Source: Prevotella pallens ATCC 700821 (GTDB lineage: Bacteria > Bacteroidota > Bacteroidia > Bacteroidales > Bacteroidaceae). From it: DNA of 64,000 nt. The DNA lies in the NCBI RefSeq assembly GCF_000220255.1, contig NZ_GL982513.1:938021-1002020 (forward strand), in the 5' to 3' direction. Below the pieces are notes generated by a model. That model was not told the origin of the DNA. It saw nothing but the letters and a program-made list of their open reading frames with translations, and did not search any database. A program made the position numbers and the translations under genes. Of the stretch, positions 1 through 64,000 are shown in pieces. Within the stretch, counting starts at the first letter, position 1. Each line of letters starts with the position of its first letter.

Positions 1-39
1 AACAGTATTGTTGATTATCATAAAGTTACTGATTTTTAG
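1..39 (+). CDS. possible C-terminal tail of a gene entering from the left
   Basis: Frame 1 is open from the first base and ends at a TAG at 37-39, giving 12 residues. Frame 2 is also open to a TAA near base 92, so the choice of frame is uncertain. Nothing can be said about function. It may be only chance. Confidence 0.2.
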   Translation, partial: NSIVDYHKVTDF

Positions 40-103
40 CGACATGTGCAACTTTTTTTACATTCATATTTCTGATATTTTATCTATTGATTAATTCCGC
101 CAA

Positions 104-175
104 CGGGTATAAATTTTAAAATTGTAATTATGTTTTTTAATTTTCTAATTATAATTTTTCAAGCAGTAGTTATAA
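104..175. repeat. short AT-rich array, TAATTATA core, 21-bp spacing
   Basis: Cores resembling TAATTATA start near 125, 146 and 167, each 21 bp apart; a degenerate one may lie near 104-108. The same core and spacing recur at 4685-4777 and 60455-60548. This is the weakest of the three arrays of this family. Confidence 0.4.
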
Positions 176-218
176 AAAGAAAATACATAAGTAAGTCCCC
201 AAAAATTAAGTAAGTGTT

Positions 219-249
219 TTTGTTAGTTACCAATAAAAATGTATATTTG
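219..249 (+). promoter_or_regulatory. Bacteroidales promoter of the SUKH gene
   Basis: TTTG ends at 222, then 19 bases, then TATATTTG at 242-249, the consensus -33/-7 pair. The box lies inside the longest open frame (from 239), so translation must start downstream of it. Confidence 0.75.
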
Positions 250-253
250 CACA

Positions 254-766
254 ATGGTAATGAAAAAGAACGTTATGGAAAGACTTCAAAGAATTCTTAA
301 GTCAATTTCAGAAACAAACGGCTGTAAATTGGTGAAAAGAGAAAAGCCTATAAATATTGAACTAGGTATTATATTACCTGATGATTTGAGATTTTATTTT
401 GAAAATTATACTTCTATTACGTTTTGGGAAAAATCAAATTATTCTGTGAAAATAGTCGGAATAGAAGGTTTTAAAAAAGCCAACCCTATTATAATAGGCG
501 AAGATGTTCCTGATGATATTAGTAATAATTGGTTTATAATAGCAGAAGATAATCCACAATTCATAACAATAGATTTATTTAAAGAACGTTTAGGAAGATG
601 TTATGATAGCTTTTGGGATAGGCATGGAGTTGTAGGAGAACAGCCAATTATTGCAAATTCATTTACAGAACTATTAGAACAATTATATCAAAGCAAAGGC
701 GATTATTTTTATTGGTTACAAGAAGACTTTGAAAATATGGGAGATGCATACGATTGTTTTGTGTAA
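254..766 (+). CDS. SUKH (SMI1/KNR4) family protein, likely immunity protein
   Basis: A SUKH-superfamily protein of about 170 residues. Visible family features are the 'LPDDLRFYFENY' helix near the N-terminus, a central beta region with 'NNWFIIAEDN', and a C-terminal helix 'SFTELLEQLYQ'. SUKH proteins in bacteria are mostly immunity proteins that bind and block toxins of contact-dependent or secreted systems; no partner toxin is visible here. The open frame begins at 239, but the promoter -7 box occupies 242-249, so ATG 254 (leaderless), 260 or 275 are the realistic starts. The gene opens a cluster of similar-sized AT-rich genes, which supports the immunity reading. The family call is fairly sure; the role is inferred. 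Confidence 0.8.
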   Translation: MVMKKNVMERLQRILKSISETNGCKLVKREKPINIELGIILPDDLRFYFENYTSITFWEKSNYSVKIVGIEGFKKANPIIIGEDVPDDISNNWFIIAEDNPQFITIDLFKERLGRCYDSFWDRHGVVGEQPIIANSFTELLEQLYQSKGDYFYWLQEDFENMGDAYDCFV

Positions 767-855
767 GATGTACAGAGTAAATGAGAAAACGAATAGCCAA
801 TATATTTCTAATAAATAATATTTGGCTTTAACTGCACAATAAAATATAAATTTAT

Positions 856-1881
856 ATGAAAGCAAAACTAAAAGTAATAGACAGTTGGGAGTTTGAAGAT
901 ATACAGTTATCTAGAACTTCCTTTAAATATAGTCCAACCGGTGGTAAAGAAATGGTGATGCGTGGTGAGAACGAAATAGTATTTTCTATTTATCATTCAG
1001 AGAAAAAACAAGATGGAATACTATGGATAAAGGGCAAAAACGTCCGCTTTTTCCCTACTCCAGAAGCCAAAGAACAACAGGATATTTGGAAGATGCCTGT
1101 ACTTTTATCCTGCGATAAAGGAATATTGCTGCTTTGTGGTGCTAGTAATACATTATGGTTATTACAAACTCAGGAAAGTGAATGGTTACCTATTTCAATT
1201 GAAGAGTGGACGCTCAGAGGAATACCTATGAAAGTGGCTGTTACAGGAATAAATGATACTTTTCCAATAGTATGTAGGGTTGATTCTATGTTAGAAGCTA
1301 CCAATTCTTTTGCTATACTTTCTGTTGATTTTGATAAGAAAACTGCCCGTTGGACTCATAATGGCTCGTGTATATATAACAAAGAAGAAATTCGTCAGCA
1401 ACATCTTGATGCTGTAAAAAAGGTAAATGGAAATTTTGCTTTAGCCGATTATAATTATAATTATCCTTTGATAGGTTCAATCTATGAACAAAATGAGAAG
1501 TTGTATGCCTTTCTGGAAAGTAGTACAATAAACCCAGCAGGATTAAGTATGATGGGATATTACTCTTATGTAGAAATAAGCAAAGATGGATTGATTAAAA
1601 GAAAATTATGGGGTAAAGATAACTTAAATCAATTACCAGGAAAGCATGGAGTAAGGGGCAAGTTTTCAGCAGAACAGAATTACTTGATTATTTCACCTAT
1701 ATTCAAGAATGATGAATGGAAAGGAAAACCTAAGCTGTTACGTCTTTCAGACTGTACACTAATAGATGTTGTTATGCCAAGAGGTTATACTTCCTTCCGT
1801 ATATTGGATATATGGGGCAACAAGATGTTTATTAGCGACGATCAGACAAAGCTAAACCTTTGCGAAATTATATTTGAATAA
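856..1881 (+). CDS. hypothetical protein, beta-rich, 341 residues
   Basis: I do not recognise the family. The protein lacks a signal peptide and membrane segments and alternates short hydrophobic strands with polar turns ('ILWIKGKNVRFF', 'GILLLCGASNTLWLL'), which would fit a beta-propeller or other all-beta fold. It starts 89 bp after the SUKH gene stop on the same strand and could be cotranscribed with it. Its place in the accessory block suggests an immunity-associated or orphan cargo gene, but that is context only. Confidence 0.65.
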   Translation: MKAKLKVIDSWEFEDIQLSRTSFKYSPTGGKEMVMRGENEIVFSIYHSEKKQDGILWIKGKNVRFFPTPEAKEQQDIWKMPVLLSCDKGILLLCGASNTLWLLQTQESEWLPISIEEWTLRGIPMKVAVTGINDTFPIVCRVDSMLEATNSFAILSVDFDKKTARWTHNGSCIYNKEEIRQQHLDAVKKVNGNFALADYNYNYPLIGSIYEQNEKLYAFLESSTINPAGLSMMGYYSYVEISKDGLIKRKLWGKDNLNQLPGKHGVRGKFSAEQNYLIISPIFKNDEWKGKPKLLRLSDCTLIDVVMPRGYTSFRILDIWGNKMFISDDQTKLNLCEIIFE

Positions 1882-1946
1882 GCGCCAAATTATAGAAGAA
1901 GTAGTCGCAAATTATAACGAATAATATATAGTGAAATGGATTTTTA

Positions 1947-1978
1947 TTTTGTTCATTTCTTAGATTTCATTACTTTTG
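1947..1978 (+). promoter_or_regulatory. promoter of the 2010 gene
   Basis: TTTTG ends at 1951, 19 bases, then TACTTTTG at 1971-1978. The sequence just before and across the -7 box closely resembles that at 7072-7103. Confidence 0.75.
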
Positions 1979-2009
1979 TATAACATTGAACAGTTATGGA
2001 ATAAATAAA

Positions 2010-2441
2010 ATGGAAGAAATAAAAGACTTCAAGTATCTTTATTCAGATGTTTTAAAAGAACATTCAAATATTTTTGATAGAACTCCAATAGCTATTACTT
2101 GGTCTTTCAAAGGTAAAACGTATAAAAGAGAAAATATAACAGACAGATTAATAGCCGATTATTCTAAAAGTTATAATGCTATTGCTGTTGTAGAAGCTCC
2201 TTATTCAAAGGCATTTAATAATGTGTATATCGTAAATGCAGAAAACAAATTAATGATTAACGATTTTAAAAAACTACTCTTTAATAATATAACAAATGGC
2301 ATTTCTAATTTGTGTTTTGTAGAAGGAGTTATTTGCGAAGGCTCAACATTCTTGTTTCATTTAATTATACGTAATAACGATTTTTCTATTTCTTTTGATT
2401 TAGCAACAAAAACTTTTGGCAAATTAACCGAAATAAGGTGA
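2010..2441 (+). CDS. hypothetical protein, probably truncated by an in-frame stop
   Basis: An unrecognised cytosolic protein of about 143 residues. The open frame extends back to a TTG at 1986, but the promoter box ends at 1978, so the first ATG at 2010 is the better start. The frame ends at TGA 2439-2441, yet the same frame continues with protein-like sequence (LWHDINITFKYGNIYEITL...) to a second TGA at 2526-2528 and again to a TAA at 2625-2627. This looks like a longer protein cut by one or two point mutations, or a fused remnant of a second small gene. It lies in the accessory block and may once have been an immunity protein. Confidence 0.6.
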   Translation: MEEIKDFKYLYSDVLKEHSNIFDRTPIAITWSFKGKTYKRENITDRLIADYSKSYNAIAVVEAPYSKAFNNVYIVNAENKLMINDFKKLLFNNITNGISNLCFVEGVICEGSTFLFHLIIRNNDFSISFDLATKTFGKLTEIR

Positions 2442-2627
2442 TTATGGCACGATATCAATATTACTTTTAAATATGGCAACATATATGAAATAACATTATC
2501 TAATGAGAAATATGTTTATGTATACTGAATAGAACAATTTAGTTTTGGAATATTCAAATATATTTCTGAAGAGTCTTTAACAGATATAAGTTGCTTATTA
2601 TCTTTACTTCTGCTAAAAATGTTCTAA
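2442..2627 (+). pseudogene. in-frame remnant downstream of the 2010 gene
   Basis: After TGA 2439-2441 the same reading frame encodes 28 residues ending YVYVY, TGA at 2526-2528, then 32 more residues (IEQFSFGIFKYISEESL...) to TAA at 2625-2627. The segment 'KYGNIYEITLSNEKYVYVY' followed by a Trp-compatible TGA and 'IEQFSFGIF' resembles the start of small immunity proteins whose opening reads 'GDIYEI.L..GKY.Y'; I would compare it with the Imm26 type, but this is a guess. Either a separate degraded gene or the lost C-terminus of the upstream one. Confidence 0.4.
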
Positions 2628-2653
2628 ATATCTTGCCATATTTTTTTGTTTAT

Positions 2654-3163
2654 TTAAATATCATAATAGCCAACATTTCCAATGCCAATTGTCCAAAAGA
2701 ATTTTGCTTTATTTTGTTCAGTTTTCCAAATATTTTTTTCTTCTTCTGTGGCATCTTTTATTTCATATTCAGAAAAATTTTCAGGAATATTCTGTCGCCA
2801 TATACCAACAGAAATATCAGAAAAGCAGTAACTATATTGTGCTTCTGTATCGTCAATGTTACTTCCATTCTTTTCTTTTAAAAGCTTTACTAATTCATCT
2901 GCTTCTATTTCAAAAGGATTGATGCCATATATTGTAGGATTTATATACTTGGTATTTGGTCCTTGTAGTTCTATAAACTCTAGTTTTTGGTTAATATCAA
3001 AATCCAATCTGAATTCATATCTATCATAATAGAGTTGATTTTCTTCTTGAATATTTGGTTTACCTAAGATGTTGATAATAGATTTCATATCATTTCCTAA
3101 GTCAATATCCAAATTATCCATTTTTACTCCTTTTAAAGGAATTATTTCTATTGATTTTTTCAT
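2654..3163 (-). CDS. hypothetical small protein, immunity-like, 169 residues
   Basis: Not assigned to a named family. It is an acidic soluble protein with an N-terminal 'GVKMDNLDIDLGNDMKSIINILGKP' type beta-alpha region (about residues 12-36) and a C-terminal Trp-containing part. The 'LG.....V...LG.P' pattern followed by a strand with 'YDRYEFRLDF' is seen in small uncharacterised proteins found beside polymorphic toxins. It is second in a two-gene minus-strand unit, starting 26 bp after the upstream gene stops. It converges with the remnant at 2442-2627. Confidence 0.6.
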   Translation of the reverse strand: MKKSIEIIPLKGVKMDNLDIDLGNDMKSIINILGKPNIQEENQLYYDRYEFRLDFDINQKLEFIELQGPNTKYINPTIYGINPFEIEADELVKLLKEKNGSNIDDTEAQYSYCFSDISVGIWRQNIPENFSEYEIKDATEEEKNIWKTEQNKAKFFWTIGIGNVGYYDI

Positions 3164-3189
3164 ATCTAATATGGTATATTTATGTAACT

Positions 3190-3603
3190 TTACAAATAGA
3201 GTAAATCGCCGTGATCAGTTTCACATAACAAATTTTGGAATTTCAAATCTGTTATGTAATATTCGAAGAAGGAACATTCTCCTAAAATTTTGATAATATT
3301 TCTAACTGACAATTTAAATACATGGATTGTTTCTAACTCTGTTATAAGATAACAAACTTCGTCATCATTAAAAAATTGATTAATTCTTTGATATTGAAAT
3401 TCGTCCTCGTAAGAAAAAGATTTAGGGTTCTTTTTGAAAGCTAACCACCAAACTCTGGGATTTCCAACAACATATTTGTCCATGATAGCAGTTATGATAT
3501 CATCTTTTTCTTTATTTTGAACTTCTATAATATCCTCTTTACAGTCTAAAGAGTTTATTGCTTCTATCAATTCTGTATATTTTTCATCTGTACTTAAGCA
3601 CAT
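3190..3603 (-). CDS. hypothetical small protein, immunity-like, 137 residues
   Basis: A soluble acidic protein with 'NPRVWWLAFKKNP' in the middle and an ending 'EYYITDLKFQNLLCETDHGDLLYL'-type tail (last 24 residues). This layout resembles DUF6756-like proteins, which end in a Trp/Leu-rich strand followed by 'CE.HHD'; I recall the pattern but could not check it. It is first in a two-gene unit with the 2654 gene and has a -7 box about 85 bp upstream. Function is likely protective or regulatory; uncertain. Confidence 0.6.
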   Translation of the reverse strand: MCLSTDEKYTELIEAINSLDCKEDIIEVQNKEKDDIITAIMDKYVVGNPRVWWLAFKKNPKSFSYEDEFQYQRINQFFNDDEVCYLITELETIHVFKLSVRNIIKILGECSFFEYYITDLKFQNLLCETDHGDLLYL

Positions 3604-3687
3604 AATGTTCCATTTTTAATTTAAAGCAGATATGTTTCTCTCGCCTTTTTCAATTTACTATACGTTTTTAAACAGAGTTTATTGCTA

Positions 3688-3695
3688 CAAATATA
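3688..3695 (-). promoter_or_regulatory. -7 box for the 3603 gene
   Basis: Reads TATATTTG on the minus strand. No good -33 at 19-21 bp. The surrounding bases (gctacaaatatagt) are nearly repeated at 7000-7011. Confidence 0.5.
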
Positions 3696-3780
3696 GTTAT
3701 TTATTTTGATAGCTTCTTATACTATTTTTGTTTGAATTTTAGTTTGACAACTATAGCTCTCTATTTTACAAGCGTTTTTC

Positions 3781-4440
3781 TTATTCAGATTTTATCCCTA
3801 AGTAAGCATCAATTGTTTTCAGTATCATTTCTTTATCATCAAAAATATTGTACCAAGCGATTATTAAAGCATTTTTTCTCCAGAAAGTAAAACATAGAGT
3901 GGGAGATTCCGATGCAACGTCTACGTTTATAGGTTCGTTACCAATCTTTCTTTTTAGATAGTTCAATAGATTTTGTTGGTCGGACGGAAATTCAAGTTTA
4001 TCTATAACAAAATGCGTATTGCAAATGCTATCATTATCGTTTTTGTATGGAACATTTAAAAAGGTGTGCTGATAATTATATTTTATGTTATTGATTTTTA
4101 GATGTAACGATTTTCTATCACTTTGGGTGAGCGATTCAAAGAAAGGAATAATATATAGTCGATGTATATGTTCTATTTGAGGAATAGCGGTATGCGTCTC
4201 CTTAGGAAATGCTTTTTTATTCCAAGCATATTCTATGAACTCTAAAACCTTGAAATCAGTTTTACAAGAATCTTTATGCGCAAACTGCTGGATTGTATTG
4301 CACGAACTTGTATCTTTTGCTATAACAGAAGAAACAAACAATAAGTTAAACAAGACAAAGAATGGTATGTAGTATTTTACTGAATATGTATTCTTTGTTG
4401 TTTGATTAGAGATAACTCTATGTATTTCTCGCAATTTCAT
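3781..4440 (-). CDS. hypothetical exported or membrane-anchored protein
   Basis: A 219-residue protein with a hydrophobic segment at about residues 24-41 (YYIPFFVLFNLLFVSSVIA) preceded by a basic stretch, so it is probably exported or anchored by its N-terminus. The remainder is polar, with Cys residues and no motif I recognise. A -7/-33 promoter lies 40 bp upstream. An internal start closer to the hydrophobic segment is possible but no better-placed ATG is seen. It is transcribed apart from its neighbours. Role unknown; as a periplasmic protein in an immunity-gene block it could protect against a periplasm-acting toxin. Confidence 0.6.
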   Translation of the reverse strand: MKLREIHRVISNQTTKNTYSVKYYIPFFVLFNLLFVSSVIAKDTSSCNTIQQFAHKDSCKTDFKVLEFIEYAWNKKAFPKETHTAIPQIEHIHRLYIIPFFESLTQSDRKSLHLKINNIKYNYQHTFLNVPYKNDNDSICNTHFVIDKLEFPSDQQNLLNYLKRKIGNEPINVDVASESPTLCFTFWRKNALIIAWYNIFDDKEMILKTIDAYLGIKSE

Positions 4441-4479
4441 CTTTAAAAATATTATAGTTACAAGTTCTTAACTACCTTG

Positions 4480-4511
4480 CAAATATAGTTATTTTGCGTT
4501 TAACAACCAAA
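4480..4511 (-). promoter_or_regulatory. promoter of the 4440 gene
   Basis: Minus-strand TTTG (4508-4511), 20 bases, TATATTTG (4480-4487). Leader of about 36 bases. Confidence 0.65.
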
Positions 4512-4682
4512 GAAAATAAAGTTTTTAATGAACGTAGTAAAAATTTGGAAAGATGCTTTCTCGAGTCGTTATTTTGTTATCATAAGTTGTTTCTGAACTG
4601 ATGTATCTTTGTTCGTTTTCATGTAACGATGTAGCAAACATCTATCTTTTCAACAGTCGATTTAGCCTTTAAGTAAAGGAGA

Positions 4683-4780
4683 GATAATTATGACCCGAAA
4701 ATTTATAATTAAAAACGCACAAGTTTATTATTATAAATTTTTATTTTGTAATTATAAAATTAAAATTTATAATAATAAAA
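4683..4780. repeat. tandem array, TAATTATA-type core, 21-22 bp period
   Basis: Cores start near 4685, 4706, 4728, 4749 and 4770; the third is degenerate. Intervals are 21-22 bp. The same core and period appear at 60455-60548 and, weaker, at 125-175. The 386-bp gap 4441-4826 otherwise shows only the promoter of the 4440 gene. Confidence 0.55.
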
Positions 4781-4826
4781 TTTCGGAAGACTATTATAGC
4801 CTGATTTTATGTCCTTATTATGAGAA

Positions 4827-5171
4827 TTAAAACCATTCAAAAAGAGAAAGCAAATGGTTGTCTTTTATGCAGTTATCATACCATTCGTTGTAGTCTATTG
4901 GTACTTCGGCACTCATTCCTTTCAGCCAATATTGTTCGCCATAAGCACCCAACATTGCCCAATGATATTCAGTTTCATGACTTATGCATATTACATCATC
5001 AAAATCGGCTGGCTTTTTATAATAATGTTTCTTTAGAATTTCATCTGCTTCGGCTTCTGTTTTGTGTCCATATTTTACCAAAATACACCTGATAATAAAC
5101 AGCCATGCGTTATAATACATACCAACTTTTTCGCCAGTCTTGTTGTCCGAAAAAACTAATAACTCTTCCAT
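4827..5171 (-). CDS. hypothetical small protein, 114 residues
   Basis: Unrecognised family. A soluble protein rich in aromatic residues, with 'DVICISHETEYHWAMLGAYGEQYW' at about residues 58-81 and an acidic helix 'EAEADEILKKHY' before it. It is last of three minus-strand genes (6963 to 4827), 7 bp after the 369-residue gene, so it is likely translated from the same mRNA. Its size and company suggest an immunity protein, but no direct evidence is seen. Confidence 0.6.
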   Translation of the reverse strand: MEELLVFSDNKTGEKVGMYYNAWLFIIRCILVKYGHKTEAEADEILKKHYYKKPADFDDVICISHETEYHWAMLGAYGEQYWLKGMSAEVPIDYNEWYDNCIKDNHLLSLFEWF

Positions 5172-5178
5172 TTATTTT

Positions 5179-6288
5179 TTAGTTGTAGCAATTGTAAATA
5201 TCGTCTATATTGTTTGCGCTCTCAATAGACATCCCTTCGGGCATTATTCCTGCATAAAGGAGCGAATAAGTGTGAGTGCGAAATTCTTCAGTCATTAAAT
5301 TATAAAAATATAATTGCGTTTCAGTAAGCATCTTTTTATCAATCAATATACCTTTACCAAGATATTCATGAAATAAGATGCTGCTCAAATCTTCTAACAT
5401 AAACTTATGGGGTGGAAAATTAAAATCTTCGTCAATATTTATTTTTCTTATTGTGTCGTATCCATTCATAATATCATTGATAGTGTTTTTCTGATATCTT
5501 GCATCTTTATGTAAACTATCAATCATCATAGCAGATGTTGCTAAAACACATTCATAACCATTTCCCCATACAAATGATTGTTGTTTGGGCATAGAAAGAG
5601 AAGTAATAGCAAGTTCTTTGTCAAATTCCATTCCATTTATGCAGAAGCCTAAATTGGTAATGCCATCTTGTTGGGTGGTAATATTTAAATCGTGGATTTT
5701 TAAATTTGGATTTTTGAAACTCATCAATCCACATGCAAAAAGTATCTCTTTAATATTTTGCAAGTTAGCAAGATGAATCAACGTTTCAAAAGTTTTTTGA
5801 TTGTTGTTTAATGCTGATTTATAAAAAATAACTTCTGGCGTTTGCGTTTCTATATTGTCAGGAAATACGCTTTTCACGAAAGATTGAAAACGCTTATAAA
5901 ATTTAAACTCGTTAGAATATTGCGAAGACAATTTTTGTGCTGCAATCTGATATTCTATAGGAGGAATTAAAATAGAATTTTCGTCTCGAATAAACTCTTG
6001 AAATATATATCCTAAGAAGTTTAAAATCTCATTTTTATATTGATGTTTCCCATTTTGAAGAATGTTGAACTCTATAACTTCAATTACAGGTTCTATAATA
6101 TCATATATTTTAAATTGATGTTTTATGTTGGGAGCTAATTCGTTATAAAGAAAATATTCAATATTTTCTGGTGCGTCATTGGCAGAAAATAAATAATCTA
6201 ATTGAGAAGGTATTTCTTTAATAGCCTCTTTGTTCGGTGCATGATAATGTTGCCAATCAATATTCATTTTTTCCATCTTATTTTGCAA
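5179..6288 (-). CDS. hypothetical protein, helical, 369 residues
   Basis: I do not recognise this protein. It has no signal peptide and appears mostly alpha-helical, with regularly spaced amphipathic helices that would suit a HEAT-like or other solenoid fold. A segment near residues 220-255 ('CINGMEFDKELAITSL') is more strand-like. It sits in the middle of a three-gene unit, 39 bp after the 211-residue gene. Starts at residue 1 or at Met5 are equally possible. It is the largest gene of the minus-strand unit, with two small genes around it. Confidence 0.6.
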   Translation of the reverse strand: MQNKMEKMNIDWQHYHAPNKEAIKEIPSQLDYLFSANDAPENIEYFLYNELAPNIKHQFKIYDIIEPVIEVIEFNILQNGKHQYKNEILNFLGYIFQEFIRDENSILIPPIEYQIAAQKLSSQYSNEFKFYKRFQSFVKSVFPDNIETQTPEVIFYKSALNNNQKTFETLIHLANLQNIKEILFACGLMSFKNPNLKIHDLNITTQQDGITNLGFCINGMEFDKELAITSLSMPKQQSFVWGNGYECVLATSAMMIDSLHKDARYQKNTINDIMNGYDTIRKINIDEDFNFPPHKFMLEDLSSILFHEYLGKGILIDKKMLTETQLYFYNLMTEEFRTHTYSLLYAGIMPEGMSIESANNIDDIYNCYN

Positions 6289-6327
6289 TTTCTTTTCCTT
6301 TTGTTGCTTTACTACATACCTGCATTA

Positions 6328-6963
6328 TTAAAGAGGAAATATTACTTTCATCACTTTTTCTGCATTGGCATTCCATTTTATTTGCGACAAATTGCCGTCT
6401 GCATATTCTAAGATAAACTTACTTTTATACAGGTTGTTGGGGAAGAAATCTGTATTCTTAAATAACGACTTATCTTTATGTTGTCTGTCAATGGATATTA
6501 TCCGATTATTTTCGTTGTAGAAATATTCTTCTGCTATAAAATTTCCTTTGCAGTCCATATTCAGCATGGATATTGTCTTTCCATTTTTAAGGATTGAGTG
6601 CTGAATGTAATCTATTTTCTCTACAATATCGAAACTATAAACAATGGTTTCCGAACTATGGTATTCAAAGAATATATATTGGGCGGGCAAATCGTAATTG
6701 TCTGTATAGCCATAAATAGCAACAACTTTGTTTTCGGCATCTAAAAAATGCTGAAACTTACCACTCTTTTTTGTTGGCTCTTTAGCTAATTTTCGTCCTC
6801 TTTTTATGTTTTTCCTCTCCATATCAAAAGGATATATTTCAAATAGAAAAGATGTTCCCCAAATGCAATAAGAATATTCAAATTCTTTCTTCTGTTTGAA
6901 GAGAGAAGAGATATCGCTGGAGTACAGATTCTTCAAAACTTTTTCTTGCTCTTCTATATTCAT
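6328..6963 (-). CDS. hypothetical protein, beta-rich, 211 residues
   Basis: Unrecognised. The C-terminal two thirds contain repeated short segments of the type 'G.....YFYNENNRIISIDRQ' that recall the strand-turn pattern of Rhs/YD-like or MORN-like proteins; several bacterial immunity proteins look like this. It is first gene of the three-gene minus-strand unit and has a -7 box about 40 bp upstream. No signal peptide or membrane segment. Function is inferred from context only. Confidence 0.55.
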   Translation of the reverse strand: MNIEEQEKVLKNLYSSDISSLFKQKKEFEYSYCIWGTSFLFEIYPFDMERKNIKRGRKLAKEPTKKSGKFQHFLDAENKVVAIYGYTDNYDLPAQYIFFEYHSSETIVYSFDIVEKIDYIQHSILKNGKTISMLNMDCKGNFIAEEYFYNENNRIISIDRQHKDKSLFKNTDFFPNNLYKSKFILEYADGNLSQIKWNANAEKVMKVIFPL

Positions 6964-7001
6964 ATAGCGTTACATTTATGTTACACCAAAGTTTATCGCT
7001 A

Positions 7002-7009
7002 CAAATGTA
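7002..7009 (-). promoter_or_regulatory. -7 box for the 6963 operon
   Basis: TACATTTG on the minus strand, about 38 bp before the start codon; no convincing -33. The flanks match those of the box at 3688-3695. Confidence 0.5.
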
Positions 7010-7071
7010 GTAGTTTACTTTTATATGCCCTTATTTTGTTTTCATAATTTTATCTTCTTAACTGCTTTTTA

Positions 7072-7103
7072 TTTGTTCGATTATCTAAATTTCTTTACTT
7101 TTG
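7072..7103 (+). promoter_or_regulatory. promoter of the 7152 gene pair
   Basis: TTTG at 7072-7075, 20 bases, TACTTTTG at 7096-7103. The leader is about 45 bases. Confidence 0.75.
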
Positions 7104-7151
7104 TATGGTAATGAACTATAACGTGGTAATAAGAATACAAAAATAGTATAT

Positions 7152-7583
7152 ATGGATAAAATAGATGAGATAAAAAAAGAGATAGAAATTATTGATACGA
7201 TTGATGATTCTAACATAAGTGATTTAGACGCATTGTGTGAAGACATAATTGAATTGAATAATGAAGGTTGGGATACAGCAATACTTATGGACCCACTTTT
7301 CAGAATTCTTGAGAAAAATTCTGATTTCGATTTTGGTATGCCTGGGCAAATAGTACACACGTTAGAAAAACATTATAAGAAAGGATTAGAAGAAGAATTA
7401 TTTAAATCGCTTAATCGGAAACCAACTTTTTATACGTTGTGGATGTTGAACAGAATAATAAACGGAACTTCTGATGCTAAAGAAAAAGAATGCTATATGG
7501 AAATGCTGAAAAGTATTTTAAAGATGGAAATTCCAGATTATCTAAAAAAACAAGCGCAGCACTTAATAGATTTGCACTCATAA
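7152..7583 (+). CDS. small helical protein, immunity-like, 143 residues
   Basis: An acidic, helical, soluble protein. The segment 'PGQIVHTLEKHYKKGLEEELFKSLNRKPTFYTLWMLNRIING' (about residues 58-99) matches a widespread pattern of small HEAT-like proteins that I associate with toxin immunity loci (for example Imm30-type proteins); the exact family needs checking. It has its own promoter and is followed after 31 bp by the 110-residue gene, so the two probably form an operon. Confidence in the gene is high and in the role moderate. Confidence 0.65.
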   Translation: MDKIDEIKKEIEIIDTIDDSNISDLDALCEDIIELNNEGWDTAILMDPLFRILEKNSDFDFGMPGQIVHTLEKHYKKGLEEELFKSLNRKPTFYTLWMLNRIINGTSDAKEKECYMEMLKSILKMEIPDYLKKQAQHLIDLHS

Positions 7584-7614
7584 TATTATAAAATATAGAA
7601 TCGGCAATACGAAT

Positions 7615-7947
7615 ATGACCGCAGAAGAATTTGTAAGTAACGTAAAAGATGAAGTTTTTAAGGAAACGTTTGAGTATTATTTTAAAACGCTTCCTAATCC
7701 GATTGCAGGGACAGATAAAAATTGGAAAGCGAGCAAGGAATTATATCATAGTTTGAACGAAGAACAAAAACAACAAATGCAAGCTTTTACAAGGTTGGTT
7801 ATGCAAGATGTGGTATCTATAATATTTGGAAAGTTAGATAATATTTCTTCATTTAAAAACCAAGAAGGCAACTTTGAACTTACAATAAATGGAAATGTGA
7901 TAAGTGGAGACTTACAAGAGTTATTCTTGATGGGTATAGATAGTTGA
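7615..7947 (+). CDS. hypothetical small protein, 110 residues
   Basis: Second gene of a two-gene unit. A soluble protein with a helical N-terminal two thirds and a C-terminal 'FELTINGNVISGDLQELFL' strand-turn-helix. I do not recognise a named family, although this ending occurs in small proteins of toxin-immunity neighbourhoods. It starts 31 bp after the 7152 gene stops, with no promoter of its own. Confidence 0.6.
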   Translation: MTAEEFVSNVKDEVFKETFEYYFKTLPNPIAGTDKNWKASKELYHSLNEEQKQQMQAFTRLVMQDVVSIIFGKLDNISSFKNQEGNFELTINGNVISGDLQELFLMGIDS

Positions 7948-8135
7948 GAACAATAAAAAAATTGTTGAGTTGGGGAACTTTTAGCAGAAGTTAAGGTATG
8001 TGCTGCATAGTGGAATAGTTTTCAGATGAACAAAAATAAATAGTTGCATTTGAAACAGTACACTTTAACAACGTATAATAACAAGTTTCTTTGGATAAAT
8101 ATAGAGTTACATTCTGTTATGTTATAATTCGAATA

Positions 8136-9050
8136 ATGAAAAAATGGATAGATAGGGCTGTTAAGCATTATAAATATGCTGAGCCTATTGATAGGGAAGA
8201 GAGTGTAAAGACTTTTTTGAATATGTACGATCTTTATACCCAAAAGGAAGATTTGCGTAAGAATATAAAAACAGTACGATTGTGTTTATCTGGAATTCCA
8301 AATAGTACACATATTAAGGCTAAGAAACTTTTGTTTCAAGGAGATGAAGACTGTTGGAAATATTTTGAAAGAACAGCTGTATTTTTAACAAATGGTCATA
8401 GTAATGGCGATTGGATTGAGGAAATGAGCTTTCCTCTTGCGTATGCTTTATATGTAGAACGGAAAGACTTAATAGACCAATTGTTTGATTTTCTTTTATC
8501 TATATTGACAAACGAACAAAACTTGTCGGATAAGTATTTTAAGAAACAAAAACTGTATGCGAGTACGCAATTGATTCATTTTCTATTGGAGAAATGGCTT
8601 GGGTATAATCCGGTGAAAGAACTTGTTATGAACTATGAAACTGGTTATGGTATCTATCAAAAAATTATTGATAATTGGGAAGATCTTTCACAAATAGATA
8701 ATAGTTATTGGGACGAACTGTGTGAATATCATTTGAAAGGTATAGGATTACAGCGTGGTGAGAAATGGGAAAATGAAGAGTTTTTGACCTCAGGAATGAT
8801 TCCTATGGAGCTGATTAATTTGCAAAAGGTGCGCAAATATTTGGGATTAGATGTTCCTCAAATCAAAAACGAATTATTTTCTACTAATATGGCAAAAAGT
8901 CCTAAGATTCCAACTGGATATAATGAAGATTTGGACGTAATGTTTCAGATGGTTTTCCTTACTATTCAAAACCAGCGGAAGTATACAATAGAGGAAGTGG
9001 TGGATTTGATAAAGAAAAAACATGGCAGTGATGTACAGATTATCTTTTAA
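8136..9050 (+). CDS. hypothetical protein, helical, 304 residues
   Basis: Unrecognised. The open frame begins at 8091, but the first 15 residues are unlike the rest and Met16 (8136) begins a natural basic helix 'MKKWIDRAVKHYKYA', so I use 8136. The protein is soluble and helical, with several Trp residues and a C-terminal 'YTIEEVVDLIKKKHG'. It closes the accessory block; a 400-bp non-coding stretch follows. Possible immunity or cargo protein by context only. Confidence 0.65.
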   Translation: MKKWIDRAVKHYKYAEPIDREESVKTFLNMYDLYTQKEDLRKNIKTVRLCLSGIPNSTHIKAKKLLFQGDEDCWKYFERTAVFLTNGHSNGDWIEEMSFPLAYALYVERKDLIDQLFDFLLSILTNEQNLSDKYFKKQKLYASTQLIHFLLEKWLGYNPVKELVMNYETGYGIYQKIIDNWEDLSQIDNSYWDELCEYHLKGIGLQRGEKWENEEFLTSGMIPMELINLQKVRKYLGLDVPQIKNELFSTNMAKSPKIPTGYNEDLDVMFQMVFLTIQNQRKYTIEEVVDLIKKKHGSDVQIIF

Positions 9051-9419
9051 CCATCATTGAGTGATAAGACAGAAATACTTTTATTGTGAGTTACTTAAAC
9101 AGGAGACTTATTATTTACTATAAGCGTAACCATAAATAGATTTGTATATTTCGTATAAACAGATAGGAAGAATAATGATTCAATAGAGAGATATGTGGGA
9201 AAATTATAGAGGGTGATTACTGTTTACTAAACAATCTAATAGAACAACTCAAATGTTTAGGAAAATTAGCTGGATATATTTACTCGTGTTACAGATATCT
9301 GTTGTATTCTTCTTAGGCATCAGTCTGTTTTGTTTTAGATATTAGTAGATTTTGATTTATACGCCTAAATTTTTAATTAGATATCGCACTGGTCCTGCCA
9401 TATCTTTTAACGATTATAA
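9051..9419. other. non-coding stretch with a decayed 22-bp array
   Basis: No credible reading frame. It holds a 14-mer at 9195-9208 that also occurs at 27147-27160, followed 77 bp later by a decayed version of the AGATATCT array (next feature). The 13-mer CAATCTAATAGAA at 9232-9244 recurs as its reverse complement at 50602-50614. Confidence 0.6.
9272..9386 (+). repeat. decayed array, AGATATCT-type core, 22-bp period
   Basis: Core-like sequences fall at 9272, 9294 (intact), 9316 (degenerate) and 9338, each 22 bp apart; a last GATATC near 9380 is off phase by about 2 bp. The array has the same leader spacing as the one at 27224-27297, so it is a mutated copy of that element. Confidence 0.5.
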
Positions 9420-9451
9420 TTTGCTTTTATCGAATATTCTCTTTACATTTG
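9420..9451 (+). promoter_or_regulatory. promoter of the tRNA-like RNA
   Basis: TTTG at 9420-9423, 20 bases, TACATTTG at 9444-9451. The expected start of transcription, about 9455-9456, coincides with the 5' end of the tRNA-like fold. Confidence 0.75.
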
Positions 9452-9456
9452 CAATA

Positions 9457-9529
9457 GGTTGATGGTCGCATCGGTAGCGGGGCTTCCCAAAAGGCAGCAT
9501 ATTGCAAGGTTCAACTCCTTCGCCAATCT
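9457..9529 (+). ncRNA. tRNA-like RNA with non-canonical anticodon loop
   Basis: A cloverleaf can be drawn: acceptor GGTTGAT/GCCAATC (one A-C mismatch, two G-T), D stem TCGC/GCGG with loop ATCGGTA, anticodon stem GCTTC/GCAGC with loop CCAAAAG, variable ATATTG, T stem CAAGG/CCTTC with canonical loop TTCAACT. The D loop keeps A14, G18-G19 and A21, and the T loop is normal. However, position 8 is G rather than T and position 33 is C rather than T, so ordinary decoding (AAA anticodon) is unlikely. No CCA is encoded. A consensus promoter and an intrinsic terminator bracket it closely, arguing that it is expressed. It could be a repurposed tRNA mimic or a decaying tRNA, perhaps left by an integrated element. 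Confidence 0.6.
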
Positions 9530-9532
9530 ATT

Positions 9533-9560
9533 TAGGGGCTTAGTCGCCTCTATTTTTTTT
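9533..9560 (+). terminator. terminator of the tRNA-like RNA
   Basis: Stem TAGGGGC/GCCTCTA (one G-T), 6-base loop, then eight T. Confidence 0.8.
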
Positions 9561-9691
9561 GTATTGTTTCGTAATCATATTTATTATTGCCTTAAACGTA
9601 GCCATATTTCAATCAATATTTAGTTAATATTCTGGCTTCACTTGTAGTATTTAAGCAATACTTATAGAGATTGAGTGTTATTTATGAAACA

Positions 9692-9733
9692 CAAAAAAAG
9701 CGGAGACCCTTTTATTTATTGGATTTCCGCTTG
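9692..9733 (-). terminator. terminator of tRNA-His
   Basis: On the minus strand stem AAGCGGA/TCCGCTT followed by a run of T (a's at 9693-9699). Confidence 0.8.
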
Positions 9734-9740
9734 TTTTTTA

Positions 9741-9818
9741 TGGGGTGGAAGGTGGGACTCGAACCCACGACATTCAGAACCACAATCTGACGCTCTAACC
9801 AACTGAACTACGTCCACC
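9741..9818 (-). tRNA. tRNA-His (GTG)
   Basis: Complete cloverleaf with anticodon GTG in loop TTGTGGT, normal T loop TTCGAGT, the histidine-specific extra G at -1 (9818) opposite C73 (9744), and encoded CCA at 9741-9743. The acceptor has one C-T mismatch. Own promoter and terminator. Confidence 0.97.
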
Positions 9819-9845
9819 ATATATTATTGCTTTAAAAAGCGATTG

Positions 9846-9877
9846 CAAAGTTACGAACTTTATTTGTTTTATGCAAA
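9846..9877 (-). promoter_or_regulatory. promoter of tRNA-His
   Basis: Minus-strand TTTG (9874-9877), 20 bases, TAACTTTG (9846-9853). The box lies about 28 bp from the tRNA 5' end. Confidence 0.8.
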
Positions 9878-9905
9878 TAAAATTCGCACTTTTTATTATT
9901 ATTCA

Positions 9906-10283
9906 TTATTTTGCAGGAGCTGCAGGAGCTTTTGTTGGCTGTCCTTGTGCTGCAGGAGCTGCTTGTTTTTGTTGACTTGCGCCAAAATTAGGTAGGTTAT
10001 TTGGGTTTGTTGCTCCGTCGTCTTTTGTTGCTTTTTCGATTACACTTTGGTCTGTTGTTGCTTGTGGTGCAATACGAGTTGATATTACACTGAGCACAAC
10101 CATAAAGATAGCGCAACCCCAAGTGAGTTTTTCAACAAAGTCGGTAGTTTTGCGAACACCCATAATGGCATTAGAAGAGGAGAAGTTTGATGATAACCCT
10201 CCGCCCTTAGATTCTTGAATTAGAACTACACCAATCATCAAGATAGCTGCAATAACGATGAGTATTACTAAAAGCGTATACAT
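9906..10283 (-). CDS. secG: SecG, preprotein translocase subunit
   Basis: The small SecYEG channel subunit that aids cycling of SecA-driven protein export at the inner membrane. Two hydrophobic segments (about residues 2-20 and 54-70) flank the conserved cytoplasmic loop 'LIQESKGGGLSSNFSSSNAIMG', typical of SecG. The C-terminal 55 residues form an Ala/Pro/Gln/Lys-rich tail beyond the core, as is common in Bacteroidetes. It is last in an operon with the regulator, lptE and the TPR-like gene, starting 2 bp after the latter stops. Confidence 0.93.
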   Translation of the reverse strand: MYTLLVILIVIAAILMIGVVLIQESKGGGLSSNFSSSNAIMGVRKTTDFVEKLTWGCAIFMVVLSVISTRIAPQATTDQSVIEKATKDDGATNPNNLPNFGASQQKQAAPAAQGQPTKAPAAPAK

Positions 10284-10285
10284 TT

Positions 10286-11062
10286 CTATGTTATTTTATT
10301 ATTATTGTTTATTATTAATTTCTGTAGAAATCTAATTTGGTCTGCAAAGTAACGATTTTTTTTTGGATATACCAAATTTAATCGATTAATTATTTCCAAG
10401 GCTTTAGAATATCTTCCTTGTTTTATATATATACGTGCTAAAGTCTCAGTAAAATAGCCATTATCTTCTGTTGTAGCTATTTCCTCATCGGTTTCGTCTA
10501 TGTCTTCTGGTTCGTATTCTGTGTTTTCTTGTAAGATAATTTTTCCGCCTTCGTTGTGAATAAAATTATCTATCAAGCTTTGTCCTCGTAATTCTGGTGT
10601 TTCATTTTCTTTCTTTTCTTCTTCTTTCGAGTTCATTAAGAAAGCCACATAGTCTACAGTTGCATCAATAGGAGTAGGCTTTCTGTGTTCTTTTCCTTCC
10701 TTTTCTGGAATATTGGGAATTTGTTCGAGGAAATTATCAATAAGTGATACTGTTCTATTGGTAGATATTTCTGTTTGTTCCTGACCTTTTGCAGGTTGTA
10801 GAACACTTTCTTGTATTTTTTCGATATGTAGTTGACAATGTGCTGCCTCAACAAGATTAAAAAGCACTCTACGGTCTGTAATGTAGATAGCTGCACGTCG
10901 CAACTCTTCATCGAAAGTTGCATCGTGTAACAAGAATAAGTTTTTTAGAAGCAGTATACGAGCTGGTTGGTAGAACGGATAGATAGCTATAAGCTTCCGA
11001 AGATCGTATAATGTTTCCTTATTCAGTTCTTCTGGATAATTAAAATAATGCGCTATATCCAT
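10286..11062 (-). CDS. TPR-like conserved protein next to secG
   Basis: A 258-residue soluble protein. The N-terminal part (about 1-80) is helical with the pattern 'LIAIYPFYQPARILLLKNL', the middle is acidic and probably disordered (about 100-195), and the last 50 residues hold one TPR-like pair 'ETLARIYIKQGRYSKALEIINRL'. Bacteroidetes carry such proteins between lptE and secG, so this is a conserved but unassigned member of an envelope-biogenesis operon. It begins 35 bp after lptE. The specific role is unknown; a TPR suggests protein-protein contact. Confidence 0.8.
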   Translation of the reverse strand: MDIAHYFNYPEELNKETLYDLRKLIAIYPFYQPARILLLKNLFLLHDATFDEELRRAAIYITDRRVLFNLVEAAHCQLHIEKIQESVLQPAKGQEQTEISTNRTVSLIDNFLEQIPNIPEKEGKEHRKPTPIDATVDYVAFLMNSKEEEKKENETPELRGQSLIDNFIHNEGGKIILQENTEYEPEDIDETDEEIATTEDNGYFTETLARIYIKQGRYSKALEIINRLNLVYPKKNRYFADQIRFLQKLIINNNNKIT

Positions 11063-11097
11063 TTTTCTTTTGCTTTACAGAGTTTGTTTCAGTATTA

Positions 11098-11628
11098 TTA
11101 CCAATTAGCAACAGTTGCATTGAATATTTGTTCTGTCAAATCCTTTATCATTTGCTCTACCAATTCTTCTTGTACAGAATTTAAACTTCTAGTTGTATCG
11201 TAGCTTGCTGTTGCTGTAAACTGCTTTTCAAAATCCTCGTTATGGTTTGTGTTATTTACAAAACGTACGTTTACGGTTATAGACAATTCTGTTTGTGCAG
11301 AATAACCTTCGCTTGATACGCTTTTATTGCGTTGTTGATATTGTGTTATTTCGCCTTCTATCTTTAAATCGCCATTACGTTTCACCTGTTCCAAACGAGT
11401 ATGATTGGCATACATATCTTTCAGTTTATTATTGAACATTGGTCCCATTGGTCCCCAAACATAAGCTGAACGAATAGGGAAATCGGCAATTTGGATAGTA
11501 TGCACCTTAGTATAATTGATGCTTGCTCCATTAAATTTATAGCTCACAGAACAAGCAGTGAGTCCCATCAATGCTACTATTATATATATAAGGTGTATTT
11601 TTCTTAACTTATTTACTATCCAAACCAT
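11098..11628 (-). CDS. lptE: LptE family LPS-assembly lipoprotein
   Basis: An outer-membrane lipoprotein that plugs and supports LptD in inserting lipopolysaccharide. A signal sequence ends in the lipobox LTAC at about residues 23-26, followed by 'SVSYKFNGASINYTKVHTIQI', the Bacteroidetes LptE signature. A segment 'LKIEGEITQYQ' and a C-terminal 'LVEQMIKDLTEQIFNATVANW' also fit. The start at 11628 overlaps the end of the regulator gene by 20 bp, suggesting translational coupling; no nearer in-frame ATG keeps the full signal peptide. Confidence 0.9.
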   Translation of the reverse strand: MVWIVNKLRKIHLIYIIVALMGLTACSVSYKFNGASINYTKVHTIQIADFPIRSAYVWGPMGPMFNNKLKDMYANHTRLEQVKRNGDLKIEGEITQYQQRNKSVSSEGYSAQTELSITVNVRFVNNTNHNEDFEKQFTATASYDTTRSLNSVQEELVEQMIKDLTEQIFNATVANW

Positions 11629-12853
11629 ATTGTTTTATTCGTCTATAGAGTGTTCTATCGCTTATTCCTAATTCTTGTGCAGCCTTTTTCCTATTACCAT
11701 TATTGCGTTCCAGAGCTTTCTCTACCATTTGTCTGCCCACATCACTCAGATTTAATATCTCGGGTTCTGATATTTCTTCTGCATCTGCAAATTCTACTAA
11801 ACCATTTGAAGGAGATGTTTCTGATAATGTATGTTTGCGAGGGATAGGCATTGTGTTATGATGTTCTTCGGGTAAAGGTTCAAACCCTTGCGCTCCGTTT
11901 AATGCACGTGTTTCTTCTAACTGTTTTCTAACATTGTTTAAATCACGTCGCAAATCGCTTACGTTACCACGTAATTCATACAATATTTGATATAGTATGT
12001 CGCGTTCACTTTCGTAGTTATGCTCTCCATCTTTGCCTATAATTGCTAATTGTGTAGTGTCTGAATCGCGTGGAATAAAGTTGGTTAGCATCTCTGCAGT
12101 TATTTCACGTTGCTCACTTAGCACCGACATCTGTTCGGTAATATTCTTCAATTGTCGTACATTTCCCGGCCATTTATAGTGCAATAGTATCTTCTTTGCA
12201 TCTTCAGACAATGTTATTTTTGGAAGATGGTATTTTTCTGCCATTTGCATAGCAAAGAGTCGGAACAGCAAAAGAATATCTTCACCACGGTCGCGGAGTG
12301 GAGGCATCTGGATAGGAATTGTGTTTAATCGGTAGAATAAATCCTCTCTAAATTTTCCTTCACTAACAGCTTTACGCATATTTACATTGGTTGCTGCCAC
12401 TATACGTACATCAGTTTTACGTATATCTTGACCTCCCACTCTTATATATTCGCCAGTTTCTAATACGCGTAACAGCTTTGCTTGGGTGGCTAAGGGGAGT
12501 TCGCCTACCTCATCGAGGAAGATAGTTCCTTTGTTTGCTATACCAAAATATCCATCGCTTTCGCCAATAGCTCCTGTAAACGAACCTTTTTCGTGTCCGA
12601 AAAGTTCGCTATCAATGGTTCCTTCTGGGATTGATCCACAATTAATTGCAAAATATTTCTCTCGTCTTCGTGGCGAATTATCGTGAATGATACGAGGAAT
12701 TATCTCTTTACCCACTCCGCTTTCGCCTACTATAAGTACAGACAAGTCGGTGGGTGCAACCTGCAATGCTATATCTAAAGCTCTGTTTAGTGCATCGCAA
12801 TTGCCCACAACGTTGTAACGTTGCTTTATATGTTGAAGTTCAATATTATTCAT
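11609..12853 (-). CDS. sigma-54-type AAA+ transcription activator with Fis-like HTH
   Basis: A bacterial enhancer-binding protein lacking a receiver domain. Order: AAA+ module at about residues 15-250 with Walker A GESGVGKE, the sigma-54 contact loop GSFTGA, Walker B GTIFLDEVGE and the arginine-finger region, then an acidic linker with a possible short coiled coil (about 270-300), then a Fis-type helix-turn-helix ending 'NRKKAAQELGISDRTLYRRIKQYG'. The lack of a sensor means activity is probably set by amount or partners. It starts an operon with lptE, the TPR-like gene and secG. The -7 box ends 8 bp before the ATG, so the leader is only a few bases. Confidence 0.92.
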   Translation of the reverse strand: MNNIELQHIKQRYNVVGNCDALNRALDIALQVAPTDLSVLIVGESGVGKEIIPRIIHDNSPRRREKYFAINCGSIPEGTIDSELFGHEKGSFTGAIGESDGYFGIANKGTIFLDEVGELPLATQAKLLRVLETGEYIRVGGQDIRKTDVRIVAATNVNMRKAVSEGKFREDLFYRLNTIPIQMPPLRDRGEDILLLFRLFAMQMAEKYHLPKITLSEDAKKILLHYKWPGNVRQLKNITEQMSVLSEQREITAEMLTNFIPRDSDTTQLAIIGKDGEHNYESERDILYQILYELRGNVSDLRRDLNNVRKQLEETRALNGAQGFEPLPEEHHNTMPIPRKHTLSETSPSNGLVEFADAEEISEPEILNLSDVGRQMVEKALERNNGNRKKAAQELGISDRTLYRRIKQYGLDSK

Positions 12854-12861
12854 TCTGCTGA

Positions 12862-12869
12862 CAAATTTA
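12862..12869 (-). promoter_or_regulatory. -7 box of the regulator-lptE-secG operon
   Basis: Minus-strand TAAATTTG; predicted start about 4 bases before the ATG at 12853. The -33 is weak (CAA 22 bp away). Confidence 0.55.
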
Positions 12870-13352
12870 CCTATTTATTTTTTAAATTCTGCAACTTTGG
12901 CAGAGTTTAACAAACTCTAAGAACTTTCTTTCCTATTTATTTGAAACGGCAAACAAGTGTCTTTGTCTATTTTAAATGGCGAATAATGATACGCTGTATT
13001 GTTACGATATCGTTATAAAAGATATAGGAATTCTCTATATTCATATCCTGTTTAAATTCTTATACAAATGGAATTATAATTATGCAACAACACTTTTGCA
13101 ACGCAAAAGTATGGTTTTTACGTTGCAAAACAATGGTTTTTAGCGTGTAAAATGGTGGTTTTTACAATATAAAAACTATGTCTTTTGTATTGCATTGATA
13201 GCCAAACTGTTAAGTGGAGCTACATTTCTGCTTCTATTTCTCCTTCTTTTTTTTATGTCCTGGTTGGGTTTATAGGGGTGTGCTATAAAATTTCAACCTT
13301 AGCAAATGCTAATAATTCTGACCTCATTTCTCGTTATCTAAAAACTTTTGAG
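12870..13352. other. divergent intergenic region
   Basis: 480 bp between the regulator operon and the small membrane protein gene. It holds the ATGGTTTTT array at 13090-13190 and no credible gene. Confidence 0.6.
13086..13190 (+). repeat. tandem array, ATGGTTTTT unit, 22-bp period
   Basis: Three good units with TGGTTTTTA starting at 13112, 13134 and 13156, exactly 22 bp apart, plus a degenerate unit on either side (near 13090 and 13178). Around each centre the sequence is a near-palindrome of the form AAAAcnATngTTTT. The bases between units vary. Confidence 0.65.
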
Positions 13353-13360
13353 TAACTTTG
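13353..13360 (+). promoter_or_regulatory. -7 box of the 13365 gene
   Basis: TAACTTTG only 4 bases before the ATG, so the mRNA would be leaderless or start inside the frame. Confidence 0.6.
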
Positions 13361-13364
13361 TAGC

Positions 13365-13607
13365 ATGAAGATAAAGCTTAATTGGAAAATGTTTATAGTC
13401 TTCTTTGGAATCATAGGGGGGCTTTACATAATAACAAAAAGTATCTTGATAACTTCTGGCATAATGGTTATCTTGTTACTTATAGACGGTTTCTTACGCG
13501 AATATGAACTGAAAAAACAAGGTAAAAAACAAGCAGAAGAAATTTTAAAAGAAATAGAACGAGATACAAAAGAAGAGAAAGAAAACGAAGAAGAAGGCAC
13601 AAATTAA
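13365..13607 (+). CDS. small membrane protein, 80 residues
   Basis: Two hydrophobic segments at about residues 9-25 and 27-42 are followed by a highly charged Lys/Glu tail (about 45-80) that would be cytoplasmic and helical. I do not recognise a named family. The -7 box lies 4 bases upstream of this ATG, so either the message is leaderless or Met9 is used. It precedes the kinase-RapZ fusion gene by 21 bp and is probably cotranscribed with it. Confidence 0.7.
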   Translation: MKIKLNWKMFIVFFGIIGGLYIITKSILITSGIMVILLLIDGFLREYELKKQGKKQAEEILKEIERDTKEEKENEEEGTN

Positions 13608-13628
13608 AAGATAAATATTAACAGAGTA

Positions 13629-15170
13629 ATGGAGAAACTCGTAGAACTATACAGAAAATGGGCAGGTAGCGCTCCTGCAAATGTAGAAAAATTGGCAGGT
13701 GCAGGCAGTAATCGAGCATACTATCGCCTTACTGATAGTGAAGGAAAAACGGTAATTGGTGTTATCGGTACGAGTCGCGATGAGAACCATGCCTTTATTT
13801 ATCTTGCCAAACACTTTGCTAAACGACAGTTGCCTGTGCCCCATGTGCTTGCTGTTTCTGTTGATGAAATGTGCTATTTACAGACCGATCTGGGTGTAAT
13901 ATCTCTTTTCGATGCTATTCGAGGTGGGAGAGAGGCAGGCGGACGATATAATTTAGCCGAACAAGAACTGTTACGCAAAACCATAAAAGAACTACCTAAC
14001 TTTCAGCTTCGTGGGGCACGTGGGTTAGATTATAGCTATTGTTACCCCCAAGCAGAGTTTAACGAAGAGAGCGTTCTCTTCGATTTGAACTACTTTAAAT
14101 ACTGCTTTCTGAAAGCAACCGAAATAGATTTCCATGAACTAAAGCTACAAGCCAACTTCCGAATGTTTGCAAAAGACCTTACATCGGAGAAGATAGAAGC
14201 CTTTCAATATCGCGATTTCCAAGCACGCAATGTAATGCTCGATAGTAAAGGAAATCCTCACTTTATTGATTTTCAAGGCGGTCGTAAAGGTCCATACTAT
14301 TATGACCTTGCCTCATTTTTATGGCAAGCAAGTGCAAAATATCCGTTTAAGTTACGTCGCGAATTGGTTTTCGATTATTATAACAGTCTGAAACATTTTA
14401 CTGAAGTACCATCAAAACACCATTTTGTTAATCGTCTTTCTCTCTTTGTACTATTCCGTTTGTTGCAAGTGTTGGGTGCGTATGGTTTTCGTGGCTACTT
14501 TGAGCGAAAACAACACTTCATAGAATCCATTCCACCAGCCATTCAAAACCTCAGCGACGTATTAGATTTGGGTGAGAAAATGTTTCCTTATCCATATCTG
14601 TTTACATTGCTGCGGGAACTAACACAATTGCCACAATTTAACAAGACAGTACAAACTGCAAAGAATAGAACCGATGGTTATAAAATCGCCGAGCAAGATG
14701 TGTACACAGCAAACCCATTAGACGGTCCCGCCTCGTTCTCCAAATACGATGGAAAAGGTCCATTGGTGGTACGAGTATTTAGTTTTTCTTTTAAGAAAGG
14801 CATTCCTGAAGACACTTCTGGTAATGGTGGCGGTTATGTGTTCGATTGTCGTAGCACTCACAATCCCGGTCGTTACGAACCTTATAAGAAGATAACGGGG
14901 CTTGATGAGGCTGTTATTCGTTTCTTAGAAGATGATGGTGAAATCGTAGAATTTCTTCGTCCAGTCTACGAACTCGCCGATCACCATGTAGAACGCTATA
15001 TGCAGCGTGGTTTCACAAACCTTATGTTTTCGTTCGGGTGCACGGGAGGACAACACCGTTCCGTATATTGTGCTCAACATTTGGCAGAACATTTAAACAA
15101 AAAGTATGGTATAGAAGTGCATATTATACATCGTGAACAGGGCATAAAACAAACTTTAGCGAGAAGATAA
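13629..15170 (+). CDS. AmgK-like sugar kinase fused to a RapZ C-terminal domain
   Basis: A two-domain protein of 513 residues. Residues about 1-345 are an aminoglycoside-phosphotransferase-fold kinase: Gly-rich 'AGAGSNRAYYRL' loop, catalytic 'YRDFQARNVML', metal-binding 'HFIDFQGGRKGPYYYDLA'. This matches AmgK-type anomeric MurNAc/GlcNAc kinases. Residues about 380-510 match the C-terminal domain of RapZ/YvcJ: 'VRVFSFSFKKGIPEDTSGN', 'VFDCRSTHNPG', 'FSFGCTGGQHRSVY'. The RapZ P-loop domain is absent. In E. coli this domain senses glucosamine-6-phosphate and binds small RNAs. The next gene is a MurU-like nucleotidyltransferase, so a role in amino-sugar recycling with built-in sensing is likely. 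Domain calls are solid; the sensing role is inference. Confidence 0.88.
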   Translation: MEKLVELYRKWAGSAPANVEKLAGAGSNRAYYRLTDSEGKTVIGVIGTSRDENHAFIYLAKHFAKRQLPVPHVLAVSVDEMCYLQTDLGVISLFDAIRGGREAGGRYNLAEQELLRKTIKELPNFQLRGARGLDYSYCYPQAEFNEESVLFDLNYFKYCFLKATEIDFHELKLQANFRMFAKDLTSEKIEAFQYRDFQARNVMLDSKGNPHFIDFQGGRKGPYYYDLASFLWQASAKYPFKLRRELVFDYYNSLKHFTEVPSKHHFVNRLSLFVLFRLLQVLGAYGFRGYFERKQHFIESIPPAIQNLSDVLDLGEKMFPYPYLFTLLRELTQLPQFNKTVQTAKNRTDGYKIAEQDVYTANPLDGPASFSKYDGKGPLVVRVFSFSFKKGIPEDTSGNGGGYVFDCRSTHNPGRYEPYKKITGLDEAVIRFLEDDGEIVEFLRPVYELADHHVERYMQRGFTNLMFSFGCTGGQHRSVYCAQHLAEHLNKKYGIEVHIIHREQGIKQTLARR

Positions 15171-15240
15171 AACAAATTAAGAAGGTTATTCTCCTTGCTT
15201 TGGCACTTAACATATATAATTAAGGTTATAAGTTTATTTC

Positions 15241-15271
15241 TTTGCTGTCTGAGATTTAATTAGTAAATTTG
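15241..15271 (+). promoter_or_regulatory. promoter of the murU-like gene
   Basis: TTTG at 15241-15244, 19 bases, TAAATTTG at 15264-15271; the ATG is 23 bp downstream. Confidence 0.75.
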
Positions 15272-15293
15272 CACGCATTAAAAGCAGAATACA

Positions 15294-16091
15294 ATGCAAT
15301 CAATGATATTTGCCGCCGGACTTGGCACGCGTCTGAAACCTCTTACCGACAGAATACCCAAAGCATTGGTAAGAGTTGGAGGCAAACCGCTTATAGAATA
15401 TGTTCTTAAAAATCTGGTAGCAGCAGGTAGTAAGCGTATCGTGGTGAACGTACACCACTTTGCCAATCAAATCATTGAATATTTACAGCAGAACGATTTC
15501 GGTGTAGATATTTGTGTTTCTGATGAAACAGAAATGTTGCTTGATACAGGTGGTGGAATAAAAAATGCAGCACCATTTTTCAACACTAGCGAACCTGTAC
15601 TCATTCATAACGTAGATATACTTAGCAATGTAGACTTACGTGCGTTATACAATTACGCTTGTGAAGCAGAAATAGAGCAAAAGGTTGATGCAGTTCTACT
15701 TGTAAGTTTAAGAAAAACGAAACGTTATCTTATTTTTAATAAGGATATGCGTTTAGTAGGATGGACAAATGTAGATACAGGCGAAGTGAAATCGCCATAC
15801 GAAACCTTGCATGAACTCACCTTTACGCAACCTTACGACAATAACAACGTTACCAACGAACAGTATGGGTACACACTTTTTGCTTTCTCTGGAATACATG
15901 TTATAGGCAACAAAGTATTTGAAGCTATGAACGAATGTTCTGCGAAATTCCCCATAATGGACTTTTATCTGCAGTATGCAAAGGATTTACACTTCGTTGG
16001 AAAGGTGAAAAACAACCTTAAACTTATGGATGTTGGTAAGTTGGATACACTTGCAGAGGCTGATGCTTTCGTAAAACAATTAGGATATTAA
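15294..16091 (+). CDS. murU: MurU-like sugar-1-phosphate nucleotidyltransferase
   Basis: A nucleotidyltransferase of the GT-A-like fold, 265 residues. The N-terminal signature 'AAGLGTRLKPLTDRIPKAL' followed by 'VGGKPLIEY' is that of MurU and related uridylyl or mannose-1-phosphate guanylyltransferases. Asp pairs in 'LIHNVDIL' and 'IMDFYL' can hold metal. Next to an AmgK-like kinase, MurNAc-1-phosphate uridylyltransferase activity, in a route that returns MurNAc to UDP-MurNAc, is the best reading; it could also use other sugar-1-phosphates. It has its own promoter, and guaA follows after 45 bp. Confidence 0.85.
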   Translation: MQSMIFAAGLGTRLKPLTDRIPKALVRVGGKPLIEYVLKNLVAAGSKRIVVNVHHFANQIIEYLQQNDFGVDICVSDETEMLLDTGGGIKNAAPFFNTSEPVLIHNVDILSNVDLRALYNYACEAEIEQKVDAVLLVSLRKTKRYLIFNKDMRLVGWTNVDTGEVKSPYETLHELTFTQPYDNNNVTNEQYGYTLFAFSGIHVIGNKVFEAMNECSAKFPIMDFYLQYAKDLHFVGKVKNNLKLMDVGKLDTLAEADAFVKQLGY

Positions 16092-16136
16092 ACAGAACAA
16101 CTATAATAAAATAGAAGAAATAACAATAAATAATAT

Positions 16137-17678
16137 ATGCAAAAGATCATCATTTTGGATTTCGGCTCACAAACAACGCAGCTAATTGGTAGACGATTGC
16201 GTGAATTAGACACATTTTGTGAGATACTTCCATACAACAAGTTTCCCAAAAACGATCCATCGGTGATTGGCGTTATACTCTCTGGTTCTCCCTATTCGGT
16301 TCACGATCCCGAAGCATTTCAAGTAGATTTAAACCAGTTTGTAGGGAAAGTCCCTGTACTTGGCATTTGCTACGGTGCGCAATACATTTCGCATAAAAAC
16401 GGGGGTAAAGTAGAACAAACGGGTACACGTGAGTATGGACGTGCTAATTTAGCTAGTGTGGACACAGAAAATCCACTGTTTCGCGGTTTCGATAGTAACT
16501 CTCAAGTATGGATGAGTCATGGTGATACCATTACAGCCATTCCTTCAAACTGCAAAATTATAGCTTCTACGAGCGATGTGAAATTTGCTGCTTATGCTTC
16601 GACAACGCAACCTCTGTGGGCAGTTCAGTTCCATCCAGAGGTATTCCATACAGCACAAGGAACTCTTCTTTTAAAGAATTTTGTGGTAGATATTTGTGGT
16701 AGTAAGCAAGAATGGAGCCCCGCTTCGTATGTGGAAACAACCGTAAAAGAATTGAAAGAACAGCTGGGAAACGACCGTGTGATACTCGGACTGTCTGGAG
16801 GTGTTGATTCATCGGTATGTGCAACCTTGCTCAATCAAGCCATAGGAAAAAATCTTACCTGTATTTTTGTAGATCATGGTATGCTTCGTAAGAATGAGTT
16901 TGCAAAAGTAATGGAAGCTTATGAAGGCTTAGGATTAAACGTTATTGGTGTTGATGCATCAGAAAAATTCTTTAGCGATTTAGCTGGGGTTACTGATCCT
17001 GAACAAAAGCGCAAGATTATCGGTCGCGATTTTGTAGAAGTATTCAATGCCGAAGCTAAAAAAATAACCGATGCGAAGTGGTTGGCACAAGGTACAATTT
17101 ATCCCGATCGTATTGAAAGTTTAAGCATTACGGGTATGGTTATTAAGAGCCATCACAATGTAGGAGGGCTTCCTAAGGAGATGAATTTGAAACTTTGCGA
17201 ACCTCTACAGTGGCTTTTTAAAGACGAAGTGCGCCGTGTGGGCTACGAGTTAGGTATGCCAGAGCGTTTAATAAAGCGCCATCCATTTCCAGGACCAGGT
17301 TTGGCTGTACGTATTCTTGGAGATATTACTCGAGAGAAAGTACGTATTCTGCAAGATGCTGATGACATTTACATCGAGAATATGCACAATTACATTTGTG
17401 AAGACGGCGAAGTTCTCTACGATAAAGTATGGCAAGCAGGCACCGTTCTATTGTCTACAATTCGTAGTGTTGGCGTTATGGGCGATGAACGCACCTACGA
17501 ACATCCTGTAGCTTTGCGTGCCGTGACCAGTACCGATGCTATGTCTGCGGACTGGGCGCAACTTCCTTACGATTTTATGGCAAAAGTTTCGAACGAGATA
17601 ATTAATAAGGTGAAAGGAGTAAACCGTGTTTGTTACGACATCTCTTCTAAACCACCTGCAACCATAGAGTGGGAATAA
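16137..17678 (+). CDS. guaA: GMP synthase (glutamine-hydrolysing)
   Basis: Converts XMP, ATP and glutamine to GMP. The N-terminal class I glutamine amidotransferase (about 1-190) has the catalytic Cys in 'GICYGAQY' and the His/Glu in 'FHPEVFH'. The ATP-pyrophosphatase domain follows with the P-loop '[10 protein letters not shown]', and the C-terminal dimerisation domain has '[11 protein letters not shown]' and '[12 protein letters not shown]'. Length of 513 is usual. It lies 45 bp after the murU-like gene and ends before an intrinsic terminator. Confidence 0.98.
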
Positions 17679-17737
17679 GTTATAGTAAGATACTAATATC
17701 TCAAGGAAAATGTTTAACTAAATAGTATATAAATACT

Positions 17738-17770
17738 AAAGGCGCACCATAAACGATGCGCCTTTGTTCT
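17738..17770 (+). terminator. terminator after guaA
   Basis: Stem AAAGGCGCA/TGCGCCTTT with a 10-base loop; the T run is short. Confidence 0.75.
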
Positions 17771-17843
17771 TTCTATTTGTTTCTTCCAGAAGTCCATATA
17801 AGTTATTATAAACAACCTATAAGTAACTTTTGAAGCCTTCTTC

Positions 17844-18227
17844 TTATTGTTTATTCTTTAATAAGTCGCGAATTTCACTTAGTAATTTTTCTTCATTCGA
17901 AGGTTCTGCAGGGGCTGCTGGTTCTTCTTTCTTCTTTGCAGAAATACTATTCATTACCTTTATCATTGAGAAAATACAGATAGCAATAATAAGGAAGTCT
18001 ATAATATTCTGAATAAACATACCATATTTAACTTCTGCATCTCCAACCATTAGACTCAATTTACTGAAGTCTACTCCTCCTGTTAATACACCGATAACTG
18101 GCATAATAACATCGTCTACCAATGAAGATACAATTTTCCCAAATGCGCCACCAATGATAACACCAACTGCCATGTCCATTACGTTACCACGCATGGCAAA
18201 TTCTTTAAATTCTTTAAGGATACCCAT
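17844..18227 (-). CDS. mscL: large-conductance mechanosensitive channel MscL
   Basis: An inner-membrane pentameric channel that opens on membrane stretch and protects against osmotic downshock. The N-terminal amphipathic helix and first membrane helix '[25 protein letters not shown]' (about 9-33) are typical, the second membrane helix lies at about 75-95, and a charged C-terminal helix '[12 protein letters not shown]' closes the protein. A periplasmic loop with Pro/Gly lies between. An Ala/Pro/Glu linker before the last helix is a little longer than in E. coli. It diverges from gap. Confidence 0.95.
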
Positions 18228-18341
18228 AAATTAATTTTTTTAGTAATGCCGCAAGAAAAAGCAATAATCTTATTTTGTTAATATAAGTCAAGTTATCCTG
18301 CAAACACTTTTTTATTTAATAATGTTTAATACTCTTTTCGG

Positions 18342-18372
18342 TTGCAAATATAAGAACTTTTTTGTAACTTTG
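18342..18372 (+). promoter_or_regulatory. gap promoter, overlapping the mscL -7 box
   Basis: TTG at 18342-18344, 20 bases, TAACTTTG at 18365-18372. Within its spacer lies CAAATATA (18345-18352), a minus-strand -7 box (TATATTTG) for mscL, so the two divergent promoters share the same DNA. Confidence 0.75.
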
Positions 18373-18466
18373 CAGCATACGAGAGGTAAAAAGTTACTTT
18401 TCACTAGATTAGACTTTAGGTAATAATTAATTTTAGGTATTATAGTTTAGTATTCACTTTAAATAA

Positions 18467-19492
<1,026 letters not shown>

Positions 19493-19524
19493 GTCTCTGA
19501 TTTCGTAAGAAAACAATATTAAAA

Positions 19525-19559
19525 TGCCATTCGGGTCTTGCCGAATGGCTTTTTTTTAT
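19525..19559 (+). terminator. terminator of gap
   Basis: Stem GCCATTCGG/CCGAATGGC, 6-base loop, then eight T. The miaA -33 element sits in its loop. Confidence 0.92.
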
Positions 19560-19567
19560 TATTTTTG
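19538..19567 (+). promoter_or_regulatory. miaA promoter inside the gap terminator
   Basis: TTG at 19538-19540 (the terminator loop), 19 bases, TATTTTTG at 19560-19567; the ATG is 8 bases further, so the leader is about 5 bases. Confidence 0.6.
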
Positions 19568-19575
19568 TGCGGTAA

Positions 19576-20505
19576 ATGAACAAAATGCTTACGATAATAG
19601 GTCCAACTGCAAGTGGAAAGACAACTTTTGCTACTGCGTTAGCTGCCTCAATGGAGGCTGAGATTATTAGTGCCGATAGTCGCCAAGTATATAGGCGTAT
19701 GGATATTGGCACGGGGAAAGACCTTGCAGATTACAAGGTGGACGGTATAGAAATACCTTATCATTTGATTGATATTGCGGAACCTGGAACAAAATATAAT
19801 CTCTTTCAGTATCAGCAAGACTTTCTGGCTTCTTATACAGATATTATTGCACGTGGCAAACCTGTTATTCTGTGTGGTGGAACTGGACTTTATGTAGAAG
19901 CTGTGCTAAAGGGTTATGCTCTTTCTCCTGTGCCTCAGAACGATGCTTTGCGTGCTTCGTTAGTTGGAAAGTCGCTCGATGAACTTACCAATATACTTGT
20001 TGATTTAAAGAAAAGAAACCATTCGGCAATGCACAATCGTACTGATGTTGATACTAATAATCGTGCTATTCGTGCTATTGAGATAGAGACTTTTGAGCTT
20101 GAGCATCCAACTCCTGACCGTTTAATGCCTGCTGTAGATTCTATTATTATAGGGGTAGATATTAGTCGCGATGAGCGTCGGCGCAAAATAAGTAAACGCT
20201 TGAAAGCACGATTAGATGGAGGTATGGTAGACGAGGTGCGGGCGTTACTCAATTCGGGTATTTCTGCCGATGACCTTATCTATTATGGTTTGGAATACAA
20301 GTTTGTTACACAATATATTATTGGCAAATTAAGTTACGATGAGATGTATCGCAACTTGGAGATTGCTATACATCAGTTTGCTAAACGACAAATGACATGG
20401 TTCAGAGGAATGGAACGGCGTGGTTTCAATATTCATTGGATTGATGCTGCAACACCTTTGAATGAAAAAATAGCGTATGTGCAGGCTCTTTTAAAAGAGG
20501 TTTAG
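19576..20505 (+). CDS. miaA: tRNA dimethylallyltransferase
   Basis: Adds a dimethylallyl group to A37 of tRNAs reading UNN codons. The P-loop 'GPTASGKT' (about residues 8-15), 'SADSRQVYRRMDIGTGKD' and the 'FAKRQMTWFRG' tRNA-binding segment near the C-terminus are diagnostic. Length 309 is usual. Met1 or Met4 could be the start, both very close to the promoter. The lipid-kinase gene follows after 24 bp and is likely cotranscribed. Confidence 0.96.
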   Translation: MNKMLTIIGPTASGKTTFATALAASMEAEIISADSRQVYRRMDIGTGKDLADYKVDGIEIPYHLIDIAEPGTKYNLFQYQQDFLASYTDIIARGKPVILCGGTGLYVEAVLKGYALSPVPQNDALRASLVGKSLDELTNILVDLKKRNHSAMHNRTDVDTNNRAIRAIEIETFELEHPTPDRLMPAVDSIIIGVDISRDERRRKISKRLKARLDGGMVDEVRALLNSGISADDLIYYGLEYKFVTQYIIGKLSYDEMYRNLEIAIHQFAKRQMTWFRGMERRGFNIHWIDAATPLNEKIAYVQALLKEV

Positions 20506-20529
20506 AAAGCAGAAAGGAATTTATATAAT

Positions 20530-21468
20530 ATGGTAGACGAGAAGAGATGGGGCATACTTTATTGTCCAAAAGGTGGAGTTTTGAGTAGTCCACAAAAGCG
20601 TTGGGAACGTGTTGAAGCCTGTTTAAAGGCACATAATATTGACTTTGATATGGTTCAGAGTGAAAGTTCGGCTGGGGTTGATCGTCTAGTTCGTATGATG
20701 ATAGGAAATGGATATCGCACTATTGTTATTTTTGGTGGCGACTCGGCACTTAACGATACTGTGAATTGCCTGATGCAAGAAAAGAGGGAGGTGCGCGAAA
20801 GTATTGTGTTGGGGGTAATTCCTAATGGTGTTATGAACGATTTTGCCCATTTTTGGGGCTTCGATGAAGACAATATTGAACAAACCATAGAGTGGCTGAA
20901 GGCTCGCCGTGTACGTAGAATAGACCTTGGCTGCATTCGTTACAGAAACCGAGAGGGCGAAGGTTGCCACCGTTATTTCCTGAATTGCATTAACATTGGA
21001 CTTATTGCTACCATTATGAATCTACGTCGTCGCACTCGTAATTTGTTTGGTTCGCGTAGCCTTTCGTTCATCTTTTCGTTCATTCTATTGTTTTTCCAGC
21101 GTATGGACTTCTATATGCATCTTAAGATTAATACCGATGAGATAAAACGTAAGGTTACTACTGTTTGTATTGGCAATGCTCTCGGCTATGGACAAACGCC
21201 TAATGCGGTGCCGTATAATGGCTTGTTAGATGTGTCGGTGGTATATCATTCAGAGGTTACTCAGCTTTTTGAAGGTATTTATCTCTTCTTACGAGGGCGG
21301 TTCTTAAATTATAAAAGTGTGCACCCCTATCGCACACAAGAGGTTACGATGCATGTTGAACCGCGCACACTTGTTGGTATTGATGGCAGATTGATGCCGA
21401 AAACACCTGCTGGACCATTCAAAGTAACTGTGGAAAAGGAAGTAATAAACTTCTTGATTCCTGCATAA
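20530..21468 (+). CDS. diacylglycerol/lipid kinase family protein
   Basis: A soluble member of the diacylglycerol kinase catalytic family (YegS/DgkB type). The N-terminal strand 'GILYCPKGGV' and the nucleotide-binding motif 'FGGDSALNDTVN' (in place of GGDGTLNEV) are visible, as is a C-terminal beta domain with 'VGIDGRLMP'. The GGDG to GGDS change keeps the two glycines; substrate may be a lipid or sphingoid base. It follows miaA by 24 bp and is closed by a terminator at 21552-21588. Confidence 0.85.
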   Translation: MVDEKRWGILYCPKGGVLSSPQKRWERVEACLKAHNIDFDMVQSESSAGVDRLVRMMIGNGYRTIVIFGGDSALNDTVNCLMQEKREVRESIVLGVIPNGVMNDFAHFWGFDEDNIEQTIEWLKARRVRRIDLGCIRYRNREGEGCHRYFLNCINIGLIATIMNLRRRTRNLFGSRSLSFIFSFILLFFQRMDFYMHLKINTDEIKRKVTTVCIGNALGYGQTPNAVPYNGLLDVSVVYHSEVTQLFEGIYLFLRGRFLNYKSVHPYRTQEVTMHVEPRTLVGIDGRLMPKTPAGPFKVTVEKEVINFLIPA

Positions 21469-21551
21469 CAACTCCACAAAAGCATTATAGTAAACAAAGG
21501 CTTAACGGCTTAATCACTCTTCCATTCAGCATCTGTTGCTGATGTAAGTAT

Positions 21552-21588
21552 AGTCTATTCTTCAACCGAAGCAATAGACTTTTTTTTG
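21552..21588 (+). terminator. terminator after the lipid kinase gene
   Basis: Stem AGTCTATT/AATAGACT, 13-base loop, eight T. Confidence 0.85.
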
Positions 21589-21612
21589 TATCACTATTCA
21601 TTTCTTCCCAAT

Positions 21613-21810
21613 TATTCATAAGTTTTTTAGTAGAAGCTTATAAGATTCTATTGAATAGCTTATAAGCTTTTATTGAATAGCTTATAAGCTTTTTATTGAT
21701 AGCTTATAAGCTTTTTGTTGATAGCTTATAAGCTTTTTATGAATAGCTTATAAGCTTTTTGTGGATAGCTTATAAGTTTTTTGTGGATAGCTTATAAGCT
21801 TTTGGCAGAA
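21613..21810 (+). repeat. tandem array, 8 units of 22 bp, core CTTATAAG
   Basis: AGCTTATAAG starts at 21635, 21657, 21679, 21701, 21723, 21745, 21767 and 21789, exactly 22 bp apart, with a degenerate unit at 21613. Consensus is ATAGCTTATAAGCTTTTT plus 4-5 variable bases. The core is self-complementary. It lies between convergent genes. The same unit in reverse orientation forms the array at 55685-55866. Further right, 21811-21971 shows nothing I can name. Confidence 0.95.
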
Positions 21811-21971
21811 TATCTATAGTGTTTTGTTGGGAAGTGACTGGTGTTAGTGGATAAACACACAAGTTTGCTGTGAGTGGGTGTAAGGTGTGCAGGCTCTACG
21901 ATTGTAGCCGACAATGGCTTTATATAGTGGTTACGGGCAGATTTACAATATGCGCCGAATGCTGTAGGCGC

Positions 21972-22009
21972 ATAAAAAAGAGAGTATATCGCTTGTTGGA
22001 TATACTCTC
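21972..22009 (-). terminator. terminator of the glycogen operon
   Basis: On the minus strand stem GAGAGTATATC/GATATACTCTC, 8-base loop, six T. Confidence 0.9.
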
Positions 22010-22045
22010 CGTTTGTATTGTTACATATATTTTGTAAGAGGTGTG

Positions 22046-23476
22046 TTACGCCTTCTTGGGTGCAGTCTTCTTTGTGGTTGTTGATTTTGCCTTTGTGGTT
22101 GCAGTCTTTTTCTTTGGCTTTGTTGTTTTCGTGCTGTCTGTAGTTTGGTCTAACTTAGCACGCAGTTTGTCGTTTTCGTTTGCCAACTTCTCTGCTTTTG
22201 CTTTCAGCAATACAATTTCTTTGTCTTTTGTTTCCAATTCAGATTCCTGGTTGTGTATTGTTGTTAGCAGAGCATTTAGTTCTTCGTTGTCGATATCTGC
22301 TGGATAGAGTGCATTTACACGGCTCATAAAGTCGCCCAAAATGTTCATATAGTTAGTAAAAGCATCGAATGGTGTGCTATAAATACCACGATCCACGCCC
22401 ACTGGAACAGGTTTGGTGCTCATTGCACTGAAGTTATCGCTTGCTTGCAGATAGTCCCAATCTTGATTAATGCGAGGGTCGTTGGCAATGCGTACTCTGT
22501 CGGCAATGCTGTATAGTTTGTTGAATGCTTCGCGTTGCATTGGATTTCCGAGCCATGTGCTTATGTCTCGCTCTTCGTCTCTCCAGCTCAATGGATAGGG
22601 AACATCAAACTTGTCTACGCTTTTAACACGGTCGCATATCTCTGTAGGAGTAGAGAAGGTGATGCCACGTTGCCGAGCGCATTCGGGCAGGGCTTTAAAG
22701 AACTCTAATATGTTGCTATACAAAGGCTGTTCTATGCCTAAAGCTGTAAGGTTCATAAACAAGCCATAAATTTGTTCTTCAGCTGGTTGGTCGGCAATTT
22801 GGTTTATAAAATTGTCGGCAAATAGTGGATATCCCTGCCATTCCGAATTGTTGAAACGGAGCGAAATATCGTCGCTGAGTGTTACATCGCGCAGAATTAG
22901 TTTTAGTTGTGGAGCTAGTGCGCATTCGTAAAGATAGTGTGGGCTTCGCCACCCCAACGCATGTTTAGCACCTTCGGTAATCATTCCCTTAAATTTCATA
23001 TCTGCAGCCATTCTACCAATCTCATCACTATATATTAGAGAAGAGTTGCGCAACACTTTCGGTGTATATCCAAAGTATTCTTTTATCTTTTTGCTCTGTC
23101 TCTTTACTTCGGCTTTAAAGCTATCTTCATTTCCCAGCGATGCTAATCCGTGTGAATAGGGTTCGGCAAGAAATTCTACACAGCCGGTTTTGGCAAGTTC
23201 CTGTATTTTTTCTATTACTTCAGGCGCATATTGTTCTAAGCTTTCTATTCCAACGCCCGAAAGGCATAGTGCCACCTTAAAGTATCCGTTGCTATCTTTA
23301 ATCATCTGCAGCAATGTGTCGAGAGCAGGTATATAGCTTCGCTTCACAATATCGGTAATGCTACGTTCGTTTTCAAAATCGTCGTAATAGTAATGGTCTG
23401 TTCCAATATCGAAGAATCGATAGCGGCGCAAATGTATAATTTGATGTATCTCGAAGTATAAGCAAATTGTTTTCAT
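22046..23476 (-). CDS. GH57 family glycosidase with coiled coil and basic tail
   Basis: A family 57 glycoside hydrolase (alpha-amylase or branching type) acting on alpha-glucans. The start 'ICLYFEIHQIIHLRRYRFFDIG' with 'EIHQ', the 'FLAEPYSHGLASL' region and 'LRNSSLIYSDEIG' are family-like. Residues about 400-450 form a heptad coiled coil, and the last 28 residues are a Lys/Thr/Ala-rich tail with KPKKK and KKTAPKK. The tail is unusual for a glycogen enzyme. It is last in the operon GH133-GT4-GH57, starting 54 bp after GT4. Alpha-1,4-glucan hydrolysis or branching is likely; which is not decidable here. Confidence 0.88.
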   Translation of the reverse strand: MKTICLYFEIHQIIHLRRYRFFDIGTDHYYYDDFENERSITDIVKRSYIPALDTLLQMIKDSNGYFKVALCLSGVGIESLEQYAPEVIEKIQELAKTGCVEFLAEPYSHGLASLGNEDSFKAEVKRQSKKIKEYFGYTPKVLRNSSLIYSDEIGRMAADMKFKGMITEGAKHALGWRSPHYLYECALAPQLKLILRDVTLSDDISLRFNNSEWQGYPLFADNFINQIADQPAEEQIYGLFMNLTALGIEQPLYSNILEFFKALPECARQRGITFSTPTEICDRVKSVDKFDVPYPLSWRDEERDISTWLGNPMQREAFNKLYSIADRVRIANDPRINQDWDYLQASDNFSAMSTKPVPVGVDRGIYSTPFDAFTNYMNILGDFMSRVNALYPADIDNEELNALLTTIHNQESELETKDKEIVLLKAKAEKLANENDKLRAKLDQTTDSTKTTKPKKKTATTKAKSTTTKKTAPKKA

Positions 23477-23530
23477 TGTCTGTTGTTTTAAATGTTGTTT
23501 AATTTAAGTAATGCTGTGTTGCGTTTATGT

Positions 23531-24802
23531 TTAACTGTTCCAGCCTAATGTGCGGAGATAAAGTTCGCGTATCCATACTCCCACCTTCTCCCACGTAATG
23601 TTATTCACTTCGCGTATGCCTTCTTCTGCCAAGTAGTTAAACAAGCTTTCGTTGTGGCAAATAGAATATATAGCATCTGCCATAGCCTCTATATCCCAGT
23701 AATCTAACTTTATGCAGTTGTGTAGTATTTCGGCGCAACCACTCTGTTTAGATATAATGGTGGGTGTACCACATTGCATTGCTTCTAATGGCGAAATGCC
23801 AAAAGGTTCGCTTACAGATGGCATAACATATACATCGGAATCTTTCAGACATTCGTACACCTGATCGCCTTTCATAAAGCCAGGGAAGTGGAAGCGATCG
23901 GCAATACCACGTTCGGCAGCCAACATAATCATTTGGTCCATCATATCGCCCGACCCAGCCATACAGAAACGTACATTTCGTGTACGTTGCAATACCATAT
24001 TGGCAGCTTCAATAAAATATTCAGGTCCTTTTTGCATAGTGATGCGCCCAAGGAAAGTAACCACTTTATCTTTACCTTTGTGCGATGGTCGAGGCATATC
24101 CAATATATCTTGACGCAATGGATATACCGCATTGTGCACCGTAAACACCTTGTCTGGATTTTGATAATAGTGTTTAATAACAATCTGTCGAGTAAGTTCC
24201 GAAACACACATAATGCAGTCAGCATTATCCATTCCATCTTTCTCTATAGCATAAACAGTAGGATTAACCTTTCCACCCGACCTATCAAAGTCTGTTGCAT
24301 GAATATGAATGCACAGAGGTTTACCCGATACTTTCTTTGCATGAATACCAGCAGGGAAAGTTAGCCAGTCGTGCGCATGAATAATATCGTAGTCTAACGT
24401 GCGAGCCACCACACCAGCAATTATAGAATAGTTGTTTATCTCTTCAGTCAAATTACCAGGATAACCGCCAGCAAACTCCATTGCACCAATGTCGTTTACA
24501 TTCATATTGTTGAAGTCGGCATATATGTTATTGCGCAATTTGTAATATAAGTCTGTATCCATAATGTTGCCTAAACGTTGTCGCAAATAGCCATCGTCTA
24601 TATCGCGATACACAATAGGCACACAGTTCATAGCAACAATATTGGCAAAAGTTTTATCTTCGTCGCCAAATGGACGTGGCAAGCATAGTGTAGTTTCTAT
24701 GTCGCCTTGTACGTGTAAACCTTCCGAAATACCAAAATTAGCAGTGGCAAGTCCGCCATACACATGTGGTGGGTATTCCCAACCGAACATTAATACTTTC
24801 AT
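23531..24802 (-). CDS. GT4-type glycogen synthase-like glycosyltransferase
   Basis: A GT-B glycosyltransferase of 423 residues. The start 'MFGWEYPPHVYGGLATA' is the donor/acceptor loop typical of glycogen synthase-like enzymes in Bacteroidetes, 'DIIHAHDWLTFPAG' is the central acceptor region, and 'SVSEPFGISPLEAMQCGTP' holds the E-x7-E of the nucleotide-sugar site. In company with a debranching enzyme and GH57, alpha-1,4-glucan synthesis from UDP- or ADP-glucose is likely. It starts 17 bp after the debranching-enzyme gene. Confidence 0.9.
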   Translation of the reverse strand: MKVLMFGWEYPPHVYGGLATANFGISEGLHVQGDIETTLCLPRPFGDEDKTFANIVAMNCVPIVYRDIDDGYLRQRLGNIMDTDLYYKLRNNIYADFNNMNVNDIGAMEFAGGYPGNLTEEINNYSIIAGVVARTLDYDIIHAHDWLTFPAGIHAKKVSGKPLCIHIHATDFDRSGGKVNPTVYAIEKDGMDNADCIMCVSELTRQIVIKHYYQNPDKVFTVHNAVYPLRQDILDMPRPSHKGKDKVVTFLGRITMQKGPEYFIEAANMVLQRTRNVRFCMAGSGDMMDQMIMLAAERGIADRFHFPGFMKGDQVYECLKDSDVYVMPSVSEPFGISPLEAMQCGTPTIISKQSGCAEILHNCIKLDYWDIEAMADAIYSICHNESLFNYLAEEGIREVNNITWEKVGVWIRELYLRTLGWNS

Positions 24803-24819
24803 ATTGTATCCTCCTAACT

Positions 24820-26763
24820 TTAATATTTATACTTTTCGAGCAGTGCTAATGTGCGTAACACTCCACCAACATTCATTGCAAACGATATGGCACCACGACC
24901 ATTGAATGGTGGGTTACCATCGAAGAACTCAGGAATAGTGCCTAAGCAGTGGTTCACCACCTCGTCTTCGTATCCTATTAGTTGTCGTTCAACGAAACTC
25001 AACCGGGTGCGTTTGTATAGTTTTAAACAAGCCTCAAGATAGAAGCACCCCAGCCAAGGCCATGCAGTTCCTTGGTGGTACACACGCGTGCGATATTCTT
25101 TGTCGCCTACACAGATAGGTGTGTATCCTCCGCTTTTTGGTGAGAGCGAACGTAACCCTTTCGGTGTGAGTAGTTCGCGTGTACAAATGTCTATTACGTT
25201 TCGTTTTTGAACTTGATCTAATGGTGAGTAATCGAGTGCTGCAGCCATTATCATATTTGGACGAACACTCCAATCAATCATATTGCCATCTACATAATCG
25301 TATAGATAGCCATAGTTGTTTAAGAATGTGTCTACAAATGAATCTTTGCAAGTGGTTGCTATTGCTTCTAAATGTGCTGCATATTCTGCTTTTGGTGTTT
25401 CGCTAAATAGCCATGCTACAAACTTCAGTGCGTTATACCAGAGTGTATTAAACTCTACAATATAGCCTGAGCGCGGATTTACTGGTTTATCGTCTATTGT
25501 ACCGTCCATCCATGTTATTGGTTTGTTTTTACCATCTGTAAACAGCAGTCCATTTGTTTCCAAAGATAGATTGGGGTGTTGTCCGCTTTCTATATAGTTC
25601 ATTAAGTTGTACAACAAATCTGCATAGAGTTTTATGCAATTGTCTTTTCCTGCTTCTTTAGCATACTGCTGAATAGCCCAAATGCCCCATAGAGGTACAT
25701 CAGGTTGTTCTATACCTTCTATATCTACTGTTAGCGGTTCGTTATTCATAAACTCGCGCAAACCTCGTTCCGCAGTTTTCATAACCAACTCGAAATAGTC
25801 TTGTTCTTCTATGTTGAGTGTTAATCCTGGTAATGCTATAAACTGGTCGCGAGCTCTGCACTTAAACCACGGATAACCTGCAAGTATATAGCGGTCGTCG
25901 TTTTCTTTTCGGTTATGAAACTGGTGAGCTGCATTTACTAAACAATGAAAGAAGTTATCGCGTGGCTGGCGTGCCTCTACTTCTTTATCGAAGAGTCGCT
26001 TAAGGGTTGATGATTTAATTTCTGATGTTGAACCTGAGAAAACAATGCTTTCTCCTTTTCGTATCTTCATCTCGAAATAGCCAGGAACATACAAATCTTC
26101 ATCTGAATGATAGCCACGAACCTCTTCTTTTGGATATTCTAAACCTCTGTACCAATAAGGTTCGTAATGAAATTCGTTGTCTTTAGAGAATTGCATATAC
26201 AAATGGGGATATCCGTTGTAGAGACAAGTTGCTATTCCGTTTTCAACATTATGAAACTCACGGTTTATTGCAGCATTCTCGTGTGTAAATTCTCGCACGC
26301 TTCTAAATGCGAGGAATGGGCGAAACTGTAATAGGGTTGTTCCTTGCCCATCTAACAAAGTGTAACGCACAAGTATGCGGTCTTCATAGTGTTGGAACAC
26401 CACTTCTTTTTTTAACACGGCGTTACCTACTCTATATATAGTTGTAGGAACTCTATCGCAATCGAACTCACGAATATATTTATGCCCATTCGGACTGAAG
26501 TTTCCACCATGGTATTTATGCAGTCCTAAGTTAAAAGCTGCGCCATGTTGTATTACCGTTGCATCGAGCGAACTCAGCAACACATGGTTTTCCTTGTCGA
26601 GTTCTGGCACTGGTACCACTAATAGTCCATGATATTTTCGGGTGTTGCAATCTACAATGGTCGAGCACGAATATGCTCCCGACCTATTGGTTCGTAATAG
26701 CTCTCTTGGTAGCGAATCTTGTAGGTTCGTCATCGAGGCCTTTTCAAATTTAAGGTATCCCAT
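24820..26763 (-). CDS. amylo-alpha-1,6-glucosidase (glycogen debranching, GH133)
   Basis: Removes alpha-1,6 branch glucose in glycogen. The N-terminal domain (about 1-240) starts with 'SLPRELLRTNRSGAYSCSTI', the family's glycogen-binding N-domain; the C-terminal (alpha/alpha)6 domain has 'YILAGYPWFKCRARDQFIALPGL', 'TWMDGTIDDKPVNPRSGYIVE' with the catalytic Asp region, and 'YHQGTAWPWLGCFYLEA'. Length 647 is normal. First gene of the glycogen operon, with a -7 box about 80 bp upstream. Confidence 0.94.
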   Translation of the reverse strand: MGYLKFEKASMTNLQDSLPRELLRTNRSGAYSCSTIVDCNTRKYHGLLVVPVPELDKENHVLLSSLDATVIQHGAAFNLGLHKYHGGNFSPNGHKYIREFDCDRVPTTIYRVGNAVLKKEVVFQHYEDRILVRYTLLDGQGTTLLQFRPFLAFRSVREFTHENAAINREFHNVENGIATCLYNGYPHLYMQFSKDNEFHYEPYWYRGLEYPKEEVRGYHSDEDLYVPGYFEMKIRKGESIVFSGSTSEIKSSTLKRLFDKEVEARQPRDNFFHCLVNAAHQFHNRKENDDRYILAGYPWFKCRARDQFIALPGLTLNIEEQDYFELVMKTAERGLREFMNNEPLTVDIEGIEQPDVPLWGIWAIQQYAKEAGKDNCIKLYADLLYNLMNYIESGQHPNLSLETNGLLFTDGKNKPITWMDGTIDDKPVNPRSGYIVEFNTLWYNALKFVAWLFSETPKAEYAAHLEAIATTCKDSFVDTFLNNYGYLYDYVDGNMIDWSVRPNMIMAAALDYSPLDQVQKRNVIDICTRELLTPKGLRSLSPKSGGYTPICVGDKEYRTRVYHQGTAWPWLGCFYLEACLKLYKRTRLSFVERQLIGYEDEVVNHCLGTIPEFFDGNPPFNGRGAISFAMNVGGVLRTLALLEKYKY

Positions 26764-26843
26764 ACTCTTATCGCTTTTTGTCTATATTTAGTTGTTAGAA
26801 GCTTTATTTTGTGTTGTAAACACATTATACTTGTACTATCGTC

Positions 26844-26851
26844 CAAAGTTA
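26844..26851 (-). promoter_or_regulatory. -7 box of the glycogen operon
   Basis: TAACTTTG on the minus strand, about 80 bp before the start; a CAA 17 bp away is a poor -33. Confidence 0.5.
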
Positions 26852-27524
26852 CACATTTTATTTGTAAACAAGTATTTTATTACTTTTTTTTAACCCAAAT
26901 AATTGTCTTGTCTTATTCTGTTATTTAGAACTTGAAAAGATGGATTAACTTTAATGACTGTATAAAGAGATACAACCTTATGTTTTTATTGAATCTATGT
27001 TAGCAGTAAAGGTAGAACAGATTCTATTGTTTATAAAAATATGTCTGCTCTATAGTAAGAATATAATTTTAAGTTTTTTCTGATGAGGCGTATACAGACT
27101 ATTATTCGTTACAAGAAAGCGGAACGAAAGGTTCTGTAAGAAATTGGTGGGAAAATTATAAACAGTTTCTGAAGTTACTCACAAATGAAATAAAATAAAG
27201 CTGGTGTTTGTTGCTTTTGTTTCAGATATCTGTAATGTTCGTTTCAGATATCTGTCACGTTCGTTTCAGATATCTATCAGTTGCGAATTAGATATCACAA
27301 AAAACTGCAACCTTTATAATTCTGTATTATAGTGCCTAAAAGATGTTTCTTTAGATGATAATTATGACATTCTTTATTCTGTACAGTATTAATTTGTATA
27401 TTACTATAATTTGTTGAATAGTAATATATTGCTTAAAAATTCATAGTATAGGAGTGTAACTCTTCACAATAGCCTTCTTTTCTATTGAGCTGAACTAAGA
27501 TATTTGTATTGTAATGGAAATAAC
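26852..27524. other. long non-coding region upstream of the glycogen operon
   Basis: No gene. It contains the leader 14-mer at 27147-27160 and the AGATATCT array at 27213-27300. The rest is AT-rich without structure I can support. Confidence 0.6.
27213..27300 (+). repeat. tandem array, 4 units of 22 bp, core AGATATCT
   Basis: AGATATC starts at 27224, 27246, 27268 and 27290, exactly 22 bp apart. Consensus unit is TTCGTTTCAGATATCTG plus 4-5 variable bases. The last unit is divergent. A leader starts 77 bp before the first core. The reverse complement of this array, including the divergent end unit, is at 50481-50554. Confidence 0.9.
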
Positions 27525-27568
27525 AAAAAAGTCTTGCTGTCCCATATAAGAACAGCAAGACTTTTTTT
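27525..27568 (-). terminator. terminator of degP, bidirectional
   Basis: Stem AAAGTCTTGCTGT/ACAGCAAGACTTT, 11-base loop, with T runs in both directions. Confidence 0.9.
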
Positions 27569-27621
27569 ATTTATTAGAGCATTTCAGAACAACAGTTCTG
27601 TTTTCTTCGGTCAGAATAATA

Positions 27622-29076
27622 TTACTCAGACAATGGCACTGCAAAGTATGCTTTCTTTCCTGTAGGATAAATACCCTGAATGTAGAGTACAGGATCGCTG
27701 CTGGTAGAGGCAGACTTAACAATCTTCTGCAATGCATCGATTGAATTGACAGTCTGGTCGTTTATCTTTTGAATAATAAAGCCACGGTTGATTCCCGCAT
27801 TATGCAAAGCGCCACTATTCACTTTCAATACTTCAAGACCATATTTAATGTTCAATTGTTTCTGCGTAGCCTCAGTAACAGGGCGGAACTGTCCACCAAG
27901 CACATCAATATCAGCTTGTTCTATAGGTTTTGTAGTGCCTTGTGCATTCTTTAGAGTAACAGCCTTTGTTATCTCTTTTTTATTGCGCAAGAATGTTATT
28001 GTAGCCTTGTCGCCAGGACGTTTGCTGTTGAGAAGTTGCTGCAGTTCAGCCATCTTCGTTACTTTCTTACCATCGAACTTAGTAATAACATCTTTGCTCT
28101 GCAATCCAATCTCTGCACCGTTACCATCTTCGTTTACCTTGTCTACATAAACGCCTTCATTTGTACCAAGATCTACGTTCTTTCCTTCTTCTTTCTGTGC
28201 ATTAATATAATTAATAACGTCGCCACCTTGAATACCTAACATTACACGTTGCACGCTACCATACTTCTTAATGTCTTCTACCACTTTATTCATAATGGCT
28301 GTTGGAATAGCAAAGCCATAACCACTGTAGGCACCTGTCTGCGAATAAAGCATTGCATTAATACCCACCAATTCGCCTTGAACATTAACCAATGCGCCAC
28401 CAGAATTACCTTGGTTAATAGCAGCATCTGTCTGAATAAAACTTTCAACACCTTGTGTTGCGCCAAGTCCGCGAGCCTTTGCACTAACAATACCAGCCGT
28501 AACAGTGCTGTTAAGGTTGTAAGGGTTACCTACGGCGATAACCCATTCACCCACTTTCAGATTGTCGGAGTTACCAATAGGCAAAGTAGGAAGGTTCTTT
28601 GCATTCACCTTAATCAAAGCAAGGTCAGTACTCTTGTCAGTTCCTACTACGCGAGCAGAGAATTCACGGTTGTCGTTCAGAGTAACTGTTAGCTCATCGG
28701 CGCCTTCTACAACGTGATTATTTGTTACGATATAACCATCGGGCGATATAATAACACCACTACCCGTTATGCTTCGTTTTGGTGTTTGTATTTGCTGCTG
28801 ACGTGAACCGCCACCAGGATTACCGAATCCAAAGAAGTCGAAGAATCCACCGAATGGGTCGTCAGGTACTTCTACGGTTTGTGTTTTTGAGTTCTGTGCA
28901 TTCTTAATGTGTACAACAGCAGGCAATGCCTTTTCAGCAGCATAAGTCAGGTCTACAGGTTGTCCTGGAGTACTTACAGGTGTTTCTGCAGCATACACTT
29001 TGATGAAAGCCCCTGTTGAGAAAGTCAGTGCAAGCACGCAAGCCGCACTAACACAAATTTTTTCAATCTTCTTCAT
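27622..29076 (-). CDS. degP: DegP/HtrA family periplasmic serine protease
   Basis: A periplasmic protease-chaperone for misfolded envelope proteins. Signal peptide at about 1-30, trypsin-like domain with His121 in 'NNHVVEG', Asp151 in 'STDLALIKV' and Ser225 in 'GNSGGALVN', then two PDZ domains (about 280-370 and 390-480). The LA loop before the His is rich in Gly and Phe ('FGGFFDFFGFG'), common in Bacteroidetes. Length 484 is normal. The leader is about 140 bases and includes a hairpin at 29189-29217. No cotranscribed neighbour. Confidence 0.96.
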   Translation of the reverse strand: MKKIEKICVSAACVLALTFSTGAFIKVYAAETPVSTPGQPVDLTYAAEKALPAVVHIKNAQNSKTQTVEVPDDPFGGFFDFFGFGNPGGGSRQQQIQTPKRSITGSGVIISPDGYIVTNNHVVEGADELTVTLNDNREFSARVVGTDKSTDLALIKVNAKNLPTLPIGNSDNLKVGEWVIAVGNPYNLNSTVTAGIVSAKARGLGATQGVESFIQTDAAINQGNSGGALVNVQGELVGINAMLYSQTGAYSGYGFAIPTAIMNKVVEDIKKYGSVQRVMLGIQGGDVINYINAQKEEGKNVDLGTNEGVYVDKVNEDGNGAEIGLQSKDVITKFDGKKVTKMAELQQLLNSKRPGDKATITFLRNKKEITKAVTLKNAQGTTKPIEQADIDVLGGQFRPVTEATQKQLNIKYGLEVLKVNSGALHNAGINRGFIIQKINDQTVNSIDALQKIVKSASTSSDPVLYIQGIYPTGKKAYFAVPLSE

Positions 29077-29188
29077 ATTTCTCTTATCTTATAAATATTA
29101 ATATTATTGTTGTTATAATCTAAACGAATCATTCACATTTATCAGTTAGAAAGCTCGCATTCATTACACTATTAGTTAGTTTTACCTA

Positions 29189-29217
29189 CGCTTTCGGTAC
29201 TAATAGTCGTGAAAGCG
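29189..29217 (-). other. inverted repeat in the degP leader region
   Basis: CGCTTTC and GAAAGCG, 15 bases apart, just inside the predicted transcript start at about 29218. It could form an mRNA hairpin. Moderate strength; may be chance. Confidence 0.35.
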
Positions 29218-29221
29218 AATG

Positions 29222-29229
29222 CAAATATA
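29222..29229 (-). promoter_or_regulatory. -7 box of degP
   Basis: TATATTTG on the minus strand, no clear -33. Between here and degP (29077-29221) lies only its leader; 29230-29363 shows nothing else. Confidence 0.5.
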
Positions 29230-29363
29230 AGCCCAAAATATGGAAATGTGCTAATCTGTCAGTTTTCTTTATTCGTATTTAACAATTAGAAAAAGCAGCT
29301 TAACCAATATTTATTAGATTATTAGTGTTTTTTACATTCGTTCAATGTATAGCTTCTATCGTA

Positions 29364-29401
29364 AATAAAAAAAGAGCTAAGCCTATCGTAGCTTAGCTCT
29401 T
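29364..29401 (-). terminator. terminator of the TPM-LemA operon
   Basis: Minus strand stem AAGAGCTAAG/CTTAGCTCTT followed by about eight T; 5 bp after the LemA stop. Confidence 0.9.
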
Positions 29402-29406
29402 AAGTC

Positions 29407-29991
29407 TTAAATGTCCAAGTCTGGTGCTTTCTCTGCACCTTCTGCTGCTGCAAACTTTGTCATCTTTTCGAAACCAAACATGCCAGCTAACAACGAGTTA
29501 GGGAAGTGTCTGACTGTCTGATTGTATGCTTGCACAGACTCATTATATTTCTTTCGTGCTTCGTTTATACGGTTCTCAGTCCCTTCTTCTTGTATTTGCA
29601 GAGCTTTGAAATTCTCACTTGCTTTCAACTCTGGGTAAGCTTCCGCTACAGCTATTAATCGAGAGAAAGCCTGTGCCACCTGGTTTTGTGCCATTTCAAA
29701 TTGTTTCATCTTTTCAGGTGTCAAATTGTCAGCATCAAGATGAATTTGTGTCGCAGCATTGCGTGCCTTTGTTACTGCATCGAAAGTTTCTTTTTCATGC
29801 TTTGCATACGCTTTTACAATTTTTACCAGCTGTGGCATCATATCGGCTCTACGTTGATATTGTGCCTCTACATTACTAAGAGCAGTTGTTGCCGCTTCTT
29901 GTTTGTCTACCATTCCGTTGTAGCCAGAAAAGGCCCATAAACCTATTATAACTACAATTGCAATTACAATTAAAAGTGCTTTATTCTTCAT
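29407..29991 (-). CDS. LemA family protein
   Basis: A membrane-anchored four-helix-type protein. One N-terminal membrane segment (about 4-20) followed by the signature 'YNGMVDKQEAATTALSNVEAQYQRRADMMPQLVKIVK', a 'RNAATQ' helix and a C-terminal 'YNQTVRHFPNSLLAGMFGFE'. Function is unknown, but LemA genes are habitually paired with TPM-domain proteins, as here: it follows the TPM gene after 73 bp on the same strand. Length 194 is usual. Confidence 0.95.
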   Translation of the reverse strand: MKNKALLIVIAIVVIIGLWAFSGYNGMVDKQEAATTALSNVEAQYQRRADMMPQLVKIVKAYAKHEKETFDAVTKARNAATQIHLDADNLTPEKMKQFEMAQNQVAQAFSRLIAVAEAYPELKASENFKALQIQEEGTENRINEARKKYNESVQAYNQTVRHFPNSLLAGMFGFEKMTKFAAAEGAEKAPDLDI

Positions 29992-30064
29992 ATCTTTTTA
30001 TTTAAATATTATATTTCCCACCTTATATATATACCTTATATATATGTCCACATATACATTTATG

Positions 30065-30838
30065 TTACCAGCCACCACCAGCACCGCCGCCACCAAAGCT
30101 TCCTCCGCCGAAACTTCCTCCAGAAAAACCTCTACCAAAGAAACTATCGTTTAAGTGTCCAGGATTACCCCAGAATATGAAAGGACCACCGCCACCATTC
30201 CTACCACCGCGTCCATTATTGTTTTTACCTTTTATTGACCATATAACCCAAAAGAAAACAACAGCACCAATAATGCCTATTGCAATTGCAGTCTCTATTG
30301 GCTCTTCCTGTTTGTCGAGCCCTGTACTTCCTGTTTTAAACTTATTATAAACAGCTTTCGCAGTAGACAGCATTGCCTCGTCTACATTTCCTTTTCTCAT
30401 ATTTTTAACGATACAAGCTCTTGCTATGTCATCGCATTCAACGTCAGTTAGGTCTCCTTCTAATCCCTCACCCGGCGCAATAAAGTATTTTCTATCATCT
30501 ACGGCTACTACAACTACCAATCCTCTGTCGGTATTTTTGTTGCCTACACCATACTTATTTCCAATATCCTGTGCAACTCGGAAAGGATCACTATTCTCAA
30601 CGTGCGATACAACAACAAATACTACTTGTATTTTTACTTCTTTTTCCAATTTCCCTATGTAGTAATTGGTGGAATCGCGCATAGCATTAGACATTAAACC
30701 CTCAGGATCGCAGACATATTGTCTTGCATCTTGAAGATGCACCATTGGTATATTGTTGGCATTCCAATCTTTTGCTGTTGCCTGCAGCGTAAAGATAGAA
30801 AAGAGAAATGCACATAATGTAAATATCGCTTTGTTCAT
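30065..30838 (-). CDS. TPM domain membrane protein (YgcG-like)
   Basis: Signal peptide (about 1-22), a TPM domain at about 33-165 with 'VCDPEGLMSNAMRDSTNYYIGKLE' and 'DRGLVVVVAVDDRKYFIAPGEGLEG', one membrane helix at about 185-202, and a C-terminal tail of Gly/Phe/Ser repeats (GGSFGGG) of about 50 residues. TPM proteins are envelope proteins of uncertain role, some with phosphatase activity, and photosystem repair in plants. It heads an operon with lemA. The -7 box is only 5 bases from the ATG, so the mRNA is probably leaderless. Confidence 0.93.
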   Translation of the reverse strand: MNKAIFTLCAFLFSIFTLQATAKDWNANNIPMVHLQDARQYVCDPEGLMSNAMRDSTNYYIGKLEKEVKIQVVFVVVSHVENSDPFRVAQDIGNKYGVGNKNTDRGLVVVVAVDDRKYFIAPGEGLEGDLTDVECDDIARACIVKNMRKGNVDEAMLSTAKAVYNKFKTGSTGLDKQEEPIETAIAIGIIGAVVFFWVIWSIKGKNNNGRGGRNGGGGPFIFWGNPGHLNDSFFGRGFSGGSFGGGSFGGGGAGGGW

Positions 30839-30843
30839 ACTTG

Positions 30844-30851
30844 CAAAGATA
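30844..30851 (-). promoter_or_regulatory. -7 box of the TPM-LemA operon
   Basis: TATCTTTG on the minus strand, 5 bases before the start codon. Confidence 0.6.
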
Positions 30852-31250
30852 ACAAAAAAAGATAGAACGAAAAGATTTTGCTAAAATATTAAGACAATAC
30901 TTGTATTAATTAAATGAGAAAATAACATCTAATAGATTTTTATAAGCATCTGAGATGGATTATTTGTTTGTCATATAAGCCATTTGTTTTGCCAATAAAC
31001 TGTAAATACTGTTTATAATATCTCCATTTCTTTTCTACTGAACCTCCATTTACTCATTCTACCGAATATCAGCTTAAAAATAAAACAAAACAAGATAAAT
31101 GTTGGACATTACTTTATTTTCTAAATAGTGTTTGAAAGTAAATTCTCTTTGTTTTTTTGTGATATAGATGCCAAAATAGCTATACAATATGTATAGAAAT
31201 ATACCTTTTGACAAGTCTCTTGGACATTTTATTTAATATTTATATAATGT
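30852..31250. other. non-coding stretch between divergent units
   Basis: About 400 bp without a gene. CCATTT occurs at 30980, 31024 and 31046, in 22-bp phase, but the core is not self-complementary and I would not call an array. Confidence 0.5.
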
Positions 31251-31283
31251 TTTTGCATAGATTGCAAAAAATAACTATATTTG
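31251..31283 (+). promoter_or_regulatory. promoter of the triple-repeat secreted protein
   Basis: TTTTG at 31251-31255, 20 bases, TATATTTG at 31276-31283. The leader carries a hairpin AACGCC/GGCGTT at about 31314-31339. Confidence 0.8.
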
Positions 31284-31380
31284 TGGTCGAATAGCCGAAC
31301 AATAAATAATAATCAACGCCCCAGCCTCAGTAAGGCGTTTCTCTTTAACTAAAGGGGTCATGGAGAGGCATTTCAAAACA

Positions 31381-33798
31381 ATGAAAAACAATTTACTTAG
31401 GAACATGTATGCAGCAATAGTTGCATTGTTTGTCACATCTTTCGTTCTGCCGCAGCAGTTACAGGCCGAGAACTACAATCTTTTGCTCAATGGAAAACGA
31501 GTAACTTCGGAGAATTGTGGTGATCTTACAGCTATTGAAGGTGTAAAAGGTAAAGTTACTTATGATGCAACAAGTAACGTACTAACTCTTGAGAATGCCA
31601 CAATTTCTAACTCTTCGGAGAAATCTGCTGGTGTAGCACTTTGGAATTCTGTTAAGAACTTAACCATTAAATTAGTAGGTGAAAACTCCATTACTTCAGA
31701 AAAGAGTGGTGGTGTTGTAAATTATGAGAAGCTAACCTTTACAGGGACAGGCAAACTTACTATCAAAGGTGTAATGTCTAGTAATACGGATTACAGCTAT
31801 GGTATACTAAATCCAGGGACTATTATTGTAGATGGGTGTACAATGGAAATTAGTGGTGGTGTGAATGGTATCACTAGCGGTCGTTGGAAGTTTAACAAGT
31901 GTAATGTTCGTGTAAAAGGAAACGGATTGGAAGGTGATGAATACAAAGGTAGTATGGGCAGATTGGGTTATGTTCCAGAATTTACCGATTGTAAGATTGT
32001 ATCTCCCGAAGGAACAGTGTGGAAAGAACTCAATAAGAGTGGCTATAAATTCCAGTCTCTCTTTGGTGCAGATGGTAAGGTTGTAACCGATTGGGTAACA
32101 ATTAAACCTAACACAGCACCTGAGAAGTATAATTTGTTGATTAATGGAAAACAAGTAACATCAGAAAACTGCAGCGACCTTACTGCTATTGAAGGTGTAA
32201 AAGGTAAGGTTACTTACGATGCAACAAGTAACGTTCTAACTCTTGAGAATGCTACAATTTCTAATGCTTCAGAAAAGGCTGCAGGTGTAGCACTTTGGAA
32301 TTCTATTAAGAACCTAACTATTAAACTAGTTGGTGAAAATACTATAACCTCAGAAAAGAGTGGTGGTATTGTAAACTACGATAAACTTACATTTGCAGGC
32401 ACAGGTAAACTTACCGTAACTGGTGCACAAGCTGGTAACGAAGACTATTGCTATGGTATACTAAATCATAATGCAATCACTGTAGATGGAACCTCATTAG
32501 AAATTAGTGGCGGTGTAAATGGTATTGCCAGTGGTCGTTGGAAGTTTAATAAATGTAATGTTCGTGTAAAAGGTAACGGAAGCACGAATGATGAATACAA
32601 AGGTAGTATGGGTAGATTGAATGTTATTCCAGAATTTACCGACTGCAAGATTGTATCTCCCGAAGGAACAGTGTGGAAAGAACTCAATAAGAGTGGCTAT
32701 AAATTCCAGTCTCTTTTTGGTGCAGATGGTAAGGTTGTAACCGATTGGGTAACAATTAAACCTAACACAGCACCTGAGAAGTATAATTTGTTGATTAATG
32801 GAAAACAAGTAACATCAGAAAACTGCAGCGACCTTACTGCTATTGAGGGTGTAAAAGGTAAGGTTACTTACGATGCAACAAGTAACGTTCTAACTCTTGA
32901 GAATGCTACAATTTCTAATGCTTCAGAAAAAGCTGCAGGTGTAGCACTTTGGAATTCTATTAAGAACCTAACTATTAAACTAGTTGGTGAAAATACTATA
33001 ACTTCAGAAAAGAGTGGCGGTGTTGTAAACTACGATAAACTTACATTTGCAGGCACAGGTAAACTTACCGTAACTGGTGCACAAGCTGGTAACGAAGACT
33101 ATTGCTATGGTATACTTAATCATAATACAATCACTGTAGATGGAACCTCATTAGAAATCAGTGGCGGTGTAAATGGTATTGCCAGTGGTCGTTGGAAGTT
33201 TAATAAATGTAATGTTCGTGTAAAAGGTAACGGAAGCACGAATGATGAATACAAAGGTAGTATGGGTAGATTGAATGTTATTCCAGAATTTACCGACTGT
33301 AAGATTGTATCTCCCGAAGGAACAGTGTGGAAAGAACTCAATAAGAGTGGCTATAAATTCCAGTCTCTCTTTGGTGCAGATGGTAAGGTTGTAACCGATT
33401 GGGTAACAATTCAATCAAACGATGCTCCTGTAACTTACGACCTAGTGTTAGAAGCTGTTGGTGATAGAGATATTGCAGTTATTGCTATCGTAAAAGATAT
33501 AACGGGTATGGGAATGATGGCAGTAAAGAAACTTATAGAAACAGCCCCTTGTATGATTAAGGAGAATATGACGGAAGCTGATGCAAAAGATGCAAGAGAT
33601 AAACTTCTTGCAGTAGGTGCAACAGCTAATATTTATCCACACGGAACATGGAAGAAGCCAACAGGTATAAACATACAAACTGTAGATGCAGCGGCTCAAA
33701 CAATCTACAATTTACAAGGTGTTCGCATCAATGCTAAATTTGAGAACTTACCAGCTGGCGTATATATTGTAAACGGAAAGAAAGTGTTGAAGAAATAA
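31381..33798 (+). CDS. secreted protein with three 218-residue repeats and an L7/L12-like domain
   Basis: A surface or secreted protein of about 805 residues. Met at 31381 gives a good signal peptide (MKNNLLRNMYAAIV... ending near QLQA); 31360 is the longer alternative. Three repeats of exactly 218 residues follow, each like a right-handed beta-helix adhesin ('SGGVNGIASGRWKFNKCNVRV'). Then about 65 residues ('YDLVLEAVGDRDIAVIAIV', 'ITGMGMMAVKKLIETAP', 'KLLAVGATANIY') match the C-terminal domain of ribosomal protein L7/L12. The last 35 residues ('IYNLQGVRI', 'LPAGVYIVNGKKVLKK') look like a type IX sorting signal. A second large secreted protein follows. Domain reading is firm; function is unknown. 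Confidence 0.85.
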   Translation: MKNNLLRNMYAAIVALFVTSFVLPQQLQAENYNLLLNGKRVTSENCGDLTAIEGVKGKVTYDATSNVLTLENATISNSSEKSAGVALWNSVKNLTIKLVGENSITSEKSGGVVNYEKLTFTGTGKLTIKGVMSSNTDYSYGILNPGTIIVDGCTMEISGGVNGITSGRWKFNKCNVRVKGNGLEGDEYKGSMGRLGYVPEFTDCKIVSPEGTVWKELNKSGYKFQSLFGADGKVVTDWVTIKPNTAPEKYNLLINGKQVTSENCSDLTAIEGVKGKVTYDATSNVLTLENATISNASEKAAGVALWNSIKNLTIKLVGENTITSEKSGGIVNYDKLTFAGTGKLTVTGAQAGNEDYCYGILNHNAITVDGTSLEISGGVNGIASGRWKFNKCNVRVKGNGSTNDEYKGSMGRLNVIPEFTDCKIVSPEGTVWKELNKSGYKFQSLFGADGKVVTDWVTIKPNTAPEKYNLLINGKQVTSENCSDLTAIEGVKGKVTYDATSNVLTLENATISNASEKAAGVALWNSIKNLTIKLVGENTITSEKSGGVVNYDKLTFAGTGKLTVTGAQAGNEDYCYGILNHNTITVDGTSLEISGGVNGIASGRWKFNKCNVRVKGNGSTNDEYKGSMGRLNVIPEFTDCKIVSPEGTVWKELNKSGYKFQSLFGADGKVVTDWVTIQSNDAPVTYDLVLEAVGDRDIAVIAIVKDITGMGMMAVKKLIETAPCMIKENMTEADAKDARDKLLAVGATANIYPHGTWKKPTGINIQTVDAAAQTIYNLQGVRINAKFENLPAGVYIVNGKKVLKK
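31468..33420 (+). repeat. three direct repeats of 654 bp within the gene
   Basis: Repeat starts at 31468, 32122 and 32776, 654 bp apart (218 codons). Copies two and three are almost identical in DNA, and copy one is clearly more diverged, so the last duplication is recent. Such repeats can expand or contract by recombination. Confidence 0.95.
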
Positions 33799-33870
33799 AA
33801 CTTTCTACTATCAGTATTATATATATTGTGGCTGGTATAATATGCTAAGCCACAATAAATATACACTTAG

Positions 33871-33935
33871 GCATATTCTAAAACAAATCTTTGAACAGTT
33901 CTCTCGCCAAAGGGTTTTAGGATATGCTTTATTAT
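33871..33935 (+). terminator. long hairpin, probable terminator
   Basis: GCATATTCTAAAAC pairs with GTTTTAGGATATGC (13 of 14), with an inner CTTTG/CAAAG, followed by TTTATTAT. It lies between the two secreted-protein genes. A smaller hairpin (TATTGTGGCT/AGCCACAATA) is at 33824-33857. Confidence 0.6.
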
Positions 33936-33996
33936 AAAAGCTTTATGAAGAAACTTTATATTTAACGTTAGAACAAATCAACTATTTAAACATTAT

Positions 33997-36900
33997 ATGA
34001 AGAAAGTATTTACAAGCATCATTTTATTGGTATTGAGTTTATCTATACCGCCAACAAGTATGGCTCAGAAAGCTCATAAATTGATGAAGCCAAACCGAAC
34101 TCAAACCGAGCAACTAACAAGCATTACTCCCGTTAAAGAATCTATTGTACTAAAAACTCCTAATAGAGGCTTAAGAACTATTGATTCTTCTGTTATTCTC
34201 TGGGGTAATGCTACTATTAATGAAATGTGGGGCTATTACTCTTTCCAACCTAAAAACACTGCTGGAACGATTAGTTTTACCCAATTAGGATCCCAAAGTC
34301 AGCGTATTGCTCGAAATGGTGTACAAATTGCCGATGGAAAGTTGTACACAGTAGATTTTGAACGCTATGGACTTTCGAACGGAGATCTAACACTTTATAC
34401 CTACGATATATCCACGTGGAAAGGCAACGGACAGAAATATAACGATTTTTCACTTGCTGCCATAGAGACAGCACAAGCAAAAGATGGTACAGTATATGGC
34501 GAATTTTATAACAGTTCTGCTAGTAATAAACAATATGAGTTAGGTACTGTAGACTATCGTACACGAACACGAACAACATTCGGAACTACCACGCGTCGAT
34601 ATGTAGCTATGGGTATAACATCTGATAATAAACTTTATGGTATTGCTTCTGATGGAATCCTTTATAAAATATCTATTACTGATGGATCTGAAACTAGTAT
34701 TGGATCAACAGGATTAATACTCACCGATGAAGATGGTGGTCCTTATCAACAAACTGGAGAGATTGATCCCAAAGATAATACTTTCTATTGGTATGCACAA
34801 GACAAAGATTATAATACTGCGCTCTACGTTGTAAATTTAGCTACAGGCGCAGCTACTAAAATTGCCGATTCTGAAATAACAATGTATGGAATGGTAATAG
34901 CTCCTACTCCAGCCAATATAAATGCACCTGCAGTAGTTTCTAATTTATCAGCTGTATTTAGTGGGACAAGCCTTAACGGTGTTATAAATTTTATTTTACC
35001 TAATAAGACTGTTAAGGGAGATGCTCTGAATGGAAATGTTGATTATGTAGTTACAGCTAATGGTAAACAGCTATTTAATGGTACGGAACAATCAGGATCA
35101 TCTATAAGTAAGTCAGTTCAATTACCTTGTAGCGGCGAATATAATTTTAATGTTACTGTATCAAATGCAAAGGGAGAGTCTCCAATGGCTACTCTTAAAC
35201 AATGGATAGGTTTCGATGAACCAGAGAGGGTAGGCAATCCAACAGCTAAATTAGAGAACGGAATTGTAACTATAAAGTGGTCGGCACCTACAACAGGTAC
35301 ACATCAAGGAACACTTGGCGCACTAACTTATGATGTTATTCGTATACAAGGACGAGATACAACCAATGTAGCAACTGGTATTACAAATACAATATGTACC
35401 GATGATTTGTCTGGGGCAGAACATGCAAGTTATACATACGCCATTAGGGCAATTAGTGGTGATGTTAAAGGTTTGCGTTGGACAAATACTACTCCTATTA
35501 TTGCAGGGTCAGCAATAGAGCCAGACTGGAACTATAAATTTGAAGGACAATCTGCATTATCTATGTTTAAGATTATTGATGCAAATAACGATAAAGCTAC
35601 ATGGTGGTGTAATGGTTTTCCTGGTTATGGTGCAATGAGCCATCAAACTAATGTTAAGAAGAATAGTGATGATTGGCTTATAACTCCTGCTATACATCTT
35701 TCTTCCGACCGTGTTTATACTGTTGCATTTAAAGTGCGCAATGTAATGGCTGAGCCTAAGAATACACTTGAAGTAAAATGGGGTAAAGGAAGCAATGTAG
35801 AACAGCTATCAAATGTATTGTTGGAAACCTTTACTCCAGAATTTTCTGAAACTAATGGACAATGGCAAGTATGCACAGCTGATATTATTCCCGATGCGAC
35901 AGGCAATGTCTATATTGGATTCCACGATAATACAAGTGTTACTGATAAGTATCAAATTGCTATTGATAGTATTACTGTAACCAAGACAGCATACGCTACA
36001 GCGCCAGATTCAGTGAAGTCGCTGACTATTACTCCTGCACCAAAAGGAGCTTTACAAGCTACTATCAGTTTTATAACTCCGAAGGTTCGTATTAATGGTT
36101 CTGCACTTGCACGTATAGATAGCTTTGTTGTAAATAGAGATGGTATAAACATTGCACGCATAAATGCAGCAGCAATTGGAACTCGAATGGAATGGATAGA
36201 CCAGAACGTTCCAACAAATGGTTTCCATACCTATACAATAATACCATATCTTGATGGACACCCAGGACGTAAATCTACAAATAAAAATCTTATTGGTATC
36301 GATCGTCCACACAATCCTATAGGCATTACATTTACCGATCAAGGTACAACTTTAAAAGCTTTTTGGAATGTTTTCCAAACTGTTGGTGCAAATGGTGGAT
36401 ATCTTAATCCAAAAGATGTTAGTGTAACTTTCTATACATTAACAAAGGGCGATTTTGGATTTGAATTAGGCGATTCGCTAACAACAAGTAAGCCTGGCGA
36501 AACCAGTACTATTTTGCCTTTTGACCCAAATAAAACAACTATGGACGATGGTAAAACACAAACATTAGCTTGGTTCGGTGTTAAAGCAAACAATAGTACT
36601 GGAGAAAGCGACTGTGTTACGGCGCGTGGAATAGTTGTTGGTCCGTGTATTTCGTTACCTTTCAAAGAGAGTATGTCGAATGGACAGTTAGATAATGGCT
36701 TTGCTTCTCTTTTAGGCAACGAACAATATAATAGCAGAAAGACGGCTGCAGCATGGCGTGTTGTAACCGATGCTGCTTCTGATAACGATGGAGGTAGTTT
36801 TGTTTGGGCTAACTATACAGAAGAATACGCAGGAAATGATGTGAATTTTACAATACAACAAGGCGATGAAACTTCAGTTAATTTGCCAAAGGTTGCACTT

Positions 36901-38538
36901 GCTGGAGCAACAAATCCTAAACTCTTCTTTGATCTTTATTCGCTTATTGGCAACGAATCTACCTTGAAGGTATTAATTCAGACTCCTGATGGGAAAGACC
37001 ACGTAGCTGCTCAGTACGACCTTAGCAAAACAACACAAAACGGTTGGACAAAACAATCGGTAGATTTAGCACCATTTGCTAAAGAACGATACATTATTGT
37101 TAAATTCGAAGGTGTAGCACAAGGTTCTAAGGTTATGATAGGAATAGATAATATTAATATTATAAACCAACTCGAACGCAATCTTACAGCTGTAAGCATT
37201 GAAACACCAGAGAATATTGTTGCAGGAAAGAAGGGACAAGTGAAAGTTGTAGTTAAGAATCAAGGGGCAGTTGATGCTACCAGATATTTCGTTATTCTTT
37301 ATGCAAATGGAAACCAATGCGATGCAGTGAGCAGAACCAAACAACTTCCATCAATGGCTAACGACACAATCAACTTGAAGTTGCCTGTTGCTATTAACGA
37401 ATCAGCTACATCGTTACAAGTAAAAGCTATGGTAATATACGATGGTGATATGCTGATAAATGATAATGAAACAGAAACAAAAGCTGTAAGTGTTATTCAA
37501 TCGCCTTATGGTAGAATAAACGATTTAAAAGCTGAAATGGGAGGAGAACATAAAGTTGTGCTTACATGGGGACAACCTGTATTACCAGAGCCTATTCGTA
37601 TATATGATGGCTTCGAAAATTATTCTCCGTTCGCAAAAAATATGAGCCCTTGGACACTGATAGATGGAGATAAAGGTCTTACAGGAGCATTGCAACCTTC
37701 GTCTACATATCCTGGACAAGGAGAGCCTTTTGCATTTACAGCTTTCAATCCTAATTGGTGGATTGAAGATATGACCAATGTAAATCCAGGATTAGCTCCT
37801 CATAATGGAAATCAATATGCTGCTGCTGTATATGCGCTTAACGAAAATCAGAAACTTGTTGAACAAAACAATTGGCTTATATCTCCACGTTTATCGGGCA
37901 GAAAGCAAGAAATAACATTCTATGTAATGAATGTTGCTACACGACCGGGTGATACAAAATATGCAGAAAGTTTCGATGTGCTTTATTCTACAGAAAGTAC
38001 CGATACAGCCACATTCGTAAAAATCAAGAGTGAACAAGCCGATGGAACTATTGCTTTTAATGAAGGAGCTAACTGGAAGCGTATTACTATTGAAGTGCCA
38101 GAAGGTGCAAAGTATTTTGCTATTCATCACAATACACCAAAGGGTAAAGCTTATATTTTTGGTATAGACGATATTAGCTATGAACAAGTAGCTACAGGCG
38201 CAGACGATGATATAACAGAATACATTATTTATAGAGATGGAAAGAAAATTGCTAGTGTAAAAGGTAGCCAACACACTTATACCAATAATCGTGTTACAGG
38301 CGAACATATTTATAATGTTACGGCAATATACACTGCAAAAACTGGTGAAACAAACGAATCTGGTTTCTCTAACGATGCTTCTATAAATACAACCTCTATT
38401 GAAACAATAGAAAATGAGCCACAAACTTTCGATGTTACAACACTTAATGGTGTAAAAGTTCGCACGAATACTAAGAATTATAACAATCTTCAACGTGGTG
38501 TGTATATTATTAATGGTAAGAAACGTGTAGTGAAATAA
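33997..38538 (+). CDS. large secreted cleaved-adhesin/choice-of-anchor J protein
   Basis: 1513 residues with a signal peptide (about 1-23). The N-terminal 280 residues look like a beta-propeller. Fibronectin-III-like segments alternate with three modules of the cleaved-adhesin or choice-of-anchor J type, at about 510-660 ('DDWLITPAIHL'), 880-1065 and 1200-1400 ('NNWLISPRLSGRKQEITFYV', 'FAIHHNT', 'FGIDDISYE'). These are the modules found in Porphyromonas gingipain/haemagglutinin adhesins. The C-terminus ('LQRGVYIINGKKRVVK') is a type IX sorting signal. It lacks a protease domain, so a role in adhesion or haem/protein binding is the best guess. Confidence 0.88.
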   Translation: MKKVFTSIILLVLSLSIPPTSMAQKAHKLMKPNRTQTEQLTSITPVKESIVLKTPNRGLRTIDSSVILWGNATINEMWGYYSFQPKNTAGTISFTQLGSQSQRIARNGVQIADGKLYTVDFERYGLSNGDLTLYTYDISTWKGNGQKYNDFSLAAIETAQAKDGTVYGEFYNSSASNKQYELGTVDYRTRTRTTFGTTTRRYVAMGITSDNKLYGIASDGILYKISITDGSETSIGSTGLILTDEDGGPYQQTGEIDPKDNTFYWYAQDKDYNTALYVVNLATGAATKIADSEITMYGMVIAPTPANINAPAVVSNLSAVFSGTSLNGVINFILPNKTVKGDALNGNVDYVVTANGKQLFNGTEQSGSSISKSVQLPCSGEYNFNVTVSNAKGESPMATLKQWIGFDEPERVGNPTAKLENGIVTIKWSAPTTGTHQGTLGALTYDVIRIQGRDTTNVATGITNTICTDDLSGAEHASYTYAIRAISGDVKGLRWTNTTPIIAGSAIEPDWNYKFEGQSALSMFKIIDANNDKATWWCNGFPGYGAMSHQTNVKKNSDDWLITPAIHLSSDRVYTVAFKVRNVMAEPKNTLEVKWGKGSNVEQLSNVLLETFTPEFSETNGQWQVCTADIIPDATGNVYIGFHDNTSVTDKYQIAIDSITVTKTAYATAPDSVKSLTITPAPKGALQATISFITPKVRINGSALARIDSFVVNRDGINIARINAAAIGTRMEWIDQNVPTNGFHTYTIIPYLDGHPGRKSTNKNLIGIDRPHNPIGITFTDQGTTLKAFWNVFQTVGANGGYLNPKDVSVTFYTLTKGDFGFELGDSLTTSKPGETSTILPFDPNKTTMDDGKTQTLAWFGVKANNSTGESDCVTARGIVVGPCISLPFKESMSNGQLDNGFASLLGNEQYNSRKTAAAWRVVTDAASDNDGGSFVWANYTEEYAGNDVNFTIQQGDETSVNLPKVALAGATNPKLFFDLYSLIGNESTLKVLIQTPDGKDHVAAQYDLSKTTQNGWTKQSVDLAPFAKERYIIVKFEGVAQGSKVMIGIDNINIINQLERNLTAVSIETPENIVAGKKGQVKVVVKNQGAVDATRYFVILYANGNQCDAVSRTKQLPSMANDTINLKLPVAINESATSLQVKAMVIYDGDMLINDNETETKAVSVIQSPYGRINDLKAEMGGEHKVVLTWGQPVLPEPIRIYDGFENYSPFAKNMSPWTLIDGDKGLTGALQPSSTYPGQGEPFAFTAFNPNWWIEDMTNVNPGLAPHNGNQYAAAVYALNENQKLVEQNNWLISPRLSGRKQEITFYVMNVATRPGDTKYAESFDVLYSTESTDTATFVKIKSEQADGTIAFNEGANWKRITIEVPEGAKYFAIHHNTPKGKAYIFGIDDISYEQVATGADDDITEYIIYRDGKKIASVKGSQHTYTNNRVTGEHIYNVTAIYTAKTGETNESGFSNDASINTTSIETIENEPQTFDVTTLNGVKVRTNTKNYNNLQRGVYIINGKKRVVK

Positions 38539-38586
38539 AATAGCAATAGCAGATTAATATCTACACAGCAAAACTATTATTTATCT

Positions 38587-38625
38587 GAATGGGCTGATTG
38601 CAGAAAGCAATTAGCCCATTCTTAT
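38587..38625 (+). terminator. terminator after the large adhesin gene
   Basis: GAATGGGCTGATTGC pairs with GCAATTAGCCCATTC (one G-T), 5-base loop; only TTATAT follows, so it is a weak U-tract. Confidence 0.65.
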
Positions 38626-38777
38626 ATAGTTTGCATCTGTAATTATAAGCGGGAGAAATATATAATGTATATTTGGTAGATTGAAAGCTACTGTATCGTT
38701 GCAACTTTTATTGCACTTATCAGCATTTAGTAAATTAAAAAACATTGTTAAATGCTTGTTTTTTAATATATATTCTC

Positions 38778-38785
38778 TATCTTTG
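38778..38785 (+). promoter_or_regulatory. -7 box of the yecH-like gene
   Basis: TATCTTTG; transcript start near 38790. Confidence 0.6.
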
Positions 38786-38900
38786 CAAAGCATTTTAGCA
38801 TTTTATGTTTGCAAAGAAACCAATTCTTATTAGTTCTTTGAGACATTTTAGCGAAAAATATGTTTTTAGTAATACAATTATTAATATAAGGATACACAAA

Positions 38901-39134
38901 ATGATACATGGACACGAAGTTCTCCACATGATGGAGGGTAACAACTATAGTAATAGAGAGAGCTTAGTAGAGGCTATTATAAACAAATTTGGTCCTGATG
39001 AGCGTTTTTATACTTGTTCTGCAGAAGGAATGACAGCAGAAGAATTAGTTGATTTTCTTGAGGCTCGCGGGAAGTTTATGCCTTCAAATAATGATGATTT
39101 TACGGTAGACACAAGTAAAATATGTAATCACTAA
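38901..39134 (+). CDS. YecH-like small metal-binding protein
   Basis: A 77-residue protein like YecH (DUF2492). It opens 'MIHGHEVLHMM' and has 'RFYTCSAEGMTAEELVDFLEARGKF', the family's conserved His, Cys and Glu pattern, consistent with metal binding. The open frame begins at 38805, but family members start at this Met and 'aaggatacacaaa' precedes it; 38901 is therefore chosen. The leader would be about 110 bases. A glutaredoxin-like gene follows after 10 bp in the same transcript. Confidence 0.85.
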   Translation: MIHGHEVLHMMEGNNYSNRESLVEAIINKFGPDERFYTCSAEGMTAEELVDFLEARGKFMPSNNDDFTVDTSKICNH

Positions 39135-39144
39135 GGTAATAACT

Positions 39145-39441
39145 ATGATTAAAATATATGGAATGAAGACTTGTCCAGATTGTACAGCTATAACTGAACA
39201 AGTAAAAAATAACAACCGTTATGAGATTATAGATATAGGCGAACACGTTCGCTTTTTAAAAGAGTTTTTACGCTTACGCGAAAACAACTCTGTATTTACA
39301 GAAGCTCGAAAGAAAGGTTATGTTGGTATTCCTTGTTTTGTACTAGAAAATGGTACAGTAACGCTGAATCCTGAGGAGGCAGGCTTACAAAACGAACAGG
39401 AATACAAGTCATCTTGTAATATAGATGGTAGCGGTTGTTAG
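39145..39441 (+). CDS. glutaredoxin-like protein with CPDC motif
   Basis: A thioredoxin-fold protein of 98 residues. The redox motif CPDC is at about residues 10-13 after a beta strand, and a cis-Pro segment 'GYVGIPCFVLENG' lies at about 64-76. Two further Cys are at the C-terminus. Similar proteins sit beside YecH-like genes, which suggests a joint role in metal or thiol handling. It follows the yecH-like gene by 10 bp and is closed by a terminator. Confidence 0.88.
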   Translation: MIKIYGMKTCPDCTAITEQVKNNNRYEIIDIGEHVRFLKEFLRLRENNSVFTEARKKGYVGIPCFVLENGTVTLNPEEAGLQNEQEYKSSCNIDGSGC

Positions 39442-39442
39442 A

Positions 39443-39479
39443 GAAAAGAGTTACCGAAAGGTAGCTCTTTTCTTTTTTT
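39443..39479 (+). terminator. terminator after the glutaredoxin-like gene
   Basis: Hairpin of GAAAAGAGTTACC with GGTAGCTCTTTTC around loop GAAA, followed by seven T. Confidence 0.9.
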
Positions 39480-39524
39480 ATCCAATAAAAGCCCATTTGT
39501 GCTTATTATAATTAGTAATTTCTG

Positions 39525-39532
39525 TACCTTTG
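39525..39532 (+). promoter_or_regulatory. -7 box of recF
   Basis: TACCTTTG, 39 bp before the recF ATG; the -33 is poor. Confidence 0.6.
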
Positions 39533-39570
39533 CATAATTAAGTTCTTTAAACAAAATTACTGAAGCTGCG

Positions 39571-40686
39571 ATGCGATTAGATAAACTTTCAATTATAAAT
39601 TACAAAAATATAGAAGCGACAACACTTAACTTGTCGGCTAAATTGAATTGTTTTATTGGCCATAATGGGGAAGGAAAAACAAATTTATTAGATGCAGTCT
39701 ATTATCTATCGTTTTGCAAAAGTGCATTAAACTCTAAAGATTCGGAGGTAATGCGCCATAATAGCGATTTTTTTGTTTTGGAAGGCGACTATACTACTGA
39801 TACTAACGACTGTGAACAGGTATATTGTAGTATGAAGAGGGGAACAAAAAAGCATTTCAAACGGAATAAAAAAGAATATAGAAAGCTCTCTGAACACATA
39901 GGATTAATACCTTTAATTTTTGTTTCTCCATCGGATATTTCTATTATAGAAGGCGGAAGCGAAGAACGACGTAAATTGATGGATGTTGTTATTTCTCAAT
40001 ACGACCGTCTTTATATAGAATCGTTAGTACGTTATAATAAAGCTTTGCAACAACGTAACAGTTTGTTGAAACAAGAAACCGAACCTGACACAACATTGTT
40101 AGAGTTATTAGAAATGCAGATGGCTGAATATGGAACAGAAATTTATAATAAAAGAGCAACTTTTATAAAACAACTTATTCCTGTATTCCAATCTATCTAT
40201 CAAACAATATCGCAAAACAGAGAACAGGTTTTATTACAATATGTATCGCATGGAGAACGGGGAAATTTGCTCGATGTTATACAGCGCGATAGAGCAAAAG
40301 ATCGAATAATGGGCTATTCATTGCATGGTATTCATAAAGACGACCTTGTTATGTCGATGAATGGTTTTCCCATGAAACGTGAAGGAAGTCAGGGGCAAAA
40401 CAAAACATTTGTATTGGCTTTAAAGCTTGCTCAATTCTATTTTTTAAAACAAACTGGAGGAAATAGAACTCCATTACTGTTGCTCGATGATATTTTTGAT
40501 AAGTTAGATGCTAGTCGAGTAGAGCAGATTGTAAAATTAGTTTCGGGCGATAGTTTCGGACAAATATTCATTACAGATACTAATCGTGAGCATTTAGATA
40601 GTATTTTGGGTAATAGTAGCTTTGATTATAAGATGTTTTCGGTTGAAAATGGTGAAGTTACAGAAAGGAGTTCTTCTAATGTTTAG
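39571..40686 (+). CDS. recF: RecF recombination mediator
   Basis: An SMC-like ATPase that helps load RecA at single-strand gaps. Walker A 'GHNGEGKTNLLDAVYYLSFCKS' at about residues 30-51 and the ABC signature 'SQGQNKTFVLALKLAQ' plus Walker B 'PLLLLDDIFDKLD' near the C-terminus are intact. 371 residues is normal. Its last 8 bp overlap the DUF721 gene start, implying translational coupling. Confidence 0.97.
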   Translation: MRLDKLSIINYKNIEATTLNLSAKLNCFIGHNGEGKTNLLDAVYYLSFCKSALNSKDSEVMRHNSDFFVLEGDYTTDTNDCEQVYCSMKRGTKKHFKRNKKEYRKLSEHIGLIPLIFVSPSDISIIEGGSEERRKLMDVVISQYDRLYIESLVRYNKALQQRNSLLKQETEPDTTLLELLEMQMAEYGTEIYNKRATFIKQLIPVFQSIYQTISQNREQVLLQYVSHGERGNLLDVIQRDRAKDRIMGYSLHGIHKDDLVMSMNGFPMKREGSQGQNKTFVLALKLAQFYFLKQTGGNRTPLLLLDDIFDKLDASRVEQIVKLVSGDSFGQIFITDTNREHLDSILGNSSFDYKMFSVENGEVTERSSSNV

Positions 40687-40969
40687 ACGTAAAGTTAAGC
40701 CTATTTCAGAAGTTATTAGTAAATTTTTGCGTGAGGGCGGACTCGAATCTCCTTTACTTCAGAAGCGAATTATTACGGCTTGGGATATAGTTGTTGGGCC
40801 AACTATTACACGATATACACAAGAAAAAGGTATTCGAAACCAAACATTATTCGTAAAAATATCTAATCCTGCCTTGCGTCAAGACCTTTCTATGATGCGA
40901 AGTCAGTTGGTAAAGCGTTTAAACGACTATGTAGGTTCGTTTGTTATTTCCGATATCCGCATTTATTAA
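40679..40969 (+). CDS. DUF721 protein, DciA-like
   Basis: A 96-residue basic protein of the DUF721 family related to DciA, the ancestral loader of the replicative helicase. Family features: 'WDIVVGPTITRYTQ', 'TLFVKISNPALRQDLSMMRSQLVKRLN'. The open frame extends into recF from 40622, but ATG 40679 starts 'MFRRKVKPISEVI', typical of the family, and is preceded by an AGGAG at 40665, one of few good Shine-Dalgarno sequences in the window. The start overlaps recF. Placement with recF fits DNA replication. Confidence 0.9.
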   Translation: MFRRKVKPISEVISKFLREGGLESPLLQKRIITAWDIVVGPTITRYTQEKGIRNQTLFVKISNPALRQDLSMMRSQLVKRLNDYVGSFVISDIRIY

Positions 40970-41536
40970 TATTTATGTTCTATATCATATTCTTCTTTTA
41001 TTTTTATTTGGTATAAGTAAAGCTTCTGCAGGTTTGTTCTCTAAATGGCATAGTATAATTTCTTATTGCAAAAACGCAGTTATATTCTTTTGGCGTAATC
41101 AAGCACATTTTATAGAGCGTATTCTATGTATTCCTTTTTAAGCGAATCAACTTTTTTTCGAAAATAGCGCCTATTATTGTAGTATAAATTATTCATTTGT
41201 TTATAATTATCTATTAAGCATAACAAGAAAGTGTCCATAAAGATAGTTAATATAGCAAAAATGCCTATAGTAAAATCAGGAACTGTTAAACCTTAAAAAC
41301 CATAATATTTTTTTTAATGAAAAATGCTATTGTTTTTAATAATAAACTCTATGATTTTTTAATAATAAATTCTATCATTTTTTAATAATAATTTCTTTTG
41401 TTAAAGGAAGAGGGTAGTATTGTTTAGGAAAGAAAGTAATATTGAATTAAAAGAAAAGCTATTTTTACAGTCTTTTCTACCCACAAAGAGTGGAAATTTG
41501 GATCGAAATATATTAAGAACTTTATTCTTTAGATAT
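40970..41536. other. non-coding region with a weak 22-23 bp array
   Basis: About 570 bp without a credible gene. It contains the AT-rich array at 41296-41400. Confidence 0.55.
41296..41400 (+). repeat. AT-rich tandem array, CTATnATTTT unit, 22-23 bp period
   Basis: CTATTG, CTATGA and CTATCA start at 41327, 41349 and 41372, at 22 and 23 bp intervals, each followed by a T run and AATAATAA. An earlier CCATAAT at 41300 is off phase. Weaker than the other arrays. Confidence 0.5.
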
Positions 41537-41573
41537 GAAAAAGCCCTTATATGCAACCAAACATATAAGGGCT
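41537..41573 (-). terminator. terminator of the 5-FTHF cyclo-ligase gene
   Basis: Minus strand stem AGCCCTTATATG/CATATAAGGGCT, 8-base loop, then five T. Confidence 0.85.
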
Positions 41574-41629
41574 ATCTTGTTAATCTGCGCTGTTTATATA
41601 GAAAATTTTATATTTTTAGTAGATAAATT

Positions 41630-42160
41630 CTATAGCACAGCATCAACTTTTTCGTCATATTCATCTGTAGGAATGCTTTCGAGTTTCTGGAAATCGAAAC
41701 AAATGCCTAATTTATAAGCTTGTTTTGCTTGTTTTAGAAAGCGGTCGTAATATCCTTTTCCACGTCCGAGTCTATTTCTATCGGTATCAAAACTCATTCC
41801 CGGTACAGCAATAAAATCAATATTTTTGTAGTCGGTAAAAAGATCTCCAATAGGTTCTAAGATGTTAAATGAACTTATTTTCATATCTTTCGAACCAGTA
41901 TAGCAACGTATTTCCATTTCAGTCTCGTTAATTACTACTGGTAAAAGCACTTTTTTCCCAGTTTTCACCATCTCGTCTACAAAGTCGTGTGTAAAAACTT
42001 CATCTGGCAATGAATGGTAAAGCATAATAGTTTTTGCCTCAATTAGTTTAGGGTGACGACGTAAACGATTAATAATAGGTTCCGAAAGTTTTTTTAATTC
42101 TTCTTGTGTATATTGCTGTTTACGGTTTCGTATTTCTTTTCTTAGTTCTTTTTTGTTCAT
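41630..42160 (-). CDS. 5-formyltetrahydrofolate cyclo-ligase
   Basis: Recycles 5-formyl-THF to methenyl-THF using ATP. The N-terminal 'MNKKELRKEIRNRKQQ', the substrate-binding 'IMLYHSLPDEVFT', and the C-terminal ATP site 'VPGMSFDTDRNRLGRGKGYYDRFL' are diagnostic. 176 residues is usual. It is last in a run of minus-strand genes but separated from the S41 protease by a hairpin (42199-42239), so it may have its own transcript. Confidence 0.95.
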   Translation of the reverse strand: MNKKELRKEIRNRKQQYTQEELKKLSEPIINRLRRHPKLIEAKTIMLYHSLPDEVFTHDFVDEMVKTGKKVLLPVVINETEMEIRCYTGSKDMKISSFNILEPIGDLFTDYKNIDFIAVPGMSFDTDRNRLGRGKGYYDRFLKQAKQAYKLGICFDFQKLESIPTDEYDEKVDAVL

Positions 42161-42198
42161 AGTTATGGGATTGTGGGTGAATGTTTTATCTTTGTAAG

Positions 42199-42239
42199 AA
42201 TAGAGACCTGTTGAATGTGAAAAACATCAGGTCCCTATT
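42199..42239. other. 12-bp stem hairpin between S41 protease and cyclo-ligase genes
   Basis: AATAGAGACCTG and CAGGTCCCTATT, 17 bases apart: on the minus strand a 12-bp stem with one G-U. No U-tract follows, so it is an atypical terminator, a processing site or a structured leader. Confidence 0.55.
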
Positions 42240-42260
42240 CGTCTTAGTATTATTTTTGTT

Positions 42261-43916
42261 CTAATTATTTTTCGTTGTATGTGCCTTTTTAATCGGTGCT
42301 TTTGGGAAAGCTTTGCCACTATCGAGCACCTTAATAGCCATTTTTATCATATCATCGTTTCTGTTTAGATATTCATTCCAAGCTTGTTCGTCGAGCATAT
42401 TGTAGATAATTCGGCTACAAATATACCTTTCTATCAGTGAGTGCGATTTGTGAATAAGGTTGTTTCTTCGTTGCAATCCATTCTTTTCAGCAAAGTTCAC
42501 AAAACTATTAACAAGGTTCTTACTCTTCAAATAGTTAGCCAGCGACTTCATTTCGGTATATTTATTTAAAGTCTGTCTATTATCATCGGTATATTTAAAT
42601 GCATATTGTAAAAGAAGTCCACGCATTACAGCTTCCTTGTAATAAGAAGTTACATCGGTAGTGTCTTCTGGAACAAAAATATCTGGTGTAATTCCACCAC
42701 CTCCATAAACAATGCGTCCATTGTTAGTATGGTATGCCGGACCAGTATGTTTAATGCTATCTTGATAAAAGAATTCTCCATGTTGATATCGTGTTAGCAT
42801 ATCTTGTTCGTATGCAGCAATACCTCCAGGTTTAAAAGGTTTTTGTATACATCTACCAGAAGGCGTGTAATAACGTGCAATAGTTAGGCGAATCATACTA
42901 CCATCTGGGAACTGTATTTGCTGTTGAACCAGACCTTTTCCAAATGATCGGCGTCCAATAATAGTACCACGGTCGTTATCTTGAATTGCTCCTGCGAAAA
43001 TTTCGGCAGCAGATGCTGTGCCTTCATTAATAAGAACTACCAATGGAATTTGTTGATAACTGCCTTTCCCACGACTACGGTATTCACGTCGTGGACTTTT
43101 TCTTCCTTGTGTATATACAACAAGTTGGTTTTTTCTCAAAAATTCTTCAGCCATTTGCACAGCACTTTCTAAGTATCCGCCAGAATTATCGCGTAAGTCT
43201 ATAACAAGTTTGTCGGCTCCTTGCAAGTTTAATTGTTGCAATGAAGAAAGCATTTCTGCATAAGTTCGTTCGCCAAAATTCTTTACCCGTATATAACCAA
43301 TAGAATCGTTTAGCATATAAGTAGCCGAAATGCTTTTCATTGGAATATCGTTTCGAGTAAGAACGAAATATCTTACTTTATTTTCGCCAAAGCGTTTTAT
43401 ACCAATCTTTACTTTAGAATCCTTAGGTCCCTTAAGTCTATGTTGTGCTTCTTCGTTAGTTACGCTATCTCCAACAAAAGGTTTGTTATCGATGCTTACA
43501 ATTTTATCGCCAGCAAGAATTCCTGCTTTTTCAGCAGGTCCATTCTTTATAACATTTTGAATATGTAAAGTGTCTTGTTGAATTGTAAATTCTATGCCAA
43601 CACCAGAAAACGACCCTTTTAGGTCGTCGGTTGCCATTTGTACATCTTTCGCACTAATATAAACAGAGTGAGGATCAAGCTCTGCAAGAATTTGTGGCAA
43701 AGCTTTGTCTACCAATTCATCTATATTAACAGAATCTACATATTGATCATCAATTATGTGAAGCAAATTACTCAATCTGCTACTACCACTGTTTATGATA
43801 TTTAATCTGTTTCCTGAAAAATGATTGGCATAGAATGTTCCAACGAGTACACCTATAACAACGCATAATGCCAACCATAAAGGCATAAAACGATTACTTT
43901 TGTTCTGACTCATCAT
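42261..43916 (-). CDS. S41 family C-terminal processing protease
   Basis: A periplasmic CtpA-like serine protease, 551 residues. Uncleaved signal or membrane anchor at about 9-29, a PDZ domain at about 90-175 with the carboxylate-binding loop region, then the S41 domain with Ser in 'EGTASAAEIFAGA' and Lys in 'GRRSFGKGLVQQ'. The C-terminal 130 residues are an extra helical domain seen in Bacteroidetes members. Its start overlaps the dCMP deaminase gene end by 23 bp. Confidence 0.94.
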   Translation of the reverse strand: MMSQNKSNRFMPLWLALCVVIGVLVGTFYANHFSGNRLNIINSGSSRLSNLLHIIDDQYVDSVNIDELVDKALPQILAELDPHSVYISAKDVQMATDDLKGSFSGVGIEFTIQQDTLHIQNVIKNGPAEKAGILAGDKIVSIDNKPFVGDSVTNEEAQHRLKGPKDSKVKIGIKRFGENKVRYFVLTRNDIPMKSISATYMLNDSIGYIRVKNFGERTYAEMLSSLQQLNLQGADKLVIDLRDNSGGYLESAVQMAEEFLRKNQLVVYTQGRKSPRREYRSRGKGSYQQIPLVVLINEGTASAAEIFAGAIQDNDRGTIIGRRSFGKGLVQQQIQFPDGSMIRLTIARYYTPSGRCIQKPFKPGGIAAYEQDMLTRYQHGEFFYQDSIKHTGPAYHTNNGRIVYGGGGITPDIFVPEDTTDVTSYYKEAVMRGLLLQYAFKYTDDNRQTLNKYTEMKSLANYLKSKNLVNSFVNFAEKNGLQRRNNLIHKSHSLIERYICSRIIYNMLDEQAWNEYLNRNDDMIKMAIKVLDSGKAFPKAPIKKAHTTKNN

Positions 43917-44349
43917 CTTCTATATTTAAAAATTCAATCTCTATATTGGCACGTTTAAGCAAGTCGATACCTTCGGTAAGTCTGTATTTCTCTCCATAAA
44001 CCACACGTTTTATGCCTGCCTGAATAATGAGTTTGGCACATTCAATACAAGGAGAAGCCGTTACATATAATGTAGAACCATCGCTATTATTACCACTTCG
44101 AGCCAATTTGGTAATAGCATTTGCTTCTGCGTGTAAAACGTATGGTTTGGTAATTCCATTTTCTTCTTCGCAAATATTCTCGAAACCACTTGGTGTTCCA
44201 TTATATCCATCGCTAATAATCATTTTTTGTTTTACTACCAATGCTCCAACCTTTCGCCGTTTGCAATAAGAATTTTCTGCCCAAACACGTGCCATACGAA
44301 GGTAACGATAGTCAAGAAGTTCTTGCTTTTCAGTCTTCATGTTGTCCAA
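43894..44349 (-). CDS. dCMP deaminase family protein
   Basis: A zinc deaminase, 151 residues, that makes dUMP for thymidylate synthesis. Zinc and proton-shuttle motif 'VLHAEANAI' and the CxxC in 'ASPCIECAKLI' are intact; 'GYNGTPSGFEN' is the substrate-loop signature of dCMP deaminase/ComEB. It lies between the M3 peptidase (22 bp upstream) and the S41 protease, which it overlaps, so all are probably one operon. Confidence 0.94.
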   Translation of the reverse strand: MDNMKTEKQELLDYRYLRMARVWAENSYCKRRKVGALVVKQKMIISDGYNGTPSGFENICEEENGITKPYVLHAEANAITKLARSGNNSDGSTLYVTASPCIECAKLIIQAGIKRVVYGEKYRLTEGIDLLKRANIEIEFLNIEDDESEQK

Positions 44350-44371
44350 ATAGATATATGTATTGCTTGTT

Positions 44372-46462
44372 CTAGTTTACTTTCTTTATGCCATTACGTT
44401 CTAAAAGAGCATCGATAGTAGGTTCTTGCCCACGAAAACGTTTATAAAGTATCATTGGATGTTCGGTGCTTCCTTTAGAAAGAACATTATCTCGGAAACT
44501 TTGAGCAGTAGTTTGATTAAATATACCATTCTTTTTAAATAAGCTAAATGCGTCCGCATCGAGCACTTCTGCCCATTTATAACTATAATATCCTGCTGCA
44601 TACCCTCCAGACATAATATGAGAGAATTGAGTAGTCATACATGTTCCATCTATTTGTTCGCCAATAATGGCTTTTTCCCATGCTTTCTTTTCAAATGGAA
44701 TAATATCTGCTTCAAACTTATCTTTTTGTGTATAGTATGCCATATCTAATAATCCAAAACTTACCTGTCGTAAACAAGCCATTGCAACATTAAAATTCTG
44801 ACTGGCAATAATCTTCTCAATAAGTTCATCAGGCATAGGCTCGCCTGTTTCATAATGGAAAGCAAAAGTGCGTAAAAACTCTTTTTCTACAGCAAAGTTC
44901 TCCATAAATTGTGATGGGAGTTCTACAAAATCCCACCAAACATTTGTACCAGATTGGCTTTCGAATCGGCTATTTGCAAATATACCATGTAGTGAATGAC
45001 CAAATTCGTGCAAGAAAGTTGTAACCTCGCCTAAGCGTAATAATGCAGGTTTCTCGTCTGTTGGTTTAGAAAAATTCATTACTAACGATACGTGTGGTCG
45101 TATGTTTTCACCTTCTTTCGTAATACGTTGTCCTTGAAATTCTGTCATCCATGCACCAGCACGCTTACCTTTTCGTGGAAAGAAATCAACATAAAGCACT
45201 GCAAGATATGAACCATCTTTATCGTATACTTCGTATGGTTTTACATCTGGGTGATAAACAGGAATATCTTTATTCTCTTTGAATGTAATTCCATAAAGTC
45301 GAGTTGCTAAGCCAAAAACACCTTTTATAACGTTATTCAGTTCAAAATAAGGTCTCAGAATTTCTGGGTCAAGATTATATTTTGCTAATTTTAATTGATG
45401 TGCATAGTATGCAGTATCCCATGGCATCAACTTAAAATTGTTTCCCTCTTGTTCTTTTGCAATAGAACAAAGTTCGTTGTATTCTTCACTTGCAGTTGGT
45501 TTATAAGCATCAATAAGTTTGTCGAGCAATGTATAAACATTCTTAACGTTGCTAGCCATACGATATTTCATAACAAAATCGGCATAAGTATCGTATCCTA
45601 ATAATTGTGCCATTTCTCTACGGAGATTCACTAAACGTTTGCAAACTTCGATATTATTCTCCGAGTTAGCCTTAATACATAATGTATTGTGTGCCATATA
45701 TAGCTCTTTTCTTAAGTCTCGTTGAGTGCTATACATTAAGAATGGACCATAACTTGGAGCATCTAATGTGAAAATCCAGCCATCAACACCTTGTTCTTTA
45801 GCAGTTGTTGCAGCAGCTTCACGAATAGAATCAGGTAATCCTTCAAGTTTCTCCTCGTTGGTAATATGAAGTTTGTATGCTTTGTTCTCTTTTAATACAT
45901 TCTGTGAGAATTTCAATGCAAGCAAACTAGCTTCTTCTGTAAGTTTGCGTAACTTCTCTTTGTCGTTTTCATTCAATAACGCACCACTACGTACAAAGCC
46001 ATCGTAACTCTCTTCCAATAGCTTATTTTCTTCAGGAGTAAGTTCTCTATGTTTATTGTAAACGGCTTTTATACGTTCAAAAAGTTTAGGATTAAGACTA
46101 ACATCGTTTGCGTGCTTAGTTAGAATTGGATTCATTTTTTGTGCTAAAGCATCCATTTCGTCGTTTGTTTCTGCACTAAGCATATTGAAGAATGCACTTT
46201 CTACACGCGAAAGTAGGTCGTAATAATGCTTACGTCCTTTTACTTCGTCTTCGCGAATAAGTGTATTTTCGAAAGTTGGTTCTTCTGGGTCGTTTATTGT
46301 TTTCTCTATTTGTTCATCTTCTCGACGTATTCCTTCTAACATTGCTTCCTCATAATCGGCAAGTGTTATTTTGTCGAATGGAATAGTTTCGTGTGGTGTA
46401 TTATACGGTTCAAAGAAAGGGTTCAATCGTGTTTGCCCCTTTCTATTAATATTCTTTGTCAT
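44372..46462 (-). CDS. M3 family metallopeptidase (dipeptidyl carboxypeptidase type)
   Basis: A zinc peptidase of 696 residues, cytosolic or periplasmic without clear signal peptide. HExxH motif in 'FLHEFGHSLHG' with the downstream Glu in 'WDFVELPSQFMENF', and 'MSGGYAAGYYSYKWAEVLDADAF' near the C-terminus as in Dcp. It cleaves short peptides. First gene of a likely operon with the dCMP deaminase and S41 protease; -7 box about 24 bp upstream. Confidence 0.95.
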   Translation of the reverse strand: MTKNINRKGQTRLNPFFEPYNTPHETIPFDKITLADYEEAMLEGIRREDEQIEKTINDPEEPTFENTLIREDEVKGRKHYYDLLSRVESAFFNMLSAETNDEMDALAQKMNPILTKHANDVSLNPKLFERIKAVYNKHRELTPEENKLLEESYDGFVRSGALLNENDKEKLRKLTEEASLLALKFSQNVLKENKAYKLHITNEEKLEGLPDSIREAAATTAKEQGVDGWIFTLDAPSYGPFLMYSTQRDLRKELYMAHNTLCIKANSENNIEVCKRLVNLRREMAQLLGYDTYADFVMKYRMASNVKNVYTLLDKLIDAYKPTASEEYNELCSIAKEQEGNNFKLMPWDTAYYAHQLKLAKYNLDPEILRPYFELNNVIKGVFGLATRLYGITFKENKDIPVYHPDVKPYEVYDKDGSYLAVLYVDFFPRKGKRAGAWMTEFQGQRITKEGENIRPHVSLVMNFSKPTDEKPALLRLGEVTTFLHEFGHSLHGIFANSRFESQSGTNVWWDFVELPSQFMENFAVEKEFLRTFAFHYETGEPMPDELIEKIIASQNFNVAMACLRQVSFGLLDMAYYTQKDKFEADIIPFEKKAWEKAIIGEQIDGTCMTTQFSHIMSGGYAAGYYSYKWAEVLDADAFSLFKKNGIFNQTTAQSFRDNVLSKGSTEHPMILYKRFRGQEPTIDALLERNGIKKVN

Positions 46463-46485
46463 ATTTTGCTTTCTCTAATATGCTA

Positions 46486-46493
46486 CAAAGATA
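46486..46493 (-). promoter_or_regulatory. -7 box of the M3 peptidase operon
   Basis: TATCTTTG on the minus strand, leader about 20 bases. Confidence 0.6.
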
Positions 46494-46531
46494 CAGAAAA
46501 AACTATGTATGAACGAAAGAGTATATTAGAT

Positions 46532-47194
46532 TTAACGCAATTTTTCTAATAAAGCAATGTTTATTTGTCCTCTTGTTAATGCAATTACATTATTTGCGTT
46601 TAAAGCGTTAAGCATTTTTGAAACATTAAGTCTACTTTCGTGTAACTCGTTTGCCAATGTTTGCATATTAATTTTTACAATCTTTTTGCCTGCAGGATAA
46701 ACACAATGTGTCCTTATAAAGTAAATAAACTTTTCTTTAATATCTTTTGGTTGTTGTTGCCACGATATTCTACTGCCACGTTGAGCCTGTGAAGAGAGCA
46801 TATTTAGAAAATTTAATCGAAAAATTAAGTAATTCTTTATAAGATTTAAAACTTCGCTTTTATCAATATATAAGATATTGCATTTTGTTTTTGCTACAAA
46901 GGTTTTAGAATAATATTGCATAAGCCCGAATATGCGTTCTGGTTGTATGGCAGAAGGCTTCTCAACCTCTTCAATGATGCTATAACTATGATTGTCTGCA
47001 TAGCTTTCTACGGATAATATCCCGTCCATAAGAAAATAGAGTTTCCCACTTTTTTCATTCTCTTTTGCCAATATTTCTTTTGGTTTTAATTTGAGAAATC
47101 CAAATCTTGTAGTTCTAACAATTTCTGCTAAGTCAGTAGCTCCAATACCAAGGAACAAAGGCAATTCAAGAAGTCTATTGTATATCTGAAGCAT
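46532..47194 (-). CDS. Crp/Fnr family transcription regulator
   Basis: 220 residues: a cyclic-nucleotide-binding-like beta barrel (about 1-120) and a winged helix-turn-helix (about 165-210) with 'TLANELHESRLNVSKMLNAL' as recognition region. No cysteine cluster for an Fe-S site is seen, and the cAMP pocket residues are not conserved, so the ligand is unknown. The -7 box at 47217-47224 overlaps the apbE stop codon, so it can be expressed apart from apbE. Confidence 0.9.
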   Translation of the reverse strand: MLQIYNRLLELPLFLGIGATDLAEIVRTTRFGFLKLKPKEILAKENEKSGKLYFLMDGILSVESYADNHSYSIIEEVEKPSAIQPERIFGLMQYYSKTFVAKTKCNILYIDKSEVLNLIKNYLIFRLNFLNMLSSQAQRGSRISWQQQPKDIKEKFIYFIRTHCVYPAGKKIVKINMQTLANELHESRLNVSKMLNALNANNVIALTRGQINIALLEKLR

Positions 47195-47216
47195 TCTTTG
47201 AAGACGATTTTATGGC

Positions 47217-47224
47217 AAAGTTAT
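47217..47224 (-). promoter_or_regulatory. -7 box of the Crp-type regulator
   Basis: TAACTTTG on the minus strand, overlapping the last base of apbE; leader about 19 bases. Confidence 0.6.
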
Positions 47225-48255
47225 TATTGTATAATTTTCTTTTTTAGTTCAGGACTATACCAAACCTTAAGTGCTCCTTTTGGGTCGGAATAAATAAAAT
47301 ATGCCATTATTTCTTTATGGTTTTCCAAAACTCTTTTTGCTTTTTCTATTCCCATTACCATAAAGGCGGTAGCATAGGCATCGGCAGTTGCACAATCGTT
47401 TGCTAATACTGTTGCAGAAAGCAATGAATGTTGTACCGGATAACCTGTCTTTGGGTCGATAGTATGTGCAAATTTTTTCCCTCCTTTATAATAAAAATTA
47501 CGATAGTTTCCACTGGTTGCCATTGCTTTATTGGTTATGCTAAGTACAGTTTGTATTTCTGTATCCATATTCGTACTATCTTCAATAGGTTTGTTTACGC
47601 CAATTTTCCATAACTGATGTTTTTCGTTCATTCCACTAACAACAATTTCTCCACCAATTTCTATCATAAAGTTTTTAATATCGTACTTCCTGAGCAATCG
47701 TGCTACAACATCAGAACCATATCCTTTTGCTATTGCAGAGCAATCTATCATTATGTGTTGGTTTGTTTTCTTTATTTGTTTTCCAATAAGCGATATTTTG
47801 TTATAGCCAACAAATTGCATTAAGCTATCTATTTTTTGTTTTGATGGCTTTTGGTTTTCTTTTACTCCAAATCCAAATCCCCATAAATTTACAAGTGGTG
47901 CAACTGTAATATCGAAAGCACCATCGGTTTCTTTTGATATTGTTTTTGCTTTATCAAAAACATCTATAAATAGTTCGTCGAGCTGGGTAGGTTCGTTTCT
48001 GTTTATTTTTGAAATAATAGATTGTTTATTGAACGTAGATAACGAATTATCCACTTTCTTTAACTCTGCTTCTATTTCTTTCTGTAGGTTTTCATTATTT
48101 TGATAAGTTATATGGTAGAACGTTCCAAAAATTTGTCCCTCATTGTATTGATAGGGTGTAGAGTTTTGTTGTTTTATAATGAACACAGTACCTATTATAA
48201 GCAATACTAAGAAAGGCAATTGCCATAATAGACTCTTATTTGTTTTTTTTTTCAT
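47224..48255 (-). CDS. apbE: ApbE family FAD:protein FMN transferase
   Basis: Attaches FMN to Thr of flavoproteins such as NqrC/RnfG. Membrane anchor or signal at about 9-27; ApbE signatures 'AIAKGYGSDVVARLL', 'MIEIGGEIVVSGMN' and 'FAHTIDPKTGYPV' are present, with the metal-binding Asp in 'NDCATADAYATAF'. 343 residues is normal. It is followed by the Crp-type gene. No strong promoter was found upstream. Confidence 0.95.
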   Translation of the reverse strand: MKKKTNKSLLWQLPFLVLLIIGTVFIIKQQNSTPYQYNEGQIFGTFYHITYQNNENLQKEIEAELKKVDNSLSTFNKQSIISKINRNEPTQLDELFIDVFDKAKTISKETDGAFDITVAPLVNLWGFGFGVKENQKPSKQKIDSLMQFVGYNKISLIGKQIKKTNQHIMIDCSAIAKGYGSDVVARLLRKYDIKNFMIEIGGEIVVSGMNEKHQLWKIGVNKPIEDSTNMDTEIQTVLSITNKAMATSGNYRNFYYKGGKKFAHTIDPKTGYPVQHSLLSATVLANDCATADAYATAFMVMGIEKAKRVLENHKEIMAYFIYSDPKGALKVWYSPELKKKIIQ

Positions 48256-48345
48256 AAATTCATCTGAGTTTAGCGGTTGAACTAAAAAATATAGAAAACG
48301 AAAGAATAGAAATATGGAGTGTCATATTCCTATTCTATATTTACT

Positions 48346-49302
48346 TTATAAGTTTATTTCCTCTTCAATAAGATAGTCGTTTCGTCTATCGCTATTGCGA
48401 CTGATTAAATCGCCTAAAAATCCAGCTAGGAAGAGTAGTGTTCCTAAAATCATTGCTGTTAATGCAATGAAGAATGTTGCATGGTTGGTGAGCAAATCGC
48501 CATAAATACCATTGAAAAGATTTATGGTCTTTTCAATAATTAGCCAAAGAAGAGATATAAATCCGACAAGAAAAACGAAACTGCCTAACAATCCGAATAC
48601 ATGCATTGGCTTCTTACCAAAGTTGGTTAGAAACCAGAGTGTTATTAAATCGAGATAACCATTAAAAAAACGATTAATCCCAAACTTTGTTGTTCCGTAT
48701 TTACGTGCTTGGTGGTGTACTACCTTCTCTCCAATCTTTTTGAATCCAGCTTCTTTTGCTAGGTATGGAATATAACGATGCATTTCCCCATATACCTCAA
48801 TATTTTTTACTACATCTTTCTTGTACGCTTTTAGTCCACAATTAAAGTCGTGTAGATTTTTTACGCCACTAATCTTTCGTGCTGTTGCATTAAAAAGTTT
48901 TGTAGGAATGGTTTTTGTTAATGGGTCGTAACGTTTTTGTTTGTAACCACTTACAAGATCATAACCCTCTTCAGTAATCATTTTATAAAGTGCAGGAATC
49001 TCGTCGGGCGAATCTTGGAGGTCTGCGTCCATCGTTATAACAACATTGCCTTGTGCAGCTTTAAAACCACAGAAAAGTGCAGGACTTTTTCCATAGTTTC
49101 TACGGAACTTAATGCCTCGTACATTTTTGTTTTCTTTACTAAGGTGTTGAATAACCTCCCAACTTTTGTCGGTAGAACCATCGTTTACAAAAATTATTTC
49201 GTACGAGAAGTGGTTCGCATCCATTACCCTGCAAATCCAAGCATGCAGTTCTGGTAAGCTTTCTTCTTCATTGTAGAGTGGTATTATAACCGATATATCC
49301 AT
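48346..49302 (-). CDS. GT2 family membrane glycosyltransferase
   Basis: A dolichol-phosphate-mannose-synthase-like GT2 enzyme of 318 residues. The catalytic domain (about 1-230) shows 'VIIPLYNEEESLPEL', 'FVNDGSTDKSWE', 'TMDADLQDSPDEIP' (DxD) and a C-terminal pair of membrane helices (about 235-258 and 275-298). It probably makes polyprenyl-phosphate-linked sugars for the envelope. It follows the DUF4199 gene by 30 bp, a usual pairing in this phylum. Confidence 0.93.
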   Translation of the reverse strand: MDISVIIPLYNEEESLPELHAWICRVMDANHFSYEIIFVNDGSTDKSWEVIQHLSKENKNVRGIKFRRNYGKSPALFCGFKAAQGNVVITMDADLQDSPDEIPALYKMITEEGYDLVSGYKQKRYDPLTKTIPTKLFNATARKISGVKNLHDFNCGLKAYKKDVVKNIEVYGEMHRYIPYLAKEAGFKKIGEKVVHHQARKYGTTKFGINRFFNGYLDLITLWFLTNFGKKPMHVFGLLGSFVFLVGFISLLWLIIEKTINLFNGIYGDLLTNHATFFIALTAMILGTLLFLAGFLGDLISRNSDRRNDYLIEEEINL

Positions 49303-49332
49303 ATTGTTTATTTCTTCGAGTGTTATTTTCTG

Positions 49333-49860
49333 TTATTTCTTATTACGTGCCATTATAGCCGATACTATAAGACTAATAATAGCACCGAAAAGAACTTCGT
49401 ACATTAAACTATTTACAGCCATTGGTGTTGGCGAAAAAGCTTCTGGTAACATTGCAATAAATTCTTTTCTATCTATTCCCATTGCAGCAAAAAAGCTATT
49501 GTATTCGGAAAGAGATGTTACAGAAGTTATTATGCGTATCACTTTTCCATTGTCTAAATAAGTCATATAAAGCCATTGCAATAAACTAAAAAGCAAGGCT
49601 GCATTTACAAAGACACGCATACAATAAAAATAGGCACGCTTAAACGAAATAACTCCATTCAAACCTATTTCTCTATATATTTTCAGTCGGTATGCTACAA
49701 AGAAAGGTGTTGATATTGTTAGCAACGAACTGAAAGTAGAGAAAATAGGAGACAATGGTAATAATAAAAAGCAAGTAAAGCTAACAGCCCATATTATTGC
49801 TAAGTATATTCCATCGTATCGTGCGTAAACGCGAAGTTGTTTTATTTCTTCATTATTCAT
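49333..49860 (-). CDS. DUF4199 family membrane protein
   Basis: 175 residues with four membrane helices (about 16-32, 38-55, 80-97, 147-168), the layout of the Bacteroidetes DUF4199 family, which often precedes a GT2 gene as here. Function unknown; it may assist the transferase. The -7 box lies 4 bases from the ATG, so the message is leaderless or nearly so. Confidence 0.8.
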   Translation of the reverse strand: MNNEEIKQLRVYARYDGIYLAIIWAVSFTCFLLLPLSPIFSTFSSLLTISTPFFVAYRLKIYREIGLNGVISFKRAYFYCMRVFVNAALLFSLLQWLYMTYLDNGKVIRIITSVTSLSEYNSFFAAMGIDRKEFIAMLPEAFSPTPMAVNSLMYEVLFGAIISLIVSAIMARNKK

Positions 49861-49864
49861 ACTG

Positions 49865-49872
49865 CAAAAATA
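49865..49872 (-). promoter_or_regulatory. -7 box of the DUF4199-GT2 operon
   Basis: TATTTTTG on the minus strand, 4 bases before the start codon. Confidence 0.55.
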
Positions 49873-49952
49873 CGGAAATTATATAATATATAATGTATAG
49901 CCATCGTAAAATTATATTTTTTTGTTAAAAACGCAAAAAGAGGACCGCAAAC

Positions 49953-49984
49953 TTGTTTTATTCAGAAAAAACTTGCTATCTTTG
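49953..49984 (+). promoter_or_regulatory. promoter of SRP RNA and tRNA-Thr
   Basis: TTG at 49953-49955, 21 bases, TATCTTTG at 49977-49984. A small hairpin (CTTTTCA/TGAAAAG, 49991-50008) precedes the SRP RNA. Confidence 0.8.
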
Positions 49985-50014
49985 CACTCGCTTTTCAATA
50001 ATGAAAAGAGAAAT

Positions 50015-50110
50015 GGGCAAGTCTCTTACGGTCAGCTCCCTTTTAATCCCCCAGGACGGGAACGTAGCAAGGGCAGAAGGTTGTAGCGACGCGATAAGAA
50101 CCGCTTGCCC
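50015..50110 (+). ncRNA. ffs: signal recognition particle RNA, small bacterial type
   Basis: The RNA scaffold for Ffh in cotranslational targeting. Closing stem GGGCAAG/CTTGCCC, 'GGTCAGC' on the 5' side, and the Ffh-binding apical hairpin CAGG-ACG-GGAA-CGT-AGCA with the GGAA tetraloop at 50059-50062. About 96 bases. tRNA-Thr follows after 5 bases, so both come from one precursor. Confidence 0.93.
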
Positions 50111-50115
50111 ACCTC

Positions 50116-50189
50116 GCCTCTTTAGCTCAGTTGGCCAGAGCACGTGATTTGTAATCTCGGGGTCGTTGGTTCGAATCCGACAAGAGGCT
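50116..50189 (+). tRNA. tRNA-Thr (TGT)
   Basis: Full cloverleaf: acceptor GCCTCTT/AAGAGGC, anticodon TGT in loop TTTGTAA, T loop TTCGAAT. CCA is not encoded. The anticodon stem has one T-T mismatch. Confidence 0.95.
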
Positions 50190-50191
50190 CA

Positions 50192-50231
50192 AATAAGAGT
50201 ATTTTTAAATAAGTACTCTTATTTTTTTTTG
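50192..50231 (+). terminator. terminator of the SRP RNA/tRNA-Thr unit
   Basis: Stem AATAAGAGTA/TACTCTTATT, 12-base loop, ten T in all. Confidence 0.93.
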
Positions 50232-50636
50232 CATTATAGTTGTCTGTTTATGTGTCTAAATGTAGACTCTGTGAAAAAGAAAAGAGTATATTTTGAAAAG
50301 CTGGCAAATATAATGATTTCCGCTCCGATATAACAAAATTCTGAATAATGTGTTGTTGCTTAGAGGCTTATAATAATGATTAAATTAAAACAATGCAAAT
50401 AAAAGATTTCCTAACTCTTCAGCTGAATAAATAACTATTAGGCATTATAATATAACCAAATAAAATCTGCAGCTTGTTATGATATCTAATTCGCAACTTA
50501 CAGATATCTGAAACGAATGCGATAGATATCTGCGACGGAAGTTACAGATATCTGAAAGAAGAGTAACTAACATTTAGTTGTTGTTTCTAAATTCAGAAAC
50601 ATTCTATTAGATTGCTGGACAGACAGTAGCAACTGT
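50232..50636. other. non-coding region with array and a minus-strand promoter
   Basis: No gene. A minus-strand -7 box (50304-50311, TATATTTG) with TTTTG 21 bp upstream points toward the SRP/tRNA unit. The AGATATCT array is at 50481-50554. Confidence 0.5.
50478..50560 (-). repeat. tandem array, 4 units of 22 bp, core AGATATCT
   Basis: GATATC starts at 50481, 50503, 50525 and 50547, exactly 22 bp apart. It is the reverse complement of the array at 27213-27300, including the divergent unit (GATATCTAATTCGCAAC) at the same end. Its leader, at about 50617-50643, runs into the stop codon of the 50637 gene. Confidence 0.9.
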
Positions 50637-51098
50637 TTATATTTCCTCTTTATTCTTTTTATAATATAAATAAGAAGTGATAGAAAGCAGCATAAGTAGA
50701 CCAATTATTATGCAATCTTTTAAAGATGGTAAATCTCTTACGTTGGCTGCCAAATAAAACGGAACAGAAAAAAAGAAGAGCGAAGATAGCGTCTTAGCAA
50801 AGTTTGCAAAGTATGTTTTTCTGAACATTAAGTTAAGATCTTTAGTATCAATACCTTGATTTTTTTGCTCGAATATATTTCTCTTTATGTCATAATCTTT
50901 ACTGTAGTGTTGTCCGATACCAAACCAAATGAGTGCCCACGATAGAAAAAAAGTTGCTGATATAAAACCTCCAGTTTCTTCGTCTATGAAATAACTAAAT
51001 GGTCTTTTAGTTATATACAGATATGAACCAAAGACTACTATAACGAATAATATCCATAAACTCATAGATATTAGTCCTCTTTTAAAATGTTTATTCAT
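50637..51098 (-). CDS. hypothetical membrane protein, four helices
   Basis: About 153 residues with membrane segments at about 11-28, 44-62, 98-115 and 125-142 counted from Met at 51098. The open frame extends to 51137, but the -7 box at 51135-51142 lies across that start, so 51098 ('MNKHFKRGLISMS') is used. I do not recognise a family. It stands alone, converging with the SRP/tRNA unit. Confidence 0.7.
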   Translation of the reverse strand: MNKHFKRGLISMSLWILFVIVVFGSYLYITKRPFSYFIDEETGGFISATFFLSWALIWFGIGQHYSKDYDIKRNIFEQKNQGIDTKDLNLMFRKTYFANFAKTLSSLFFFSVPFYLAANVRDLPSLKDCIIIGLLMLLSITSYLYYKKNKEEI

Positions 51099-51134
51099 AA
51101 ATTTCACTTTTATTTTAAGTATGCAGCTATGTAA

Positions 51135-51142
51135 CAAATATA
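51135..51142 (-). promoter_or_regulatory. -7 box of the 51098 gene
   Basis: TATATTTG on the minus strand. The region 51143-51507 beyond it holds an inverted repeat TTAATTCGG/CCGAATTAA near 51166-51205 and nothing else. Confidence 0.6.
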
Positions 51143-51507
51143 CAATAACTAGCGTAAATGCATCTTAATTCGGTTAAGTTGATAACTCTTTTTCCGAATT
51201 AAATCAGTTATGTAATATATAATGAATTAACGTAAATTCATTTCTAATATTATAGAATGAGATTTTCTTTTTATACCATTTAATATTATGCAACTGTTTA
51301 GCAACGATAATCTATTAGGTAATTTTGTGTATCAAAGATGTCTATTCTAATATTTAAAATAAATATTCTGTATAAATAGAAATGTGAAGCAATGGTTGTT
51401 TTGCAATAATTATTAATTTCTTAGATATTCTTCTGCAATCTACTATATATAATATAATAAGGTGTAAATAGAATATGTGTATAGCTTGTTTTATTAGTTC
51501 GAATATT

Positions 51508-51537
51508 TTGTTTATTGCACAATTTGCTTTAACTTTG
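51508..51537 (+). promoter_or_regulatory. promoter of the BspA-like gene
   Basis: TTG at 51508-51510, 19 bases, TAACTTTG at 51530-51537. It lies inside the longest open frame (51475), which fixes the start downstream. Confidence 0.8.
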
Positions 51538-51594
51538 CCCAGTAGTAATAACCTTAGTGTTCTGAAACAAGAACAACTTATAACTAAAGACTGT

Positions 51595-54500
51595 ATGAAA
51601 AAGTATATGAAACAAATGCTATTAGTAGCTATTTTTATGCTATTAGGCTCGTTGAACGTTATGCGAGCAGAACACAATCAGCCTAATACCCCTTGTGTGA
51701 AGATGCACTTTGCGGGTAAGATTGGTAGTAAATATGCACTCTTAATTATGGGTGCAGAAGAGGGAGAGTATACGCTTAATTGGGGCGATGGCAACTCTCA
51801 CAAGGGAAAACTCAACAAAACTGCCACACGAATACAGGGAAACATCGAAACACAAGACCTTACTATTTATGGCAACATTGCAGTGTTAGAGTGTTCCAAC
51901 AACCAACTAACAACGCTTGACGTTACGAAACTGCCTATGCTAACGCACCTTATTTCGCGAAAGAATTTTGTAAGAGACTTGGACGTATCGGACAATCCAG
52001 AACTGAAACTTCTATACGTGCAAGACTCTCCGTTAGAAAAACTCGACCTAACACATAATTCTAAGATAGATAGCCTTATTCTTACCAATAACCGACTTAA
52101 GGAACTGACGCTTGCATCGCACCCTACATTGGAATTATTAATGTGCACATCTAACGCGCAACTAAAACACTTGAACCTAAAGAACTGTCCTAAACTAAAG
52201 CATCTTGACGCCTTGCAGACGCTTGTGGACGAATACGATTTGAGCAAGAATAGCGAATTGAGGTATGTAGCCGTAGGATTAGGACGGCCATTGCGCACAC
52301 TCTCACTACCAACAAACAACAAGATTGACACGTTGATGGTGCCTGCTGCTGGACTAAAGGCAATAGATTTATCGCAAACAAAACAACTGAAGCTGTTAGG
52401 AATAGACAACAACTACGAGCTTTCTCAACTCGACCTAACGGGAATGACACAACTTAAAGCTCTATCGTGTGAAGGCAACGCTCTTACAAGTCTGAACCTA
52501 TCAGCCTGTCGAAACCTTGAATCGCTGGTGTGTAACAACAATCAGCTAACTACACTCGACGTCAGCGGACTGAATAAATTGGAAACACTTACCTGTTTTT
52601 CTAACAACCTTGCCACACTGAGCCTAACAGGCTGTACAAGTATGAAAAACTTAGACTGCTCGGTAAATCCGAAATTAAACACGGCAGATTTTCCACATTC
52701 GCTCACTTCGCTCAATTGCAGCAGTTGCAATTTTGCACAGATAGAAACAACAAAACTACCATTGCTAAACAATCTTACTTGTGACGGCAACCAAATAGGC
52801 ACGCTCAACCTGACTGCACAAACAAAGCTCTCTGCTATAAATTGTGGTAACAACAAAATTGAGCAACTCGATTTCAGCAACTGTACAAGTCTGCTCGACG
52901 TTGTCATTGCGGGCAATCCCATCAGCACTGGCATTGGTTTCGATAACTGTAAAAATCTGCGCTATGTTTCGGTGAACAACACAAAGTTAGATGCGTGTGC
53001 CCTGAATGCAATGTATCGTTCGTTGAGAGAAAAACGACCAGAGGACGACGAGAGCGATTTGCACGGCATTCTGCTATATAATGATGTGCCAGGAGCTGCC
53101 AAAGTGAGCAACACGAAGATTGCAACAGACAAGGGCTGGCTGGTTTCAGTAGTAGGCGATGGAACAGGCTGTCAGGAAGAAGTAGGCGATAGAATAAAGA
53201 AGGTAGTGGTAAGTGTGGATAAAGCAGGAGAACTTGAAGACAAGATTCCCGAGAATGTGTGGCTCGATGTTGTGGACACTCTAAAGATAGTTGGACCACT
53301 GAACAGTTACGACCTGCGTTGGGTAAGAAAGTTCTGCGGGGCTGATGAATATGGTGCGCTGATACCCACAACGCTGAAAAGAATAGACCTATCCGAAGTT
53401 TCCTTTGTATCTACAGGCGACACATCGGATAGCTATTACATCTTTACCGACGATATGGGGAAGGACAGAAAGTATTTTGTTGATGGAACAAAACCCACCT
53501 TGCTGCCCGAAAAGTTATTCTTTAAGTGTTGCAGCATAGAGTCGGTGGTGCTTCCAAAACATATTCGAGAAATAGGCATTGGTGCATTCTTTAAATGCGT
53601 CAGTATGAAAGAAGTTGTAATTCCAGACGAAGTTACCGAGATACAAAGCACAGCATTTGGTGTTTGCGATGCATTGGAAACCATTCAGCTGCCATCTAAA
53701 CTAAAAACAATGGGCAACTACGTGTTTACCTATTGTGCTAAGCTAAAGGAAGTGGCAATACCCGATGGCGTAACAAAGATAAACAAGCGCACATTCGACC
53801 AAACACCCATGCTAAAGAAGCTAACGCTGCCAAAATCGCTCCAAGACTTGGCAATTGAAGCTTTCTTTGGTGCAAACGGACTGGAACAGATTCAAATTCC
53901 TGAAGGCATCACCACCTTGCCCGAAGGTGCTTTTGGTATGTGCGAGGCACTGAAGAAAGCAGAACTGCCCGCATCGCTCACAAAGATAGACAAGAATGCT
54001 TTTCAAGATTGCCACAACTTAGAAACTATAGAACTGAAAGAAGGGCTAAAACACATTGCTGTATATGCGTTTCAGAACTGTAAGAAACTACACAACGTTA
54101 CGCTTCCAAATTCATTGGAAATCATTGAAAACGAAGCATTCCTGAATTGCAACGATATGGCAGGACTAAAGTTAGGAAGCGGATTGAAAACGATTGGCGA
54201 GAAAGCATTCTTCCACAATCACGGCATAGAATCGCTCGAAATACCTACGGCGACAGAGATGATAGACTACGCTGCCTTTGCCGAATGTCTCGGACTGAAG
54301 CGAGTGGCGTTAGGTATGTCGGCTGCCAAACTTATAGACAATCCGTTCCTTGGTTGCGCTGCCCTCCAATTGTTCGAAGTTGATGCCAACAACGAAAAGT
54401 ATGCTGTAGAGAATGGTGTACTTTACAACAAGAATTACACAACGCTCTACATTTATCCAAATGGAAAGAACGACAAGAACTTTACGATGAATGTCAGCAC

Positions 54501-55029
54501 AAAGAAGATTGCCGACTTTGCCTTCTGGTACTGCAAAAATATTGAGAAACTAGAGTTTTCGCCAGCTTTCAACGAGTTCGGATACAGAGCATTCTGTGGC
54601 TGCAGCGGTTTAAACAGCTTAACAGTTAAGAACATTAAACCAGTAGAGAACACCTACACAGACGATGTGTTCGAAGGTGTAAAACACGAAACGTGTACGC
54701 TAATTGTACCAGTAGGAAGCAAGCAGGCTTACAGCACCTCGCGCACTTGGAAAGAGTTTAACATTGTTGAAGCCACGCCAGATGCCGTAGAGGCTGTGAA
54801 CAGCGAAACACCAACCGTGCAGAACAACGAAAACAGCATAGTTCTATCGAACGTATCGCACCACTTCAATACAGTTGCACTCTACAACCTTACTGGCTGC
54901 AAACTTGCCGAAGTTGCAATACATTCAGGCAATGCCCGAATAGATGCAACCAGCATACCTTCAGGAGTCTACGTTCTTACTCTCTGTGGAGCTAAGCGCA
55001 GTTGTTCGTTGAAACTTATTCGACCATAA
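51595..55029 (+). CDS. BspA-like leucine-rich-repeat surface protein
   Basis: About 1144 residues. Start 51595 ('MKKYMKQMLLVAIFML') gives a signal peptide; the longer frame from 51475 spans the promoter. Residues about 60-480 form LRRs of the 'L..LNC..N.L..LDLS' type; about 560-1050 are Treponema-type LRR_5 units ('IP.GVT.I...AF..C..L..I.LP'). The C-terminal 75 residues ('VALYNLTGCKLAEV', 'IPSGVYVLTLCG') are a type IX sorting domain. BspA proteins bind fibronectin, fibrinogen and other bacteria. The coding DNA is richer in G+C than its surroundings, which could mean different ancestry or repeat-driven composition. Confidence 0.93.
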   Translation: MKKYMKQMLLVAIFMLLGSLNVMRAEHNQPNTPCVKMHFAGKIGSKYALLIMGAEEGEYTLNWGDGNSHKGKLNKTATRIQGNIETQDLTIYGNIAVLECSNNQLTTLDVTKLPMLTHLISRKNFVRDLDVSDNPELKLLYVQDSPLEKLDLTHNSKIDSLILTNNRLKELTLASHPTLELLMCTSNAQLKHLNLKNCPKLKHLDALQTLVDEYDLSKNSELRYVAVGLGRPLRTLSLPTNNKIDTLMVPAAGLKAIDLSQTKQLKLLGIDNNYELSQLDLTGMTQLKALSCEGNALTSLNLSACRNLESLVCNNNQLTTLDVSGLNKLETLTCFSNNLATLSLTGCTSMKNLDCSVNPKLNTADFPHSLTSLNCSSCNFAQIETTKLPLLNNLTCDGNQIGTLNLTAQTKLSAINCGNNKIEQLDFSNCTSLLDVVIAGNPISTGIGFDNCKNLRYVSVNNTKLDACALNAMYRSLREKRPEDDESDLHGILLYNDVPGAAKVSNTKIATDKGWLVSVVGDGTGCQEEVGDRIKKVVVSVDKAGELEDKIPENVWLDVVDTLKIVGPLNSYDLRWVRKFCGADEYGALIPTTLKRIDLSEVSFVSTGDTSDSYYIFTDDMGKDRKYFVDGTKPTLLPEKLFFKCCSIESVVLPKHIREIGIGAFFKCVSMKEVVIPDEVTEIQSTAFGVCDALETIQLPSKLKTMGNYVFTYCAKLKEVAIPDGVTKINKRTFDQTPMLKKLTLPKSLQDLAIEAFFGANGLEQIQIPEGITTLPEGAFGMCEALKKAELPASLTKIDKNAFQDCHNLETIELKEGLKHIAVYAFQNCKKLHNVTLPNSLEIIENEAFLNCNDMAGLKLGSGLKTIGEKAFFHNHGIESLEIPTATEMIDYAAFAECLGLKRVALGMSAAKLIDNPFLGCAALQLFEVDANNEKYAVENGVLYNKNYTTLYIYPNGKNDKNFTMNVSTKKIADFAFWYCKNIEKLEFSPAFNEFGYRAFCGCSGLNSLTVKNIKPVENTYTDDVFEGVKHETCTLIVPVGSKQAYSTSRTWKEFNIVEATPDAVEAVNSETPTVQNNENSIVLSNVSHHFNTVALYNLTGCKLAEVAIHSGNARIDATSIPSGVYVLTLCGAKRSCSLKLIRP

Positions 55030-55046
55030 CCGCCACATTATATTCT

Positions 55047-55092
55047 ACACAAAGTATGCCGTCCCGATACTTCTAGACGGCATACTTTGTGT
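55047..55092. terminator. bidirectional terminator between BspA-like and HU-related genes
   Basis: A 17-bp perfect stem, ACACAAAGTATGCCGTC with its reverse complement, around a 12-base loop; it serves both convergent genes. Confidence 0.85.
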
Positions 55093-55136
55093 TTGTAGGC
55101 ATCATAGTATATACGAAACCCATCAAACTCGGTTCC

Positions 55137-55556
55137 CTACAGCTTACCTTTCTTCTCCGACTTACTCACTTGTTCGTACGACACATCGTTCAACGTGAAA
55201 TATTTAGCCGATGGCGAAAGCTTTACCACAGCTTTCTCTATATGCACATTGGGCTTAAACTTCTCGCCCTTAGGCACCGCTTTACTTTTAAATGATGGTT
55301 TAAGTGTACCCAAATCGCCAAATTCCACAATGTCGCCACTTGCAACAATCTCGCGTGCTATCTCTGTTGAATAGCTTAAAACAGCCGCCACTTCTTGGCG
55401 GGTGAATGTGGTAGCACGAGCCACTTGTGCACAAAAGTTTTCAAAATCAACCCGACGACGATTCGTAGGCTGTGCAATCTGCATAATCTGTTTGCCTTTC
55501 GGACCAACATTTAGTTTACGCTCTACCAAAATGTAACTCAATGATTTTCCTGCCAT
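55137..55556 (-). CDS. HU-related DNA-binding protein (HU_rel type)
   Basis: 139 residues. An HU/IHF-like fold with the Bacteroidetes N-terminal extension 'SYILVERKLNVGPKGKQIMQIAQP', the helical dimer part 'FCAQVARATTFTRQEVAAVLSYS', the 'VEFGDLGTLKPSFKSKAV' saddle and a basic tail. These proteins bind and bend DNA; their exact role is not settled. The promoter is flanked by a 12-bp inverted repeat (see separate entry), which could mean self-regulation. The AAGCTTATAAGCTT array lies just upstream. Confidence 0.92.
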   Translation of the reverse strand: MAGKSLSYILVERKLNVGPKGKQIMQIAQPTNRRRVDFENFCAQVARATTFTRQEVAAVLSYSTEIAREIVASGDIVEFGDLGTLKPSFKSKAVPKGEKFKPNVHIEKAVVKLSPSAKYFTLNDVSYEQVSKSEKKGKL

Positions 55557-55596
55557 AAGTTAGTAATAACTCCTCCCTTATTCTGTCTTTCCGAAG

Positions 55597-55663
55597 CCGA
55601 AGGAATTAGTCTTCAGAAGCCTTTTTACTACATTAACAGCACAAAGATACTTAATTCCTTCGG
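55597..55663. promoter_or_regulatory. 12-bp inverted repeat flanking the HU-related gene promoter
   Basis: CCGAAGGAATTA (55597-55608) and its exact complement TAATTCCTTCGG (55652-55663), 43 bp apart. One arm is in the leader and the other in the -7/-33 spacer, so it is a DNA operator pair rather than an mRNA hairpin. Confidence 0.6.
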
Positions 55664-55672
55664 TTTTTACAA
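55642..55672 (-). promoter_or_regulatory. promoter of the HU-related gene
   Basis: Minus-strand TTG (55670-55672), 20 bases, TATCTTTG (55642-55649). Leader about 80 bases. Confidence 0.8.
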
Positions 55673-55684
55673 TAGATAGAACTA

Positions 55685-55866
55685 AAAAAACTTATAAGCT
55701 ATAAATAAAAAGCTTATAAGTTATTATCAAAAAGCTTATAAGCTATTCGCAAAAAGCTTATAAGCTATTTACAGAAAGCTTATAAGCTTTCTATCAAAAA
55801 CTTATAAGTAATTGGTAATAAGCTAATAAGAAGTTGCTAATAAACTAATAAGGAACAATGAAGTTA
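55685..55866 (-). repeat. tandem array, 8 units of 22 bp, core CTTATAAG
   Basis: CTTATAAG or its variants (last two CTAATAAG) starts at 55691, 55713, 55735, 55757, 55779, 55801, 55823 and 55845, exactly 22 bp apart. The unit AAAAAGCTTATAAGCTAT is the reverse complement of that in the array at 21613-21810. It lies between divergent promoters. 55867-56053 shows nothing further I can name. Confidence 0.95.
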
Positions 55867-56053
55867 TTAATAGTAATTGCTTGAAAACACACTGAATAGG
55901 CATTGTTTAGTTCGTAATGTTTTATGCGTTGAGCCATTCAGCTCGTCGGTTTCACCTTATTATATATACTCTTTAACACCACCGTAATACGGGCTTCACA
56001 GCATTTACAAGGCGAAAAAACAACAGTAAGAAAGCACAAATATAACATAATGA

Positions 56054-56084
56054 TTTTGTTTTTAAAAAAATAACATTACCTTTG
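56054..56084 (+). promoter_or_regulatory. promoter of dsbD
   Basis: TTTTG at 56054-56058, 18 bases, TACCTTTG at 56077-56084. Confidence 0.75.
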
Positions 56085-56164
56085 CAAACAGTAATCTTTC
56101 CATTCTCAAACAACATCAAATGAAAACAGAACAAAATAGCAACAATTTAAATAAGCTAACAACA

Positions 56165-58222
56165 ATGAAATCTAAGATTCTTTTAGCCTTGTTTGCGTTA
56201 TTCAGTCTTACAACAATGGCGCAAACCCCAGTACGCTTTAGTGTACAACAAAAGAAAGTATCGCCAACAGAGGTAGATGTTATTTTTACAGGTAAAATCG
56301 ATGCAGGTTGGCACGTATATTCAACAGGACTACCATCTGGCGGACCAACATCAGCAGCACTCACCACAGAAAAAGCTGAAGGCGCACAGCCAATGGGTAA
56401 GCTAACACCACGTGGTAAAGAAATAAACGTATTCGACAAAGTGTTCGAAATGAAACTACGCTACTTCGAACACAGTGTAAGCTTCGTACAGAAATATAAA
56501 ATAACAGGCAAAACTTATAAGATAGCAGGCTATATGGAATATGGCGCATGCAACGACGAAATGTGTATGCCACCTTCTTCAGTAGAGTTTAGCTATTCAG
56601 GCAACGGACCAGCCGATGCACCAGCAGCAACAGAAAACACAGCAGCCAAAGAGGGAGAAAACGAAATAGGCGAAGTGGCAGCTGCACCAGGTGCAACCAC
56701 AGATACAGCAAAGACAGCCGAATTGGGCGGAACAATGCCAGGCGACTCTGTGCAATCAGCAGGAACAAGTGCAGCAACAGCTTCAGAACTTTGGCAACCC
56801 GTAATTAAAGAACTGAAAGCGTTTAGCGCAGAAAAAGACAACAACGACAAGTCGTTATTGGGAATCTTTCTTATGGGTATCGTAGGAGGTTTCATAGCCT
56901 TGCTAACACCTTGCGTATGGCCTATTATTCCAATGACAGTAAGCTTCTTCCTAAAACGTGCTAAAGACGACAAGAAGAAAGGTATTCGCGACGCCGTAAC
57001 CTACGGAATCTCAATCATCGTAATCTATATGGGCTTGGCAGCTGTTATAACAGCCCTGTTCGGTCCGCAGAAACTGAACGAACTCGCAACAAACGCACCG
57101 TTCAACATCTTCTTCTTCCTAATGTTGGTAGTATTCGCATTGAGTTTCTTCGGCTGGTTCGAACTCCGTTTGCCAGCATCGTGGGGAAATGCAATCGACA
57201 ACAAGGCAGCAGCAACAACAGGCTTGCTTTCCATCTTCCTGATGGCATTCACACTTTCTTTGGTGTCATTCTCTTGTACAGCACCGGTAGTAGGACTTCT
57301 TCTTGTACAAGCAGCCACAAGTGGCGACTGGGTAGCACCAGCAATAGGTATGTTTGGTTTTGCATTTGCATTAGCCTTGCCTTTCACACTGTTTGCATTG
57401 TTCCCAACATGGCTGAAGCAAGCACCTAAATCAGGTTCATGGATGAATATGATTAAGGTAGTATTAGGCTTCATAGAATTAGCATTCGCTTTCAAGTTCC
57501 TATCAGTTGCCGACCTTGCATACGGCTGGCGTATACTCGACAGAGAAACATTCCTCGCAATATGGATTGTTATCTTTGGAATAATGGGACTCTACCTCAT
57601 TGGTAAAGTTAAATTCCCACACGACGACCAAACACAAACAGCTATGCCAGTACCTGCAATTATGCTTGGTATGATATCTTTAGCCTTCACAGTATATATG
57701 GTTCCAGGTCTTTGGGGTGCACCTTTGAAAGCTGTTAGTGCATTTGCACCACCTATTTACACACAAGACTTCAACTTGCACCATCAAGAAGTAGAACCAA
57801 AATACAAAGATTACGAAGAAGGTATGCGTGCTGCTGCACAAGCAGGAAAGCCAGTCTTGCTCGACTTTACAGGATTTGGTTGTGTAAACTGTCGTAAGAT
57901 GGAAGGTGCAGTGTGGACAAACGCAGAAGTTGCAGAGAAACTTAACAACGACTACATATTGATTTCGCTCTACGTAGACGATAAAACTCCGCTGAAAGAA
58001 CCTATTAAAGTAAAACGTCCCGATGGAACAACACGTACATTACGTACAGTCGGCGATAAATGGAGTTATTTGGAAGAATCTAAATTCGGATATCTGGCAC
58101 AACCATTCTATGTAACGGTAGACAATCATGGAAAACCACTTAGTGGTAGCTTCGTTTACAAAGAAGACATTCCTGGTTATCTCGACTTCCTAAATAAAGG
58201 TATTGAAAACTATAAGAAGTAA
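56165..58222 (+). CDS. dsbD: thiol:disulfide interchange protein DsbD
   Basis: Carries electrons from cytosolic thioredoxin to the periplasm. Met at 56165 gives a clean signal peptide (MKSKILLALFALFSL...); ATG 56120 gives 15 extra residues. An N-terminal periplasmic immunoglobulin-like domain (about 20-150), a Glu/Ala/Thr linker, eight membrane helices (about 235-550) with Cys in 'LLTPCVWPIIPM' and 'VSFSCTAPVVG', and a C-terminal thioredoxin domain with CVNC in 'FTGFGCVNCRKMEG'. The N-terminal domain has 'CNDEMCMPP'. All redox Cys are present. Monocistronic. Confidence 0.96.
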   Translation: MKSKILLALFALFSLTTMAQTPVRFSVQQKKVSPTEVDVIFTGKIDAGWHVYSTGLPSGGPTSAALTTEKAEGAQPMGKLTPRGKEINVFDKVFEMKLRYFEHSVSFVQKYKITGKTYKIAGYMEYGACNDEMCMPPSSVEFSYSGNGPADAPAATENTAAKEGENEIGEVAAAPGATTDTAKTAELGGTMPGDSVQSAGTSAATASELWQPVIKELKAFSAEKDNNDKSLLGIFLMGIVGGFIALLTPCVWPIIPMTVSFFLKRAKDDKKKGIRDAVTYGISIIVIYMGLAAVITALFGPQKLNELATNAPFNIFFFLMLVVFALSFFGWFELRLPASWGNAIDNKAAATTGLLSIFLMAFTLSLVSFSCTAPVVGLLLVQAATSGDWVAPAIGMFGFAFALALPFTLFALFPTWLKQAPKSGSWMNMIKVVLGFIELAFAFKFLSVADLAYGWRILDRETFLAIWIVIFGIMGLYLIGKVKFPHDDQTQTAMPVPAIMLGMISLAFTVYMVPGLWGAPLKAVSAFAPPIYTQDFNLHHQEVEPKYKDYEEGMRAAAQAGKPVLLDFTGFGCVNCRKMEGAVWTNAEVAEKLNNDYILISLYVDDKTPLKEPIKVKRPDGTTRTLRTVGDKWSYLEESKFGYLAQPFYVTVDNHGKPLSGSFVYKEDIPGYLDFLNKGIENYKK

Positions 58223-58316
58223 AATACATTAGGAAACATATCCTATCATTATAACTTAATAAGGTAACACACACAACCTTATTAGTAAAAGCAATAAGAG
58301 TTAGTAAAAACAATAA

Positions 58317-58363
58317 GACCAACAAGGTTTAGTTCTCAGAACAAACACTTGTTGGTCTTTTTC
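58317..58363 (+). terminator. terminator after dsbD
   Basis: Stem GACCAACAAG/CTTGTTGGTC, 21-base loop, five T. A second hairpin, TAATAAGGT/ACCTTATTA, is at 58258-58287. Confidence 0.85.
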
Positions 58364-58471
58364 TATCCAAAACATTCATTCTTTATACATTATATCTTAT
58401 GTTCTAAAACAGTGTTTTATTTGTTTTTATATGAATATGAAATAAAACTACATGTAAAAAATCCTAATTAA

Positions 58472-58503
58472 TTTTGACATTCAATACTTTTCATTTACAT
58501 TTG
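58472..58503 (+). promoter_or_regulatory. promoter of rsmI
   Basis: TTTTG ends at 58476, 19 bases, TACATTTG at 58496-58503; the ATG is 8 bases on, so the leader is about 5 bases. Confidence 0.8.
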
Positions 58504-58511
58504 CATCACTT

Positions 58512-59246
58512 ATGGGAATTTTATATCTTGTACCAACACCAGTAGGGAATATGGAAGACATGACATTTCGTGCCATTCGTATTCTTAAGGAAGCAGATTT
58601 AATACTCTGTGAAGATACTCGTACGTCGAGTAACTTGTTGAAACATTTCGATATAAAAAACCATTTAATATCCCATCACAAATATAACGAACACGGAACA
58701 GCTGCAAAAATAGTAGACAGATTAAAAGCTGGCGAAACAATTGCGCTTATATCAGATGCAGGTACGCCTGGAATTAGCGACCCAGGTTTCTATTTGGCTC
58801 GTGAAGCTATTGCAGCTGGCATTATAGTTCAAACACTTCCAGGTGCTACTGCCCTAATTCCTGCCATTGTATCGAGTGGTTTTCCGTGCGACCGATTTTG
58901 TTTCGAAGGTTTCTTGCCACAAAAAAAAGGACGTAAAACGCAAATAGAAAGTCTTGCCAACGAATCTCGTACAATGATATTTTACGAATCTCCTTATCGT
59001 ATCGTAAAAACATTGGAACAATTCATAGAAGTATTTGGTGATAGTCGTATGGTTAGTTGTTGTCGCGAAATATCTAAGGTGTACGAAGAAAGTGTTCGTG
59101 GAACTTTAGCTCAAGTGCTTGCACATTTCAAAGAAACTACACCCAAAGGCGAGTTTGTTATAGTGTTGGCGGGAAAAGAAAAAGAGAAGAAACGAAAGGA
59201 TATAAACGAAGAGCAACACTCTTCGAAGTATAATGAAAATAGATAG
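58512..59246 (+). CDS. rsmI: 16S rRNA 2'-O-methyltransferase RsmI
   Basis: Methylates the ribose of C1402 in 16S rRNA. The start 'LYLVPTPVGNMEDMTFRAI', 'CEDTRTSSNLLKHF', 'ISDAGTPGISDPGF' and 'LPGATALIPA' are diagnostic of the tetrapyrrole-methylase-like fold. 244 residues; the tail after about 222 is Lys/Glu-rich. The lipoprotein gene starts 3 bp after it, so the two are one operon. Confidence 0.97.
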   Translation: MGILYLVPTPVGNMEDMTFRAIRILKEADLILCEDTRTSSNLLKHFDIKNHLISHHKYNEHGTAAKIVDRLKAGETIALISDAGTPGISDPGFYLAREAIAAGIIVQTLPGATALIPAIVSSGFPCDRFCFEGFLPQKKGRKTQIESLANESRTMIFYESPYRIVKTLEQFIEVFGDSRMVSCCREISKVYEESVRGTLAQVLAHFKETTPKGEFVIVLAGKEKEKKRKDINEEQHSSKYNENR

Positions 59247-59249
59247 AAT

Positions 59250-60161
59250 ATGAAAAAGCTATTAATTTATGCAGCTTGCGGTGCTATAGCACTTGCTTCT
59301 TGCAAACAAGAAAAGTCTACACTTAATCCAGCAGAAATTCAAAACGATTCTTTGCGTGCTATTATTAATGCTCGTGATAATGAAGTAAACGATATGATGG
59401 CTACGCTTAATCAGATTCAACAAGGATTTGCTGAGATTAATGCAGCAGAAAATAGAGTTACTTTAGCGAAAGAAGGAGAAAAAGGAGATAAAACTGCACA
59501 GATAAGAGAGAATATACAATTTATTGCTCAACGTATGCAGGAAAATCGCGATTTGATAAAGAAACTCCAAAAACAACTACAAGAAACTGGATTTAAGGGT
59601 GAAGAAATGAAAAAGACCCTTACGCAGATGACTGCACAATTAGCACAAAAGGATAATGAACTTAAAGCACTTCGTGCGGAACTAGCTTCTAAAAATATCC
59701 ACATTAAGGAACTCGACCAGACTATTACTGGCTTGAACAGCGATGTTTCTAACTTAAAAGCAGATAAAGAAAACCTGACTACTGCAAAGCAAAACTTAGA
59801 AACAGAAAAGGCAAACTTACAGACTGAGTCGAACCAAAAGAGCGAAACTATCTCTTCGCAAGATGTACAACTAAATACGGGTTGGTATGTTTTTGGTACG
59901 AAGAAGGAGCTTAAAGACCAAAAAATTCTCTCTGGTGGAAAGGTTTTACAAGGCAGTTTCAACAAAAACTATTTCACAAAGATAGATATTCGTTCTACAC
60001 GCGAAGTTAAATTGTACAGTAAGAGTGCTACTATTCTTACAGCTCACCCAAGCAACAGCTATTCTCTTACGAAAGATGCAGCAGGACAGTATATTCTTCG
60101 CATTAACGATCCTCAAACTTTCTGGAGTACAAGCAAATATCTTGTAGTACAAGTAAAATAG
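59250..60161 (+). CDS. coiled-coil lipoprotein
   Basis: 303 residues: signal peptide with lipobox LASC (Cys at about 19), a long coiled coil (about 30-195) rich in Lys, Glu, Leu and Gln with heptads, and a C-terminal beta domain (about 205-303; 'LNTGWYVFGTKKELKDQKIL', 'SKYLVVQVK'). Such lipoproteins are conserved beside rsmI or mfd in Bacteroidales, function unknown; it probably sits in the outer membrane facing the periplasm. Cotranscribed with rsmI and followed by a terminator. Confidence 0.85.
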   Translation: MKKLLIYAACGAIALASCKQEKSTLNPAEIQNDSLRAIINARDNEVNDMMATLNQIQQGFAEINAAENRVTLAKEGEKGDKTAQIRENIQFIAQRMQENRDLIKKLQKQLQETGFKGEEMKKTLTQMTAQLAQKDNELKALRAELASKNIHIKELDQTITGLNSDVSNLKADKENLTTAKQNLETEKANLQTESNQKSETISSQDVQLNTGWYVFGTKKELKDQKILSGGKVLQGSFNKNYFTKIDIRSTREVKLYSKSATILTAHPSNSYSLTKDAAGQYILRINDPQTFWSTSKYLVVQVK

Positions 60162-60180
60162 AAATATAAACTTATTAAGT

Positions 60181-60222
60181 AGGGAGGTGAACACATTCAC
60201 AGTTGTTTACCTCCTTTTTTAT
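60181..60222 (+). terminator. terminator of the rsmI-lipoprotein operon
   Basis: Stem GGAGGTGAACA/TGTTTACCTCC (one G-T), 10-base loop, six T. Confidence 0.9.
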
Positions 60223-60728
60223 ATATACTGTTTTTATCTCCATTGCACGTTTTCTTTAATAGAATACAGCTTTTTATATCTTCTATTGCAATCCTAAGTG
60301 GTTATTCTTTATTTTACACTTATTTACTGCCTTTATATTCTTGTTTTTATAAAAATATACGCATTACTTACTGATTCTTTTGGTATTATTTTAAGAAATC
60401 AAAACGGAGAATATATCGAAGTTCTTGAAATGGAATTAGATTGAGTGTGGAATATAATTATAAAAATAAAAAACATAATTATAAATTCAGAAGTTCTAAT
60501 TATATTTTTAATAAAATCTAATTATGTTTTCTCCATTAGTTATATTCTCCCTCTCGAAAGGTTTTACTTTCTATTTGAAAAGTAGTGCTTTGTTCTTCCT
60601 AATAATCAAAAGAACATAAGCTTTATATAAGTCCCATTTTTAGAAGTTTGCCATTATCCATTGTCATTCTACAACCATTTCCACAACTTTCTTACATAAA
60701 CTCCAGTCTATATTTAAGGCAAAAGTTG
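60223..60728. other. non-coding region upstream of mfd
   Basis: No gene. It contains the TAATTATA array at 60451-60548; the rest shows no clear element. Confidence 0.55.
60451..60548. repeat. tandem array, 5 units, core TAATTATA, 21-22 bp period
   Basis: TAATTATA starts at 60455, 60476, 60497 and 60519 (TAATTATG) and a weak copy at 60541; intervals 21, 21, 22 and 22. Spacers vary. Same family as 4683-4780. Confidence 0.75.
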
Positions 60729-60736
60729 TATCTTTG
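60729..60736 (+). promoter_or_regulatory. -7 box of mfd
   Basis: TATCTTTG, 50 bp before the ATG; -33 weak. Confidence 0.6.
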
Positions 60737-60786
60737 TACTTCAAAAAAAGTAAAATCTAACAGTTTGTTGAAACGCAATAATTGCG

Positions 60787-63700
60787 ATGAATATACAAGA
60801 CATACAGAAATTATATGGGGTATTGCCTCAAGGCAATGCTTTGATAAAAACAATGGAGGAAAAGTCGGTACGAACCATTTTTCTTCAAGGATTATTGGCT
60901 TCTGCCACACCAATGTTTTTTGCTTCAATAGTAAAAAGATGGCAGAAAACAGTACTGTTTGTGCTGAACGATAACGACGAAGCGGGCTATTTCTATAATG
61001 ATTTAAAGACAATAGCAATGCCCGACAATGCAAACGAACAAACTGCTGAAGTTTTATTCTTTCCTTCCTCTTATCGTAGAGCAGTAAAATATGGTCAACG
61101 CGATGCCGGAAACGAGATATTACGTACTGAAGTTTTGTCGCATTTGTCTGTTATTAACGAAGAGAAAACTACATCTTCGTTGCCTCTTTGTATTGTTACT
61201 GAACCTTCGGCATTGGCAGAATTGGTGGTTGCCAAACATAAATTAGACGAACATACTTTGTCTATAAGCGTCGGACAGACGATAGACCTAACAGAAACAG
61301 AGAAAACTTTACGCTCTTATGGCTTCCAACAAGTAGATTATGTGTATGAACCAGGTCAGTTTGCCGTGCGTGGTAGCATTCTTGATGTCTATTCTTTTTC
61401 GAGCGAATTACCATATCGTATCGATTTTTTCGGTAATGATGTAGACACAATTCGTACATTCGAGGTGGAAACACAGTTATCGAAAGATAAAAAAGAAAAG
61501 GTAGAAGTTGTACCAGAATTGGCAACATTGAGCGAAGAGAAAATACCCTTTTTGCAGTTTCTTCCAAAAAATTCGGTTCTCGTAATGAAAGATTTGTTGT
61601 ATATTCATGACACAATTGAGCGTATTTACAACGAAGGCTTCACTGCACAAGCACTTACCGAACAACTTGAAGGCAAAACAGAGATAGAACAAAACGAGTT
61701 GAGAAAACAACTGCAGGCAAATATTCAACTTGTAACAGCACAACAATTTGCTGATGATGCTCTAAATTTTAAGCGAATTGAATTTGGAGCAAAGCATGTA
61801 AACGAAGAAGCTATTATACATTTTAATATATCGCCTCAACCACTTTTCCACAAAAACTTTGAATTGCTTACGCAGTCATTGAAAGATTATCTGTTGCAAG
61901 GGTATAAACTTTATATTCTTGCAGACAGCGAAAAACAAACAACTCGTTTGCGCGATATATTCAATAGTAAAGAAATAAATAGCGAAGCCGAAACAACTTC
62001 AGTAGCAGATAGCATTCCTTTTATACCCGTTAACAGAACCATTCATGAAGGTTTTGTAGACAACGATTTGAAAGTTTGTTTTTTTACCGACCATCAAATA
62101 TTCGATCGTTTCCATAAATACAGTTTAAAGTCAGATAAAGCCCGACAAGGAAAGATGGCTCTTACAATGAAAGAATTGCAAGAGATGGAACCAGGCGATT
62201 TTCTTGTTCATGTTGATTTTGGTATTGGCAAATTTGCAGGTTTAGTGCGTGTTCCTGCTGGCGAATCTTATCAGGAAATGATACGTTTGGTGTATCAGCA
62301 CAACGATATTGTTGACGTTTCTATCCATTCGCTTTACAAAATTAGTAAGTATCGCCGTGCAGATAGTGGCGATGCTGCCCCACGTCTTTCAGTTCTCGGC
62401 TCTGGAGCTTGGGATAGACTTAAGGAAAAAGCAAAGAAACGCATTAAGGATATTGCCCGCGATTTAATAAAACTATACGCTAAACGTCGGCATGAAAAAG
62501 GCTATTCTTTCTCGCCCGACTCGTATATGCAGCATGAATTGGAGGCTTCTTTCCTTTATGAAGATACACCCGATCAGCTGAAAGCAACGCAAGACTTGAA
62601 GCAAGATATGGAAAGTTCTCGTCCAATGGATAGATTAGTTTGTGGAGACGTAGGTTTTGGCAAGACAGAAGTTGCAGTGCGCGCTGCTTTTAAAGCTGCA
62701 ACCGATGGAAAACAAGTGGCAGTGCTCGTTCCAACTACAGTACTCGCATTCCAACATTATCAAACTTTCAAGAAGAGACTGAAGGATATGCCTGTTACGG
62801 TAGACTATCTTTCGCGAGCAAGAACAGCTAAACAAACCAAACAAGTATTGGCAGATTTAGCAGAAGGGAAGATAGATATTCTTGTGGGAACGCATAAGCT
62901 GATAAGCAAAAATGTGAAATGGAAAGATATTGGCTTGTTAATCATTGATGAAGAGCAGAAATTTGGTGTTTCTACAAAAGAAAAACTGCGCCAACTGAAA
63001 AGTAATATCGACACACTTACTATGTCGGCAACTCCTATTCCTCGTACTTTACAATTCTCTTTAATGGGAGCAAGAGATATGAGTATTATGCGAACTCCAC
63101 CGCCCAACCGTTATCCTATTCAAACAGAAATTGCAACTTTCTCGGCAGAAGTAATTGCAGATGCAATAAACTTTGAAATGAGTCGCAACGGACAAGTATT
63201 TTTTGTGAACGACCGAATAGCAAACTTGCCAGAATTAGCAAGTCTTATCAAGAAAAATGTGCCCGATTGTCGTGTAGCAATAGGACATGGGCAGATGAAA
63301 CCCGAAGAGTTGGAAGAAATTATTATTGGTTTTATGAACCACGATTACGATGTGTTGCTTTCAACAACCATTGTCGAAAACGGTATCGATATATCAAACG
63401 CCAATACCATCATAATAAACGATGCACATAAGTTCGGACTTTCAGACCTTCACCAAATGAGAGGACGCGTGGGACGTTCTAATAAAAAAGCATTCTGTTA
63501 TTTACTTGCACCGCCATTGGCAGCTTTAAATCCAGATGCACGCCGTCGTTTGGAGGCTTTGGAAACATTCTCCGACCTTGGTAGTGGTTTCAGTTTGGCA
63601 ATGCAAGACCTCGATATTCGTGGCGCAGGCAATCTTCTTGGAGCTGAACAAAGTGGATTTATGGAAGATTTAGGCTACGAAACATATCAGAAAATATTGA

Positions 63701-64000
63701 ATCAGGCTGTAACCGAACTTAAGAACGATGAGTTTCAAGACCTTTATACGGAGGAAATGGCAGAAGGAAAACAGCTCTCTGGCGATGATTTTGTAGACGA
63801 TTGTGCCGTAGAAAGCGACCTCGAAATGTATTTCCCCGATACGTATGTACCTGGAAGTTCAGAACGAATGTTACTTTATCGCGAACTCGATAACATTGAA
63901 AACGATGTACAATTAGACGCCTATCGCAAACGATTGGAAGACCGTTTCGGACCAATTCCACGTCAAGGAATAGAATTAATGCAAGTAGTTTCGCTCCGCC
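60787..64000 (+). CDS. mfd: transcription-repair coupling factor Mfd, 5' part
   Basis: The gene is open to the end of the window, with no stop, giving 1071 residues of an expected 1100-1200. Mfd releases RNA polymerase stalled at lesions and recruits UvrA. Order: UvrB-like N-terminal domain (about 1-340), RNA-polymerase-interacting domain (about 465-540; 'PGDFLVHVDFGIGKFAGL'), helicase motifs 'CGDVGFGKTEVAVRAAF' (Walker A), 'LIIDEEQKFGV' (DEEQ), 'TMSATPIPRTL', 'QVFFVNDRI', 'QMRGRVGRSNKKAFCYLL', and the start of the C-terminal UvrA-binding domain. Start ATG 60787 opens 'MNIQDIQKLYGVLPQ'. The missing C-terminus lies to the right. Confidence 0.97.
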   Translation, partial: MNIQDIQKLYGVLPQGNALIKTMEEKSVRTIFLQGLLASATPMFFASIVKRWQKTVLFVLNDNDEAGYFYNDLKTIAMPDNANEQTAEVLFFPSSYRRAVKYGQRDAGNEILRTEVLSHLSVINEEKTTSSLPLCIVTEPSALAELVVAKHKLDEHTLSISVGQTIDLTETEKTLRSYGFQQVDYVYEPGQFAVRGSILDVYSFSSELPYRIDFFGNDVDTIRTFEVETQLSKDKKEKVEVVPELATLSEEKIPFLQFLPKNSVLVMKDLLYIHDTIERIYNEGFTAQALTEQLEGKTEIEQNELRKQLQANIQLVTAQQFADDALNFKRIEFGAKHVNEEAIIHFNISPQPLFHKNFELLTQSLKDYLLQGYKLYILADSEKQTTRLRDIFNSKEINSEAETTSVADSIPFIPVNRTIHEGFVDNDLKVCFFTDHQIFDRFHKYSLKSDKARQGKMALTMKELQEMEPGDFLVHVDFGIGKFAGLVRVPAGESYQEMIRLVYQHNDIVDVSIHSLYKISKYRRADSGDAAPRLSVLGSGAWDRLKEKAKKRIKDIARDLIKLYAKRRHEKGYSFSPDSYMQHELEASFLYEDTPDQLKATQDLKQDMESSRPMDRLVCGDVGFGKTEVAVRAAFKAATDGKQVAVLVPTTVLAFQHYQTFKKRLKDMPVTVDYLSRARTAKQTKQVLADLAEGKIDILVGTHKLISKNVKWKDIGLLIIDEEQKFGVSTKEKLRQLKSNIDTLTMSATPIPRTLQFSLMGARDMSIMRTPPPNRYPIQTEIATFSAEVIADAINFEMSRNGQVFFVNDRIANLPELASLIKKNVPDCRVAIGHGQMKPEELEEIIIGFMNHDYDVLLSTTIVENGIDISNANTIIINDAHKFGLSDLHQMRGRVGRSNKKAFCYLLAPPLAALNPDARRRLEALETFSDLGSGFSLAMQDLDIRGAGNLLGAEQSGFMEDLGYETYQKILNQAVTELKNDEFQDLYTEEMAEGKQLSGDDFVDDCAVESDLEMYFPDTYVPGSSERMLLYRELDNIENDVQLDAYRKRLEDRFGPIPRQGIELMQVVSLR

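Follow-up and report, generated by a model that had tools for sequence, protein, structure and literature searches.

Among the closest described counterparts of the repeats considered here is PINSR, a 188-bp intergenic repeat present in 177–184 copies in Prevotella intermedia, one of them downstream of tnaA in strain ATCC 25611, and also reported from P. nigrescens, P. falsenii and P. disiens, being confined to some species of one clade (PMC4755523). According to its authors PINSR has no terminal inverted repeats, about three-quarters of its copies are common to two strains, and its function was left open (PMC4755523). The arrays described below fall into at least four families, unrelated in sequence, with a common 22-bp period: A (AGATATCT), B (AGCT-TATA-AGCT, the array at 21635–21803), C (TTTACTTACRYGTAAGTAAA) and D (TTTTGC-nnn-GCAAAA dyads with 7-mer words between them), in agreement with the original prediction that one period would be found with different cores. 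PINSR, as family D, is very probably an already named member of this class of Prevotella non-coding repeats, while families A, B and C have other cores and flanks, as judged by eye with family D standing in for PINSR. The accessible text of the PINSR paper describes neither a 22-bp dyad architecture, which we find in D, nor an exchange of words, which we propose for it (PMC4755523). BrickBuilt of Porphyromonas gingivalis has 19 copies with 23-nt repeats of one unit sequence inside a leader and a tail, and ends most like ISPg1 and ISPg9 (PMC4596501). As far as its accessible description goes, it resembles our arrays in being an interspersed, intergenic tandem repeat of variable unit number with a leader and a tail, which are matched by the flanks of A and D but not of B; it differs in its single-sequence 23-nt unit, against 22 bp and several unrelated palindromic families here. 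BOX of Streptococcus pneumoniae is likewise dispersed, with end modules and a variable number of internal modules, but comes from another phylum, has other sequences, and is given no fixed 22-bp dyad spacing in the available part of its description (PMC3049150). PINSR and BrickBuilt are already known and BOX is an analogue, and the earlier statement that no named Bacteroidales element is like these arrays has to be withdrawn, since D matches PINSR of P. intermedia and P. nigrescens and BrickBuilt is a close architectural analogue. A 22-bp dyad lattice common to unrelated Prevotella repeats, and a change of words at orthologous Prevotella repeat sites, were not found in the open-access literature, most subscription papers lying outside this search.

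The 64-kb stretch analysed here (the window) occupies positions 938021–1002020 of contig C1 in a 3.13-Mb draft genome of 40 contigs. Judged from a single flanking protein, the named species closest to this genome are P. falsenii (87%) and P. aurantiaca (86%), same-genome records possibly having been omitted. The family B array on the plus strand at 21635–21803 consists of eight AGCTTATAAGCT cores, some of them varied, exactly 22 bp apart; the eight CTTATAAG cores start, as predicted, at 21637, 21659, 21681, 21703, 21725, 21747, 21769 and 21791. It sits in a convergent gap between the ends of a lipid-kinase-like gene (21468) and a GH57 gene (22046). A second B array on the minus strand (55685–55852), with six CTTATAAG cores and degenerate units at 22 bp, is flanked by the starts of an HU-HIG gene (55137–55556, minus) and a DsbD-like gene (56120–58222, plus), and the pattern CTTATAAG-N13-15-CTTATAAG is matched 12 times in the window, where 100 shuffles give an expectation of 0.00. 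Family A is represented by an interspersed element on the plus strand, with its left flank from 27122 and its right flank to 27438 around a AGATATCT array of four GATATC cores (27224–27297), and by an element of opposite orientation (50334–50700, minus) with its AGATATCT array at 50480–50553. There are also a left-flank match at 9171–9316 (plus, E 2.8e-18) with no recognised array and a partial left-flank match at 30923–31056 (minus, E 5.8e-12). A PINSR-like family D array lies at 13094–13165 (plus), with TTTTGC-nnn-GCAAAA dyads at 22 bp and the words GTATGGT and CAATGGT. In each of these five solid arrays (taken as 13094–13165, 21635–21803, 27219–27296, 50480–50557 and 55685–55852) the identity at lag 22 was reached by 0 of 1000 dinucleotide shuffles. 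The count of about ten arrays in the window given earlier was not confirmed: five are solid at lag 22, and three AT-rich tracts, probably counted among the ten, peak at other lags. Of these, 108–159 was excluded from the class with a peak at lag 21, and 4699–4783 (lag 21, with TAATTATA or its complement present twice, 45 bp apart) and 41310–41396 (lag 23), neither assigned a strand, were judged to lie outside it. A search of the window with Rfam returned one SRP RNA and two tRNAs; the former, a Bacteroidales small SRP RNA (50008–50114), adjoins a tRNA gene and lies 366 bp from a family A array. Separately, 60453–64000 is 95% identical over 3.5 kb to P. aurantiaca (L228, 12254–15795), while P. 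falsenii and G450 reach 84–85% along most of its length; recent exchange or a strongly conserved gene is possible.

Beyond the window, 464 kb of this genome (20 samples plus the window) gave 75 tandem arrays with TRF, 59 of period 22, 44 or 66, 7 of period 21 or 23 and 9 of other periods; several samples were placed at known arrays, so that their density is no genome average. Five of the 59 were at sample edges; the remaining 54 could be classified, and not one of them lay inside a called gene, which agrees with the non-coding location claimed for the class, while 4 of the 7 arrays of period 21 or 23 did; the calls came from a simple codon-usage script that missed some genes (66% coding). Across 400 kb of sequence from this genome, distances of 22 and 44 bp are overrepresented between identical 8-bp palindromes, with 67 pairs of AGATATCT and 24 of CTTATAAG at 22 bp and at most one of any other core (N runs set aside), and a pattern search of the whole genome found 274 AGATATCT pairs at 21–23 bp against 4 for the reversed control. 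The enrichment at 22 bp expected of a genome-wide scan of palindrome spacing is present, in a check that covered samples and chosen patterns. Family C has 81/82 matches at two mismatches or fewer against 0/1 for the control, and its left flanks look alike by eye; the matches listed amount to at least about 22 sites, all on contig C1. We considered C for this reason as a chromosome-specific marker, yet family A also occurs on contig C2, and that reading was dropped. No strand or replichore signal was seen, the GC skew of the 20-kb samples having no clean switch and the orientation of family A being mixed. By eye, C2 also carries another 22-bp family, TTTTGGCAATCTGTT (L065, 15647–15755 and 19068–19186), followed by a stretch of 11-bp rhythm (TTCGCAACGCA, TTCGCAATCCG).

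The spacing is rigid. Among successive cores within 60 bp, GATATC is found 88 times at 22 bp and never at 21 or 23, CTTATAAG 36 times at 22 and once each at 21 and 15, and TTACRYGTAA 12 times at 22 and once each at 21 and 23. The core is also better kept than the spacer, as had been expected: among 60 middle units of family A, picked by their outer neighbours only and compared in a common orientation, 55 have an exact AGATATCT core, and core columns hold 1.8–2.0 bits against 0.3–1.8 bits for spacer columns, some of the latter being conserved nearly at core level (up to 1.76 bits). The A spacer, GTCACGTTCGTYTC, contains ACG-TT-CGT, symmetric except in the middle, whose ACG..CGT arms form a second, weaker dyad centred 11 bp from the core. 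One might suppose that the arrays are neutral minisatellites, produced by a duplication mechanism that favours 22-bp steps, with the palindromy incidental. Neighbouring spacers of one array are indeed more alike (similarity of 0.707, n = 38) than spacers from different arrays (0.645; 0 of 2000 permutations), B arrays at one orthologous locus span 149, 171 and 171 bp from anchor to anchor in three genomes, a difference in unit number between species of exactly one 22-bp step, B arrays have no shared flanks, and some 22-bp arrays, among them some in relatives, have no clear or strong palindrome. Such a process, however, would not readily keep the A core exact in 55 of the 60 middle units while never producing a spacing of 21 or 23 bp, nor would it readily give identical cores at numerous unlinked places, a last A unit with its own consensus (79/53 matches against 3/3 for the control), or a B frame that recurs in several species, and we consider it unlikely.

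Three features, namely the dyads, a spacing that puts them on the same helix face, and the fact that the cores survive, together suggest recognition of the DNA by dimers. It counts against this that two turns of B-DNA amount to 21 bp at 10.5 bp per turn, so that a 22-bp step requires an in vivo repeat near 11 bp or a protein lattice. MetJ and ParR are dimeric proteins of this kind, acting on tandem operators or centromere repeats made of short repeats or palindromes at helical spacing; their sites are few, at one or a few loci, in contrast to the scores of arrays per genome with changing cores seen here. The reading that we favour, at somewhat less than even confidence, is that the arrays are the phased palindromic cores of Prevotella non-coding repeats, with dyads bound by dimers and words exchanged by recombination. 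The 22-bp spacing would then be kept because dimeric DNA-binding proteins occupy dyads on one helix face two turns apart (22 = 2 x 11), and words would change because units are exchanged among many copies by recombination through the common frame, each species perhaps drifting toward its own word set. A broader version, in which a genus-wide intergenic class has its 22-bp dyad lattice conserved under selection and the palindromic or 7-mer words are swappable modules, replaced from species to species as they track the changing specificity of one or more dimeric proteins coating such sites throughout the genome, is in our opinion doubtful.

Family A arrays form the centre of a larger interspersed repeat. 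The 464-kb sample contains 33 of them with 2–5 cores each, 19 of which end in AGATATCA; the AGATATCT matches listed, for up to 1.27 Mb of C1, cover at least 43 sites, and those listed for the end unit include about 8 sites on C2. Column information from 25 of the 33 copies is 0.8–1.1 bits for 100 bp of left flank and 0.4–0.6 beyond, and 0.5–1.0 bits for about 220 bp of right flank and then 0.3–0.5. Flank models were built without 5 of the 33 arrays, which stayed in the searched sequence, and found no copy at E ≤ 0.1 in 110 stretches or loci of relatives (L068–L177). Orientation of A relative to co-directional neighbours was the same in 11 cases and opposite in 6, with no clear bias. Dispersed, intergenic elements with conserved flanks bring to mind MITEs, that is, non-autonomous transposons moved in trans, whose dyads would be transposase sites. 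Consistent with this, 15 of the 33 A copies have their best match to GTTCAGTAGAAAATAG at a distance of 112–117 bp on the left side of the array, three copies have both end motifs with at most two mismatches (spans of 403, 414 and 521 bp), and a D element of P. aurantiaca is absent from the orthologous site here (408 bp against 165 bp). The A end motifs, on the other hand, score a mean best match of 10.8 on the left and 10.7 on the right against 9.7 and 10.2 for shuffles, the right end being weak, and PINSR is without terminal inverted repeats as its authors describe it (PMC4755523). In the search for target-site duplications, the intergenic sequences of occupied and empty sites proved too diverged. 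The scan of the 464-kb sample for A end-motif pairs, moreover, showed no autonomous partner: it found five pairs, of which the three of 403–521 bp enclose arrays, one of 647 bp (L053) encloses none, and the last spans 2351 bp (L062). We therefore regard transposition of this kind as improbable. Movement as REP elements by RAYT (Y1) transposases would fit repeats that are palindromic, intergenic and species-specific, but PF01797 occurs in only 1 of 13 Prevotella genomes and is absent from this one and from P. falsenii, P. aurantiaca and P. histicola, an absence that rules out this origin in the genomes searched and makes it exceedingly unlikely overall.

Family B presents a different picture. 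Its arrays occur at about seven places in this genome, those on C1 all between 871 and 1194 kb. Comparison of six loci for shared flanks gave only two matches, of 16 and 28 bp (E 0.035), so that spread as an element is not supported for the array at 21635–21803, and the proposal that a class of elements spreads and acquires new cores in doing so fits A and D in part and is not supported for B. The B frame AGCTnnnnAGCT at 21–23 bp is present in 11 of 150 genomes of the genus, this one included, with 50 matches per strand, against 6, spread over five genomes, for the reversed control; one array of G056 mixes the inner cores TATA, CTTA and CCTA, and G445, among the 11, has a 21-bp repeat of another kind. 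On C2, directly 3' of a tRNA-Glu gene (L066, 9280–9394), a pair of CTTATAAG cores separated by 15 bp is accompanied by a T tract and resembles an intrinsic terminator.

This brings us to RNA, since the palindromes might fold in transcripts and act as terminators or processing sites. B units have the form AAAAAGCT-TATA-AGCTTTTT, and, given the short-loop pair and T tract behind tRNA-Glu, family B may have RNA roles. In family D, the words on either side of the dyad can pair at all seven bases in 11 of 70 cases, and these pairing words differ among P. falsenii, P. aurantiaca and P. histicola; the other 59 dyads, however, fail to pair fully. Covariation is not supported for family A: RNAalifold on 11 aligned elements out of 15 four-core arrays found two-sided change in 1 of 23 pairs, core covariation saying little here because A core pairs hardly vary. 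Nor are convergent gaps preferred, as terminators would suggest, the 54 classified arrays lying in 12 convergent, 12 divergent and 30 co-directional gaps in keeping with the intergenic bases available (23.7, 25.5 and 61.6 kb, respectively). By eye, other terminator-like hairpins already lie ahead of the array, in P. falsenii and at ~21551–21588 here. RNA hairpins as the general explanation thus seem to us rather improbable.

Family D likewise forms the centre of larger interspersed repeats with conserved flanks, which in P. falsenii and P. aurantiaca are ~55 bp long on the left and ~65 bp on the right and frequently enclose three dyads and four 7-mer words. Strict D patterns number 16/13 in this genome, 81/74 in P. 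falsenii, 45/63 in P. aurantiaca and 44/41 in P. histicola; each of the seven remaining genomes among the 11 searched has at most one, and the control gave 0. P. disiens (G369) has 0/1 strict junctions and D-like arrays in L190 and L191. In the close relative G450 one copy measures 188 bp from one outermost conserved motif of the consensus to the other, end motifs that were chosen with the published 188 bp in mind, an earlier estimate of the length having been about 210 bp. This D element lies 229 bp downstream of a tnaA-like beta-eliminating-lyase gene (527 bits, below the tnaA model's curated cut-off of 825.8); downstream of the tnaA-like gene no D was seen in G361 and G362, the gene of G369 was unmatched, and this genome is N-masked there. 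Family D and PINSR, as far as the latter's accessible description goes, are alike in intergenic site, length of 188 bp, presence in P. falsenii and P. disiens and high copy number, with a tnaA-like gene beside the copy of one close relative. From these features we consider the two very probably the same. D-like arrays occur here in P. aurantiaca and P. histicola as well, and PINSR was reported, in the accessible text, from species of one clade. We note that in L187 of P. aurantiaca D arrays recur every ~3.6–4.0 kb (1250, 4902, 8554, 12541 and 16160), apparently between paralogous genes, the DNA between them repeatedly matching one stretch of L065.

How far the 22-bp period extends among relatives can be judged from samples that were partly chosen for matches. 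Within the family, 22 bp is the commonest TRF period (34 of 105 arrays, or 21 of 66 without G005, G150 and G092, which were given extra stretches after a first match), against 1 of 18 in the class outside the family and 0 of 3 elsewhere in the phylum (34/105 versus 1/21, Fisher p 0.008). P. falsenii and P. aurantiaca, whose contigs were mostly picked by D matches, each have 11 of 15 arrays at 22 bp, and G450 has 30 of 46. Many small samples contain no 22-bp array, as in P. ihumii (0 of 1 in 40 kb) or P. nanceiensis and S. buccae (20 kb each), while G136 (2 of 2) and G164 (1 of 1), taken as genomes of the latter two, do. AGATATCT arrays at 21–23 bp occur in 8 of 301 genomes, this one included, and in the seven others, all of the family, the spacers differ from those here; a 30-bp stretch of G095, AGATATCTTCTACGGCCGTAGAAGATATCT, is fully palindromic. 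The reversed control TCTATAGA at 21–23 bp has 11 matches in G074 and 9 in G110, where it is another core near the 22-bp period. Genome counts include a few duplicates (G385/G361, with identical places, G164/G365 and G136/G366). Two further observations are a 22-bp family built on GCAC-n4/5-GTGC dyads, found in several genomes that are placed in the genus (L098, L096, L099, L072 of G092, L070 of G056 and L103 of G164), and long arrays of a 77-bp unit in G450 (L240, 2420–3238 and 4315–6580, about 10.6 and 29.5 copies).

Orthologous sites show what changes and what stays. Cores differ between species at one site, as is seen downstream of the GH57 gene: the array there belongs to B in this genome and to D in P. 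aurantiaca and P. histicola, whose words differ, and P. falsenii and P. corporis showed no array. Of these four, P. aurantiaca alone also shares the other neighbouring gene. The D array at 13094–13165, with GTATGGT and CAATGGT, corresponds to an array with CCTACGC and CCTACGG in P. falsenii. Six orthologous D pairs were found, and in the three of equal length words mismatch at 29 of 63 positions and the frame at 1 of 72 (Fisher p 6e-11), a contrast partly built in, as D arrays were found by their frame. Five of the nine words in these pairs changed at 5–6 of 7 bases, and in one pair the flanks are 92% identical. Words that change in blocks while the frame stays intact suggest that copies exchange them, as read from the words themselves. 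In 22 orthologous gaps, arrays are present in both genomes in 4, only here in 1, only in the relative in 2 and in neither in 15, presence being confounded by gap length, with 13 of the 15 array-less gaps under 270 bp here. The association gives p 0.0008 with the region of the window's B array in P. aurantiaca set to ‘both’, by eye because the D array there falls under the TRF cut-off, and 0.009 without it. At one site, described above, D is an insertion difference.

About three-quarters of PINSR copies being common to two strains, movement of this element would be slow, and for the same reason we lean toward a host protein as the putative dyad-binding protein.

The dyad lattice would describe the interior of PINSR, an element to which its discoverers assigned no function. 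Should the elements be only selfish, the differences in words at the same sites make exchange between dispersed bacterial repeats testable, and, if our reading is true, the arrays offer a natural series of core and spacing variants for asking why 22 bp persists. If the lattice is bound by protein, Prevotella chromosomes would bear scores of phased binding platforms, and a genus common in mouth and gut would have a level of chromosome organisation or regulation that has gone unstudied.
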